From IMG/VR virus record IMGVR_UViG_3300009373_000585, positions 1-39,818 of that record: a DNA stretch of 39,818 nucleotides. The stretch is one strand, 5' to 3'. The first letter of the stretch is position 1, and every line of letters begins with the position of its first letter. Both the position numbers and the translations under genes were made by a program. Origin of the DNA: a virus. Under the pieces are notes generated by a model. That model did no database searches and was not told the DNA's origin. It saw nothing but the letters and a program-made list of their open reading frames with translations. Below, piece after piece: positions 1 to 39,818 of this stretch.

Positions 1-255
1 TCATCGATCTCCTCCATATCGCGCTATTATATGCGCTTTTAGGGCATCTGGGGACTCCTCCCAAAGCCCTTCGATTATCTCACAAAGCAAGTTCGTTATA
101 ACCTGGCGCTGGATCTTCTCTGAGGCGCCCCCCAACCTCTCATCCAGCTCCTTGTCCAGCTTCCGGCCGATCTCCTTGCCATCGACCTTCTTATCGATCG
201 CCTTCGTCATCACGAATATAACGTTATTTCTGAGATCCGTTATTAGCTTGTTCAT
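1..255 (-). CDS. Small hypothetical protein (84 aa)
   Basis: I do not recognise a family. The product is charged and mostly helical, with a Lys/Asp/Glu-rich middle (KKVDGKEIGRKLDKELDERL) and no membrane segment or cysteine motif. The reading frame is open to base 303, but the ATG at 255 is chosen because AAAGGAGGGGG lies just upstream, and the longer start has no such site. It overlaps the end of the membrane-protein gene before it by about 32 bases, so it is probably translated as part of the terminal small-gene operon. Its TGA stop is at bases 1-3, so the gene is complete but sits on the contig edge. A role near lysis is inference from position only. Confidence 0.6.
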   Translation of the reverse strand: MNKLITDLRNNVIFVMTKAIDKKVDGKEIGRKLDKELDERLGGASEKIQRQVITNLLCEIIEGLWEESPDALKAHIIARYGGDR

Positions 256-451
256 TTTTCGCCCCCTCCTTTGGGCTACGCCTGAAGAAGTACTGAAAGA
301 CAAGCGTAAATATCATTACCAGCCAATCGGGCATGTTATACTGCTGCCCAGTTGCCATATAGAACTCGATGAACCGCCCGATGTATATGGCGAATAAAAA
401 CAACACTACGTATTTTGCGCCTACGTCGAACATCAGTCTCCATCTGTCCAC
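224..451 (-). CDS. Small membrane protein, holin-like (75 aa)
   Basis: Two hydrophobic segments are visible (about residues 10-30 and 43-57), separated by a short loop with GQQYNMPD, followed by a basic, polar tail rich in Lys, Asn and Gln. That is the layout of class II phage holins, which form inner-membrane lesions that release or activate the lysin. The start is GTG at 451 with GGAG seven bases upstream; an ATG six codons later also has a close GGAG. It lies in a run with a lipoprotein, a coiled-coil protein and a tail-anchored protein, which fits a lysis cassette. No sequence signature proves holin activity; it could be another small phage membrane protein. Confidence 0.6.
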   Translation of the reverse strand: MDRWRLMFDVGAKYVVLFLFAIYIGRFIEFYMATGQQYNMPDWLVMIFTLVFQYFFRRSPKEGAKNEQANNGSQK

Positions 452-453
452 TG

Positions 454-705
454 TCAGTCTCCTAATTTCGAAGCGTTTATATCAATTAGCTTAAGATCCA
501 CCTTGGTGTCGACGTCGAGCTCTTTATCCCCTATCTTCGTGTGATACTTACCAGCAGGTACTCCCTCGATTGGAATGATCCCAAACAGTTTGGCTGCTTT
601 TGTAGTGATTTCAATGCCTCCCTCAATCTCTTTCGCCTGGTAAGATCTGGGGGTCGAGCACCCTGCCAAAAAGCACGCAATAACTATAATACCTATATAT
701 CTCAT
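454..705 (-). CDS. Lipoprotein, possible outer-membrane spanin subunit (83 aa)
   Basis: The N-terminus MRYIGIIVIACFLAGCSTP is a signal peptide ending in a lipobox (LAGC), so Cys16 should be lipidated after signal peptidase II cleavage. Ser follows the Cys, which in Gram-negative bacteria favours sorting to the outer membrane. The mature part is small and looks beta-rich (GGIEITTKAAKLFGIIPIEG, KYHTKIGDKELDVDTKVDLKLIDI). The start overlaps the TGA of the coiled-coil gene before it. Small phage lipoproteins beside holins are often o-spanins, but these are usually proline-rich and this one is not, so the spanin role is tentative. A phage lipoprotein with a surface or exclusion role is the alternative. 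Confidence 0.65.
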   Translation of the reverse strand: MRYIGIIVIACFLAGCSTPRSYQAKEIEGGIEITTKAAKLFGIIPIEGVPAGKYHTKIGDKELDVDTKVDLKLIDINASKLGD

Positions 706-953
706 CCTCTATTCCCCTTTTTAAAATCCTGCAAGTTCGTTCCGAGATAATCTTGGGCAAGCGTTTCCACGGCACTCCTCAACTTCTGTGTGTCGCCTTT
801 CGCCTTTGCAGCCTTAATTGCGATTGCCTCGGTATGCTGTCCCGCTTCTCCCTGTATATCCTGGACGTCGGATTCGATCTGTTCTAAACGATCGCTAATC
901 CGGCTAAGTGTGTGCAAAAATTCTCGTTTCTGCCCATCGGTTAACTTAATCAC
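702..953 (-). CDS. Small coiled-coil protein (83 aa)
   Basis: The protein is soluble and heptad-rich: residues 10-45 (EFLHTLSRISDRLEQIESDVQDIQG) have hydrophobic residues at coiled-coil spacing, followed by an Ala/Lys-rich helix. There is no signal peptide or membrane segment. The start codon is GTG, preceded by AAAGGGGGA, and it overlaps the TGA of the membrane-anchored gene upstream (GTGA overlap). Its own end overlaps the lipoprotein start. The tight coupling suggests it acts with its neighbours, but no function is recognised. It could be a structural or holin-partner protein. Confidence 0.55.
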   Translation of the reverse strand: MIKLTDGQKREFLHTLSRISDRLEQIESDVQDIQGEAGQHTEAIAIKAAKAKGDTQKLRSAVETLAQDYLGTNLQDFKKGNRG

Positions 954-1213
954 TGTATTCCCCCTTTAATAAACCAACCCAGACATCCCAGTAGAGCCGC
1001 CAATATAAGGAGCGTTACCGCCCAGTTAGCCTTAACCCAGATGCTTAGCTTGACGATCTTGTCCCTGAAGTGTGGGGAGTCCTTTAGATGCTGCGCGATC
1101 TCCTTGTGCTTCAACTCGCAAAGCTCTCTTTGATGCCCGATATAGGTGTCGAGCTTACCATTAAGTGCCTTGACTCCCGCCTTAATCTCTGCAAGTTGCT
1201 CATTATCACTCAT
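950..1213 (-). CDS. Tail-anchored coiled-coil membrane protein, XhlA/holin-like (87 aa)
   Basis: Residues 1-60 are polar and helical (LAEIKAGVKALNGKLDTYIGHQRELCELKHKEIAQHLKD), and residues 63-84 form one strong membrane segment (WAVTLLILAALLGCLGWFI). A coiled coil followed by a single C-terminal membrane anchor is the arrangement of haemolysin XhlA-type holin partners. The start ATG has GAGGGTAT upstream, and the stop overlaps the next gene. It opens the terminal small-gene cluster, directly after the sulfatase-like gene. The family assignment is by architecture, not by a diagnostic motif. Confidence 0.6.
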   Translation of the reverse strand: MSDNEQLAEIKAGVKALNGKLDTYIGHQRELCELKHKEIAQHLKDSPHFRDKIVKLSIWVKANWAVTLLILAALLGCLGWFIKGGIQ

Positions 1214-1223
1214 ATACCCTCAC

Positions 1224-1916
1224 CTATTTGCCTCTTAATACCTCTAATTGCGTTACTTTATCTCTACTCTGAAAATCCATAATAAATATATCGTTTACCT
1301 CTGGGACTGTCTCAAAGACTTCGACCAAGCCTTTCTTCTCAATAACCTTCTGAGACATCCTACCATGATGATAGCGCTCATCTCTCTCCCAGAACGCTTC
1401 TCCGTGGTCAGTAGTAATATATACTTCCCATCCCTTAAATCTTCCAAGCAGCATCTGGATCCGTGGTATACATTCTCTTGTTCGTTGATGGTATGCCTCA
1501 AAAAGTTCTTCCTTCCTATCATCTGAAATACCACCTACCCAAGATATAGGCTTCGACTTCCCGACATCATCAAAGTAGTTATGAATATAGTAATCATGAA
1601 CTACCAATAAAGTATTCCCTTTTTGTTTATCTAAGTCTGGCAACACTCCGGCCTTAAACAAAGGAAACATAGTAGTTGCGTTGTTGTAGTCGTATTTATA
1701 CTTGCCAAAAAAAGCTCCAGCAAATCCACCGCCTGTTACAATCGCTTTATGGCCTTTAAATTCATTTATAGCCTTAGCAAAGTGCGGAAAACAGGTAATC
1801 GTACAAGCCCCTATCGCCTCAATCTCATGGAACTTGGCCTCAGCAAAAGCAGGAGCTAAGATCTCTTTTGCTACATCCCGCCGCAAGGTATCAAGTATAA
1901 TGACTAATCTTTTCAT
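1224..1916 (-). CDS. Alkaline phosphatase/sulfatase superfamily protein (230 aa)
   Basis: The N-terminus MKRLVIILDTLRRD matches the first metal-binding strand of the sulfatase/phosphatase superfamily (Asp9, Thr10). A Thr-Ile-Thr-Cys segment near residues 39-42 lies where the catalytic Ser/Thr/Cys is expected. TTDHGEAF (Asp170, His171) and the later His183-His184-Gly supply the usual second metal site. These enzymes hydrolyse sulfate or phosphate esters or transfer phosphate-bearing groups. At 230 residues it is about half the length of typical sulfatases, so it is a compact version. The ATG at 1916 is preferred: the longer frame overlaps the previous gene, and this start lies four bases after that gene's stop. 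Substrate is unknown; the glycosyltransferase nearby suggests a glycan. Confidence 0.6.
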   Translation of the reverse strand: MKRLVIILDTLRRDVAKEILAPAFAEAKFHEIEAIGACTITCFPHFAKAINEFKGHKAIVTGGGFAGAFFGKYKYDYNNATTMFPLFKAGVLPDLDKQKGNTLLVVHDYYIHNYFDDVGKSKPISWVGGISDDRKEELFEAYHQRTRECIPRIQMLLGRFKGWEVYITTDHGEAFWERDERYHHGRMSQKVIEKKGLVEVFETVPEVNDIFIMDFQSRDKVTQLEVLRGK

Positions 1917-1920
1917 AGAA

Positions 1921-2166
1921 TTACCCAAAGAAAAATACCTTTCCGTAAGGCGCTGCACTTAGGGTCTGCTCTCTTATGATGCTCTCACGTATACTGTCAT
2001 TTGACAAAAACTGCTTCGCAAAATGTGAGGAGTCTACCTGAATAACCTCAACCTTTGACACGCGAGGCTCTTTATAGGCCAATGCCATTTCAGGCGAGAA
2101 TACTAATCTCGCCGTAACCACTGCGATCACTACTTTCTTTTTAATGTGGCTTCGCTTTTGAGTCAT
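1921..2166 (-). CDS. Hypothetical protein, possibly a remnant (81 aa)
   Basis: A hydrophobic strand (VVIAVVTARLVF) is followed by a mixed, polar region ending GKVFFFG. The start at 2166 overlaps the end of the glycosyltransferase gene and has no ribosome-binding site; a GTG about 12 codons later is an alternative. The opening strand resembles the first beta-strand of a nucleotide- or sugar-binding fold, but no motif follows. It could therefore be a broken piece of a transferase or a genuine small protein. Its stop is four bases before the sulfatase-like start, so it is probably cotranslated with it. Confidence 0.4.
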   Translation of the reverse strand: MTQKRSHIKKKVVIAVVTARLVFSPEMALAYKEPRVSKVEVIQVDSSHFAKQFLSNDSIRESIIREQTLSAAPYGKVFFFG

Positions 2167-2917
2167 AATGAAATGCCCTTATATCGTAATCTGCTAAGCA
2201 TTTACCCGGATGCCTAAAGCAGAAGTCTATATCGCACCCGATGAACTTTTCCGCCCCTTCTGCTTCAACCTGTGGATTAAAAATAACATCTGGCCTTCCC
2301 GCTCTCTCAAAATCTATTAAGGTACACCCAAGGTGCCCTAAGCCTATCTTCTGCACTCCCCAAGTAACTCTTGGAGGAAATGACCGCCAGAAAGGTTTGT
2401 CGCTATTATTAAATCCAACGGGTACTTTTTCTATATCCCAAAAAAACATTCTATTTTCATGCCTATCAAACTGAACTCCAGCTACATAGCAAGCAAACCT
2501 ATGAGTACTTAGATCCTTCATGAGTTTTTTAAGGGTATTGGAAGGTATGCAAATATCATCCTCAACGAAAAAGACTCTATCTGTCTTAACGTGTTTCATA
2601 GCACTGTTATACATTGAGGCTATTGTTACAGCGTGTTCCATAGTACGCTGTCCCTTATCAACAAAAGCATTTGCGCTGGGTGGAACGCCAGTATCATGAA
2701 TTATCCTCACGTTGAATCCTTGCTTTATGGCGATACTGGCTTGATACTTCAAGAACTCCACGAATTGATAGGTTGCATTTGTATACCAGAGGACATCTAT
2801 TCTATTCTTTGGGTAATCCAGGTTTTGAAGCCCATACCAATAAGGAGTCCAGGATTGCCACCTACCCGCAAAGAGAGAAAGTAAAGTTACCTTTTTAATT
2901 GATTTCTTACGTGTCAT
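2141..2917 (-). CDS. Glycosyltransferase, GT-A-like (258 aa)
   Basis: The protein begins with a basic stretch, then KVTLLSLFAGRWQSWTPYWYGLQNLDYPKNRIDVLWYTNA, the usual first strand and helix of GT-A sugar transferases. It carries VFFVEDDICIP near residue 116, where EDD stands in the place of the metal-binding DxD motif. FIGCDIDFCFR near residue 230 is a second acidic cluster like those in GT2-like enzymes. The predicted role is transfer of a sugar from a nucleotide-sugar to a phage or host acceptor. It is cytosolic, with no membrane segment. It overlaps the end of the fibre gene by 11 bases and is followed by a sulfatase-superfamily gene, so a surface-modification role is likely. Confidence 0.65.
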   Translation of the reverse strand: MTRKKSIKKVTLLSLFAGRWQSWTPYWYGLQNLDYPKNRIDVLWYTNATYQFVEFLKYQASIAIKQGFNVRIIHDTGVPPSANAFVDKGQRTMEHAVTIASMYNSAMKHVKTDRVFFVEDDICIPSNTLKKLMKDLSTHRFACYVAGVQFDRHENRMFFWDIEKVPVGFNNSDKPFWRSFPPRVTWGVQKIGLGHLGCTLIDFERAGRPDVIFNPQVEAEGAEKFIGCDIDFCFRHPGKCLADYDIRAFHYDSKAKPH

Positions 2918-5411
2918 TGTATTGGTTTAGTCCGTATTCACCACGTATACCTTTAAGTTTTGCGTCTGCATTTAAATTATCATCGGATACATCTCTCCAG
3001 ATTTCCATATGCACATATTCTCCCGCCGTAGCCCCAGTAATGGTAACAGCGCCACTTTCAGATGTTTCCTGCACATCATTAGCTGTATCTAATGTATCAC
3101 TCACAGCTACTGATGTTCCTAATGCTTGGTCTAAAGCCTCACTATCAGCATAAGAACGGCCGTGCAAATTCCACTCTACTGTGCCCCCTGCCCCAGAAGC
3201 TCCAGTCCAAACCACATGATAAGTAAGGGTTCCATCCCAATTTTTGGGCATGATTAAATTGAATTGTGCAAATTCATCCGAAGAAGCATCAAAATCCAAA
3301 GTCTGAATGGTTATGTTATTAGTCGCCAAATTTGTGCCCGCTATAGCTGCACAACCATTGCCATCTTCTCTTGGCCACATCGCTGTTGCAGGAACATAAA
3401 AAGATTTCTTGGGATCAGCGTTGGCTATCTGTATATTGTCTGTGGCGTTAGTAAGATTAATGTCACCGGATACTTCTAAAGGATCGTTAGGACTCGTTAC
3501 TCCGACCATACCGACATTGCCATTACCCAAGACTGTTATATAATCTACATTGCCTAATATATTTTGAAAACTAAACGCTACATCAGTTCCAGTAACATTC
3601 TGCCAAGTAGTGCCGTTAGCCTTACCTGCCCTAAATGTCACTACACCAACAGAAGGTGCTGCTCCACCAGATATACCCTGAAAGAGAAAACCACCTATAT
3701 CGCTTGTTTCACTTAATCCCCTAAAAGAGCATCCTCCTTTTGAACCCGACCATTTATCTACTACCATATAAACATCTGTAGGGGCTAAGTCTGTCATGCC
3801 GTGAGCTATATTGGTGCTATCGCCTACATATACTGGTGTATCACCAGCTTTATTTACATGAAGCGTGTTCGCAGGACTCGTTGTCCCTATGCCGACATTG
3901 CCTCCTTGTGTTACCCTAAACTTCTCATCATTATCAATTCTAACTCTAAAATCATCACCTGCTGAAATATCCATCGAAACAATGCTTGACCCTATGCCCC
4001 ACACCGCAGTTGTTCCGTCATCATCTTCAAGTTTAACCTTGTCAGTAGTAGTATCATAGATATAAAGTCTCGGCCCAGCAGTCGTAGTTCCTAGGCGTAA
4101 GTCCCCCGTCATTATTACGTCATTACCGCTTGGAGTAATGGTCAAAAGACCGTCGCCATCCACCCCGAAATCACAGTGGTCAACACCGTCTGTGTGGGTC
4201 AACCTTAACTGCGTACCAGAGTCGTCTAAAACCTCTAATGCTTTGTCAGGTCCTGTATCATTTATACCAACCATCTCATAAAGTCCGTTTATGAAAAGCA
4301 CCTTGGGGTGGTTGGCTGAACCAAACGCCACGTCTCGGTTCCCATCTCCCTCAAATGTTAAGTCACCTGCGCTGTTGAACAACCTGCCGATCTCCGCTGT
4401 TCCGTCAGCACCGCCAATGTAGAAAGATGTGTTACCGCTGACCCTGAGGTTTGCATCGCAGACGTCCAGGGTGTCGGGAGATGGCGTAGCATCAAACTCT
4501 AGTCTGGCGTTGTTGGGAGAACCTAACCCTATCCAGTTATCATCCGCAAGATATATGTCTTGTGTGAACACCACATCCCCATCGGCTTCTATTTGGATAG
4601 CATCTGTGTCACTTACAGAACCAATATAGCGAGCATCGCCTATTATAAGATCATTTATCGTAGCATTGCCAGTAGTAACAATATTATCACTATCGTCTAT
4701 CGTAACTCCAGTAGGCTGTGTAGTTACCCCATCAGTTCCGTCAAAGGCAGGTATGGAGTTATCAACAACAGTTCCGGCGTCAATCAAGAAACCTGATACA
4801 CTACTACCTGTATGGGTATGTCCTGGGTCTGCACCGGAGGTTACGTTAGCTCCGAGGATAGTTGCCCCTGTTACAGTTCCGTCGGCTTGGAAATTGCCGT
4901 TGCTATCCATGTTCCCAACGTTATTGCTATCCGAATCAAGAAAGTTCACATAATTGGCGCCAGCGTTATCGGACATTTTAAGGTTTAGATCTGTCGCAGG
5001 AGCGATCTGCAAATTCCCAGCGTTGCTGCCAGCGACAGTCGAAATTTCTGTAAACCATGTGCTAAAGTTGCTCCCTAAATGCAATTTGACTTGAGTGGCA
5101 GGAGCGTTAGGATTCACAATGACATCTGGGGGTAGCGTAACATTGCTGCCATCCCAGGAAGATCCGGGGATTCCAGCAAAAGATCCATTGTCATTATATT
5201 GTATCTGCGTATCAGATCCACCGGGGGATGTTCCTGCTACCGTAACGGTTGTCCTTATGCCACTATGAGTTGCAGCAACACCAGCGCCAACATAATCGAC
5301 ATCAGAAGCGTACCCTTTATGTGTCCCCTCATCTCTCGTCCTGTGAGTTGCAAAAACCAGCGAAGGGAACAGAAACAAACAGGCCACAAATAACACAAAT
5401 CTTTTCTTCAT
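2907..5411 (-). CDS. Tail-fibre-like protein with a Sec signal peptide (834 aa)
   Basis: Residues 1-21 (MKKR, a hydrophobic core, then FA before THRTRD) form a textbook signal peptide. The rest is typical phage-fibre sequence: low in Lys, rich in Gly, Asp, Thr and Asn. It has repeats of the kind GIGTTSPANTLHV, GINDTGPDKALEVLDDSG and GNVGMVGVTSPNDPLEVSG, which in fibres introduce beta-strand units and receptor-binding parts. No intramolecular chaperone peptidase motif is obvious; the last 150 residues look like a separate beta-sandwich domain (LTYHVVWTGASGAGGTVEWNLHGRSY). Fibres are normally assembled in the cytosol, so a signal peptide is odd. It may be a secreted or surface-displayed adhesin, or the N-terminus may act as a membrane anchor. 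The start has AGGA upstream. Confidence 0.75.
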   Translation of the reverse strand: MKKRFVLFVACLFLFPSLVFATHRTRDEGTHKGYASDVDYVGAGVAATHSGIRTTVTVAGTSPGGSDTQIQYNDNGSFAGIPGSSWDGSNVTLPPDVIVNPNAPATQVKLHLGSNFSTWFTEISTVAGSNAGNLQIAPATDLNLKMSDNAGANYVNFLDSDSNNVGNMDSNGNFQADGTVTGATILGANVTSGADPGHTHTGSSVSGFLIDAGTVVDNSIPAFDGTDGVTTQPTGVTIDDSDNIVTTGNATINDLIIGDARYIGSVSDTDAIQIEADGDVVFTQDIYLADDNWIGLGSPNNARLEFDATPSPDTLDVCDANLRVSGNTSFYIGGADGTAEIGRLFNSAGDLTFEGDGNRDVAFGSANHPKVLFINGLYEMVGINDTGPDKALEVLDDSGTQLRLTHTDGVDHCDFGVDGDGLLTITPSGNDVIMTGDLRLGTTTAGPRLYIYDTTTDKVKLEDDDGTTAVWGIGSSIVSMDISAGDDFRVRIDNDEKFRVTQGGNVGIGTTSPANTLHVNKAGDTPVYVGDSTNIAHGMTDLAPTDVYMVVDKWSGSKGGCSFRGLSETSDIGGFLFQGISGGAAPSVGVVTFRAGKANGTTWQNVTGTDVAFSFQNILGNVDYITVLGNGNVGMVGVTSPNDPLEVSGDINLTNATDNIQIANADPKKSFYVPATAMWPREDGNGCAAIAGTNLATNNITIQTLDFDASSDEFAQFNLIMPKNWDGTLTYHVVWTGASGAGGTVEWNLHGRSYADSEALDQALGTSVAVSDTLDTANDVQETSESGAVTITGATAGEYVHMEIWRDVSDDNLNADAKLKGIRGEYGLNQYNDT

Positions 5412-5425
5412 CCTATTCTCCTGTT

Positions 5426-6373
5426 TTAACTAAAGTGAGTTACGCAGATAGCTTCTCCGTTAACTATCGAATCTACATACAATTTATTGAGATTGTCTAT
5501 TTCAAATCTGACAGGGACATTCCCAGGGATTATAACAGTCCCTCTTTGAGAAGAAGCCGCAGCAACAACATTAGAATCCCCAACAACTAAGAGATCCGTA
5601 TTTCCAGTATCCCCACAGATCAAACAATATTTGATAGATGTCGATGTAGAGGTTACCTGCTCTTTTGTACCCGCAGTCGTAACAGCCTTTCTCAAAGTGC
5701 CTACTGCCCCACATATATCAGGAGCCACGCTTTTGTAAGCTGACTTCCATTCAGCAGATGTCATTCCTCCAGCAGCAAAAGCCCTTACAACCTTATCGCT
5801 TACTGTCTTGAGAGCCGAAATGAAGCGCTTACCATCGGAAAGGCGCACTGATAAGGGTTTTGTTGCTTTATCTGATAAAAATCTAAGGGGTTCCAGGGCA
5901 GCCAGAAGCTCTGAGAAGTCTAAATCGATCTCTGGATTGACGGTAATATGAGGCTCAGGGACGTTTATATTGGGTATCTTAATTTTCGGCACCTTGATCT
6001 CAGACGCCTTTATCTCCGGTACTTTGACATCGATCTCCGGGATCTGGACATCAAACGTAGGAGTAAAGTCTATCTTGGCTATTGCTTCTTGTAAGGTTTT
6101 AATGGTTGAGATTAATGTAGGAAACTCGTCCGCCTTGAGGACATCCGGGATCTTGATGGAAGCAATGTATTCGCCGATCTTCTTTGCTAATAAGGTAAGT
6201 TCGTTTCTAAGATGTAATTTGATCTCATCAAAATTATTAACGGAGATTTCTTTCTGATTTTCCTCTTCAAATAGTATGCCCAGGTTGCGAATAGCCTCAT
6301 TGATTTCGCCCAAGGTCGCGAGTTCCTTGCCTGTCCTTTTTGGTCGTTGGGTTGTTTCAAAAAGTCCACTCAT
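5426..6373 (-). CDS. Tail-associated fibre/baseplate-like protein (315 aa)
   Basis: Three parts are visible. Residues 1-90 are helical and charged. Residues about 105-160 are a run of alternating Val/Ile-Pro units (VPEIKASEIKVPKIKIPNINVPEP), which should form an extended beta-repeat stalk. The C-terminal part has GNVPVRFEIDNLNKLYVDSIVNGEAICVTHF, an ending that recurs in phage structural proteins. The gene lies just ahead of the signal-peptide fibre gene, separated by 14 bases, so the two are probably made together. The start at 6373 has AAGGGGAAG upstream. A plus-strand promoter begins 18 bases outside this start and fires the other way. Structural role is inferred from architecture and position. 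Confidence 0.55.
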   Translation of the reverse strand: MSGLFETTQRPKRTGKELATLGEINEAIRNLGILFEEENQKEISVNNFDEIKLHLRNELTLLAKKIGEYIASIKIPDVLKADEFPTLISTIKTLQEAIAKIDFTPTFDVQIPEIDVKVPEIKASEIKVPKIKIPNINVPEPHITVNPEIDLDFSELLAALEPLRFLSDKATKPLSVRLSDGKRFISALKTVSDKVVRAFAAGGMTSAEWKSAYKSVAPDICGAVGTLRKAVTTAGTKEQVTSTSTSIKYCLICGDTGNTDLLVVGDSNVVAAASSQRGTVIIPGNVPVRFEIDNLNKLYVDSIVNGEAICVTHFS

Positions 6374-6390
6374 ATCTTCCCCTTATTTTC

Positions 6391-6419
6391 TTGACACGAT
6401 AGCCTTAGATGGCTATACT
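6391..6419 (+). promoter_or_regulatory. Consensus sigma70 promoter on the plus strand
   Basis: TTGACA at 6391-6396 and TATACT at 6414-6419 are separated by exactly 17 bases. The -35 is a full consensus match and the -10 has five of six. It points rightward, against nearly every gene in the window, and leads into a tiny reading frame at 6424 and a small membrane-protein gene at 6450. The two hexamers are identical to those of the minus-strand promoter at 32183-32211. Transcription should start near 6425. Confidence 0.75.
6399..6416. promoter_or_regulatory. Dyad-symmetric operator candidate inside the promoter spacer
   Basis: ATAGCC (6399-6404) and GGCTAT (6411-6416) are perfect inverted copies around a six-base centre (TTAGAT). 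The 18-base dyad fills the space between the -35 and -10 hexamers, the classic place for a repressor to block RNA polymerase. No second copy was noticed elsewhere in the window. The binding protein is unknown. Confidence 0.45.
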
Positions 6420-6423
6420 CAAA

Positions 6424-6453
6424 ATGACGATGATCGATGATGTGCCATTATGA
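6424..6453 (+). CDS. Tiny upstream reading frame (9 codons), coupled to the next gene
   Basis: ATG at 6424 opens MTMIDDVPL and stops at TGA 6451-6453, which overlaps the ATG of the next gene in the arrangement ATGA. The start lies almost at the predicted transcription start, so it would be read as a leaderless or near-leaderless message. The downstream start has no good ribosome-binding site of its own, so translation coupling through this peptide is plausible. The same layout occurs at 7019-7075. Existence of a peptide product is inference. Confidence 0.35.
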   Translation: MTMIDDVPL

Positions 6454-6623
6454 TAAAAAACTCCACAGAACTACCTGATAAACACCCCAGGAAACAAAGC
6501 AATGAGCATTTAGTTGATTGGCTCATGCGAGACCAAACGAATAATGTTCCGTTAGGCGAATTAACAAGACGAAACATTGACGCCATAAACAAGTTTAACC
6601 GAACAAGTTCCCGTTTGGCTTGA
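6450..6623 (+). CDS. Small plus-strand protein, cytosolic part of a possible tail-anchored protein (57 aa)
   Basis: The 57-residue product (starts MIKNSTELPDKHPRKQ, ends NKFNRTSSRLA) is polar and helical. It lies behind a consensus promoter at 6391-6419. The reading frame continues past the TGA at 6621-6623 with AVIILAITAIIISILK up to TAG at 6672-6674, a perfect membrane segment. Polar helix followed by a terminal membrane anchor is a common design of small prophage membrane proteins, and many have Trp where this TGA stands. So either this is a truncated soluble form, a nonsense-mutated gene, or a readthrough product. The opposite-strand frame here (6419-6652) has no protein-like features. 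It may be a moron with a host-directed role; this is inference. Confidence 0.5.
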   Translation: MIKNSTELPDKHPRKQSNEHLVDWLMRDQTNNVPLGELTRRNIDAINKFNRTSSRLA

Positions 6624-6659
6624 GCTGTGATTATCCTCGCGATAACAGCCATAATAATC

Positions 6660-6962
6660 TCAATCCTTAAATAGATTAACTTTATCTATAAGAATTATAT
6701 TGTCAAAAAGACTTTCAATATCTGCGAAGAAAAACACCCCTCCGCACGTAAAACAAACTGCTTTAAAATACTTCTTGCCATTCAGTTCGATTATTTCCAC
6801 ATCTTTGCCCATACCCCGATGCTTACAGGCTATGGGTTGCTTTTTGAATATATTCATGTTTTTCCTCCATTGTTTACCGACTTTGCGTCCAAAGGATTCT
6901 TTACGAAGTGATGAAAATAACCATAACATTATTAAATTTAGCTGCGTTTCAAGGTCGCCCAT
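6660..6962 (-). CDS. Small zinc-ribbon-like protein with two candidate starts (100 or 65 aa)
   Basis: The C-terminal half carries ACKHRG and, about 25 residues later, CFTCGG, a Cys/His set that could hold one zinc, followed by a hydrophobic helix region (VFFFADIESLF). Two in-frame starts both have excellent ribosome-binding sites: ATG 6962 behind GGAGGTTTTAAG, and ATG 6857 behind GGAGGAAAAAC. The longer form begins GDLETQLNLIMLWLFSSL, very like the start of the fibre protein at 14427-15254 (DLEGQLDLIITWLMAAM). Either both forms are made or a fibre-type N-terminus was joined to a small zinc protein. The frame is open to 6998, but that part overlaps a plus-strand promoter. Confidence 0.55.
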   Translation of the reverse strand: MGDLETQLNLIMLWLFSSLRKESFGRKVGKQWRKNMNIFKKQPIACKHRGMGKDVEIIELNGKKYFKAVCFTCGGVFFFADIESLFDNIILIDKVNLFKD

Positions 6963-6983
6963 CTTAAAACCTCCTGGTTCTTC

Positions 6984-7012
6984 TTGACAAAAATCCATAT
7001 TAATGTTACCTT
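6984..7012 (+). promoter_or_regulatory. Second plus-strand promoter candidate
   Basis: TTGACA at 6984-6989 is followed after 17 bases by TACCTT (7007-7012), with TG one base before it (7004-7005), an extended -10 arrangement. A perfect TATAAT also lies at 7012-7017, but 22 bases from the -35, which is too far for normal use. Either way transcription would begin close to the ATG at 7019. The -10 match is weaker than at 6414, so confidence is moderate. Confidence 0.45.
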
Positions 7013-7018
7013 ATAATC

Positions 7019-7075
7019 ATGAAAAACAAATACTTAAAATCAATCTGCGATCATTCGCGATGCAACAAACAATGA
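7019..7075 (+). CDS. Tiny upstream reading frame (18 codons), coupled to the next gene
   Basis: ATG at 7019 sits at the expected transcription start of the promoter at 6984-7012 and opens an 18-residue basic frame (MKNKYLKSICDHSRCNKQ). Its TGA at 7073-7075 overlaps the ATG at 7072 as ATGA. This repeats the arrangement at 6424-6453: promoter, near-leaderless mini-frame, then an overlapping start of a small membrane protein that lacks its own ribosome-binding site. Confidence 0.35.
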   Translation: MKNKYLKSICDHSRCNKQ

Positions 7076-7233
7076 AAAAAGTAAAATTTATAATATCAAT
7101 ATTATCTAGTGCTATAATAGTTATTTATCTAATCTTATGGACATTACAAACCCTTAATATTATCCCATCCTTTTCAGCCTTTAACGACGATGAGCAATTC
7201 TCCACAGATAATTTTCCACCCATGACACCCTAA
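7072..7233 (+). CDS. Small plus-strand membrane protein (53 aa)
   Basis: After MKKVK comes one strong membrane segment (about residues 6-27, IISILSSAIIVIYLILWTL), then a polar, Asp/Phe/Pro-rich tail ending FPPMTP. The positive N-terminus predicts a signal anchor with the tail outside the cytosol. The frame is open from 7003, but the ATG at 7072 is preferred because the promoter predicts a later message start and a mini-frame overlaps this codon. The TAA at 7231-7233 abuts the stop of the convergent 889-residue gene. No family is recognised. As an oppositely oriented gene with its own promoter it fits the description of a phage moron. Confidence 0.45.
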   Translation: MKKVKFIISILSSAIIVIYLILWTLQTLNIIPSFSAFNDDEQFSTDNFPPMTP

Positions 7234-9899
7234 TATCCTTTTATTTCTTTCATAAGTTTTTTTAATTGATTATATGTTTCTTTTATTCGCACACCTTCTC
7301 GCGTTCTCTCATATCTTTTGGCCCAGAATTTACCTCTTTTTAAATCTTCTATTTTTTTCTCCACATTTCTTAATCCCCTGTCCCGAAGATCTTTAAGATT
7401 AACTTTATATATGGACGATAAAGTTTGTGCAAGAGTTTGCTCCCCAGCTGTCAACTCTTCCTTTCTCATCTGCTTTTTAACAATTTTATTTATTTCGTTA
7501 AGCAATCGTGCTTGTGGTAATACTGATACAGCTGTATATTTTAACTTAACTGGTATATCCATACGTAAAAGTTCTTGTGTCTCGTTAGGATATTTTTGTA
7601 TCTCTGACTCAAAATAAAAACTTTTATTCATTCCAAGCTCAATAGGCGCTCTTAAATAAGGAGTAAGTAATTCTACAAACAATTCTTGCGGTCTTACCAT
7701 TTTTGCCAAATCGCCAGCAGGGATTACACCCTCCAGTGGCATATAAGTAACTGTATCAACAGTTCTTCCTATTTCTATAGGCAGCCGTTCATATAAATCT
7801 GGTCTTGCATATTTCAAACGTAGTAAGTCTTGCTCATCCCGCGATCTTAGTGCTGGGCTAAGAACCATATATTTTTCAGGTTGTTGCCACAATTGTTGTG
7901 CTTGTAGTGGTACGTTCTTGCGTGTCCATGTATAAAACGGAAAAAGCCTTTTCATTATTTGCTTCTCGAATGCTGTCAAATCTTGGTAATCAAACAAAAA
8001 CTTTTTAACTGACTTTGCCGCAGTAAAGGCGTCATCTCCTTTTTCTATCTTATCCAAAAAGTGTGCCAGGCGAGCATTGTTTTCTATAGTGGCACCAAAT
8101 GCCATTCCCTTCCCTATCAGTCCATCGCCTTGAATTGCTCTTTGAATACCTGTTTCAATGTCAGCCGCATACCACCCATGTCCCAAAACACCTGTTTTTT
8201 CGGCTTGAATAATTATATCGTCAGCCATCTGTGTCGTTATGCCAAATCTCTTTAGGTTTTCCAAGGCAACTCTATTTTTAATTCCAGTTGAAGTTTTATA
8301 TTTTCTATACATTTGTATAGCTTGCGCTCTTGGATAATGTCTTGGATTGACATTAGCCAAGTAGTTATTCCACATATTGCCCACCATGTTCCTCAAATGG
8401 TATTTGGGGAATGGGGCTAATGTCCACTTCTTCCAGATGTTTTGGACTGCATCAAATGATTTTACGAATAATTTGGCTTCGTTTGGATTGAAGTATGACG
8501 TTGTGACACGTGTGATCTCTGACATAACTTCTGGATCAAACTTGAGACCTTTTAGAGAAGGATTCAAGTTGGTAACACTATCGGGTAATTCTTGCCAAAA
8601 TGCTGGGGCTTCTGTCTTTCCAAATGTTTTAGCAACATCATCGAGAAATTGAGCTGATGTTACTGCTTTTGCTGATTTTGTTCCTCTGACAGCAACTGCA
8701 TAAGCTGGATGCTTAATAAAAAATTCTTCCACAGACCGCCCACCTAAACTTTTAAGTCCGTGCTCCGCAGCAAATGCGTTAAATTCATCTAACGTAAAAT
8801 CTCCAGTTTTTCTTCGTAACGCATTATCCAGCTTGGTATTCCAGATCTTTGAATTACCTATCTTTGCTTGCTTAAAATACTCTCTCGCTTCTTTTGTGGT
8901 TATGCGCGGAAAATATTGAATATGCCGTGCATTCTCTGACAATGCCGTTATTGATACACCCGCCTTCATCTCTTTTGTTAATATGTTAGACAGATGCGAT
9001 TTGATGGTATTTGCCAAGACTTTTGTTTCCGTTGCCGCATCCCCTATTGCCATATTGGGCTGTTCAATTAAATTAACTATTTGCTTTTCTATGTCATCGA
9101 CGGATTGCTTTGTTTTTGCTGAAATATTTTGGATGACAGTTCTTATCTTTACTCCAAATTTCAATTCCTTCCCCTTGAGATATTCTCGATTGAGCAAATG
9201 CTTATCTATTAAATCACCCAACTTGCCTATTCCAGTTTTTGTGATAAAGATTTCTTTTAGTCCATGTGCAACTGGTTGAATCTTTGCACCTAATATAGTT
9301 GTAGCTTTTGACACACCAGGTATCGCTTTTATGCCCCCGCTAACAAGGCTCGTTCCTTTACTAATAGTTTTTGTGATTAACTTATACCCCGCGCCTCCAA
9401 ACCACATTAACGGATCTGTCGCTATCTCTGTGGCAAATCCCAAAAATGGTATACCCTTTATACCTACTTCATCCCACAATGCGTTTGCCTGGATTCGTTC
9501 TTTGCCAGATAAGCCTCTCCATGTAGCTTCTAATAACCCTTTAATATTTTCTCCCTTTTGTCCCAGTGCCTCCATAGCCTCTGGCGGTAAATTCTCAACA
9601 TCAGCTAATGAGTTTATTGGATAACCAGCATTCTTTAACGCATTGAGACTGTCTTGCCGTTGTTGATTAAGAATGGATTTGATCGCATAACCAGGTCTCC
9701 CTAAAATGTCTAACACCTTGCCGAACTTAGACATCTGGGAAAAACGATCTTCCTCTCTTGAAATGCTTAAAGGTTTGATATTGAGTCCCACGGGTTTAAG
9801 TTGTAAATCAACTTTTTCTTCCTTCGCCTTCAAATTGAGCTTAGGTTCAACTGGTCTAAGGTGCAATTCTTCATCAACAGGCTTTAGATTAAGTGACAT
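7230..9899 (-). CDS. Large internal virion / DNA-ejection-type protein (889 aa)
   Basis: The protein is Lys- and Leu-rich, with Ala/Gly-rich amphipathic stretches (IKGIPFLGFATEIATDPLMWFGGAGYKL) near residues 150-180 that could enter membranes. A segment near residue 655 (YQDLTAFEKQIMKRLFPFYTWTRKNVPLQAQQ) recurs in large internal proteins of podoviruses. Residues 1-45 hold five copies of a short LxLKPV-like motif, discussed separately. Its size and its place beside two other ejection-type genes suggest an internal core protein that leaves the head with the DNA. No peptidoglycan-cleaving motif was found. The start has AAAGGTGAAATAA upstream. Two polar coiled-coil stretches occur in the last 100 residues. 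Confidence 0.6.
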   Translation of the reverse strand: MSLNLKPVDEELHLRPVEPKLNLKAKEEKVDLQLKPVGLNIKPLSISREEDRFSQMSKFGKVLDILGRPGYAIKSILNQQRQDSLNALKNAGYPINSLADVENLPPEAMEALGQKGENIKGLLEATWRGLSGKERIQANALWDEVGIKGIPFLGFATEIATDPLMWFGGAGYKLITKTISKGTSLVSGGIKAIPGVSKATTILGAKIQPVAHGLKEIFITKTGIGKLGDLIDKHLLNREYLKGKELKFGVKIRTVIQNISAKTKQSVDDIEKQIVNLIEQPNMAIGDAATETKVLANTIKSHLSNILTKEMKAGVSITALSENARHIQYFPRITTKEAREYFKQAKIGNSKIWNTKLDNALRRKTGDFTLDEFNAFAAEHGLKSLGGRSVEEFFIKHPAYAVAVRGTKSAKAVTSAQFLDDVAKTFGKTEAPAFWQELPDSVTNLNPSLKGLKFDPEVMSEITRVTTSYFNPNEAKLFVKSFDAVQNIWKKWTLAPFPKYHLRNMVGNMWNNYLANVNPRHYPRAQAIQMYRKYKTSTGIKNRVALENLKRFGITTQMADDIIIQAEKTGVLGHGWYAADIETGIQRAIQGDGLIGKGMAFGATIENNARLAHFLDKIEKGDDAFTAAKSVKKFLFDYQDLTAFEKQIMKRLFPFYTWTRKNVPLQAQQLWQQPEKYMVLSPALRSRDEQDLLRLKYARPDLYERLPIEIGRTVDTVTYMPLEGVIPAGDLAKMVRPQELFVELLTPYLRAPIELGMNKSFYFESEIQKYPNETQELLRMDIPVKLKYTAVSVLPQARLLNEINKIVKKQMRKEELTAGEQTLAQTLSSIYKVNLKDLRDRGLRNVEKKIEDLKRGKFWAKRYERTREGVRIKETYNQLKKLMKEIKGY

Positions 9900-10598
9900 T
9901 TATTTCACCTTTGTATATCCTTCTTTTAGAGCTTGTTCTAATTGATAAGCTGGAATAAGCCAGGGCTTGCCCCTCTTATCCTGAATGGTTATTTCTTCAT
10001 ATCGACTAAGTTCTTCTTCAAATAGTGTTGGATCGAGCTTGGCTTCAGTTATAGCACTTAAAGCCTCATCCATAGTTTTTGGTTCGTAAACTGATGGTTC
10101 ACCCCATTCCTTTCCCAAAACTATCTTCCCTCTCTTTAAGCCACTTCTTATAGCTTCTATTTTCTGTTCTTGCCCCCAAGATGGGGTTTTTTCTTTTTCT
10201 TTCTGTTTTAACATAACGTCATTTTTGTATTTTTCTTCTTCTGATGTCAACTCTATTCCGTCAAGTAACTTTTGTTTGATAATGTTCTCTCGAATCTTTA
10301 TTGTTGCAGTTGCCCCTTTACTTTTATCTTCCAATATATCCAATTGATTACGCAAACTGTCGTCGCGGACAATTTGTCCACCCTCTCTGCGCATACCGAT
10401 TTTTGCCAAACTTATCTCTCTTTGGCTTTTTCTCTCTCCCAACAAGTCCTCTCTTTCCTGTCTTTTAAGTTTCATCAATTCGCGAATTTGACGTTGTTGC
10501 AAATACTTATCAGTTGCATTGATAATCGACATTGCACGTCGCTGATCTCTTTCATCTTCCAAAGCTTTGTACTTTATGATATGCCCAAGAATTGACAT
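9900..10598 (-). CDS. Coiled-coil internal or ejection-type protein (232 aa)
   Basis: Residues 10-75 are a long charged helix rich in Arg, Glu and Gln (RRAMSIINATDKYLQQRQIR, then LMKLKRQEREDLLGERKSQR), followed by more helix. The C-terminal 80 residues are more globular (KTMDEALSAITEAKLDPTLF). The end, IQDKRGKPWLIPAYQLEQALKEGYTKVK, resembles the ends of phage internal proteins that interact with the tail. The stop abuts the start of the 889-residue gene, so the two are coexpressed. The start ATG has GGAGGAAAATCA upstream and overlaps the HNH gene by 25 bases, consistent with the HNH gene having inserted next to it. Function is by analogy. Confidence 0.5.
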   Translation of the reverse strand: MSILGHIIKYKALEDERDQRRAMSIINATDKYLQQRQIRELMKLKRQEREDLLGERKSQREISLAKIGMRREGGQIVRDDSLRNQLDILEDKSKGATATIKIRENIIKQKLLDGIELTSEEEKYKNDVMLKQKEKEKTPSWGQEQKIEAIRSGLKRGKIVLGKEWGEPSVYEPKTMDEALSAITEAKLDPTLFEEELSRYEEITIQDKRGKPWLIPAYQLEQALKEGYTKVK

Positions 10599-11350
10599 GA
10601 TTTTCCTCCTATCATATTTTTAAAATATTGGCTCCAGTAGTCGCGATTGAAGTTAGTTTTGCAGTGGCAGCTATTACACAACGATATTAAATTACTTAAA
10701 TTTAAATTTTCCTTATTATAGTCGATGTGATGAATATGTAATTGTCTTTCGCATTCAAGCTGTGGCACTCCGCAGAGCTGGCACTTACAGTTGTCTCTGA
10801 TTCTAATTTGCTTCCTGAGCTCTTTCCTCCATGTCAGAGGATATGGTTCAAAGGATTTGCCACCTCGCCAAGCTGGATTTTGTTCTCCGACTAATAAACC
10901 TTTAAGTTTTTCGCTTATTTTTTTACATGCTTTTTTTGAGCAATGCGCTTTAATCATTTTCCTACGATTTTCGTCTGATATACTATGATGTTTACCTCTT
11001 CTGGATTTGCTGCTTTTATCTATATGTTCTTGAGAAAGTTTGCGTCCTAAAAAATAATAGGGATTTGATCTACTTTTTACATTCATCTTTCTTAATGCAT
11101 ACCAAATTGATGCTTGATGAACATTGAATAATTTAGCAATTTCATTCATTGACTTGCCAGATAAATATTTATTTGCAACAGACTGAAAATTTAGTTTTCG
11201 ATGATTCTGGCGAGGAACTTTATGCTTTTTTAATATATAAAAAATTAAACTAATAGCACAATGAAACTCTTTTGCGATTTCTGTCATGCTCCTACCTTGA
11301 AGATACAGATTCTTTATCTCCTCTTGAGGTAATTTCTTTTTTGCGCTCAT
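10574..11350 (-). CDS. HNH homing endonuclease with helix-turn-helix and NUMOD modules (258 aa)
   Basis: Two tandem helix-turn-helix repeats open the protein (RSMTEIAKEFHCAISLIFYI and KSMNEIAKLFNVHQASIWYA). They are followed by a NUMOD-like basic stretch (GRKLSQEHIDKSSKSRRGKH, SDENRRKMIKAH). The C-terminal HNH nuclease has CQLCG, HIHHIDYNKENLNLSNLISL and CNSCH, giving the zinc cysteines and the catalytic His-His-Asp-Asn set. Such enzymes cut DNA lacking their own gene and spread by repair. The gene lies between a winged-helix gene and an ejection-type gene, overlapping the latter. It is A/T-rich like its surroundings. It is a different type from the two NUMOD-HNH genes at 13232-13780 and 20560-21006. 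Confidence 0.85.
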   Translation of the reverse strand: MSAKKKLPQEEIKNLYLQGRSMTEIAKEFHCAISLIFYILKKHKVPRQNHRKLNFQSVANKYLSGKSMNEIAKLFNVHQASIWYALRKMNVKSRSNPYYFLGRKLSQEHIDKSSKSRRGKHHSISDENRRKMIKAHCSKKACKKISEKLKGLLVGEQNPAWRGGKSFEPYPLTWRKELRKQIRIRDNCKCQLCGVPQLECERQLHIHHIDYNKENLNLSNLISLCNSCHCKTNFNRDYWSQYFKNMIGGKSCQFLGIS

Positions 11351-11374
11351 TTACCTCCTCCTCTTTTTCTTCTT

Positions 11375-11395
11375 AGGGGTTCTCTATGAACCCCT
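11375..11395. terminator. Hairpin over the stop codon of the winged-helix gene
   Basis: AGGGGTTC (11375-11382) and GAACCCCT (11388-11395) form a perfect 8-bp stem with a five-base loop. It overlaps the stop at 11384-11386. Read on the minus strand there is no U-run after it; on the plus strand only TTTGTAT follows. It is therefore a weak terminator candidate and may act as an RNA-stabilising or translation-separating hairpin before the HNH gene. Confidence 0.35.
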
Positions 11396-11848
11396 TTGTA
11401 TAGCTGCAATAGTTTTTGCTTTCCAGTTCTTCGGAACCTTAACTCTATTCTTAACTCTTTCTTTACTCTTATATAGGTGTCCGCTTTTTGCGGAGTTAAA
11501 GGGTTGATTTTGCGGATACCCTGTCCGCTTTTTGCGGATACCCCCACAGTCTATTTGAGGCAAAAGAACAGTGCCAAGCATTGTATATTCTGTAACACTG
11601 GAACCTTTGCCAGCGCTATATAAAATAAGTCCTCTAACCTTCAATATTTTTCTGGCTCTCCACAATGTATCTTGCGAAATTCCCAAATGATTAATGATTA
11701 ACTTGTCTCTCCAAGTAAATGTGGGTCTCTGAAACCTGCAATACAGCCCTCTCAAATAGATATAGAGCAATTGAGGTATTCTCTTAATCTGCCTATCTTG
11801 GCACAACTGAAAGAAGTTGTTTTCTAAGTACTGATACCCGTTTTTCAT
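11384..11848 (-). CDS. Winged-helix DNA-binding protein, replication-initiator-like (154 aa)
   Basis: Residues about 20-95 read as a winged helix: RIPQLLYIYLRGLYCRFQRP, then WRDKLIINHLGISQDTLWRARKILKVRGLILYSAGKGSSVTEYTML. This is the pattern of phage replication organisers and RepA-type initiators, where the second helix reads DNA and the wing follows. The C-terminal third is basic and less structured, and its DNA carries three 22-base-spaced iterons (see 11479-11544). Initiator genes with the origin inside them are known, as in lambda O. The start at 11848 has AAGAAGGGAAG upstream; a longer start overlaps the previous gene. It sits among structural genes, an odd place for a replication gene. 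A regulatory role is the alternative. Confidence 0.55.
   Translation of the reverse strand: MKNGYQYLENNFFQLCQDRQIKRIPQLLYIYLRGLYCRFQRPTFTWRDKLIINHLGISQDTLWRARKILKVRGLILYSAGKGSSVTEYTMLGTVLLPQIDCGGIRKKRTGYPQNQPFNSAKSGHLYKSKERVKNRVKVPKNWKAKTIAAIQRGS
11479..11544. repeat. Three phased 22-bp iterons inside the winged-helix gene
   Basis: The core TTTTGCGGA (plus strand) occurs at 11486-11494, 11508-11516 and 11530-11538, exactly 22 bases apart each time, about two helical turns. The first and third copies extend to the same 16 bases, GTCCGCTTTTTGCGGA, which is itself a palindrome of CCGC and GCGG arms; the second and third share TTTTGCGGATACC. Because 22 is not a multiple of three, each copy is read in a different frame, so the repetition is at DNA level and not a protein repeat. 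This is the pattern of initiator-binding iterons. Confidence 0.6.
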
Positions 11849-11865
11849 ATTTCTTCCCTTCTTAA

Positions 11866-12825
11866 TTAATTCCACCAATCTTCATATAGGTTTCTATCAT
11901 ATAAACCTGCATTAGGATCTACGGCAAACAAGTCATCTGATGCTGTTCTACCTGGCACGCCTCTTCTTGAGCCTATGTCTGAAGCGCCAAACATCGTAGC
12001 CCCTGATGAAAGCAAGGACTCGCCTGCACCCCGTGGTGAAAAGTAGCCGGCTGCCCCACCTGCTGTGCCTCCTATGGTTGCTCCTACTGCTGTACCTATA
12101 CCAGGCAGGATCATGGATCCAATGGCAGCTCCTGTGCCAGCCCCGCCAAGAGCTCCTGTAAGACCACCCCACAAGCCGCCCTTGGTGTCTTGCTCGGCTA
12201 AGGTCTTGCCTACCCGATTCTCATAATCAAGCTGCGTTGATTCTACATCCATACCATGTCTTTTTAGATCTAAGCCATATTCCTCAAGACCGAGCCCATA
12301 TTTGGATAGACCAAACTGGTTACGCCTTGCCTCAGCCTGCCCGGCCATCCCAGTTGCTGTACCCATAGTGTTTAATCCAGTCCCGAATAGACCGATCCGG
12401 TTGCGCATGGCGCGATCTATATCAGCGAGTCCGAATTGTGTCCCGGCTGCAATATACTTCTTCTGGAGGTCAGACTCTAAGGTAGCCAGGCGATTCGCGG
12501 TAGTGGAACTCTGAAGCTGGTTATTAGCAGCCAATTGATTGACTGTCTGCTGCCTGACATCTCGGAAGATAGGATCCAGCTCCGCCTTCAGACCTTGTAA
12601 GAACATCTGAGTTGTGCGGGGGCTTGTTGAGATCGTATCCATAAGCGGAGACATCTCACCTGTAAAATCAAAGGATGTTAGACGTTCTCCCATACCAAAC
12701 AGACTTTCCATCCCCCTCTGATAAAATGGATCCTCTTGGTATGTTGGAGCCACACCTCTAAATTCAGGTGCCTTATCAAACTGCGGCGTTGCTGGTAGTT
12801 GGGGACTTTTGTTCTTCAATCCCAT
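11866..12825 (-). CDS. DNA-ejection-type structural protein with glycine-zipper membrane segment (319 aa)
   Basis: The first 200 residues are polar and helical, with Gln/Arg-rich segments (FRDVRQQTVNQLAANNQLQS, then LESDLQKKYIAAGTQFGLADIDRAMRNRI). Residues about 218-262 are a Gly/Ala-rich hydrophobic stretch (GGLTGALGGAGTGAAIGSMI, then GIGTAVGATIGGTAGGAAGY), a glycine-zipper membrane module common in proteins that build the ejection conduit through the cell envelope. The tail is polar and ends NLYEDWWN. The start has GGAGGGAAAGA upstream and overlaps the preceding gene by 50 bases. Its place just after the fibre genes fits a late virion protein. Confidence 0.6.
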   Translation of the reverse strand: MGLKNKSPQLPATPQFDKAPEFRGVAPTYQEDPFYQRGMESLFGMGERLTSFDFTGEMSPLMDTISTSPRTTQMFLQGLKAELDPIFRDVRQQTVNQLAANNQLQSSTTANRLATLESDLQKKYIAAGTQFGLADIDRAMRNRIGLFGTGLNTMGTATGMAGQAEARRNQFGLSKYGLGLEEYGLDLKRHGMDVESTQLDYENRVGKTLAEQDTKGGLWGGLTGALGGAGTGAAIGSMILPGIGTAVGATIGGTAGGAAGYFSPRGAGESLLSSGATMFGASDIGSRRGVPGRTASDDLFAVDPNAGLYDRNLYEDWWN

Positions 12826-13231
12826 TCTTTCCCTCCTTATGACGTTTAAAAATCTTTAACTTTTCTTTCTTTGACTGATCAGCCCAGTCGTAAAAAGCAA
12901 CTTCTTCGACCTCCGGACACTTCTCAAGGTACTGCGTAAGCATCCTCTTGGGGATCATGCGATCGCCTGCGACTGATGCCATCCAGGGTACATATAGAAT
13001 CTTTCCGCTTTCCTTCTCAGGAAAACGCTCTAATGTTTTGGGTTCCAAATCGGGGACACGATAAGCACAAGCAACTACGGCAACACGATTATCCTCAACG
13101 GACACCCACAAATAACCCTTCTTGTGAGTAAAGAGAAGGATCTTAATCCAGTCTCTTATCGGTGTATCGGGACAACAATTTGATTTAACAATTAAATTAA
13201 AAGCTTGAATCAGTACTTGAGCTTGAGTCAT
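12776..13231 (-). CDS. Hypothetical protein, GNAT-like fold possible (151 aa)
   Basis: The middle of the protein (GYLWVSVEDNRVAVVACAYRVPD, then GKILYVPWMASVAGDRMIPKRMLTQYLEKCPEVEEVAFYD) follows the strand order of small acetyltransferase-like phage proteins, where a central strand ending in a bulge is followed by a helix. I cannot see a clear acetyl-CoA loop, so catalytic activity is doubtful. Similar proteins are often found between tail genes of podoviruses and may be structural. It is preceded by an HNH gene whose stop lies directly before its start, and its end overlaps the ejection-protein gene by 50 bases. Confidence 0.45.
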   Translation of the reverse strand: MTQAQVLIQAFNLIVKSNCCPDTPIRDWIKILLFTHKKGYLWVSVEDNRVAVVACAYRVPDLEPKTLERFPEKESGKILYVPWMASVAGDRMIPKRMLTQYLEKCPEVEEVAFYDWADQSKKEKLKIFKRHKEGKNGIEEQKSPTTSNAAV

Positions 13232-13780
13232 CTAATTGCTCCCATCAAAAATTATATTTTTGGAATCTATCTTTTTTCCAGCCTCAAACTCGATGTGTGT
13301 TTTTTGATTCCTAAAAGCCATTAGATTCTGTGGCTTGTTGTTGTTTTTAATACCATTTATATGGTGTGCAACTTCCCATCGATGCAAATAGCGACCTATC
13401 TGTTTTTCTACGATAAGACGGTGTTCGTAAACATAGCCAGATTTGTCAGCAAAAGGATGCTTAGGAACTAATCTGCGAATATAACCCGAGCTATGTTTAC
13501 GTATTCCCTTTGCAGAAAGAAGATGCTTGCCTTTTTTTGCTTTGCTTATCTTTTCTTTAGATATATCGGAATGGCATTTGCCATAAAAAGAATTGTTTTT
13601 CCCTTTCGAAGAACATGCTTTACATCTTTTTGCTTGATAAGCTATCTCTTTGCCACAATCAGGGCATTCAGGCTTGCCACCTTTCCACTGCGAGCTTTCC
13701 ATTCCCATAAATCTATTTTTTAAACTGTCGCTAATTTTTTTCTTATGATATTCTGTTCGTGGGTAAATTCCTGTTGGCAT
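13232..13780 (-). CDS. HNH homing endonuclease with zinc and NUMOD modules (182 aa)
   Basis: The order of parts is an N-terminal PTGIYPRTEYHKKKISDSLK segment typical of NUMOD proteins, a zinc ribbon (CPDCGKEIAYQAKRCKAC), a second NUMOD-like basic stretch (FYGKCHSDISKEKISKAKKG), and an HNH_3-type nuclease (GYVYEHRLIVEKQIGRYLHR, then WEVAHHINGIKNNNKPQNLM). The His-His-Ile-Asn core and the following Asn residues are all present, so it should be active. It lies between a tail-fibre-tip gene and a hypothetical gene with minimal spacing. Its nuclease part shares 38 identical bases with the HNH gene at 20560-21006, so the two are recent relatives. Confidence 0.85.
   Translation of the reverse strand: MPTGIYPRTEYHKKKISDSLKNRFMGMESSQWKGGKPECPDCGKEIAYQAKRCKACSSKGKNNSFYGKCHSDISKEKISKAKKGKHLLSAKGIRKHSSGYIRRLVPKHPFADKSGYVYEHRLIVEKQIGRYLHRWEVAHHINGIKNNNKPQNLMAFRNQKTHIEFEAGKKIDSKNIIFDGSN
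13380..13417. repeat. 38-bp direct repeat, copy 1 (HNH gene)
   Basis: This stretch (from CGATGCAAATAGCGACCT to TACGATAAG) is identical to 20714-20751. Both lie in the same part of two HNH genes and encode LIVEKQIGRYLHR. Identity without even silent changes means recent duplication, gene conversion, or a common donor. Confidence 0.85.
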
Positions 13781-13788
13781 ATTATCTC

Positions 13789-14052
13789 CTACTTTGCAAT
13801 CCAGCCAGTGGCAGTATTATTCCCGCTTTCCTTAACATAAAGAGTTGTGTTCGCTCCCCCATCCTTACGGAAAAAGATGGATCCTACCTTCGCAACGATA
13901 GCACCTTCCGGAGTAGCATAACCAATATAGACCTTCACCTTGTTGCCATCGCTTGATATGTGATCGAAGAGCATCCTCAGCATATTGTTGAGCTCATTTA
14001 TGCCCTCATACGTCTTTAATTTCTCATATGTCAACTCTACATAGCCATCCAT
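13789..14052 (-). CDS. Tail-fibre tip-like small protein (87 aa)
   Basis: The C-terminal half (AKVGSIFFRKDGGANTTLYV, then KESGNNTATGWIAK) is the common ending of phage fibre and tail-tip proteins, in which a GS-x-F-xRxDG-x-x-x-TLY-x-K unit forms a small beta-domain. The N-terminal half is helical (TYEKLKTYEGINELNNMLRM). So this is probably a short fibre or tip subunit. Its ATG overlaps the stop of the preceding gene. An HNH gene follows nine bases after its stop, at a typical insertion point beside tail genes. Confidence 0.6.
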   Translation of the reverse strand: MDGYVELTYEKLKTYEGINELNNMLRMLFDHISSDGNKVKVYIGYATPEGAIVAKVGSIFFRKDGGANTTLYVKESGNNTATGWIAK

Positions 14053-14402
14053 TATGAAATCAACCCCTTGTCTTTTAAGCTCTTCTCAGCAAGCTTGTCT
14101 TTCTCGTTCTCTATCAGACGCTTGCGTTCTGTAGCGTCTTTTCTTTGTTTGGCTTTCTCCTGATTAACACTTACACCCTTCCCCTTCTCGCCTTCCCAAG
14201 CATTTCTATCTTCTCTTGTTGCGGGAAGCTCGGAAGAATCAATATCATCATAAGGCAACCCCTTTAATTCCTCTTGCATCGCTTTTGTAAATACCCTATC
14301 TAACCATTGATCTTCCGTTTCATTTGGACATCTTGACTTGGGTGCTGGATGTATTACAGCTACTGCTTTATCAGGCTTGTAAACAACTCGGATTTTACTC
14401 AT
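14052..14402 (-). CDS. Conserved phage hypothetical protein near fibres (116 aa)
   Basis: The N-terminus (KIRVVYKPDKAVAVIHPAPK, then TEDQWLDRVFTKAM) and the segment GLPYDDIDSSELPATREDRN-AWEGEKGKGVSVN are of a kind seen beside fibre genes in environmental phages. The C-terminal third is a charged helix (QEKAKQRKDATERKRLIENE). It has no enzyme motif. A role as fibre assembly helper or minor structural protein is inferred from position between two fibre-like genes. The start has AGGAGAAACCC upstream. Confidence 0.5.
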   Translation of the reverse strand: MSKIRVVYKPDKAVAVIHPAPKSRCPNETEDQWLDRVFTKAMQEELKGLPYDDIDSSELPATREDRNAWEGEKGKGVSVNQEKAKQRKDATERKRLIENEKDKLAEKSLKDKGLIS

Positions 14403-14426
14403 GGGTTTCTCCTATTTTTTTTGTTT

Positions 14427-15254
14427 TTATTGATCTCCAATCGCCATCACTGTAATAGTGTCTACATCTGTATGGGCAGAGGTGTAAAGCCTAGTATTTA
14501 CCTGGACAGAACCAACAGCATAAGTATCAGGCGTAAGAAATGTTGCACTTCCTGCATTGTCTCCTCCGGATCCCACAGCAGCATAGTCATCGTTTGCAAA
14601 ATCAGTATCCCAATTTATTGTGTATCGACCCACTGCATTATCAACTATGGATGACACATTGTAGCTGTCTCTGATTGCTATTCCTCCTGTACCATTGAAA
14701 TTGATCCAACCTTTGACAACACGTTCTTTCACGGCCGAAGCAAACTTGGCATAGGTTACGTTTGCGTCTTTGATCTTAGCGGTTTCTACAGCATCAGAGG
14801 CAATATGCTCTGCATCGATAGACCCGGCTGCGTAGTGCTCCGAGTCTATGGTGTCATCGGCTATCTTCGCACCAGTAACAGCATCGGCTGCTATTTTGGC
14901 TGTCTCGACACACAAAGCTGCTAAATGTTCTGGATCAATGCCGCCAGCCGCAAGGTGCTCTGAATCTACGGAATCGTCGGCAATTTTAGTACCATCTACT
15001 GCATCAGCTGCAAGTTTTGCAGTAGTAACGTTGAGATTCTTTATTATCGCCGTCTCCACTGCATCATTAGCCAAGCCGCCAACCAAGATCTTCGGCGCCT
15101 CGTTCTCAGTTGCATCATGCTTATGCCCTGTCGTCTCGTTCATTGCGGCCATAAGCCAGGTGATTATGAGATCAAGCTGACCCTCAAGATCTGCGTCGGT
15201 CAACACCTCTGTTCCCCAATTCTTAGTTCGTGCTAAATCAGACGGATATGCCAT
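14427..15254 (-). CDS. Repeat-containing tail fibre protein (275 aa)
   Basis: Residues 60-175 are built from short repeats of the kind VETAKIAADAVTGAKIADDT, alternating with IDSEHYAAGSIDAEHIASDA; such Ala/Asp/Ile repeats form beta-helical shafts in phage fibres. The N-terminus (DLEGQLDLIITWLMAAMNETTGHKHD) probably docks to the virion, and a nearly identical motif opens the small protein at 6660-6962. The C-terminal 100 residues (VVKGWINFNGTGGIAIRDSY, then WDTDFANDDYAAVGSGGDNA) form a globular head of the kind seen at fibre ends. The start lies directly after the hub gene's stop and has GAGGAGGATTAG upstream. Confidence 0.75.
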   Translation of the reverse strand: MAYPSDLARTKNWGTEVLTDADLEGQLDLIITWLMAAMNETTGHKHDATENEAPKILVGGLANDAVETAIIKNLNVTTAKLAADAVDGTKIADDSVDSEHLAAGGIDPEHLAALCVETAKIAADAVTGAKIADDTIDSEHYAAGSIDAEHIASDAVETAKIKDANVTYAKFASAVKERVVKGWINFNGTGGIAIRDSYNVSSIVDNAVGRYTINWDTDFANDDYAAVGSGGDNAGSATFLTPDTYAVGSVQVNTRLYTSAHTDVDTITVMAIGDQ

Positions 15255-16826
15255 CTAATCCTCCTCGTATGCTATTGCGTGAATTTTTATCTTCTTTATC
15301 TTAGGTCTGGTACTCGCTCCATCATGAAGCACTTGAAAGCTAAAGCGCCTCCCGACCATATTAGACTTCCATGTTTTCGTTACGGTTTTCTCAGGCGGTT
15401 CTGAGACTATTTGAGAAGTATTAACAATAAAAGTTGTATTGATCAAATCTCCTTCCGCCGTAAGAGAGAAAGTCTGCGATGCGCTTTGGTTCCCGCGATC
15501 GGCACTTGCCAATATCGAAAAGGAGCCTGATGTACCGTAAAAGGTTATAGTTACCTTTGTTAGTTTCATCCGGACATCATCAATGGGGAATCGGCTACCT
15601 CCATGAGCCAGCTTAAAGTCTCGCGAAGAAAAGTCCTTAGTCTCATATTTCGCCTGCGTATCCTCGCTATTGTCTGAGAAGGTAGCACTACCAACCTCAT
15701 ATATTTTGTCCTGTTGTGCGGATCCTGCGTATAGCTCGTTACTGCTGTATGTCAGGAGTGCCGGATACCCTAAGGTATCGCTCACAGCTGAATTGATAGG
15801 TCTTTTCATCCACCTGCCCAGCTTCGCGTTGTAGATCCGGTGCACATTCGGATAGCCTACGGTTCCGTCGCTATAAAACAGATGATATTCATCGTTCTTA
15901 TAGATGCCGAATATCCTGTTTGAAAAGCTAATGTCCTCCGGGAAGTCATGGAATGTCGTTAGGTTAATCCAGCTCGCACCATTCCATAAGAATACTCCAA
16001 GCGTCGGATACCTGGAGACAAAGTAGACCCCTTCGTTCCCGACCGCTATTGAGAGCGGCGCTGAGCATCCATGAGACCCTACAATCGGACGATAGCCTAC
16101 GTCTGGCATGTTAAATAATTCATACGCCTCGAACTCATCAAAGATAGTAAACTGATTTCTGAAATTAGGCACGCATCCCTTTGTCGGTCGCGGCATAGTC
16201 TGATTCCAGGCATCATTAGCCAGGCTGAAGCCATCAGCTGCATCAAAGTTCCCATGACCAGCCCTGGATCCATATACCACATTTCCCCCACCCTCAGCTA
16301 CCAGACGGCTTTTATAGTAGTAAAGACGTTCCCTGGCAGCTGCTGGAGGATCAGTAAGGGCTGCGATCGCGACACCAATCGTCTTTTTCTTTATATTGTC
16401 GGTCGAGTTCGTGATATAAAGCACACTCCCTACTGATACCCCATGACAAAGAGCATCCCCGGTGAAGGCACCGTCATCCTCCTGGTTAATGTTAGCCCCA
16501 CTTTTAATAACGAGATCTCCAGCCCCATCACCAGCCTTAATGACACCATACAGGGCACTCGATCCGTTCTCGTCATGCTGTATAAGAAGGTCAAGCGGGT
16601 TTGAGTACGTTGCGCCACCAGAGGAAACTTCGGTAACGCCTTTTGATCGGATCATACCTCCGAGCAGAATAGAGTCCCAGTTTTCTATGATTCGAGCCTC
16701 ATTCGCCTTTACCTCCTGGTCAGCACCTACCTTGTTCTCGCCACCGGAGAAGGAGAAAAGCTCCAAGACCAGTTCTCTTGGATCCCTTTTGTCTAATACG
16801 GCTCTGTTACTAAGTTTTCGGCTCAT
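15255..16826 (-). CDS. Tail hub / head-closure protein, beta-propeller-like (523 aa)
   Basis: The N-terminus FSFSGGENKVGADQEVKANEARIIENWDSILLGGMIRSKGVTEV is the hallmark opening of a podovirus family (stopper or hub proteins of the P22 gp10 kind) in which repeated beta-blades follow. The middle has blade-like units (NGASWINLTTFHDFPEDISF, FGIYKNDEYHLFYSDG, ELYAGSAQQDKIYEV), and the end is a beta-sandwich (KLTKVTITFYGTSGSFSILA). It should plug or connect the portal-adaptor complex. It lies between the adaptor gene and the fibre gene, as expected. Family placement rests on pattern recognition. Confidence 0.6.
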   Translation of the reverse strand: MSRKLSNRAVLDKRDPRELVLELFSFSGGENKVGADQEVKANEARIIENWDSILLGGMIRSKGVTEVSSGGATYSNPLDLLIQHDENGSSALYGVIKAGDGAGDLVIKSGANINQEDDGAFTGDALCHGVSVGSVLYITNSTDNIKKKTIGVAIAALTDPPAAARERLYYYKSRLVAEGGGNVVYGSRAGHGNFDAADGFSLANDAWNQTMPRPTKGCVPNFRNQFTIFDEFEAYELFNMPDVGYRPIVGSHGCSAPLSIAVGNEGVYFVSRYPTLGVFLWNGASWINLTTFHDFPEDISFSNRIFGIYKNDEYHLFYSDGTVGYPNVHRIYNAKLGRWMKRPINSAVSDTLGYPALLTYSSNELYAGSAQQDKIYEVGSATFSDNSEDTQAKYETKDFSSRDFKLAHGGSRFPIDDVRMKLTKVTITFYGTSGSFSILASADRGNQSASQTFSLTAEGDLINTTFIVNTSQIVSEPPEKTVTKTWKSNMVGRRFSFQVLHDGASTRPKIKKIKIHAIAYEED

Positions 16827-16835
16827 AGAATCACC

Positions 16836-17525
16836 TTATCCCCACTTATGTCCCTGGCCTTGCCTGTCTGTCTCAGATAGCACATCTTCTACGCCCATAT
16901 CCGGGACAGGGGATGTATCCTTCATAAATTCCTTCTCTGAGCGCTCTCTTGCTTTATTTACTAAATCGCTATATGTGGCGAGGCACTCAGCAGCTCTTGT
17001 ATTCTGGCCTATCGATCTCAGGAGTCTGTGCGCTGCATAATAGACAGATGCCTTCCTAAACTCCTTCGGGATAATCGATTCATCAGCATCTATGTCCAAA
17101 TCTGTCGTAGGATGCTTGAAGTAAAAAAGTTTATACGTCTTGCCGTTGAATCCACTCCCGGCCAGAAACTTCATCTTCTTCGTCCCGCTAAACTCCCACA
17201 TATAGAAGTAGCCCTGATCCTCTGTGGCGTTCTGGTAATACCATCGCCACTTATGTAACGGGATCTCGCGGTCTTTCGTGATCACATAGTCATTGATGAT
17301 AAGGCAATGCAGTGCAAGGTAATCACTGGGGACGTCTAACTCAAGACTCGCAATGGTACCTGTTGCATATTCCTTCACACATAGGGAGTCGGCGCAAAAT
17401 TGGATCTCTCCGGCATTGAGTGCTTCCTTCCTCTTTGCCGTCGGAAACGCATCATCAGTCCCCTCGTTAGGATCACCTAAGAGATCGTCGAGTAATGCTT
17501 GTTGTTCCCCGAAATTCCAGTCCAT
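16836..17525 (-). CDS. Head-tail adaptor protein (229 aa)
   Basis: The pattern of an N-terminal helix (LLDDLLGDPNEGTD, then FPTAKRKEALNAGEIQFCAD), a beta middle with DVPSDYLALHCLIIND, and helical C-terminal part (IPKEFRKASVYYAAHRLLRS, then TRAAECLATYSDLVNKARER) is that of podovirus adaptor proteins that attach beneath the portal. Lengths near 200-230 residues are usual. The start has GGAGGTGTAA upstream and lies directly after the glycosyltransferase stop, so the sugar cluster has been set between capsid and adaptor. The next gene, ten bases on, is the hub. Confidence 0.6.
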   Translation of the reverse strand: MDWNFGEQQALLDDLLGDPNEGTDDAFPTAKRKEALNAGEIQFCADSLCVKEYATGTIASLELDVPSDYLALHCLIINDYVITKDREIPLHKWRWYYQNATEDQGYFYMWEFSGTKKMKFLAGSGFNGKTYKLFYFKHPTTDLDIDADESIIPKEFRKASVYYAAHRLLRSIGQNTRAAECLATYSDLVNKARERSEKEFMKDTSPVPDMGVEDVLSETDRQGQGHKWG

Positions 17526-18659
17526 TTACACCTCCACCATTTCGGTTATGTCTTTCTTCAATAAACCCTCAAATGCCTCTGCCCATAGATGTACTTTTTT
17601 GTCGGCGTTATGGTTCTCGTAGACGTTATCGTATGCCCTCTCTGCCAATCTCTTCCTTAGCCCCCTGGACTCAATAAGCTCTACCATCTGGTTGTACCAG
17701 GCATTCTTCGTATTCTCGACCAGAACGCCATCTTGTCCGTTTGTGATTACTGGCGTATAAGGTGGAATATTCGAGGCTATTGTGGGGATCCTCATAGCTG
17801 AGTATTCAAAGTATTTGATAGCCGACTTCTTCCTATTGAAATCTGTATCTGTAAGTGGGCATAACCCTATGTCCAGGTTGAGACACGCCAGCTTGTACGG
17901 GTACGCAGCATGAGATACCCAAGAGTGCCATTCAAGTTGCGCTTGAGGTATATCCTTAAAAAGACCATGAAAGCGCACATCACCAAAGTACACAAACTTG
18001 ACATTCTTGTATTGCTTGGCAATTCGTTTTATGACAGGCGCTACCATGAAGAGATCCTCGTAATGGCTACCCCCGCCCTGCCATCCGATCCGGATCTCCT
18101 TTTTAACCATCTCAACTTTTGGAAAGATGCTAAAGTCTATAACATTCGGCAGTACAACGGTGTTCTTATTGAGCTTCTTGAATGTCTCGGCCAAGAGTGG
18201 CGTGGTGGTAGATACCATGTCCACCTTCTTGAATGACGCCTTGAAATAGTTATGCCTGCTGATATTCTTCTCAATATGAAAGTTATCCTCGCCATCGCGC
18301 CAAAGAGGGATGACATCACCCTCTTCTGTCTCGCGGAATTGCTCCTCAGTGCCCCAGTATCTATAAGACTCGTTCCAAGGGCTCACATTAAAGGGATCGT
18401 CATCGTAGTCAGCGACTATGAGCTTACCGTGCTTCCTGGCCGTTTTAATAAAGTTAAGCCATGCTGCATCAGCCGGGCGCTGGAATACTATGATCTCGGA
18501 TTCCATGATCTTCTGGTTGACAAACTCCAAATCCACCACATTATCCGGATGTATAGTCAGAATGTTCGCCTTCTCATGCTGGAGTAGCTTATAAAGCGGT
18601 TGTACGATCCGGTAATGGTTACATGCCCCACGATTACGTTCAAACCCCAGTATGCGCAT
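17526..18659 (-). CDS. GT4-like glycosyltransferase (377 aa)
   Basis: It opens MRILGFERNRGACNHYRIVQPLYKLLQHE, the first strand and glycine-rich loop of GT-B enzymes. It continues with VVLPNVIDFSIFP before KKEIRIGWQGGGSHYEDL, the linker into the nucleotide-binding domain, and has KYFEYSAMRIPTIASNIPPY then TPVITNGQDGVLVEN near residues 280-315, the acidic motif that contacts the nucleotide-sugar. Length is normal for the family. The reaction is transfer of a hexose or similar sugar; acceptor unknown. The ATG at 18659 is chosen because AGAGGAGGCAG precedes it; a TTG ten codons earlier is possible. It overlaps the kinase-like gene by 20 bases. Confidence 0.8.
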   Translation of the reverse strand: MRILGFERNRGACNHYRIVQPLYKLLQHEKANILTIHPDNVVDLEFVNQKIMESEIIVFQRPADAAWLNFIKTARKHGKLIVADYDDDPFNVSPWNESYRYWGTEEQFRETEEGDVIPLWRDGEDNFHIEKNISRHNYFKASFKKVDMVSTTTPLLAETFKKLNKNTVVLPNVIDFSIFPKVEMVKKEIRIGWQGGGSHYEDLFMVAPVIKRIAKQYKNVKFVYFGDVRFHGLFKDIPQAQLEWHSWVSHAAYPYKLACLNLDIGLCPLTDTDFNRKKSAIKYFEYSAMRIPTIASNIPPYTPVITNGQDGVLVENTKNAWYNQMVELIESRGLRKRLAERAYDNVYENHNADKKVHLWAEAFEGLLKKDITEMVEV

Positions 18660-19662
18660 ATTGTTCTGCCTCCTCTGCTTGGTATTCAAACTCCTTAATT
18701 ACCTTTTTCATGCTAAAGTTGTCATCCCATCCCCAGCTTGCCTTATAAGGTTCACCCAGGCACATTGGCGGCCTATCTGGGGGATCATCCTTGAGGCGTG
18801 CCCAGCCAAAGTCGATCAGCTTTATTACGCCATCCTTGACCATAAGGTTGTTAGGAGTTATGTCTCTGTGCTCTACGGCATGAGCGCGTAGATCCTGAAT
18901 TATCTCGACGAGCTGTTTTCTCCAGTCCGGAGGTAACTTTTGAGCCGTTACCATCTCACCACAGTCCTCAATTTCAAGATGCTCCATCTTGCAATCTTGA
19001 TGATTGAACTTTACTTGCGGGAAATGCCTGGAGCTGCACTTTGACAGGATCCTACACTCATTCTCGATAAGGCTATAATCAGAATAGGCCGTTTGCTTCT
19101 TTATGACCTTGCCGTTCTTCCTTTCAACAGTAGACGTCGCACCTTTGAAATATTGATTGAAGCGACCCACCGTAGGATCCACTGGCTCCACCCAGCCCAC
19201 GCCTGAGTCCTTTAGGGCGCTTAGGAGATCTTCGATGGAGGCATCCCCAAGCCAGCGCTTGTAGTCATCGGAGACATAGTTCTTGTGATGTACCGCATGA
19301 TACCCCAGCGCTATCAGGAAAAGCTCCTTTGCTGGTATATAAAACCCTTTCGGTGTCTCCTGGCGTGTCTCAAGGATTGCTTCCTGGAAGGCTCTCGGAT
19401 AATAGCGATCACCTATGGAGCGCACATCTACATAAATATAGGTCTTGCCGATGGGTAGCTTGAACTGCACACGCGGGGAGGGATATGTCCGCGTGGCATT
19501 GGGGAAGATCTCCGTCCAATGGTCTAAGCTATAGACCAGGAGGTCGAGGTCGGAGTGCTCTCCCAACTGAACCCCGTCCGGCAGGTTTTCCCAGTTGCGT
19601 AACACGACATACGGAAAATCCACGTCATTCATAAATTGAAAGAATTGCTTTAGACTCTGCAT
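18640..19662 (-). CDS. Nucleotidyltransferase-kinase fusion protein (340 aa)
   Basis: Residues 1-160 look like a nucleotidyltransferase: GEHSDLDLLV (Asp38, Asp40) and a third acid in YIYVDVRS (Asp79). Residues 165-330 are a compact protein-kinase-like fold: VIKKQ supplies the ATP lysine (188/189), LIENE the helix-C glutamate, HRDITPNN (265-272) the catalytic loop and IDFGWA (284-286) the metal aspartate. All key residues of both parts are present. Kinase-like enzymes of this size phosphorylate sugars or proteins; with a GT4 downstream and a WbqC-like gene upstream, a sugar or glycan substrate is likely. The domain pairing is unusual in phages. The start has AAAGGGCACC upstream. Confidence 0.7.
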   Translation of the reverse strand: MQSLKQFFQFMNDVDFPYVVLRNWENLPDGVQLGEHSDLDLLVYSLDHWTEIFPNATRTYPSPRVQFKLPIGKTYIYVDVRSIGDRYYPRAFQEAILETRQETPKGFYIPAKELFLIALGYHAVHHKNYVSDDYKRWLGDASIEDLLSALKDSGVGWVEPVDPTVGRFNQYFKGATSTVERKNGKVIKKQTAYSDYSLIENECRILSKCSSRHFPQVKFNHQDCKMEHLEIEDCGEMVTAQKLPPDWRKQLVEIIQDLRAHAVEHRDITPNNLMVKDGVIKLIDFGWARLKDDPPDRPPMCLGEPYKASWGWDDNFSMKKVIKEFEYQAEEAEQYAHTGV

Positions 19663-19670
19663 GGTGCCCT

Positions 19671-19862
19671 TTATTTTTTGTTTTCGTCGAGCTTATGATC
19701 TCCACACCAATCATTAGGGAATACGACCGGATAACCATTCATAGTAGGAGCATGGCGCCGGCAGCGTCCCAGTTTTGTCTCTCCCTTTTCATTCTTTTTT
19801 GCCACATACCACATGCACGTCGAGCAACTCATACCTTTACTGCGATGTACCCAGGGATCCAT
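19671..19862 (-). CDS. Small cysteine-rich protein (63 aa)
   Basis: Four main cysteines are placed as SCSTCMWY, GRCRRHAPT and DWCGDH, with His residues near, which should bind one zinc or an iron-sulfur cluster. The pattern C-x2-C, then GRCRRHAPT, then PVVFPNDWCGDH is seen in many small phage proteins of unknown function. The start has AAAGGAGGAAAAC upstream, nearly ideal. It overlaps the end of the preceding small gene by 26 bases and lies between that gene and the fusion kinase. No function is recognised. Confidence 0.65.
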   Translation of the reverse strand: MDPWVHRSKGMSCSTCMWYVAKKNEKGETKLGRCRRHAPTMNGYPVVFPNDWCGDHKLDENKK

Positions 19863-20028
19863 GTTTTCCTCCTTTTTCTATTCTGCAACGCATAACACCT
19901 ATCGCAAATTTAAGACGTTTCCAAAAGCTCGCGTTTGCAAGGATCTCTTTAAGCAGGCGCTCCGTGTTTTTGCGTGCTTCCTGCCTGGCTTCCTTCTTCA
20001 TCTTTCTTGCCAGCTTCTTGTATTTCAC
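19837..20028 (-). CDS. Small basic amphipathic protein, GTG start (63 aa)
   Basis: Residues 1-30 are a very basic helix (KKLARKMKKEARQEARKNTE), followed by an amphipathic segment ASFWKRLKFAIGVMRC like those in small phage proteins that sit on membranes, then a polar tail. The start is GTG at 20028 with CAGGAG about ten bases upstream. It overlaps the end of the WbqC-like gene by 80 bases in another frame, so one of the two ends is under relaxed constraint. Function is unknown. Confidence 0.5.
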   Translation of the reverse strand: MKYKKLARKMKKEARQEARKNTERLLKEILANASFWKRLKFAIGVMRCRIEKGGKHGSLGTSQ

Positions 20029-20563
20029 TCTTTTTAACTCCTGCGTTAAGTATGTTCGTAGTTTTCTCTATACCGAACTCGTTAAACATCTCAAAAACGC
20101 TCTTTCTGTGGTTGCTCTTAAAAGGCACAAACTTAATACCGTTTTCCTCAAGCGCTTTGAGATCCAAATAGCGCTCCGGCGCCTTATGGTCTGCCAGGTA
20201 CTCATCGGCCTCGTAGAACTTCAAGATCTCGATCAGCCGGGCTGTGGACTTAGCATCTGTCTGAGGAGGAGGTTCAAACCGAATCTTGGCCGGGTTTACC
20301 CCCAACGTCTTTGCAATCGCGACAATCCAGCCCAGATTGACATCAACCAAATTCTGCCCATCCGCGTAATATTTGTCCAAGATCGCAGTCATGCCATGCC
20401 GAATAGGCTTAGTCCACCACTTGCCATTGACTTGACATCGGTTTGTAAATCCATTTTTTTCGTATTGGCAATCCACTAAAAGAATAAACAAATCACATTG
20501 TGCCATTTTTTCGAAGAAACAAAACCAAGGTATAAAATTTGGTTGGTGAATAGCAACCCTCAT
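19949..20563 (-). CDS. WbqC-like protein (204 aa)
   Basis: The N-terminus MRVAIHQPNFIPWFCFFEKMAQCDLFILLVDCQYEKNGFTNRCQV matches the WbqC family signature (HQPxxxPW, then D, then FxxRxxI) of O-antigen gene clusters. These proteins are thought to act in nucleotide-sugar or glycan biosynthesis, but their exact reaction is poorly known. RHGMTAILDKYY and FVPFKSNHRKSVFEMFNEFG fit the remainder of the family. The last 30 residues are polar and low in complexity, overlapping the next gene, and look like an extension. An HNH gene is joined to its start (ATGs overlap by four bases). Confidence 0.75.
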   Translation of the reverse strand: MRVAIHQPNFIPWFCFFEKMAQCDLFILLVDCQYEKNGFTNRCQVNGKWWTKPIRHGMTAILDKYYADGQNLVDVNLGWIVAIAKTLGVNPAKIRFEPPPQTDAKSTARLIEILKFYEADEYLADHKAPERYLDLKALEENGIKFVPFKSNHRKSVFEMFNEFGIEKTTNILNAGVKKSEIQEAGKKDEEGSQAGSTQKHGAPA

Positions 20564-21006
20564 GTCTTTCCTCTCCCGTCAAAAACTATATCTGTTAATC
20601 TTGTTCTTTTGCCTGCTTCAAATTTACGATGAATCGATTGGTTTTTGAACGCCATAAGATTGTGAGGGCGATTATCGTTGGTAACTTTATTGATATGATG
20701 ACATACCTCAAATCGATGCAAATAGCGACCTATCTGTTTTTCTACGATAAGGCGATGCTCACGTACATAACCGTCTCGGTTATGAGGATGATTTCGTTTA
20801 AGGATTAAAATATATCCATCTTTATCCTTGATTTCGCCATTCTTATAGTGGGGTGAAGTTTCTCCCAATAAATGTACTCCATAAAAATGATTATTCTTTC
20901 CAGTCATATCTGGTCTCTTTTTTCCTTGTAGCTTCTTTCCTATGTCAGGTCTTTTTTTACCAGCCCAATATCCCGGCTTCGTGCGCTCGTAAACTCCTTT
21001 AGGCAT
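20560..21006 (-). CDS. NUMOD-HNH homing endonuclease (148 aa)
   Basis: The N-terminus (PKGVYERTKPGYWAGKKRPD, then GKNNHFYGVHLLGETSPHYK) is NUMOD-like and basic. The nuclease follows as DGYVREHRLIVEKQIGRYLHRF, then VCHHINKVTNDNRPHNLMAF, with the His-His-Ile-Asn core and Asn-Asp-Asn-Arg. It has no zinc ribbon, unlike its relative at 13232-13780. The gene is wedged between the acetyltransferase and the WbqC-like gene, touching both (stop/start overlap). It therefore appears inserted without disturbing translation. It should cut sites in related phages lacking the gene. Confidence 0.85.
   Translation of the reverse strand: MPKGVYERTKPGYWAGKKRPDIGKKLQGKKRPDMTGKNNHFYGVHLLGETSPHYKNGEIKDKDGYILILKRNHPHNRDGYVREHRLIVEKQIGRYLHRFEVCHHINKVTNDNRPHNLMAFKNQSIHRKFEAGKRTRLTDIVFDGRGKT
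20714..20751. repeat. 38-bp direct repeat, copy 2 (HNH gene)
   Basis: Identical to 13380-13417, at the equivalent position in the second HNH gene. Flanking sequence on both sides diverges, so only the core coding for the LIVEKQIGRYLHR segment is fully shared. Confidence 0.85.
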
Positions 21007-21488
21007 TATCTTTTCCTCCTAAACTTGGCCGGATTGCCACACCAGACCTCATTTTCGCCAATATCGTGCGTTACAACGCTACCAGCGCCTATTAGAGCCC
21101 CTTTCTTTATCCGAACACCGGGAAGTATGGTACTTCCGGCACCAATAGCCACGTCATCCTCTATTACAGTGTGTTTCCAGTTTGGTTTCCCGCTTGGCGG
21201 ATACTTGTCATTTGTAAAGGTAACTCGCGGAGCAATAAAACAGTTGCTCCCGATGCTCACACATTCCGGAATAAAACAGTGCGCCCCGATCCGGTTATAA
21301 TCCCCTATCTCAACACCATCCCCTATCTCGGTGTAGGATCCTATGGAGTTACACCTACCGATCCTGGCAGTCGGGTATATGTTTGTGAAATACCAGATCT
21401 GGTTACAAGCCCGCAGGGATAACCTGGCTTTTAAGGTCTTTATTAAGAGCCAGTATTTCCCGAAGATGTTTTCCCACAAATTGTTCAT
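21006..21488 (-). CDS. Hexapeptide-repeat (left-handed beta-helix) acetyltransferase (160 aa)
   Basis: From residue 38 the hexapeptide rhythm is clear: ARIGRCNSIGSYTEIGDGVE, then IGDYNRIGAHCFIPECVSIG. A loop with TNDKYPPSGKPNWKHTVIED precedes VAIGAGSTILPGVRIKKGAL, as in sugar O- or N-acyltransferases of the WbbJ type. GAGSVVTHDIGENEVWCGNPAKFRRK is the usual end. It should transfer an acetyl group from acetyl-CoA to a sugar. GGAG lies seven bases before the ATG. The first 28 codons overlap the dehydrogenase-like gene in another frame and precede the coil, so they may be a recent extension. Confidence 0.85.
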   Translation of the reverse strand: MNNLWENIFGKYWLLIKTLKARLSLRACNQIWYFTNIYPTARIGRCNSIGSYTEIGDGVEIGDYNRIGAHCFIPECVSIGSNCFIAPRVTFTNDKYPPSGKPNWKHTVIEDDVAIGAGSTILPGVRIKKGALIGAGSVVTHDIGENEVWCGNPAKFRRKR

Positions 21489-22176
21489 TCATGATCTCCA
21501 TTGCTGGGAGCACGCAGTGCCCGCCAATCGCTCCCTTTGGAGGATCCAGTACCATCTGCATATGGTCTGTGCCCTCCATCTCTTTGACCGTTTTGTTAAG
21601 CGTACGGAGGTACGTCTTGAGGTCGTTGTACTTAACCCCCATGAGGTCGCAACAGGTCTGGGCGTACCTGGCAAATTCTATATTCATGCCATATTGCACC
21701 AAACTCAGGAGTTTCAGGAGCTCCGTCGTCGTAGTGGATGCAAAGAATCCGAATCTCAAACCTGTCCTGTTCAAATAGTTCTTTACCGTAACCCAGTCCT
21801 TGCAGTCATCAAAGCCTATGAATAACTTATAGTTCGCAATGCACTCCGCCATGTGTCTGTGTGTCCCCAGGATCGGGACATGTACGATATGCGAGCGGAT
21901 CGTCCCATTCCAGAGCGACGTCCTCAGCTTATTGGTTGTCCCCACGGGGCAGGTTGTATGGATCATTACCAGCTCTGGATCATAGTCGTTCATATACTCA
22001 AGTGTTTTAGTATGGAACGTGGTACTGTAAGGATAACAGACGTGCATGACATCGACCTTATATGGTGTCTCTCCCTCTACGTCTTTGGTATCTATGCCAG
22101 GATAATATTTATTGAATACTTTATAGACGGCTCTGCCAATCTCACCCATTCCTATAACGATAACCTTCAGTCCCAT
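21403..22176 (-). CDS. Nucleotide-sugar dehydrogenase-like protein (257 aa)
   Basis: VIVIGMGEIGRAVYKVF (residues 5-21) is a Rossmann NAD-binding loop. HTTCPVGTTNKLRTSL is the second segment of the UDP-sugar dehydrogenase NAD domain, and KLLSLVQYGMNIEFARYAQTC resembles the long dimer helix. GAIGGHCVLPAMEIMNE near residue 220 matches the active-site loop GIGGHCIPVDP of UDP-glucose/UDP-N-acetylmannosamine dehydrogenases, keeping the catalytic Cys. At 257 residues it lacks most of the C-terminal UDP-binding domain, so it may use a different substrate or be non-oxidising. It overlaps the acetyltransferase gene by 86 bases. Confidence 0.7.
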   Translation of the reverse strand: MGLKVIVIGMGEIGRAVYKVFNKYYPGIDTKDVEGETPYKVDVMHVCYPYSTTFHTKTLEYMNDYDPELVMIHTTCPVGTTNKLRTSLWNGTIRSHIVHVPILGTHRHMAECIANYKLFIGFDDCKDWVTVKNYLNRTGLRFGFFASTTTTELLKLLSLVQYGMNIEFARYAQTCCDLMGVKYNDLKTYLRTLNKTVKEMEGTDHMQMVLDPPKGAIGGHCVLPAMEIMNEQFVGKHLREILALNKDLKSQVIPAGL

Positions 22177-22916
22177 TTAATACCCCTTCCTACTTCAGCG
22201 TAATATTGTCGATGATTTTCTGTCTTTATATGATCCGGATGAAGCCCTGACCAGTGCCCTATATCCTGAGCCATGATTGTCGGCACCCATCCTATTATCG
22301 GATCCTTCTCGATCTTAATCTGCTCCATAAGATTAGCGCCGCCCTTGATACCCACCAAGTTGTAGCGCTCAAACTCCAGATCAGAAATGAGATCAGCATA
22401 CATAAGCCATAGCCCTACAATGTGCGTGGCCGGAAGAAAACCCCAGCCTTCCTTGTCCGGGAGCCCAAAGCGCCTGGCCGGACGCGACGGTACATAGTCA
22501 GGTGAGAGTACCTGAGCCGGAGAATTAGCGAAGATCTTGAGCATATTATTAAGCCAGTTTCGAGGCATACGCACATCATTACCTATGATCCCGATCATGT
22601 CTAACCTGAGTGCCTCAGACTTCTCAAATGACCTTACCCAGTCAAAGAAGTCTATGACTGTCCGTCTCAAGCCTTGATTCAAGCGATTCAGAATCGTGTA
22701 TTTCATGCCGTACTTCCCCCCGGATCCCAGCTTACAGTCCCTCAAAAACTGTATTGTCCCATCATGAGAAGCGTCATCTACCATTACGAAAGTTACGTCC
22801 CTGTAATCTTGTGCCTGCTCAAGAGCGTGGACGCACTGTTTCGTATATTCGATTCTCTTGTAACAGGGTAGCAGTATCGCTATTTTTAAGTTTTCTATCG
22901 GCTTCTTTGAACGCAC
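22167..22916 (-). CDS. GT2-type glycosyltransferase, GTG start (249 aa)
   Basis: AILLPCYKRIEYTKQCVHAL (residues 13-32) and FVMVDDASHDGTIQFLRDCK (43-62) are the first two motifs of GT2 enzymes, and IGIIGNDVRMPRNWLNNMLKI holds the acidic metal site (GND). HIVGLWLMYADLISDLEF and PTIMAQDIGHWSGLHPDH follow as acceptor-side motifs. The start is GTG with GAGGTGGT upstream, and the first 33 codons overlap the preceding gene. Substrate unknown; the neighbours suggest a surface glycan. The end of the gene overlaps the dehydrogenase-like start by ten bases. Confidence 0.8.
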   Translation of the reverse strand: MRSKKPIENLKIAILLPCYKRIEYTKQCVHALEQAQDYRDVTFVMVDDASHDGTIQFLRDCKLGSGGKYGMKYTILNRLNQGLRRTVIDFFDWVRSFEKSEALRLDMIGIIGNDVRMPRNWLNNMLKIFANSPAQVLSPDYVPSRPARRFGLPDKEGWGFLPATHIVGLWLMYADLISDLEFERYNLVGIKGGANLMEQIKIEKDPIIGWVPTIMAQDIGHWSGLHPDHIKTENHRQYYAEVGRGIKWD

Positions 22917-23337
22917 TCGATACCACCTCGTAATCGTCTATGCTTAGTTCGATCCTGAGATCTCTGATCTTCAAGTGTATATAGTATTGATCCCTTATGT
23001 CGGCACCCTCAGAGAAGATCTTGTCTTTGTTGAAATTGTAGAGGTTCCGGTTTAGGTTGATCTGTACGTTGTCGTTTACCGGATCCATAGCAACCTTCTT
23101 ACGGCAGAGCTCGATATGCTGTCCCGGCTTGGCCTCAGGGGATCCCCGCTGCTGCCAGCGCTGGAAAGCAGCAATCATGCCCCTGGCAAACTCCATGAAA
23201 TCGCCTCTTGATAAACTGATCCTCAGATTGCGATAATGGACGTGCATCTTCTCGCAGACCTCGACCACCAGCCTGTTGTTGAATACCGACTTCTCGGAGA
23301 TTTCCTTACCCGCTAATTTTTTCAGTGTTTGTCCCAT
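22819..23337 (-). CDS. Conserved protein of glycan clusters (172 aa)
   Basis: The central segment CEKMHVHYRNLRISLSRGDFMEFARGMIAAFQRW is of a kind that turns up next to glycosyltransferases in environmental phages and bacterial sugar clusters, but I know no function for it. His and Arg in MHVHYRNLR may be functional. The C-terminal third is a mix of strands and helices (YYIHLKIRDLRIELSIDDYE). Its last 33 codons overlap the GT2 gene in another frame. No membrane segment is present. Confidence 0.5.
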   Translation of the reverse strand: MGQTLKKLAGKEISEKSVFNNRLVVEVCEKMHVHYRNLRISLSRGDFMEFARGMIAAFQRWQQRGSPEAKPGQHIELCRKKVAMDPVNDNVQINLNRNLYNFNKDKIFSEGADIRDQYYIHLKIRDLRIELSIDDYEVVSSAFKEADRKLKNSDTATLLQENRIYETVRPRS

Positions 23338-23371
23338 GCTTACTCCCGATACTATCCATCACCCATTTTCC

Positions 23372-23545
23372 TTATGCTATTTTGTATTTGGCTATGATCC
23401 TATCGTAGATGTCCTTATACCTTACAGCGTTGACATCCGTGTTGCCCCACTTTCCAGTTGTCGCATCAGCAAACCCTCTGACAACTGCCCAAAGCAAAAA
23501 CTTGGGAGGCAGTTTCCATACAATAAACATGATAAACTTTTCCAT
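23372..23545 (-). CDS. Small conserved phage protein (57 aa)
   Basis: The product begins MEKFIMFIVWKLPPKFLLWA and continues VVRGFADATTGKWGNTDVNA, then VRYKDIYDRIIAKYKIA. The order LP-x5-W-x2-R-x4-ATTGKW is characteristic of a small protein common in many tailed phages, of unknown role. The ribosome-binding site is strong (GAGGAGGAACG before ATG 23545). It fills the gap between the 173-residue gene and the glycan-cluster protein. Confidence 0.65.
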   Translation of the reverse strand: MEKFIMFIVWKLPPKFLLWAVVRGFADATTGKWGNTDVNAVRYKDIYDRIIAKYKIA

Positions 23546-23554
23546 CGTTCCTCC

Positions 23555-24076
23555 TCACTTCATGTTGATAAGCTCTTTTACGCCCTGGTAGTGCACTATG
23601 ACCTTATTTAAGAGCCCTTGCGGATCGTCCCCGCGCATAATGCCCTTCATGAATGAGCGCCAGATCTTCTCGTTCTTCTCAGCCCAAAACTCGCGATATA
23701 CCATGTTAGTCATAAACATATAGAGCTCACGCGGTATGTCGTAGTCCACCATCATCGTCTTGTTGTTTGACCAACCCTTCTCATTCCCCATAGCCCTGAG
23801 CTCTTTACGCTTGAGCCAGTTGACTCTTCTTGTCTCTTGGCATAGCTTGGGAAAGTTATGGAGCTTGGACTGTACAAATTTATCCGCGACCCGGCGTATA
23901 AATAGCTCTGTATTCTGTAATGGGCTCTCAGAGTGAGTCTTTAAGACCTCCTGGACTGCGTGAGTACGGATGTCCTCATCCGAGGTGTTCTGCTTCCTAT
24001 ACGCCTCTTCGCCCGCAACCTTCTTCGTTGCTGACAGCCCCTCATCCCGTTTAAACTTGGTATCGGCTTTATTCAT
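23555..24076 (-). CDS. Hypothetical protein, helical and basic (173 aa)
   Basis: No family is recognised. The product is soluble, rich in Lys, Arg and Glu, with LFIRRVADKFVQSKLHNFPKL and VYREFWAEKNEKIWRSFMKG as helical stretches and a polar N-terminus. The start overlaps the methyltransferase stop (ATGA), so the two are translationally coupled. It could be a substrate-handling partner in the sugar cluster or an internal virion protein. Confidence that it is a real gene is high; its function is unknown. Confidence 0.6.
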   Translation of the reverse strand: MNKADTKFKRDEGLSATKKVAGEEAYRKQNTSDEDIRTHAVQEVLKTHSESPLQNTELFIRRVADKFVQSKLHNFPKLCQETRRVNWLKRKELRAMGNEKGWSNNKTMMVDYDIPRELYMFMTNMVYREFWAEKNEKIWRSFMKGIMRGDDPQGLLNKVIVHYQGVKELINMK

Positions 24077-24630
24077 CGTCTCACGCCTTTACAGAAAAAC
24101 CACTCCGGGTAATACCTGAGATTCAGGCATATATCTACTTTCAAAAGATTGAAGTACCTATTTAAGATGTCGGTCTGCAACGGGAAGGCTCTGATGTGCC
24201 CCTCGCACATGAAGCGCGGTACACTGAATATGACTGTGGCGCCCTGTTTTATATTATTTATGACTGCAAAATCGTTCTTGATATGCTCCAGGACTTCGAG
24301 CAATATCGCCACATTGTAGTCGTGTTTATAGCACTTGGGATCCAGCGCATCCCCTACAAAGAAATGCTGAGGAGTGAGCTTAGTCGCGATAGCAACAGCC
24401 TCTCGTGAGAAGTCGAATCCATGATAATTCCGTACCCCTTTGTCGTATAGGTAGTGCCCCATTTGTCCGGCGCCAGAACCGATCTCAAGGACTTTGGGCT
24501 CTTCGATGGCTTTAACGTGTTTAACGACATGCTGCATGATCCGGTAGAACGGGAGCGTCCGGTAGTGCGCATGATATATCGCCTCCTTCTTATAGACCTC
24601 ATCATAATCTTTTGCTATCAGTGTTTTCAT
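24073..24630 (-). CDS. Class I SAM-dependent methyltransferase (185 aa)
   Basis: LEIGSGAG (residues 48-55) is the SAM-binding motif I, with YHGFDFSREAVAIA as the acidic end of strand 2, FFVGDALDP as motif II and YNVAILLEVLEHIKND as motif IV of the UbiE/SAM family (LEHI). VIFSVPRFMCEGHIRAF completes the fold. Substrate unknown; placement at the head of the sugar cluster suggests a sugar or glycan methylation. The frame is open to 24735 inside the capsid gene; ATG 24630 is taken as start because the hallmarks follow it, though it has no clear ribosome-binding site and lies just behind a G/C hairpin. Confidence 0.8.
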   Translation of the reverse strand: MKTLIAKDYDEVYKKEAIYHAHYRTLPFYRIMQHVVKHVKAIEEPKVLEIGSGAGQMGHYLYDKGVRNYHGFDFSREAVAIATKLTPQHFFVGDALDPKCYKHDYNVAILLEVLEHIKNDFAVINNIKQGATVIFSVPRFMCEGHIRAFPLQTDILNRYFNLLKVDICLNLRYYPEWFFCKGVRR

Positions 24631-24642
24631 ATGAAAGGGGTG

Positions 24643-24663
24643 GGAGGGGTGGTTAGCCCCTCC
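24643..24663. terminator. G/C-rich hairpin after the capsid gene
   Basis: GGAGGGG (24643-24649) and CCCCTCC (24657-24663) pair perfectly over seven bases around a seven-base loop. It lies between the capsid stop and the methyltransferase start. No run of U follows on the minus-strand RNA, so it is probably not an efficient terminator. It could stabilise the capsid message or slow polymerase before the sugar cluster. A very similar hairpin stands at 35488-35513. Confidence 0.4.
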
Positions 24664-24679
24664 GTTCCCGTCCTTTCGG

Positions 24680-25606
24680 TTAGCTGATAGCTCCAGAGCT
24701 ATCCAACTGTGCCTGCTCAGCGTGTGCCTTCTCATTACCGAATTGTAGAGTCATCTCGCCCTCTACCCAGCCCTTGACCGAAGATGCGGTCGGCGCACCC
24801 TTGTAACTCTGGATGTCGCGCAACACTGCGACCTTGATCTGTTCTGGCGTGGTAATGGCTAAACGGGCAACTGGTATGTGCCTGTTCGGTATAATATCAA
24901 CAGTACCAAAGGCACCTTCGTACTTGTTGATATTGGCAATCGCTTGCCTGGTCGAGGCTTCGATGTTGAAGGTGAAGCCTGTTTTTGCGGAGAAATTCTT
25001 AGAGATTACTCTCTTCTGGTAGCCTCCGCAAATGAGCGCCCTGGGATCTCCCCCGGCGTCCCAGACCTCCTGGAGCCTGGCATTGACAATATCCTCAGTG
25101 AGCTGGGAAATAGCTGCACCTGAGGCACCGTCCGTACCGAGTCCGGTGTTGGTCTTGATGGCCTTCAGCAAGCCCATCGCTGTACGAGCCGTGTTCGATG
25201 CACCAACCGCTGTGGTTCCGGTATTGACAAATATCTTCTCAAAGTCTGTGCCGAGCTCTTTGAGCGCCTTCATCAGTTCCCTTGCCACATCGTCCTTGAT
25301 ACCTGCTGTGGTTACTGCCATCTGGGTGAATGACACATCCCAATTCCTAAGACGGATATGCGTGTAGTTCATCCGCCTCGTCCTGACGGCTCTGGCTGAA
25401 TACGATAATGCTGCGCCTTCCACGATGCCAGTTGTTGCAGCACTGGCGAGGTTATCAACCTGCCATTCGTGCTTCGTGGAAATCGACTTGATCTTCCTGC
25501 TCATGGACAACAATGGCGTGTCGTCCGCAAAAAGATCGGCTACTACGTTAGTGAGACCTTCTCGGTTCCCTATGGTTACATAGGTATCGAGATAGGTGTT
25601 TGCCAT
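24680..25606 (-). CDS. Major capsid protein, SU10/DUF5309-like HK97 fold (308 aa)
   Basis: The N-terminus (TYVTIGNREGLTNVVADLFADDTPLLSMSRKIKSISTKHEWQVDNLA) matches the start of SU10-like major head proteins, with the same Thr-x-His-Glu-Trp segment and the following acidic loop. RRMNYTHIRLRNWDVSFTQMAVTT and the helix ARELMKALKELGTDFEKIF belong to the HK97 fold. The end KVAVLRDIQSYKGAPTASSV, then EGEMTLQFGNEKAHAE is normal. It forms the icosahedral shell. The gene follows the scaffold gene after 18 bases and has AAAGGAGCTAACAC before its ATG. Length is in the usual range. Confidence 0.85.
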   Translation of the reverse strand: MANTYLDTYVTIGNREGLTNVVADLFADDTPLLSMSRKIKSISTKHEWQVDNLASAATTGIVEGAALSYSARAVRTRRMNYTHIRLRNWDVSFTQMAVTTAGIKDDVARELMKALKELGTDFEKIFVNTGTTAVGASNTARTAMGLLKAIKTNTGLGTDGASGAAISQLTEDIVNARLQEVWDAGGDPRALICGGYQKRVISKNFSAKTGFTFNIEASTRQAIANINKYEGAFGTVDIIPNRHIPVARLAITTPEQIKVAVLRDIQSYKGAPTASSVKGWVEGEMTLQFGNEKAHAEQAQLDSSGAIS

Positions 25607-25624
25607 GTGTTAGCTCCTTTCGGT

Positions 25625-26719
25625 TTATTGTTCTTTAAGCTCCTCAGGAATAAACTTATCTACACCGAACGCAGGATCATTCTTGATAAGCTCTGCCTTA
25701 TCGGTGAGATCGCCTCCACGGAAAGCCTTGCTCCTAAGATCCTTCAACTTCTGGCTCGGAGTCTCGTCTTTGCTCCGCTTGAATTTGTTGGTGTCCAAGT
25801 TCGTCTTGCGCTTAAACTTGTTCACCTTCTGCTTCAAGTAGCGGGTCTTTTTGGTCGAGCTCTTGGCCTGACCCAAGAGTTTATACTTCTCGATGGCGTA
25901 CTCTATCGCCATCGCCTGCCCATCGACCAAACCTTGCAAGCTCTTCTTCGACTGGAAGATTTGCTTTGCGATCGCGATGATCTCCGGCTCTGCTGCTTCC
26001 GGATCCTCAATTTCATCATCATCGTGAATCTCCTCCAGCTTCTCCTGCATCAAGACTGCCTGCTGTCTGTGGAACTTAGCAGGGGCGTCCCTCCTGACCT
26101 GCTCGATCTGCTCTTCGAGTTCGAGCATATCCTCAAGTTCAGTCTCGCCCTTCTCATCGCCCTTGTCGATCTTCGACTGAGCTTTGAGCTGTGCCTTCCG
26201 GCACTTGCGCTTGGCAGCCATCAGCTCTGAATCAGACATTTTCTCCAGCCTGGCTATTACCGGATCGGCCGCAGGAGCGTCATGCTTTGCAGTCTTTGCC
26301 TTGCGCGTCTCAGACTTAATGCGCCTTTCGAGCTTCTTGACGATCTTCTCATGCTTAGATTTAGGGATCAGCTGCTCCTCTTCTTCCTCCTCATCCCCCT
26401 TCTTCTTAGCCTTAGAAGGATCCTCCTCAAGCTCTCGCTTGCGGGCTATGCCTTCTTCGGTTAAGTCCTCATCGGGGATGTCGAGTAGCTCTTCATCGCT
26501 GACATCGGCTTCGATGACCTCTTCTTCCTTACCCTTCTTCTTAGCACCCTCCTTGCCCTCTTCTTCGCTTTCCTTACCCTTCTTTGGCTTATCCTTGTCA
26601 TCGACAGGGAATTCCATAGAGGCGAGGAGCGCGTTGGCCGCGTTCCTCTTCCGGGTCTCGACTTCACGAGTCTCGGCGTTTTTTTCCTCAGCAGTCTGTG
26701 TCTTTTCTTCTACCGCCAT
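25625..26719 (-). CDS. Scaffold-like capsid assembly protein (364 aa)
   Basis: The protein is highly charged and mostly disordered or helical: acidic and Lys-rich in the first 110 residues (KGKESEEEGKEGAKKKGKEE, then VIEADVSDEELLDIPDEDL), a long coiled coil in the middle (LMAAKRKCRKAQLKAQSKID, then LEDMLELEEQIEQVRRD), and a basic end (KQKVNKFKRKTNLDTNKFKR). These are the traits of head scaffolds, which pack inside the procapsid and bind the shell by the basic C-terminus. Its place directly before the capsid gene agrees. A protease role is not suggested. The start has GTAGGAGGG upstream. Confidence 0.7.
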   Translation of the reverse strand: MAVEEKTQTAEEKNAETREVETRKRNAANALLASMEFPVDDKDKPKKGKESEEEGKEGAKKKGKEEEVIEADVSDEELLDIPDEDLTEEGIARKRELEEDPSKAKKKGDEEEEEEQLIPKSKHEKIVKKLERRIKSETRKAKTAKHDAPAADPVIARLEKMSDSELMAAKRKCRKAQLKAQSKIDKGDEKGETELEDMLELEEQIEQVRRDAPAKFHRQQAVLMQEKLEEIHDDDEIEDPEAAEPEIIAIAKQIFQSKKSLQGLVDGQAMAIEYAIEKYKLLGQAKSSTKKTRYLKQKVNKFKRKTNLDTNKFKRSKDETPSQKLKDLRSKAFRGGDLTDKAELIKNDPAFGVDKFIPEELKEQ

Positions 26720-26736
26720 CTTGCCCTCCTACTTTC

Positions 26737-26802
26737 TCTCGCATTTATAGGCTTGGGAGCCTGCTCAAGCGGTTTTTTCTCGCATTTAACGTCTTGGGAG
26801 AC
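26737..26802. repeat. Two copies of a hairpin-bearing repeat before the scaffold gene
   Basis: Two units of about 25 bases, each TCTCGCATTTA followed four to six bases later by CTTGGGAG, lie at 26737-26761 and 26778-26802, 41 bases apart. In each, short arms flank the TTGGGA core (GGCT/AGCC in one, CGTC/GACG in the other), with arms differing in sequence but keeping pairing, so RNA structure is conserved. A degenerate third copy (TCTCGC, TTGAGC) follows near 26824. The whole non-coding stretch (26720-26837) lies just before the scaffold-capsid pair. Confidence 0.5.
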
Positions 26803-26837
26803 GGTGCGGTTATAGAGTCGCACTCTCGCTTGAGCGT

Positions 26838-27161
26838 TTATACTTCTACGCCTCCGCCCGCCCCGCCGGGACTCCCGGTAGTTTGAGCTTCGGCTTTCTT
26901 CTCTGCCACCAGCTGATTCTTTATGTCAACGCACTGGTCTATGCGTTCAGTCAATAGATCCAGCCCGATTAAAATGCCTAATGCCTCCTCAGCCGAGTAT
27001 GATGTATCACTTACTTTGCGCATCTTGGCTTCTTTCTCTATCCCGGCAATAAGCATCTTTAGTAATTCGCCCTGGTTGCCCTGTGCAAGACCTTCGGCGA
27101 CCAAGCCTATTTCGATCTGATCCTCATTACTATTCCGTTTCATCCTCTCTTCAAGCCTCAT
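26838..27161 (-). CDS. Hypothetical protein between portal and scaffold (107 aa)
   Basis: The protein is helical and acidic: residues 10-70 (NEDQIEIGLVAEGLAQGNQG, then LLKMLIAGIEKEAKMR) and a second helix (AEEALGILIGLDLLTERIDQ), then Lys/Glu-rich and Gly/Pro-rich tail (GSPGGAGGGVEV). It has no known domain. The start (AAGGAG, nine bases) overlaps the stop of the preceding gene. As one of two small genes between portal and scaffold it may be a minor head or scaffold partner; this is inference. Confidence 0.5.
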   Translation of the reverse strand: MRLEERMKRNSNEDQIEIGLVAEGLAQGNQGELLKMLIAGIEKEAKMRKVSDTSYSAEEALGILIGLDLLTERIDQCVDIKNQLVAEKKAEAQTTGSPGGAGGGVEV

Positions 27162-27504
27162 ATTCTGCGCTCCTTCGCTTATGCTCTACGAACTCGGCTA
27201 TTGTATCGCTCATATGATTCCTCATATCAGCCATGCCCTCCATCCGGGCTGAGACCAATTCTTTCTCATACTTGGACTTGAAACACCCGGCCATGATCGT
27301 GTACTTCCAGTGGATAAAGGCGCGGATGACCATATTAAACGGCATGGGATGACAAAGCATGTGCATCCCGTAACTATCTCGCCAGGTAACACCATAGCCG
27401 GGCGGAACAGGTGCTCCCTCAGGGAGTAGGATCCCGATGACCATCTTCCCATTCAGAATCTCAGTCAGACTCTTCTTTCTTGGCTTCTTTTTCGTCAGGT
27501 GCAT
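27151..27504 (-). CDS. Hypothetical protein next to the portal gene (117 aa)
   Basis: The product holds a Gly/Pro-rich beta segment (MVIGILLPEGAPVPPGYGVT, then WRDSYGMHMLCHPMPFNMVI) followed by helix (KSKYEKELVSARMEGMADMR). The ATG at 27504 is preferred because GGGAGGA lies immediately before it; four codons of open frame upstream have no such site. It overlaps the portal gene end by 44 bases. It is not recognised, and a structural role is inferred from position. Confidence 0.5.
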   Translation of the reverse strand: MHLTKKKPRKKSLTEILNGKMVIGILLPEGAPVPPGYGVTWRDSYGMHMLCHPMPFNMVIRAFIHWKYTIMAGCFKSKYEKELVSARMEGMADMRNHMSDTIAEFVEHKRRSAEYEA

Positions 27505-29479
27505 ACTTCCTCCCATGTATTCTTGCTATGATCTCTTCTTTGTAGAGATCAAGGAAAGTATCGATCTGCTTAAGCTCTATGCCCTCAGCGACCGCAGCCT
27601 CCTTCATGTCATTCATGAGCTTCTTCTGGTACTCACCGATCATCTTCTTCTCTTTATCGGTATAAAGGAGCCTCTGCCCAGCCTTAGGATCATAGTCATC
27701 CAGGAACATCCTCTTGAGCTCGGCCTGCTTGACATCCGGATCCCCGGTGAATGTCCTGAGAAGGTTCCATGACTTCGTTGCCCTCAAGACCGGATTCGTG
27801 TTATCCAACCTGCCGTTCGGCACGATATTCCACTTCCCTTGGATCTCGCGCCTCTTGACCTTGACAGGTTTTCTGCCTGTCATCAGCATTTCCTCTTCCT
27901 CATCACCGTACTGCTCATACAAAGCATCGATCTGATAATAGACCTTCGCCATCTGGACTTGGAATACAGCAAGGTCAAACTCTTCATTGAGCCCTAAGTC
28001 CTGGGCTGTGTCCACGATCTCAGCCTTAGTCTTTTTACCCCCTCTGCCCATGCCCGGCAGGTTCATGTCCATTGACTGCTTAGCGCTTATGGACTTAACC
28101 CGGTTATCAGACCAGCTCTTTAAGTACTGCGCGAACTGGAAGAGTAGGGGCTGTGAGATATTCCCCATCTGCCTGATCTGGTAGTCATCCGGAGAGCCCT
28201 GGGTCTCAACTGTCTCCCCTGGGATGTAGCGTCTGCTTTTGATGTTCGTAACTGTATTGCGCCTCATGACCACAACAGGCTTATTCGTGATCGTGCCGTT
28301 GTCCTCAGCCTGGTTGATCGCTGTAGATATACCTATCTGGTAATCCTCCTCCAACTGTGGAATCCCGCGCGACGCGTATAGGTGCATGTCAATAAGTTCA
28401 CGCCTGACGTCTGCATACGGAAAGAGGCCGTGATCGTAAGGCACTTCGATAAACCTCAGGACATCCTGCGGGGTATTGACCGGGTATGTGGCAATGCAGC
28501 GCTCCTTGATACCGTCATCATTGACGTCATACCAGCAGCAGGTCTCGCTAAGATCTATGATCTCATCCACCTCTTCGCCCGAAGGCACCCCCTTCTTCTC
28601 CTTTGTACCCCAGGCCGCTATCTCGTTATCGGTATATTTTTGATACTTCTCATCCCGCATGGCCAACTTGATCTGCGTGAAGGTGCGGGAGAATGGGTTA
28701 GCAATAAACCTTGCCCACTGGAGGTCAGTAGTATCCCAGGGAATCACAAGATCATCCTTGAGGTCGCAGGCCACAACATCAGCCTTGTTATTCTCGATCT
28801 CAATGAGCTTGAGATCAAACTTGGTCTTGCCTTCCCGAAACTTCCCGACTGCCTTCTCGCACTCCTCGATATTCTCCTCAAAGGAGTCATCAACCGAGAA
28901 CTCCTCCAAGATGATCCTCAAGAGCATATCATCCGTTGTCCTGGGGTCTGTCAGAGCTTCTATTGTTTTCTGGTCATAATCATCCAGATCAAACTCCTCG
29001 GTATAGTTCCGGGTGGAGTAATCCCATACTGTCTTAAACACGACTCCGCCGCGCTGGAGACACTTGTCTATACCAATGAGGTATTGAGGCACGAAGTTCA
29101 TCTTTTTCCTGACTCTCCAGTCAAAGAGCTGCTCGCGCTTACGAGCTGGGGCTATATCTTCTCCACCATAGGGATCAAACGTACATATAGGCGAGGCTTT
29201 GATAAGACTTGCGTAGGAAGGCTTGAGTTCGGTGATCTTGGAATCAATGACCGGAATTGAGTAATTCGCTGCATTTTCCCAAGGTGAGGTCTTAGGTGTT
29301 GTACGGATCCCATGTCTTAAATTATGCCACCTGTCTTGGTTGTAGTCCCAGCGCTGACGGTTCCCTCTCTCGGTCTCTACATCCTTTGACAGGTTCGATA
29401 CAAAGTTGCGTATCTCATCGGTGATTTCAAGCGCGTTAACCTCTTGTAGCCCCTCAGGGTGAGTAGTCTTTCTCGGCAT
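27461..29479 (-). CDS. Portal protein (672 aa)
   Basis: The N-terminal half has WENAANYSIPVIDSKITELKPSYASLI, which matches portal proteins of podoviruses with large portals, and a wing region with acidic loops (FDLDDYDQKTIEALTDPRTT). The stem part near residues 400-470 (LEEDYQIGISTAINQAEDNG, then YQIRQMGNISQPLLFQFAQY) and the charged C-terminal helix complete it. The portal forms the dodecameric DNA gate at one vertex. It lies after terminase and two tiny genes and before the scaffold and capsid genes, as expected. GGAGG precedes the ATG by eight bases. No frameshift or insertion seen. Confidence 0.85.
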   Translation of the reverse strand: MPRKTTHPEGLQEVNALEITDEIRNFVSNLSKDVETERGNRQRWDYNQDRWHNLRHGIRTTPKTSPWENAANYSIPVIDSKITELKPSYASLIKASPICTFDPYGGEDIAPARKREQLFDWRVRKKMNFVPQYLIGIDKCLQRGGVVFKTVWDYSTRNYTEEFDLDDYDQKTIEALTDPRTTDDMLLRIILEEFSVDDSFEENIEECEKAVGKFREGKTKFDLKLIEIENNKADVVACDLKDDLVIPWDTTDLQWARFIANPFSRTFTQIKLAMRDEKYQKYTDNEIAAWGTKEKKGVPSGEEVDEIIDLSETCCWYDVNDDGIKERCIATYPVNTPQDVLRFIEVPYDHGLFPYADVRRELIDMHLYASRGIPQLEEDYQIGISTAINQAEDNGTITNKPVVVMRRNTVTNIKSRRYIPGETVETQGSPDDYQIRQMGNISQPLLFQFAQYLKSWSDNRVKSISAKQSMDMNLPGMGRGGKKTKAEIVDTAQDLGLNEEFDLAVFQVQMAKVYYQIDALYEQYGDEEEEMLMTGRKPVKVKRREIQGKWNIVPNGRLDNTNPVLRATKSWNLLRTFTGDPDVKQAELKRMFLDDYDPKAGQRLLYTDKEKKMIGEYQKKLMNDMKEAAVAEGIELKQIDTFLDLYKEEIIARIHGRKYAPDEKEAKKEESD

Positions 29480-29482
29480 CAG

Positions 29483-29656
29483 TTATCCTCCGTAAAACTT
29501 TCGGTAGACTTCGCGATATGCGTCTTTCAACGCTCTTACATAGTTAATGTAGTGGATCTTCTTACACGATATGCTACAAAACCCGCCTTCTCTACCCCCA
29601 TGATCGTATTCTATGCAGCAGCATCGGCACTTCTTGCTGATAACTTGGGTACTCAT
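29483..29656 (-). CDS. Cysteine-rich mini-protein between terminase and portal (57 aa)
   Basis: The product has six cysteines: KKCRCCCIEYDHGG, then GGFCSISCKKIHY, in a spacing that suggests one or two zinc sites of treble-clef type, and a basic tail (ALKDAYREVYRKFYGG). AGGAG lies about nine bases before ATG 29656. It overlaps the preceding mini-gene (ATGA) and ends four bases before the portal start. Its position suggests coordination with packaging or portal assembly, but the function is unknown. Confidence 0.6.
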   Translation of the reverse strand: MSTQVISKKCRCCCIEYDHGGREGGFCSISCKKIHYINYVRALKDAYREVYRKFYGG

Positions 29657-29790
29657 GACGCCTCTCCTTCTCTGACAGGCTTTTTCTCGACAAATTGGCT
29701 AAACTTATAGCACGTCCTGCACTTCTTGTCCCGGTTCGCACAGCTCCTGATGCAAAAGCTCTGATGATTCGTTCTCGACTTGTAGCTCAT
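29653..29790 (-). CDS. Cysteine-rich mini-protein after the large terminase (45 aa)
   Basis: FCIRSCANRDKKCRTC places four cysteines as C-x3-C-x6-C-x2-C, a zinc-knuckle-like spacing, in a very basic chain. The ATG overlaps the TGA of the large terminase (TGATG), and the stop overlaps the next mini-gene (ATGA), so three genes are tightly coupled. It is too short for automatic prediction but shows strong coding signs in its position, cysteine pattern and overlaps. Function is unknown; DNA or RNA binding is possible. Confidence 0.55.
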   Translation of the reverse strand: MSYKSRTNHQSFCIRSCANRDKKCRTCYKFSQFVEKKPVREGEAS

Positions 29791-31322
29791 CAATACCCCG
29801 TCGCAACTGGCTCAGGAGCAATCTCACCGGACTCAGTGATAGGTATGCCTTGCCCCTGGCGATCTACTCCCACTTCTCTCTCAATCTCTGGCTTCTCATA
29901 GTTCTGCAAGAAACCCCACTGCAACATAATCCAGGCATCCCCTCTATTTGGGGATCTACCCAGCCTGTCCTTAATATCGTCCTTGTCCTCGATGGCCACC
30001 CTGCCCCTATTATTCTCGAAATACTGGGGCTCTCCGAGATCGTCCTTGAGCTCTTCATCCTCCGGGATAGAGGCCAAGCCTTGCTTAGCAGCCTCTGCGA
30101 CCTCAAAGTGAGCCTTAGCCCTGAGGTTCTCATACTGCGGCCGATCCCTCATCTTCGGGTCGAGTTCCTTCTCTTTAGCGGAGCCATGATACTTAATGAC
30201 AAGATACTTTTTGGATTCCTCGCGCCGCATAATCTCCTGCCATGTACCTATGCCAACACCATCACAGTCAACCATGATAAAGGCTGCATTAAGCTCATCA
30301 GCCATATTGAGTGCATCGATCGCATTGAGCCCTGGCGCCTGATTGCGTTTGACTATCATCTTGGAGACATTGCCGTTCTTGCCACCCATAATCACGTTGT
30401 CATCAATGCCTTCCCCGGCCGAGTCAACAGAGACACCCACATTGTTTTTGAAAGAAACAACTGGACGCTTCATTTGCTCAAGGATCTCAGGCGGGAAGAG
30501 TGTATTGATAGACTTCTTCGGGATCTGGCCGCGCACCCTGCCATCCCAGCGGGGATCATCCTCGCCCCACTTCGTGCGCATAGCCTCAACCCACTCGTAT
30601 GAGGCCAAGCCAGGGATAATGGTCTTTCTGTGCTTATAGTTCGGGTTGTCCCGGCAGTCAAAGTTGAATACGATGTTATCTGTCTTGTTGCGCAACCCCT
30701 TTGCGAATCGCCCAGTTGCCCTGGTGGGGTTGCCTATGAATATGACAAGGGTATTCTCGGATGTCGTGATACCATCGATCTGATCGTAGATTGTATCTTC
30801 AACGGCCTGTGCCTCTGAGACTATGACGCAGACATTCGGAGCATGAAAGCCTTGAAACTTGCCCCCTTCGGCCTCTTTGGAGGCGCCTGTCTCCTTTGTC
30901 GTGAACCCGAGCAGATACCAGTCCTCTGGCCGGATCTCAATATACGGCTGCCTGTAAGCTGTACCACCGAAAGCGGGGTCTCTCCTATGCCAATGGCCTA
31001 AGGTCTCACCCCACATGATTTTCTTGACCTGGCGGTCGGTGGGGGCTGTCTCAACCACGATAGAGGGCTTGAAACAGTCCAAGAACCATAACGCAATACC
31101 AGCGCACATATAGTCCTTGCCTAAGGAGTGCCCGGATCCTATGTAGATATGCTTACGCTCTTTCATGGCGCGCGGAAGGGCAGACAATAGCTCATCCTGG
31201 AGCTTCCAGATCTTCTCAACCTGGAGCACGTCCCTCATGTAGATCTGAGGGTGTTCGCGCCAGCTATTCAACAACGAGTAGGCTTTCGCGGACTCTATTT
31301 GCGGGCTTACTGCCGTTTCCAT
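29790..31322 (-). CDS. terL: Terminase large subunit (510 aa)
   Basis: The ATPase part has GSGHSLGKDYM (residues 62-72), a variant Walker A with Gly-Lys-Asp, and VCVIVSEAQ (165-173) as Walker B with catalytic Glu. The nuclease part shows SVDSAGEGID (Asp300), FIMVDCDGVG (Asp352) and SPNRGDAWIM (Asp462), the three acids that bind metal for DNA cutting. The enzyme packages DNA into the procapsid and makes the cuts. The ATG at 31322 is chosen over a TTG three codons upstream. The gene overlaps the small-subunit gene and is followed by a mini-gene through TGATG. Confidence 0.9.
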   Translation of the reverse strand: METAVSPQIESAKAYSLLNSWREHPQIYMRDVLQVEKIWKLQDELLSALPRAMKERKHIYIGSGHSLGKDYMCAGIALWFLDCFKPSIVVETAPTDRQVKKIMWGETLGHWHRRDPAFGGTAYRQPYIEIRPEDWYLLGFTTKETGASKEAEGGKFQGFHAPNVCVIVSEAQAVEDTIYDQIDGITTSENTLVIFIGNPTRATGRFAKGLRNKTDNIVFNFDCRDNPNYKHRKTIIPGLASYEWVEAMRTKWGEDDPRWDGRVRGQIPKKSINTLFPPEILEQMKRPVVSFKNNVGVSVDSAGEGIDDNVIMGGKNGNVSKMIVKRNQAPGLNAIDALNMADELNAAFIMVDCDGVGIGTWQEIMRREESKKYLVIKYHGSAKEKELDPKMRDRPQYENLRAKAHFEVAEAAKQGLASIPEDEELKDDLGEPQYFENNRGRVAIEDKDDIKDRLGRSPNRGDAWIMLQWGFLQNYEKPEIEREVGVDRQGQGIPITESGEIAPEPVATGY

Positions 31323-31854
31323 CCTTCTCAATCTCCTTCTTGTGCTCCTCAGCCTTAGTGTGTAGTTGATTGACTATGTTGATATTGGCATTAACCGAGA
31401 TCTGCTGAGCTGTGGTCTTTTTACCTTCAAGCTCCTCTTGTGCCTTATCAAGCGAGGAGATCGCTGCTCCCAGCTTCGTCTCATAGATCCTATCGCCGAA
31501 CGGAGTCCTGCTCTTTAGCTGGGGTGTCATTGCCTTCTTGTATATAGTCTCATAACGCAACATACGGATCGCCTGATGAGTTATGGGGACGCGCATGATA
31601 TTATCGAGTAGCCTTCTCTGGAGGTATCGGATGATTGATCTCCAGCGCGTTCTCTTAGAGAATTGATGGGCAGACTGGCGGGAATATGTGCCAACTTCCG
31701 GGTAGTATTTCAAGACAAGATCGGCCACTTCTTGAGGAGTTCGCATTTCTGCAAACCACATGCACATACGCAGATAGCGCTCTCTGGCAGCTCTCTTCTC
31801 AGTAGATCTATCCTTCGCAGGGTAATTCATCTGGGGTGTTCTTGTCAGTTCCAT
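31264..31854 (-). CDS. Terminase small subunit candidate (196 aa)
   Basis: The first 85 residues are basic and helical, with MRTPQEVADLVLKYYPEVGTYSRQSAHQFSKRTRW as a plausible helix-turn-helix. A Lys/Arg-rich middle is followed by a coiled coil (YETKLGAAISSLDKAQEELE) and a polar tail. Small terminase subunits bind the packaging site and have this DNA-binding plus oligomerisation layout. It sits directly before the large subunit and overlaps it by 59 bases. GGGGAG lies eight bases before the ATG. No family-specific motif is visible, so the call rests on position and architecture. Confidence 0.6.
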   Translation of the reverse strand: MELTRTPQMNYPAKDRSTEKRAARERYLRMCMWFAEMRTPQEVADLVLKYYPEVGTYSRQSAHQFSKRTRWRSIIRYLQRRLLDNIMRVPITHQAIRMLRYETIYKKAMTPQLKSRTPFGDRIYETKLGAAISSLDKAQEELEGKKTTAQQISVNANINIVNQLHTKAEEHKKEIEKDGNGSKPANRVRESLLVVE

Positions 31855-32053
31855 GTAAAGGCTCCCCGGTTAGCGGCGTCATTCTAAGCTCAAATAGACA
31901 TTCTTTGAATTGCGCGAATGATTTTAGCAGGTTCGCAAGCTGCGTGGCATCAAGGGTAACTGTCATAGTAGATTGTCCCTGACCGTCAACGCCAATGCAC
32001 TTGCGGTTTTGATCGAAGCTACCGATTATGACTATCTCTTCATTCTCACTCAT
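31808..32053 (-). CDS. Hypothetical protein opening the late operon (81 aa)
   Basis: The product looks like a small beta-alpha domain: VIIGSFDQNRKCIGVDGQGQ, then MTVTLDATQLANLLKSFAQF and FELRM, with a polar tail. The ATG lies immediately after the U-run of an intrinsic terminator (32054-32100) and has no ribosome-binding site, so its start may be used as a leaderless start or another start (ATG at residue 30) may be the true one. It overlaps the small terminase gene by 47 bases. Its function is unknown. Confidence 0.5.
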   Translation of the reverse strand: MSENEEIVIIGSFDQNRKCIGVDGQGQSTMTVTLDATQLANLLKSFAQFKECLFELRMTPLTGEPLHGTDKNTPDELPCEG

Positions 32054-32100
32054 AAAAAAGAGCAGTTCAACATCCTATCAATATCGGACATCAAACTGCT
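32054..32100 (-). terminator. Intrinsic terminator 2, directly before the late operon
   Basis: On the minus-strand RNA, AGCAGUUUGAUGUCC (32100-32086) pairs along all 15 bases, including G-U pairs, with GGAUGUUGAACUGCU (32075-32061) around a ten-base loop, followed by CUUUUUU. It lies 0 bases from the ATG at 32053. Together with the hairpin at 32116-32173 it forms a tandem terminator. Confidence 0.75.
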
Positions 32101-32115
32101 TCGTTAGACTTCGTT

Positions 32116-32173
32116 AAAATAAAAAAAGACAAGCCGTGTAAACAGTGTCAGACATCGTTTTGCACAACTTGCC
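32116..32173 (-). terminator. Intrinsic terminator 1, just after the late promoter
   Basis: GGCAAGUUGUG (32173-32163) pairs over 11 bases, with G-U pairs, with CACGGCUUGUC (32138-32128), and a U-run of seven, then AUUUU, follows to 32116. The hairpin begins about three bases after the predicted transcription start, so a promoter transcript would end as a short RNA of about 60 bases unless polymerase is modified. Confidence 0.75.
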
Positions 32174-32182
32174 TATGTTTAA

Positions 32183-32211
32183 AGTATAGCTTCTATTTTG
32201 CGGTCTGTCAA
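32183..32211 (-). promoter_or_regulatory. Consensus sigma70 promoter of the late region
   Basis: On the minus strand TTGACA (32211-32206) and TATACT (32188-32183) are separated by exactly 17 bases. An A/T-rich stretch (TTTAAAAAATTATT) lies upstream as an UP element. The start is predicted near 32176. No gene starts before two terminators, so expression of the terminase genes from it would need antitermination. Confidence 0.8.
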
Positions 32212-32247
32212 ATAATTTTTTAAATTAAAGCTGCTGAATACGATTGT

Positions 32248-32340
32248 TTACCTCATTTCTTTAGGGTCTAAAACGTATCCGCACTGACCGCAATAGTATT
32301 TGTCGCCTTCGAATAGTGCGTCATCCCTTTGTCTGCTCCC
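32248..32340 (-). pseudogene. Open frame with zinc-ribbon-like segment and no start (about 30 codons)
   Basis: After the end of the 70-residue gene, the next frame reads DDALFEGDKYYCGQCGYVLDPKEMR and then TAA. It has protein-like composition and a CGQCGY half-ribbon but no ATG, GTG or TTG start. It is +1 relative to the upstream gene, so it would be joined by a +1 shift at GGA-TGA-C. It may be a decayed gene end or a frameshift product; a chance frame is also possible. Confidence 0.3.
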
Positions 32341-32533
32341 TTAAAGACATCTTCATCTTATCCGCGCCCCATTCCAGCAAGCCAAGAACTTGAGTCTTGC
32401 CTCCGCCAAAGTCCATGTGTAAGCTGTCGCTTTTACCGTCTAGATTTTTCACCCCTATAAAAATAAACCCGTCATACCTCTTTTTGATTTCCTCGCAGAT
32501 GTCATCCCACAAGACCAATGAGAGGTCAGACAT
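32321..32533 (-). CDS. Hypothetical early protein (70 aa)
   Basis: The product (SDLSLVLWDDICEEIKKRYDGFIFI, then GVKNLDGKSDSLHMDFGGGK, then QVLGLLEWGADKMKMSLREQ) is a small alpha-beta protein with no recognised motif. The frame is open to 32674, but ATG 32533 is taken as the start because GGAGGGGTG lies directly before it and the longer frame runs through the preceding gene. It overlaps the preceding stop by eight bases. It is the last gene before the late-promoter region. Confidence 0.55.
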   Translation of the reverse strand: MSDLSLVLWDDICEEIKKRYDGFIFIGVKNLDGKSDSLHMDFGGGKTQVLGLLEWGADKMKMSLREQTKG

Positions 32534-32858
32534 CACCCCTCCTTCCTTCTTTGTCGCGCTTGGCCTGCCTATTCTTTTGGAGAAAATACCGGATTGCATC
32601 ATACTTACAACAGGCAGACGTTGTGCCCTGGTATCCATAAGGGTCTGGTAAGTAAACGCTGTAATGGCTATCATTTTCTCGATGGTCTATAAATATATCA
32701 CGCAAGCGAATCTTGAGCATCTTACTTAACCTTGTGCACTCTCCCCTGCAACACGAATGGTTACCCATCATGCTTTCTCTTTCAACCTCATTACCAGCGG
32801 CCTTGCCCAATTCCGTGCGGTCGGGCATACCCTTGAACTCCTTTTGCTTATTAACCAT
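32526..32858 (-). CDS. Hypothetical early protein with cysteine cluster (110 aa)
   Basis: There are two cysteine sites (HSCCRGECTRL and TTSACCKYDAIRYF) around an acidic middle (IFIDHRENDSHYSVYLPDPY). A zinc site is possible. The C-terminus is very basic (FLQKNRQAKRDKEGRRGD). Being one of the last early genes before the late promoter, it is a candidate for a transcription regulator, but nothing in the sequence proves this. GGAGGGTGTC precedes ATG 32858. Confidence 0.45.
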   Translation of the reverse strand: MVNKQKEFKGMPDRTELGKAAGNEVERESMMGNHSCCRGECTRLSKMLKIRLRDIFIDHRENDSHYSVYLPDPYGYQGTTSACCKYDAIRYFLQKNRQAKRDKEGRRGDV

Positions 32859-33063
32859 GACACCCTCCTCCCTCCCACCAGTGAGTTACTTTATTCAACG
32901 CCTTCATCAAGCCAGCAGATGGCTTACCTAGCTTTTTTAAAGTTCCCAGGATCTTCTCCAGCTCCTCTTTCGTAAATGGAGCATCAGTGGCGGCTCTCTC
33001 AAACCCACAGAACCTTCCTATTTCTTGATGAAGCTCTCCCTTTCTTTTTTGTTCGGCTCCCAT
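32851..33063 (-). CDS. Hypothetical early protein (70 aa)
   Basis: The product (MGAEQKRKGELHQEIGRFCG, then FERAATDAPFTKEELEKILG) is helical, ends in THWWEGGGCHG and has no recognised family. ATG 33063 is chosen because AAGGAGAAGATAAG precedes it; the frame is open 18 bases further. It overlaps the next gene's start by eight bases. Function unknown. Confidence 0.5.
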   Translation of the reverse strand: MGAEQKRKGELHQEIGRFCGFERAATDAPFTKEELEKILGTLKKLGKPSAGLMKALNKVTHWWEGGGCHG

Positions 33064-33080
33064 CTTATCTTCTCCTTGCA

Positions 33081-33317
33081 TCAGCCATGTGCTCGGATAG
33101 CATCCGCTATCTCTCCCAACACATCAATCATCCTCTCAAGAACGCCATACTGGTTTTCTGGTAATCTCAAAATATGCTTCGTCTGATAGGCTACCCTTGT
33201 CGCCCTTGCCTTTGCTGCTGCCAGGGCTTCCTCTTCTGTTTTCGCCTGTACTTCAATCTGAATTTTTCTCAAGCCCCCGTCATGTGCCTCTATGATATAC
33301 AAATAAGCATCTTGCAT
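33081..33317 (-). CDS. Hypothetical early protein (78 aa)
   Basis: The N-terminus has a beta-strand pattern (DAYLYIIEAHDGGLRKIQIE, then VQAKTEEEALAAAKARATRV) of a small alpha-beta domain, followed by helix (YGVLERMIDVLGEIADAIRA). ATG 33317 has GGAGGCAGTG upstream and overlaps the stop of the zinc-protein gene before it. It is not recognised. The fold suggests a small binding protein. Confidence 0.5.
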   Translation of the reverse strand: MQDAYLYIIEAHDGGLRKIQIEVQAKTEEEALAAAKARATRVAYQTKHILRLPENQYGVLERMIDVLGEIADAIRAHG

Positions 33318-33502
33318 CACTGCCTCCTTTTTTTACGCCATTTACTCGCATCAGGGCAAGTAGCGAAATGGCTCATCATAGTATCTGGATCAAATATCTC
33401 TGCCCCTGCATCCGCAACGGTATCCGCGTCAACGGGTATGTTCTTGCCCGCACTTGTTTTGAGCCATACAATTTCAGCTCCGCAACTTCGACATTCACTC
33501 AT
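33317..33502 (-). CDS. Small zinc-binding phage protein (61 aa)
   Basis: ECRSCGAEIVWLKTSAGKNIPVD, then HFATCPDASKWRKK, is the pattern of a small family (C-x2-C, GK-x-x-PVD, HFATCP) common in tailed-phage early regions. The two cysteines and the distal His/Cys should hold zinc. It overlaps the ASCH-type gene's end (ATGA). Its role is unknown; nucleic-acid contacts are likely. Confidence 0.65.
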   Translation of the reverse strand: MSECRSCGAEIVWLKTSAGKNIPVDADTVADAGAEIFDPDTMMSHFATCPDASKWRKKRRQ

Positions 33503-34185
33503 GCAACCCTCCTAAAACTTATAACCCACACCCAGGGATTATTCTCCCACTTAAAACCTTTCTTAGCGAGGGAGTTCCAGAGGTCTATAAACCATCTTTT
33601 TGGTGTTGGAATTACATCTATTTTTGCTCTACTTCTTTCTTTTAACGTTCCATAAGGATAGCCTTCTAAAAAAGCCTCATTATCGCTTATCTCCCGCAAC
33701 CTCTTTACTCTTATGTCGGTGATTTCTAAAGTGATACGAGACGCCCAGCGGGGCATAAAGAGAGGGCTTACCCAATAGAAAGTTTCAGGACAATCACTCA
33801 TGTCAGCTGTGTGCCACTCGTAACACTTCTGACACGCATACACGGGTACACCGTATTCGTATTTTATTACGCTTCTTTCTGCTGGTTTTTTGGGAACAGA
33901 TACTTGCTCAAACTCTATATGCCCAGTATTGTAACTTTCAAAACGCTCAAAGTATGCGAATGTCTCCCTTACCCACAACCTATCTCCGACTTTGCCGTAA
34001 GGACATTTAGAGTAAATGTCGTGCTTTCCTTCATTATCGCAATTTTCGTCCCATTGATTAAATGGCTTATGACAAAACGAGCATTTTGTTGGCTGTGGCT
34101 TCACTACCCGCCTTGTTTGAGATTTCCGCCCCTCAAGGATAGCTTTGACCATTTCGCTTGAGAAGATTATGGGTCGTTCCTTCAT
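33499..34185 (-). CDS. ASCH/PUA-like phage protein (228 aa)
   Basis: It opens MKERPIIFSSEMVKAILEGRKSQTRRVVKPQP and has the conserved core GDRLWVRETFAYF. PRWASRITLEITDIRVKRLREISDNEAFLEGYP and ENNPWVWVISFRRV follow. This is a common phage relative of the ASCH domain, thought to bind RNA or modified nucleic acids. A zinc ribbon interrupts it (KCSFCHKPFNQWD with later CQKCYEW), as seen in other members. No enzyme active site is evident. It is the longest gene among early small genes and starts with AGGGGA-like spacing. Confidence 0.75.
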   Translation of the reverse strand: MKERPIIFSSEMVKAILEGRKSQTRRVVKPQPTKCSFCHKPFNQWDENCDNEGKHDIYSKCPYGKVGDRLWVRETFAYFERFESYNTGHIEFEQVSVPKKPAERSVIKYEYGVPVYACQKCYEWHTADMSDCPETFYWVSPLFMPRWASRITLEITDIRVKRLREISDNEAFLEGYPYGTLKERSRAKIDVIPTPKRWFIDLWNSLAKKGFKWENNPWVWVISFRRVA

Positions 34186-34194
34186 TTCCCCTCC

Positions 34195-34308
34195 TTACAG
34201 CGTGAACCAGTCATGTTCCTTAGTGATATATAGAATCGGCAAGAGCAGGAACAGTACCACAAGCCTCCAGGCTAATCCGAATGTCGTCATTCCATTATCA
34301 GGCTTCAT
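34195..34308 (-). CDS. Membrane mini-protein (37 aa)
   Basis: ATG 34308 opens MKPDNGMTTFGLAWRLVVLF and continues LLLPILYITKEHDWFTL, a single membrane segment (LVVLFLLLPILYI) with polar ends. It overlaps the TAA of the 171-residue membrane-protein gene (TAATG), so translation is coupled. Its stop is ten bases before the next gene. Such small membrane proteins are common near phage early membrane proteins. Function unknown. Confidence 0.55.
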   Translation of the reverse strand: MKPDNGMTTFGLAWRLVVLFLLLPILYITKEHDWFTL

Positions 34309-34823
34309 TAAATAAATCCCTCTATCCCAACTACTCTTCCGACGAGGATTTCCTCTTCGGTTTTTGTAAAGATCTTCCTGGCCTGTGTCGTAAAGTACGA
34401 TACCCCTATAACCACGACCGGGAATACGATCGCATATTGGATCCAGGCTCCCTGGATGATCGCATAATAGACCCCACTTATTCCGTAAAGGATCGCACAG
34501 ATAATCCTTGTCGCATCCATTGTCTCTTTCTCAGACCCCATGTAAGGTCTCAAGAGGCGATAGATTGTACTCGGTTTTGGATCCGCGTCATCCCCGCCGT
34601 ACCCGATTGTAAAGACCCCGAAATGGATCAGGATCCCTGGCAATAAGTACAACATCTGGAGTGTCCATCCCGCGCCAATGTAATCCGTCAGCTGCGCCAA
34701 ACAGATTACGATGGCACAACCCAGACGCCGCACAACCTTTGGGTACTCATCAGATCCCCCCGCCCTCCAGAGGATCCCACACACTACGACCGCTATGACT
34801 TTTAATATTATGCTCCAGATCAT
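34308..34823 (-). CDS. Multi-span membrane protein (171 aa)
   Basis: Four to five hydrophobic segments are visible (about 4-20, 36-50, 56-72, 108-124 and 128-145), with a cytosolic-looking loop (GYGGDDADPKPSTIYRLLRP). ILWRAGGSDEYPKVVRRLGC near the N-terminus recurs in phage membrane proteins of unknown function. It overlaps the NinG-like gene (ATGA) upstream and the mini-gene downstream. It may modify the host membrane or exclude other phages; neither is shown. Confidence 0.6.
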   Translation of the reverse strand: MIWSIILKVIAVVVCGILWRAGGSDEYPKVVRRLGCAIVICLAQLTDYIGAGWTLQMLYLLPGILIHFGVFTIGYGGDDADPKPSTIYRLLRPYMGSEKETMDATRIICAILYGISGVYYAIIQGAWIQYAIVFPVVVIGVSYFTTQARKIFTKTEEEILVGRVVGIEGFI

Positions 34824-35260
34824 TCTATACCCCCTCTCAGGTTTGCCAGCTCCCGCTTAAACGCCTCGGTATACATTTCAATCCGAATCGGTTTTAGGGG
34901 AGGGTTTACTTTCTCGACCATCAATAGATGCTCTTTATAGTTCTCGCCCCTTAGTTCAATAATCCTGCGCCTTATGATCTCCTTGCGTGGATCTTTTTCT
35001 CCAGTATCCCGATGCCAGATATTATGACAGAACTGCCCTGAATGATAAGGCACCCAACAGGCAAGTAATATGTTTCCTTCATACAATTCAAGCCTGGGAT
35101 GGGATCCTACATTAAGAATGTGGAATAGGCTAAGCCCATAAGGCAATGCTCCCTCCGACCTCCCGCAAATCTCACACTTAGCCCCGCGCTTGAGCCTTAA
35201 GATCTCTCGCAGAAGTTTCTTTGCCCTATCTAATAGCTTAGCTCGTCTCGTCTTTCCCAT
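34820..35260 (-). CDS. HNH/NinG-like zinc protein (146 aa)
   Basis: The core CEICGRSEGALPYGLSLFHILNVGSHPRLELYEGNILLACWVPYHSG, then FCHNIWHRD has the Cys-x2-Cys, His, Cys and Cys-His layout of HNH-like recombination endonucleases (NinG/Rap type), which act on branched DNA. The expected His-Asn residues are partly recognisable (HILNVGSH; CHNIWH), so catalysis is likely but not certain. A basic helix precedes it and a helical tail follows. The gene lies near RecT and replication genes, which suits a recombination role. Confidence 0.55.
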   Translation of the reverse strand: MGKTRRAKLLDRAKKLLREILRLKRGAKCEICGRSEGALPYGLSLFHILNVGSHPRLELYEGNILLACWVPYHSGQFCHNIWHRDTGEKDPRKEIIRRRIIELRGENYKEHLLMVEKVNPPLKPIRIEMYTEAFKRELANLRGGIE

Positions 35261-35471
35261 TTATTATTTCGATCCTCCGGCGCTTGATGATATTGCCGTC
35301 TGGAAGTTCCACCCATACCGTCTTTTTATTCCAGCGAACAGGCTTGACCCACTGCTTGTACTTAACCCTCCCGTTAAAACTCTGGCGCCACACACGGATC
35401 TTACCCTTTGTTTCTATGAACTGCCGCTGTTTTGATTTCTTCTTGCGTCTGAAAAACTTGAATATCCCCAT
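35238..35471 (-). CDS. Small basic protein (77 aa)
   Basis: The product is very basic (GIFKFFRRKKKSKQRQFIET), then beta-like (KIRVWRQSFNGRVKYKQWVK, then KTVWVELPDGNIIKRRRIEI). This suggests a nucleic-acid-binding protein of unknown family. The frame is open to 35531, but ATG 35471 is preferred because AAGGA lies seven bases upstream and the longer part includes a strong hairpin. It overlaps the NinG-like gene by 23 bases. Confidence 0.5.
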   Translation of the reverse strand: MGIFKFFRRKKKSKQRQFIETKGKIRVWRQSFNGRVKYKQWVKPVRWNKKTVWVELPDGNIIKRRRIEIINGKDETS

Positions 35472-35487
35472 ACATTTCCTTAGGAGT

Positions 35488-35513
35488 GGGGAGGGGGAGT
35501 AGTACCCCTCCCC
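35488..35513. terminator. G/C-rich hairpin after the acyl-carrier region
   Basis: GGGGAGGGG (35488-35496) and CCCCTCCCC (35505-35513) pair perfectly over nine bases around an eight-base loop. It lies just before the ribosome-binding site of the basic-protein gene. No U-run follows on the minus-strand RNA, so its role may be to separate translation or protect the mRNA. It resembles the hairpin at 24643-24663. Confidence 0.4.
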
Positions 35514-35538
35514 TGGAATCTTAAGCCGCATTAAGGCA

Positions 35539-35637
35539 TCACGCAGGCTTACCTTCCTGCTTGCCCTGGTCTGCGCCTTCCTTCTTCTCTTCGCCTGGCT
35601 TCTGCTCAGTGCTTTCTTTGTTTTCTCCCTCGAACAA
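35539..35637 (-). CDS. Mini-protein, Lys/Glu-rich, TTG start (32 aa)
   Basis: After the acyl carrier gene a TTG at 35637 with GGGGGTG six bases upstream opens a frame reading as FEGENKESTEQKPGEEKKEG, then ADQGKQEGKPA and TGA. It is highly polar and could be disordered. It begins two bases after the carrier stop. The coding signs are a fair ribosome-binding site and the fit into an otherwise empty gap; the composition alone is not proof. Confidence 0.35.
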   Translation of the reverse strand: MFEGENKESTEQKPGEEKKEGADQGKQEGKPA

Positions 35638-35638
35638 T

Positions 35639-35908
35639 TTAATCACCCCCTTTCTTTTCAATGTATGTTACAAGCTCCCCGATGGTTTTAAGTTTCTCTG
35701 CATCTTCATCGGGAATAATTAAGTTTGCAAACTTCTCCTCCATCATCATCAACATCTCTATGCTATCGAGGGAGTCTAATCCGAGATCTTCTTCAAAACG
35801 CGCACTATCTGATAGTTTGCCCTCCGGCAGACTCAGACTATCCCTCAGCACTTCTCTTACCTGCTCGGCGATCCTACCTCTTCTTGTGCTGCTTGTCTTT
35901 TTTTCCAT
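35639..35908 (-). CDS. Acyl carrier protein (89 aa)
   Basis: FEEDLGLDSLDSIEMLMMMEEKF is the acyl-carrier signature; Ser46 in Asp-Ser-Leu is the phosphopantetheine site, and IPDEDAEKLKTIGELVTYIEKK is the usual last helices. A basic N-terminus (EKKTSSTRRGRIAEQVRE) is longer than in standard carriers. The gene should be charged by a host phosphopantetheinyl transferase; it carries acyl groups for fatty acid, lipid or acylation steps. It overlaps the coiled-coil gene by 35 bases and has GAGGAAAA before the ATG. No acyltransferase or ketosynthase is in the window, so it may work with host enzymes. Confidence 0.9.
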   Translation of the reverse strand: MEKKTSSTRRGRIAEQVREVLRDSLSLPEGKLSDSARFEEDLGLDSLDSIEMLMMMEEKFANLIIPDEDAEKLKTIGELVTYIEKKGGD

Positions 35909-36149
35909 CTTTTTCCTCGACAGGTTCTTCCGGCTGCTGGCGCTGTAACTCTAAAATTCCCCCGTTTATAGAGACGAGTTGCTGTTCCACCACTCTCATT
36001 TCGTTTTGCAACTTGGCGCGATACTCCTGTAAGCGGGTTGCCTCCGCTTGCAACTCAGCGATCCTCCCCTGCTTATACTCATCGTCAAAGGCAAGCGCCA
36101 TCTGACAAATTAATATGAGCATAACGCCTATTACAATACCCCTCTTCAT
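35874..36149 (-). CDS. Exported coiled-coil protein, spanin-like (91 aa)
   Basis: Residues 1-20 (MKRGIVIGVMLILICQMALA) are a signal peptide or anchor. Residues 25-70 form a coiled coil (GRIAELQAEATRLQEYRAKL, then QNEMRVVEQQLVSINGGILE). The tail is Pro, Glu and Lys-rich. It directly follows the RlpA-like lysin, in the position of Rz-type inner-membrane spanins after lysin genes. The match is architectural; i-spanins keep the anchor, and here cleavage after Ala20 is possible. Its end overlaps the acyl carrier gene. Confidence 0.5.
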   Translation of the reverse strand: MKRGIVIGVMLILICQMALAFDDEYKQGRIAELQAEATRLQEYRAKLQNEMRVVEQQLVSINGGILELQRQQPEEPVEEKDGKKDKQHKKR

Positions 36150-36162
36150 GCTGCCCCCTTTC

Positions 36163-36603
36163 TTATTTGACTCTCTCTATCTCAACTGGTATGACACCGT
36201 CATCCAGGTCGCCGATCTCAGCAAAGGCAGCCTTTGTCAGATCCACAATCCTGTCTGATAGGCTCCGGTTGCCATATGTCCTCGCACCACCCCAGTCATT
36301 GTGCCGGACAATGACTGACTTGCCATTCTTTGTGTTCTTGACCCTGTAATAACCTCCGAACTGGTATGACCGCATCGCGCATGTCATGGCGTTCTCGTTA
36401 AAAGGTTCCCCACTGGCCGTCGTTTTGTGCTCAAAAGGATCAGTGGGGTCGTCTGAGCTGTACCAAGCCGCGTACCCGGCCACTCTCTCCGGGTAGGAAT
36501 ATGTGGCGTTGATGTGCACGGCCAGTCCGAAGGCTCCAACGGTGCACACGATCGATAAGACTGCTATCACATTGATTAGGTTGAAACAATACTTTCCACC
36601 CAT
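36163..36603 (-). CDS. Membrane-anchored RlpA-like muralytic protein (146 aa)
   Basis: Residues 10-32 are a membrane segment, then GYAAWYSSDDPTDPFEHKTTASGEPFNENAMTCAMRS and YYRVKNTKNGKSVIVRHNDWGGARTYGNRSLSDRIVDLTKAAFAEIG form a double-psi beta-barrel of the RlpA kind. The key Glu66 (ASGEPF) and Asp103 (HNDWGG) are present. RlpA enzymes are lytic transglycosylases acting on peptidoglycan lacking stem peptides. With a membrane segment instead of a cleavable lipobox it could be a signal-anchor endolysin. AGGGGGGTGCG precedes the ATG. The next gene is spanin-like. Confidence 0.8.
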   Translation of the reverse strand: MGGKYCFNLINVIAVLSIVCTVGAFGLAVHINATYSYPERVAGYAAWYSSDDPTDPFEHKTTASGEPFNENAMTCAMRSYQFGGYYRVKNTKNGKSVIVRHNDWGGARTYGNRSLSDRIVDLTKAAFAEIGDLDDGVIPVEIERVK

Positions 36604-36611
36604 CGCACCCC

Positions 36612-36827
36612 CTATGTGTTTATGGCTTCAATCACTTTTTTGAGATTGAGGTTATCTACCTGCTGAGTGTATATCTCTCTGGCCGTTCTAACCTCTGTGT
36701 CCTTTTTTATTACATAGGCATATTGTGGATCTTCCTTGCTATCAAAATTCTCTTTGTCGTGGATTTTGTGCCACTCTTTGACATCTTTAACTTCCATATT
36801 GGTCTGCTCTATGGTGATTTTATACAT
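36612..36827 (-). CDS. Hypothetical early protein (71 aa)
   Basis: The product is polar, with a beta-like start (YKITIEQTNMEVKDVKEWHK), then AYVIKKDTEVRTAREIYTQQVDNLNLKKVIEAI. No family is recognised. ATG 36827 has GGAGGGAAGTG upstream and overlaps the TGA of the replication gene (TGATG). It is nine bases before the RlpA-like gene. Function unknown. Confidence 0.5.
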   Translation of the reverse strand: MYKITIEQTNMEVKDVKEWHKIHDKENFDSKEDPQYAYVIKKDTEVRTAREIYTQQVDNLNLKKVIEAINT

Positions 36828-37561
36828 CACTTCCCTCCTTTCATTTTAGCCGCGGTTTCGCTTACCATCTTGGCCACCTTTGGATCATGTCGCCTTCCCG
36901 CGGGTTGTTTATAAGCGCCAATGGGTGATCTCAGTTTGGGTGGCTGTACCTTCATTCCCGGATCTATCCGGTTAAGCCAGTTCACTATAAACCGCTTTGT
37001 CTTTTTCCTGCCCGGCTTTGTAAGTAGCCAAGCGTCCATCTTTGCTGATTCTATATCTATATCTATATGCCGATAGGCAGGGTTTGTTTTTAAAGCCTTT
37101 AAGAAAGATGCTGTTGGCACGGTACTTGCATCCTTCTCCTTCTCCATTCCCTTTTCCATTCCCTTTTCCAGCGGTTTACCACCGTTAGGTAACGGTGGCT
37201 TAACCGTTAAGGCACTTTTTGGAGGCTCAGGGATCCCAGAATCGCGCTCTGTATGATGTGGCCTTTGGTGCTTGTGCCATTCAAGGATTTGTATAACCCC
37301 TTGACCTTCAACAACATAGCGAAGTATGAAAGGCTTACCACTGGAAGCTTTGGGTTTTGTAAGGGAAAGGAGACCTGCTCCAATGTCAACTTTGTCGTAA
37401 GGAAAGAGCTCGACCTTGATGCGTTTCGGCCTATCCTCTAATCTCCCCTCTTTATCAGCCAACACCCAAAGACCCGCGTACAGTAACCGGATCCAATAAG
37501 GTAGGTCTGCGAGATCTTCATCCCTAAAAAAGTCCGGCTTGAGGTATCGTATTCTTGGCAT
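36827..37561 (-). CDS. Phage replication protein, initiator-like (244 aa)
   Basis: The start PRIRYLKPDFFRDEDLADLPYWIRLLYAGLWVLADKEGRLEDRPKRIKVELFPYD and IQILEWHKHQRPHHTERDSG are conserved in phage replication initiator/organiser proteins with a winged-helix N-terminus. A Pro-rich linker precedes a C-terminal region (SFLKALKTNPAYRHIDIDIE, then AWLLTKPGRKKTKRFIVNWL) that may bind a helicase loader. It lies after RecT and before the lysis genes. AGGAGG precedes the ATG. No helicase is in view, so the host's is probably recruited. Confidence 0.7.
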   Translation of the reverse strand: MPRIRYLKPDFFRDEDLADLPYWIRLLYAGLWVLADKEGRLEDRPKRIKVELFPYDKVDIGAGLLSLTKPKASSGKPFILRYVVEGQGVIQILEWHKHQRPHHTERDSGIPEPPKSALTVKPPLPNGGKPLEKGMEKGMEKEKDASTVPTASFLKALKTNPAYRHIDIDIESAKMDAWLLTKPGRKKTKRFIVNWLNRIDPGMKVQPPKLRSPIGAYKQPAGRRHDPKVAKMVSETAAKMKGGK

Positions 37562-37578
37562 AAATCAATACCTCCTGA

Positions 37579-38724
37579 TTATTTGGCCTTTTTAGCCTTA
37601 TATCCGTCCTGTATAGAGGCGATCTCATCGTTCAGCCAGGTACGCATTACCTTCGGCAGCTTATTCCTTTCCTTGGTGATCTCAGAGAGCCTTTTGTCAA
37701 ACTCCTCTTTGGTCTGAGCCTCTCTCAGGTACTCTGATAGCTCGGCCGCCTTAGCCTCTGCCTCTTTGAGCTCAGGAGCACGCATCTGCGAAACCATGCG
37801 CTTCATTTCCGCAATCAGAGAAGTAAAGTCAGCCTCACTCAAGTCTGCCTTCGCGTTCTCCTGGATGCTCTTAAACCATTCCCGCAGAGCCGTAGCATCC
37901 TTGCGTTCTTTTGCTAAGTCCATATATTGCCTGAGATTAAGGGGTTCTCGATCCTCCTTCTTCCCTTTCTCCAGCCCGGTGATAAGCTCGCTCTGCTTAT
38001 CTGCAAGCATCTGCCGGATCTCTTCGCGATCCTTATCCATAAGGATCCCTATTTCGGCTTTATTGCTCATTTCCCACCTTCTTATTTCGGCAGGCTCCTT
38101 CATCGCTGCGATCTCAGCCTCAGCCTTTGCCCTAAACTCTTCAAGCCACTCATCATAGTTCTCCGGGCTTGCCGTTATCTGCTTGGTCTGATCCACTATG
38201 GCTGCTTTTTCATCTACGTCGCTGAGGTTCTCTACTTCCTCAGTCAGGTACAGGCCGCCGATCACGTCCGGGAACACAACCCTGGCGCAAGCAGAGATCG
38301 CACGCCACTTATACATATTCATAGGTTGCTTTTTATAATTATCCTTCCCGGCGAGCCACATCGCCTTAGCTTCTTCCGCCCCAAACGTAGCTGAATGAGG
38401 AGATCTACCCTTCCGGGTCATGGTAACAGTTACCTTGTTGTCGCCCTTTTCGATCTGCATATCCTGCAACTGTCCGCTCCTGTTAATCATGCCGAGCATG
38501 AGCTGCGGGGCTACTGCGGGCTTTTGGTTTATGATATTGATGCCGCGCAGTGCCTCCATCATAGGGACGTTAAGCTCCCTTCCGGTCATAACAACCATGA
38601 TCACCTGCTCGGCTGTTTTAAGAGCAGGCGGTAAGAAGTGAGTCTTGAGCATGGCCTCAGCCACACTGTGCATACGATCCCATGTCTGCACCTGTTGATC
38701 CACATTCATTATGTCGTTACCCAT
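37579..38724 (-). CDS. recT: RecT-family single-strand annealing protein (381 aa)
   Basis: The core KTAEQVIMVVMTGRELNVPMMEALRGINIINQKPAVAPQLMLGMINRSG, then NYKKQPMNMYKWRAISACARVVFPDVIGGLYLTEEV is the RecT signature of phage annealing proteins, which pair single strands in recombination. The second half (residues 190-381) is a long Glu/Lys-rich coiled coil not found in basic RecT proteins of about 270 residues. AGGAGG lies five bases before ATG 38724. No RecE-like exonuclease is in view. The neighbouring 215-residue gene is its usual partner. Confidence 0.85.
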   Translation of the reverse strand: MGNDIMNVDQQVQTWDRMHSVAEAMLKTHFLPPALKTAEQVIMVVMTGRELNVPMMEALRGINIINQKPAVAPQLMLGMINRSGQLQDMQIEKGDNKVTVTMTRKGRSPHSATFGAEEAKAMWLAGKDNYKKQPMNMYKWRAISACARVVFPDVIGGLYLTEEVENLSDVDEKAAIVDQTKQITASPENYDEWLEEFRAKAEAEIAAMKEPAEIRRWEMSNKAEIGILMDKDREEIRQMLADKQSELITGLEKGKKEDREPLNLRQYMDLAKERKDATALREWFKSIQENAKADLSEADFTSLIAEMKRMVSQMRAPELKEAEAKAAELSEYLREAQTKEEFDKRLSEITKERNKLPKVMRTWLNDEIASIQDGYKAKKAK

Positions 38725-38733
38725 CACACCCTC

Positions 38734-39381
38734 CTATCGTACTGCCAGGATTGACTTCTGAAAGACCTTGATACCTGGTATCTCAAGATCACAAGTGTTG
38801 ACTCCCCGCTCGTTGCGCGTATGCGCCCGTATCATGGCATTGACCTTCTTCTCATCAAGCACCATGTATTCAAGCGGGATCTTCTTAATGTCAACAACTT
38901 CGAATGTCCAGATCTTCTTTAAGTTAGAGGATCCAAGAGAGGAACGGATCGCTGTTGTCTGTTTCTTCGGTTCCTCTACTACGGCCGGGACATCTTCCCC
39001 TAAGAAGTCAGCGGCAGCCTTTGACTTGCTTTCCCCTTCCTTCTTCCTCGCCTCTTCCTCAGCGCGCCTCTTATTGTCGAGCTCGGTAGCATAGACAGTC
39101 AGCTTGCCCCGTACGATCTCATAGGCTTCTTTAAGAGGCGAGGTTAATTTCTTAAACTCGCCATTGATGCTTGAGACGTGATCCTGGAGAGGCTTTACAA
39201 AAAACTTGCGCCTAGTCTCCAGCTTGCTAATGAACTCTTTTGCCAGCTTGAGATCATCGTTCGCCGCTTTACTGCTTAGCTCGTCGGTAATCTGGACGGC
39301 CTTTGCTCTCTCAAGCAGTGTAGGCATATTCTTTCCAACCAACTGCACTTCCTGATCTTCCCTTATATTTTTAATCTCCAT
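38734..39381 (-). CDS. Conserved protein next to RecT (215 aa)
   Basis: The N-terminal part is a coiled coil (KAVQITDELSSKAANDDLKL, then AKEFISKLETRRKFFVKPLQ, then EAYEIVRGKLTVYATELDNK). A Lys/Glu linker follows, and the C-terminal part has KKIWTFEVVDIKKIPLEYMV, then LDEKKVNAMIRAHT and LEIPGIKVFQKSILAVR. This ending recurs in phage proteins encoded beside RecT, of unknown role, perhaps structural helpers in recombination. The start overlaps the preceding stop (TAATG) with GGAGGATGAGTA upstream. Confidence 0.65.
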   Translation of the reverse strand: MEIKNIREDQEVQLVGKNMPTLLERAKAVQITDELSSKAANDDLKLAKEFISKLETRRKFFVKPLQDHVSSINGEFKKLTSPLKEAYEIVRGKLTVYATELDNKRRAEEEARKKEGESKSKAAADFLGEDVPAVVEEPKKQTTAIRSSLGSSNLKKIWTFEVVDIKKIPLEYMVLDEKKVNAMIRAHTRNERGVNTCDLEIPGIKVFQKSILAVR

Positions 39382-39818
39382 TACTCATCCTCCTTACATA
39401 CGGTTGCATGGACATCCTCTGGCCGGGGAAATAACTCATGATTTTCCCCGTCATAGAAATCCAACTGCTTTTCCTTAAACAATGAATTTTCCTCCAGCCG
39501 CTTGACAGCACTTCTTTGTTTTCGCTGGCGTAGATAAAGCGCTATCATGCGCCTGCGATCCTCATTCTCAAGAATTTCCTTTGCCACTTCGATCTCACGG
39601 CGATCGAGAGTGTATAGAGGTAGTATGTAATATCCATACTTGGAGGACGTCATTATTTCAGGAATGGCCGCACAGATTTTGCGGAACTTCCGATCCTCCA
39701 TACCGAGTGTTTCGGCGATGATAGAACGCGCAGCAGCTCTTTCATAACCACAATGATGGGTAAGCATGTAACTCTTTACGCGAGTAACATCGTCTTGAGA
39801 TATTCCCGGCATCGTCAT
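39381..39818 (-). CDS. Winged-helix-like early protein (145 aa)
   Basis: The segment GYERAAARSIIAETLGMEDRKFRKICAAIPEIMTSSKYGYYILPLYTLDRREIEVAKEILENEDRRRMIALYLRQRKQ reads as a winged helix followed by the S/D-x-x-E-x6-L-x-x-R-x4-R-x-x-x-L-R helix seen in phage early regulators. It should bind DNA, possibly regulating the early operon. The gene starts exactly at the window edge (ATG at 39818, another at 39812), so an upstream extension cannot be excluded. It overlaps the RecT-partner gene by one base pair at TAATG. Confidence 0.55.
   Translation of the reverse strand: MTMPGISQDDVTRVKSYMLTHHCGYERAAARSIIAETLGMEDRKFRKICAAIPEIMTSSKYGYYILPLYTLDRREIEVAKEILENEDRRRMIALYLRQRKQRSAVKRLEENSLFKEKQLDFYDGENHELFPRPEDVHATVCKEDE

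Follow-up and report, generated by a model that had tools for sequence, protein, structure and literature searches.

Judged by its sequence, one gene of an SU10-like tailed phage encodes an acyl carrier protein (ACP) of the AcpP type, the type that serves fatty-acid synthase, and the annotation of this gene is sound. The gene occupies positions 35639..35908 on the minus strand of the window, by which we mean the entire 39.8-kb viral contig analyzed here, which may be a fragment. The most likely role of this ACP, to which we assign a probability of about one-half, is that of a host-derived auxiliary gene product: an AcpP-type carrier that is activated by the host and that alters host acyl flow.

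The identity of the 89-residue protein, which carries Ser46 in the motif DSLDS, emerged from family matches. Specifically, the ACP passes the cut-offs of the Pfam PP-binding profile PF00550 (6.9e-13, 49.1 bits, cut-off 20.8) and of the NCBIfam equivalog TIGR00517 “acyl carrier protein” (77.3 bits, curated cut-off 70.45), and it matches PHROG 5934 “acyl carrier protein” over nearly its full length (8.7e-15, residues 9-86). Given these three matches, the open reading frame, which has an ATG start at 35908 and a GAGG a few nucleotides 5' of it, is a genuine one rather than a product of chance. A PDB sequence search returned 103 distinct sequences, with an Aquifex ACP at the top (1e-17), and identity to Escherichia coli AcpP is 41% over 71 residues. 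The AlphaFold2 model, computed from an alignment with 43 viral relatives, is a four-helix bundle (helices 6-25, 46-59, 67-72, and 76-86; mean pLDDT 85.7). The best Foldseek matches to the model are bacterial ACPs, including the Thermus ACP 1x3o (TM 0.92 by target length, 0.83 by query length), and the model can be superposed on ACP structures determined with AcpS, FabZ, FabD, FabG, or FabI as the bound partner. Thus, the original prediction of a convincing carrier protein, with DSLDS, Ser46, and full helices, is borne out by the family cut-offs, the alignment of Ser46, and the four-helix model.

Ser46, the counterpart of Ser36 in the alignment with E. coli AcpP, is the predicted site of phosphopantetheine attachment. 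Counting from the ATG at 35908 places its codon at 35771..35773 (minus strand). In alignments, the phage ACP retains, besides Ser36, the residues that constitute the acidic recognition face of E. coli helix II (Asp35, Asp38, Glu41, Glu47, and Glu48) and the pocket residues Phe50 and Ile54 (E. coli numbering). Compared with E. coli AcpP, helix II harbors the substitutions L42M, V43L, A45M, L46M, and E49K, and one residue is inserted after helix II, before the IPDED segment. In E. coli ACP, L42M permits growth and weakens binding to SpoT and to fatty-acid enzymes (PMC3340395). The Ser is invariant in all nine aligned phage ACPs, that is, the window protein and eight others. The motif used in our alignment-based IMG/VR scan requires Ser, so conservation was judged on a tblastn-derived set: seven of the eight other proteins came from tblastn with no motif requirement, and the remaining one, from contig L011, was obtained via the Pfam profile and also keeps the Ser. 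Loss of Ser46 in relatives, which was named at the outset as an outcome that would overturn the carrier assignment, was not seen in these nine proteins. The invariance of Ser46 suggests, at the level of sequence, that the activated form matters.

The phage has SU10-type capsid and portal proteins, and its ACP gene is part of a densely packed early region, with replication/recombination genes on one side and the terminase on the other. On the minus strand, the genes leading to the ACP specify an exonuclease, a RecT-like protein, a replication initiation protein (36827..37561; PHROG 16167, 2.2e-39), a small protein, an RlpA-like protein, and a coiled-coil protein. The RlpA-like protein is a 146-residue putative lysin with a double-psi beta-barrel (DPBB) domain (36163..36603, minus strand; PF03330, 9.3e-15; TIGR00413 rlpA below cut-off). 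The coiled-coil protein, encoded by the gene immediately upstream of the ACP (35874..36149, minus strand), has 91 residues; by eye, it begins in the manner of a signal peptide and resembles a coiled coil, and it matches no family in Pfam or PHROG. After the ACP come a possible open reading frame for 35 highly charged residues (35539..35646, minus strand, from frame translation), with a GTG start that overlaps the ACP stop and no PHROG match, then genes for a basic 97-residue protein, a Cys/His-rich protein of 146 residues, a membrane protein, and a PHROG 874 protein, and, later, the terminase. Concerning the neighbors originally listed, the RlpA-like (PF03330) and replication/RecT genes are confirmed, whereas the gene called “spanin-like” has by-eye features and no family match. 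The claim that the ACP sits in the early region with no lipid enzyme beside it also stands: neither a ketoacyl synthase (PF00109) nor an ACP synthase/phosphopantetheinyl transferase (PF01648) was found anywhere in the 39.8-kb record, possibly a fragment. Loading of the ACP would therefore depend on host enzymes. By these two profiles, the record thus shows no fatty-acid synthesis genes, which usually accompany bacterial acpP and are not required for family membership. Searches of the window for tRNAs and Rfam RNAs were negative.

The Ser resides at position 46 in the window ACP and at position 37 in the commonest viral ACPs, which indicates an N-terminal extension of about nine residues. The first 12 residues carry a net charge of +4 and the remainder a net charge of -11. 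Most of the basic N-terminus is encoded in a 35-nucleotide overlap between the ACP start and the end of the upstream gene (35874..35908, minus strand; from the open reading frame coordinates and the sequence). This stretch is A-rich and is read as basic residues in both frames, so the basic ACP tail needs no special function. In the AlphaFold2 model, the extension is part of helix I, with low confidence for the first residues. Thus, of the extended basic N-terminus proposed to bind nucleic acid or membrane, the roughly nine extra residues and their basic character hold, but a special role is not supported: we found nothing in favor of such binding, and the tail is overlap-encoded and extends helix I.

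Relatives of the ACP are widespread among viruses. The alignment-based IMG/VR scan shows that at least 348 viral contigs encode them; single-sequence IMG/VR scans, one started from the window ACP and one from its counterpart in the Olleya phage, returned no close relative. In a phage collection, tblastn identified 50 records with ACPs, some of which resemble host DNA or are unverified metagenomic fragments and were left out of use, and no individual ACP exceeds about 40% identity to the window ACP over most of the protein. The closest viral ACP, from contig L018, is 49% identical, the maximum over anything found. A genome scan yielded only two planctomycete ACPs, through one shared peptide, which is no indication of host. 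Among the 50 best of the at least 348 ACP-bearing viral contigs, 46 lack a ketoacyl synthase (PF00109); in three of the other four, it lies directly beside the ACP, and these four contigs may be host or mixed DNA. A DPBB/RlpA domain occurs in none of the same 50, so the originally suggested association with RlpA-like lysins found no support among them. The 121 proteins neighboring ACPs in these viral contigs give mixed matches (RusA, RecT, a helicase, exonucleases, small numbers of Rz-like spanins and of sugar enzymes, and a single FabG-like protein) and are, overall, mixed phage genes, not fatty-acid genes. By eye, the protein encoded next after the ACP in L018 looks like a single-strand DNA-binding protein, and in contig L026 a DnaB-like helicase lies upstream of the ACP. 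These arrangements point to early/replication modules as one setting of viral ACPs, not an exclusive one. We note that L018 (5012-5548) and L026 (9813-10292) have a common protein near the ACP (34% identity, 4e-18), and that the L018 copy has no Pfam/PHROG match at 1e-5.

Among eight relatives by terminase and one by replication protein, an ACP is present only in G004 (contigs L005/L011); most of the others are fragments, and therefore ACP loss cannot be claimed. The contig with a 100% terminase match, L002, stops short of the ACP position. The G004 ACP is divergent from that of the window (23-29% identity) and is encoded on the strand opposite to the G004 terminase. Within G004, whose terminase is about 56% identical to that of the window, the ACP-like gene at L011:1423-1653 has ESIQE replacing DSLDS and adjoins, by eye, a gene for a Wzz-like membrane protein.

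Phage ACPs are already known, as a named PHROG family, in annotated phages, and from published descriptions. PHROG 5934, whose profile the window ACP matches from within a phage genome, belongs to the category “moron, auxiliary metabolic gene and host takeover.” Olleya phage Harreka_1, Vibrio phages helene 12B3 and 1.187.O, Brevundimonas phage Bajun, and Caulobacter phage CcrMagneto likewise encode a single ACP, mostly surrounded by small unknown genes, and, as in the window, the Ser is kept and adjacent lipid enzymes are absent. These five phages differ from the window in lineage and in neighbors, with no RlpA-like lysin annotated nearby. With bacterial AcpP (TIGR00517), the window ACP has in common the curated cut-off, the predicted fold, and the DSL site, whereas the roughly nine extra N-terminal residues, the altered hydrophobic face of helix II, the one-residue insertion, and the lack of fab neighbors set it apart. 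Auxiliary acpP genes have been described in Erythrobacter phage R6L, Vibrio phage R16F, Alteromonas phage R22Y, and Rhodobacteraceae prophages (PMC5463345, PMC10152775, PMC11705849, PMC8224337). In three of the Rhodobacteraceae prophages, fabG, acpP, and fabF lie together, whereas the window ACP is alone. The function of phage ACPs has been called unclear (PMC5463345) and hypothetical (PMC11705849), and in the published reports on phage ACPs we found no activity, expression, or phenotype for any of them. One candidate record, H15, was rejected as a source of a phage ACP, its gene order (yceD-rpmF-fabD-fabG-acpP) looking like host DNA. L100 (CAKLQH020000007.1), filed as an Acinetobacter phage, carries the bacterial chromosome genes rpmF-fabD-fabG-acpP in this region. 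Host DNA thus inflates the numbers of phage ACPs that such collections yield. Finally, in Vibrio phage vB_VibM_10AMN (L101:2486-3049), the ACP forms the N-terminal part of a 187-residue protein annotated only as “hypothetical.”

Because the activation site and the recognition face are retained, a host-activated carrier is the most likely reading of the window ACP. The notion is that, following early expression, the host ACP synthase would attach phosphopantetheine to Ser46. The extra ACP could then join host acyl-transfer traffic (fatty-acid elongation, phospholipid, lipid A, and lipoate) and, during infection, the level or the balance of that traffic would shift. Membrane synthesis could be stimulated or, alternatively, slowed by competition with host AcpP. 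This role is favored by the passing of TIGR00517, by the conserved E. coli acidic and pocket residues, by the superposition on partner-bound ACPs, by the invariant Ser46, and by the recurrence of viral ACPs among mixed phage genes and, in 46 of those 50 best contigs, without a ketoacyl synthase. The helix II substitutions, the residue inserted before IPDED, and a literature with no shown phage ACP activity count against it.

The main rival explanation, which we regard as tentative, is that the phage ACP chiefly binds host proteins that recognize ACP, such as SpoT, MukB, glycerol-phosphate acyltransferase, and ACP synthase. Such a decoy or regulator could blunt the stringent response (SpoT is a ppGpp enzyme), disturb chromosome packing (MukB), or make the host produce lipids more slowly. 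In E. coli, an excess of apo-ACP is toxic, which we count toward this reading, as we do the fact that the ACP is encoded alone, early, and among replication genes, without fatty-acid enzymes. Moreover, host ACP binds both SpoT and MukB through its helix II (PMC3340395; for MukB also PMC8602292). However, SpoT and MukB occur only in some proteobacteria, to which the host of this phage may not belong, and conservation of the Ser is also expected of a working carrier. A further reading strikes us as highly doubtful: a takeover factor in which host activation is kept and the altered helix II shifts the set of partners, such that the ACP acts on regulators or chromosome proteins of the host and not on lipid synthesis. 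We also judge it very unlikely that the gene is a host acpP recently acquired and of no benefit to the phage. While the presence and position of the ACP vary among the nearest relatives found, and no neighbor recurs beside viral ACPs, the gene is embedded in a packed run of overlapping genes, and its GC content (0.44) is close to that of the phage (0.455). In addition, its product shows only 41% identity to E. coli AcpP and no more than 49% to anything found, yet it keeps the Ser and the acidic face, and ACPs recur across many phages.

Acylation of phage sugars, with the ACP as acyl donor to a phage transferase, appears unlikely and is the weakest of the three functions originally proposed. 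The glycans so decorated would be those of a glycan-type cassette in the late region (17526-24735, minus strand) that encodes group-1 and family-2 glycosyltransferases, a kinase-domain protein, a WbqC-family protein, a hexapeptide transferase, and a methyltransferase. In keeping with this idea, the glycosyltransferases, hexapeptide transferase, WbqC-family protein, and methyltransferase are present in the window, a nucleotide-sugar epimerase/dehydratase-like gene directly follows the ACP gene in another contig (L035:5995-7268), and 2 of the 121 ACP neighbors match an epimerase family. However, the only candidate acyltransferase is the hexapeptide transferase (21006-21488), which lies 14 kb from the ACP and best matches sugar N-acetyltransferases of the NeuD/PglB/VioB type (81.6 bits, below cut-off), with LpxD/LpxA matching more weakly. 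NeuD/PglB/VioB-type enzymes depend on acetyl-CoA. A search of 44 other contigs with an ACP found WbqC in none of them, and the record contains no ketoacyl synthase to make a special acyl chain.

Hundreds of viral contigs carry stand-alone ACPs, in most cases with no ketoacyl synthase and, where this can be judged, with the activation site kept. The general question, which is easy to test, is how a single carrier protein benefits a phage. The window ACP is a further instance, from an SU10-like phage; it is an ordinary member of a known auxiliary-gene class and introduces no new principle. Elsewhere in the record, the protein encoded at 1224-1958 (minus strand) has a PglZ-domain match (2.5e-06) that, at 28 bits, narrowly exceeds the Pfam cut-off of 25, and it has no NCBIfam or PHROG match. 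Contig L035 has HNH-type proteins in common with the window. Finally, the gene order of the glycan-type cassette, located some 11 to 18 kb away from the ACP gene, is largely kept in the related contig L003.
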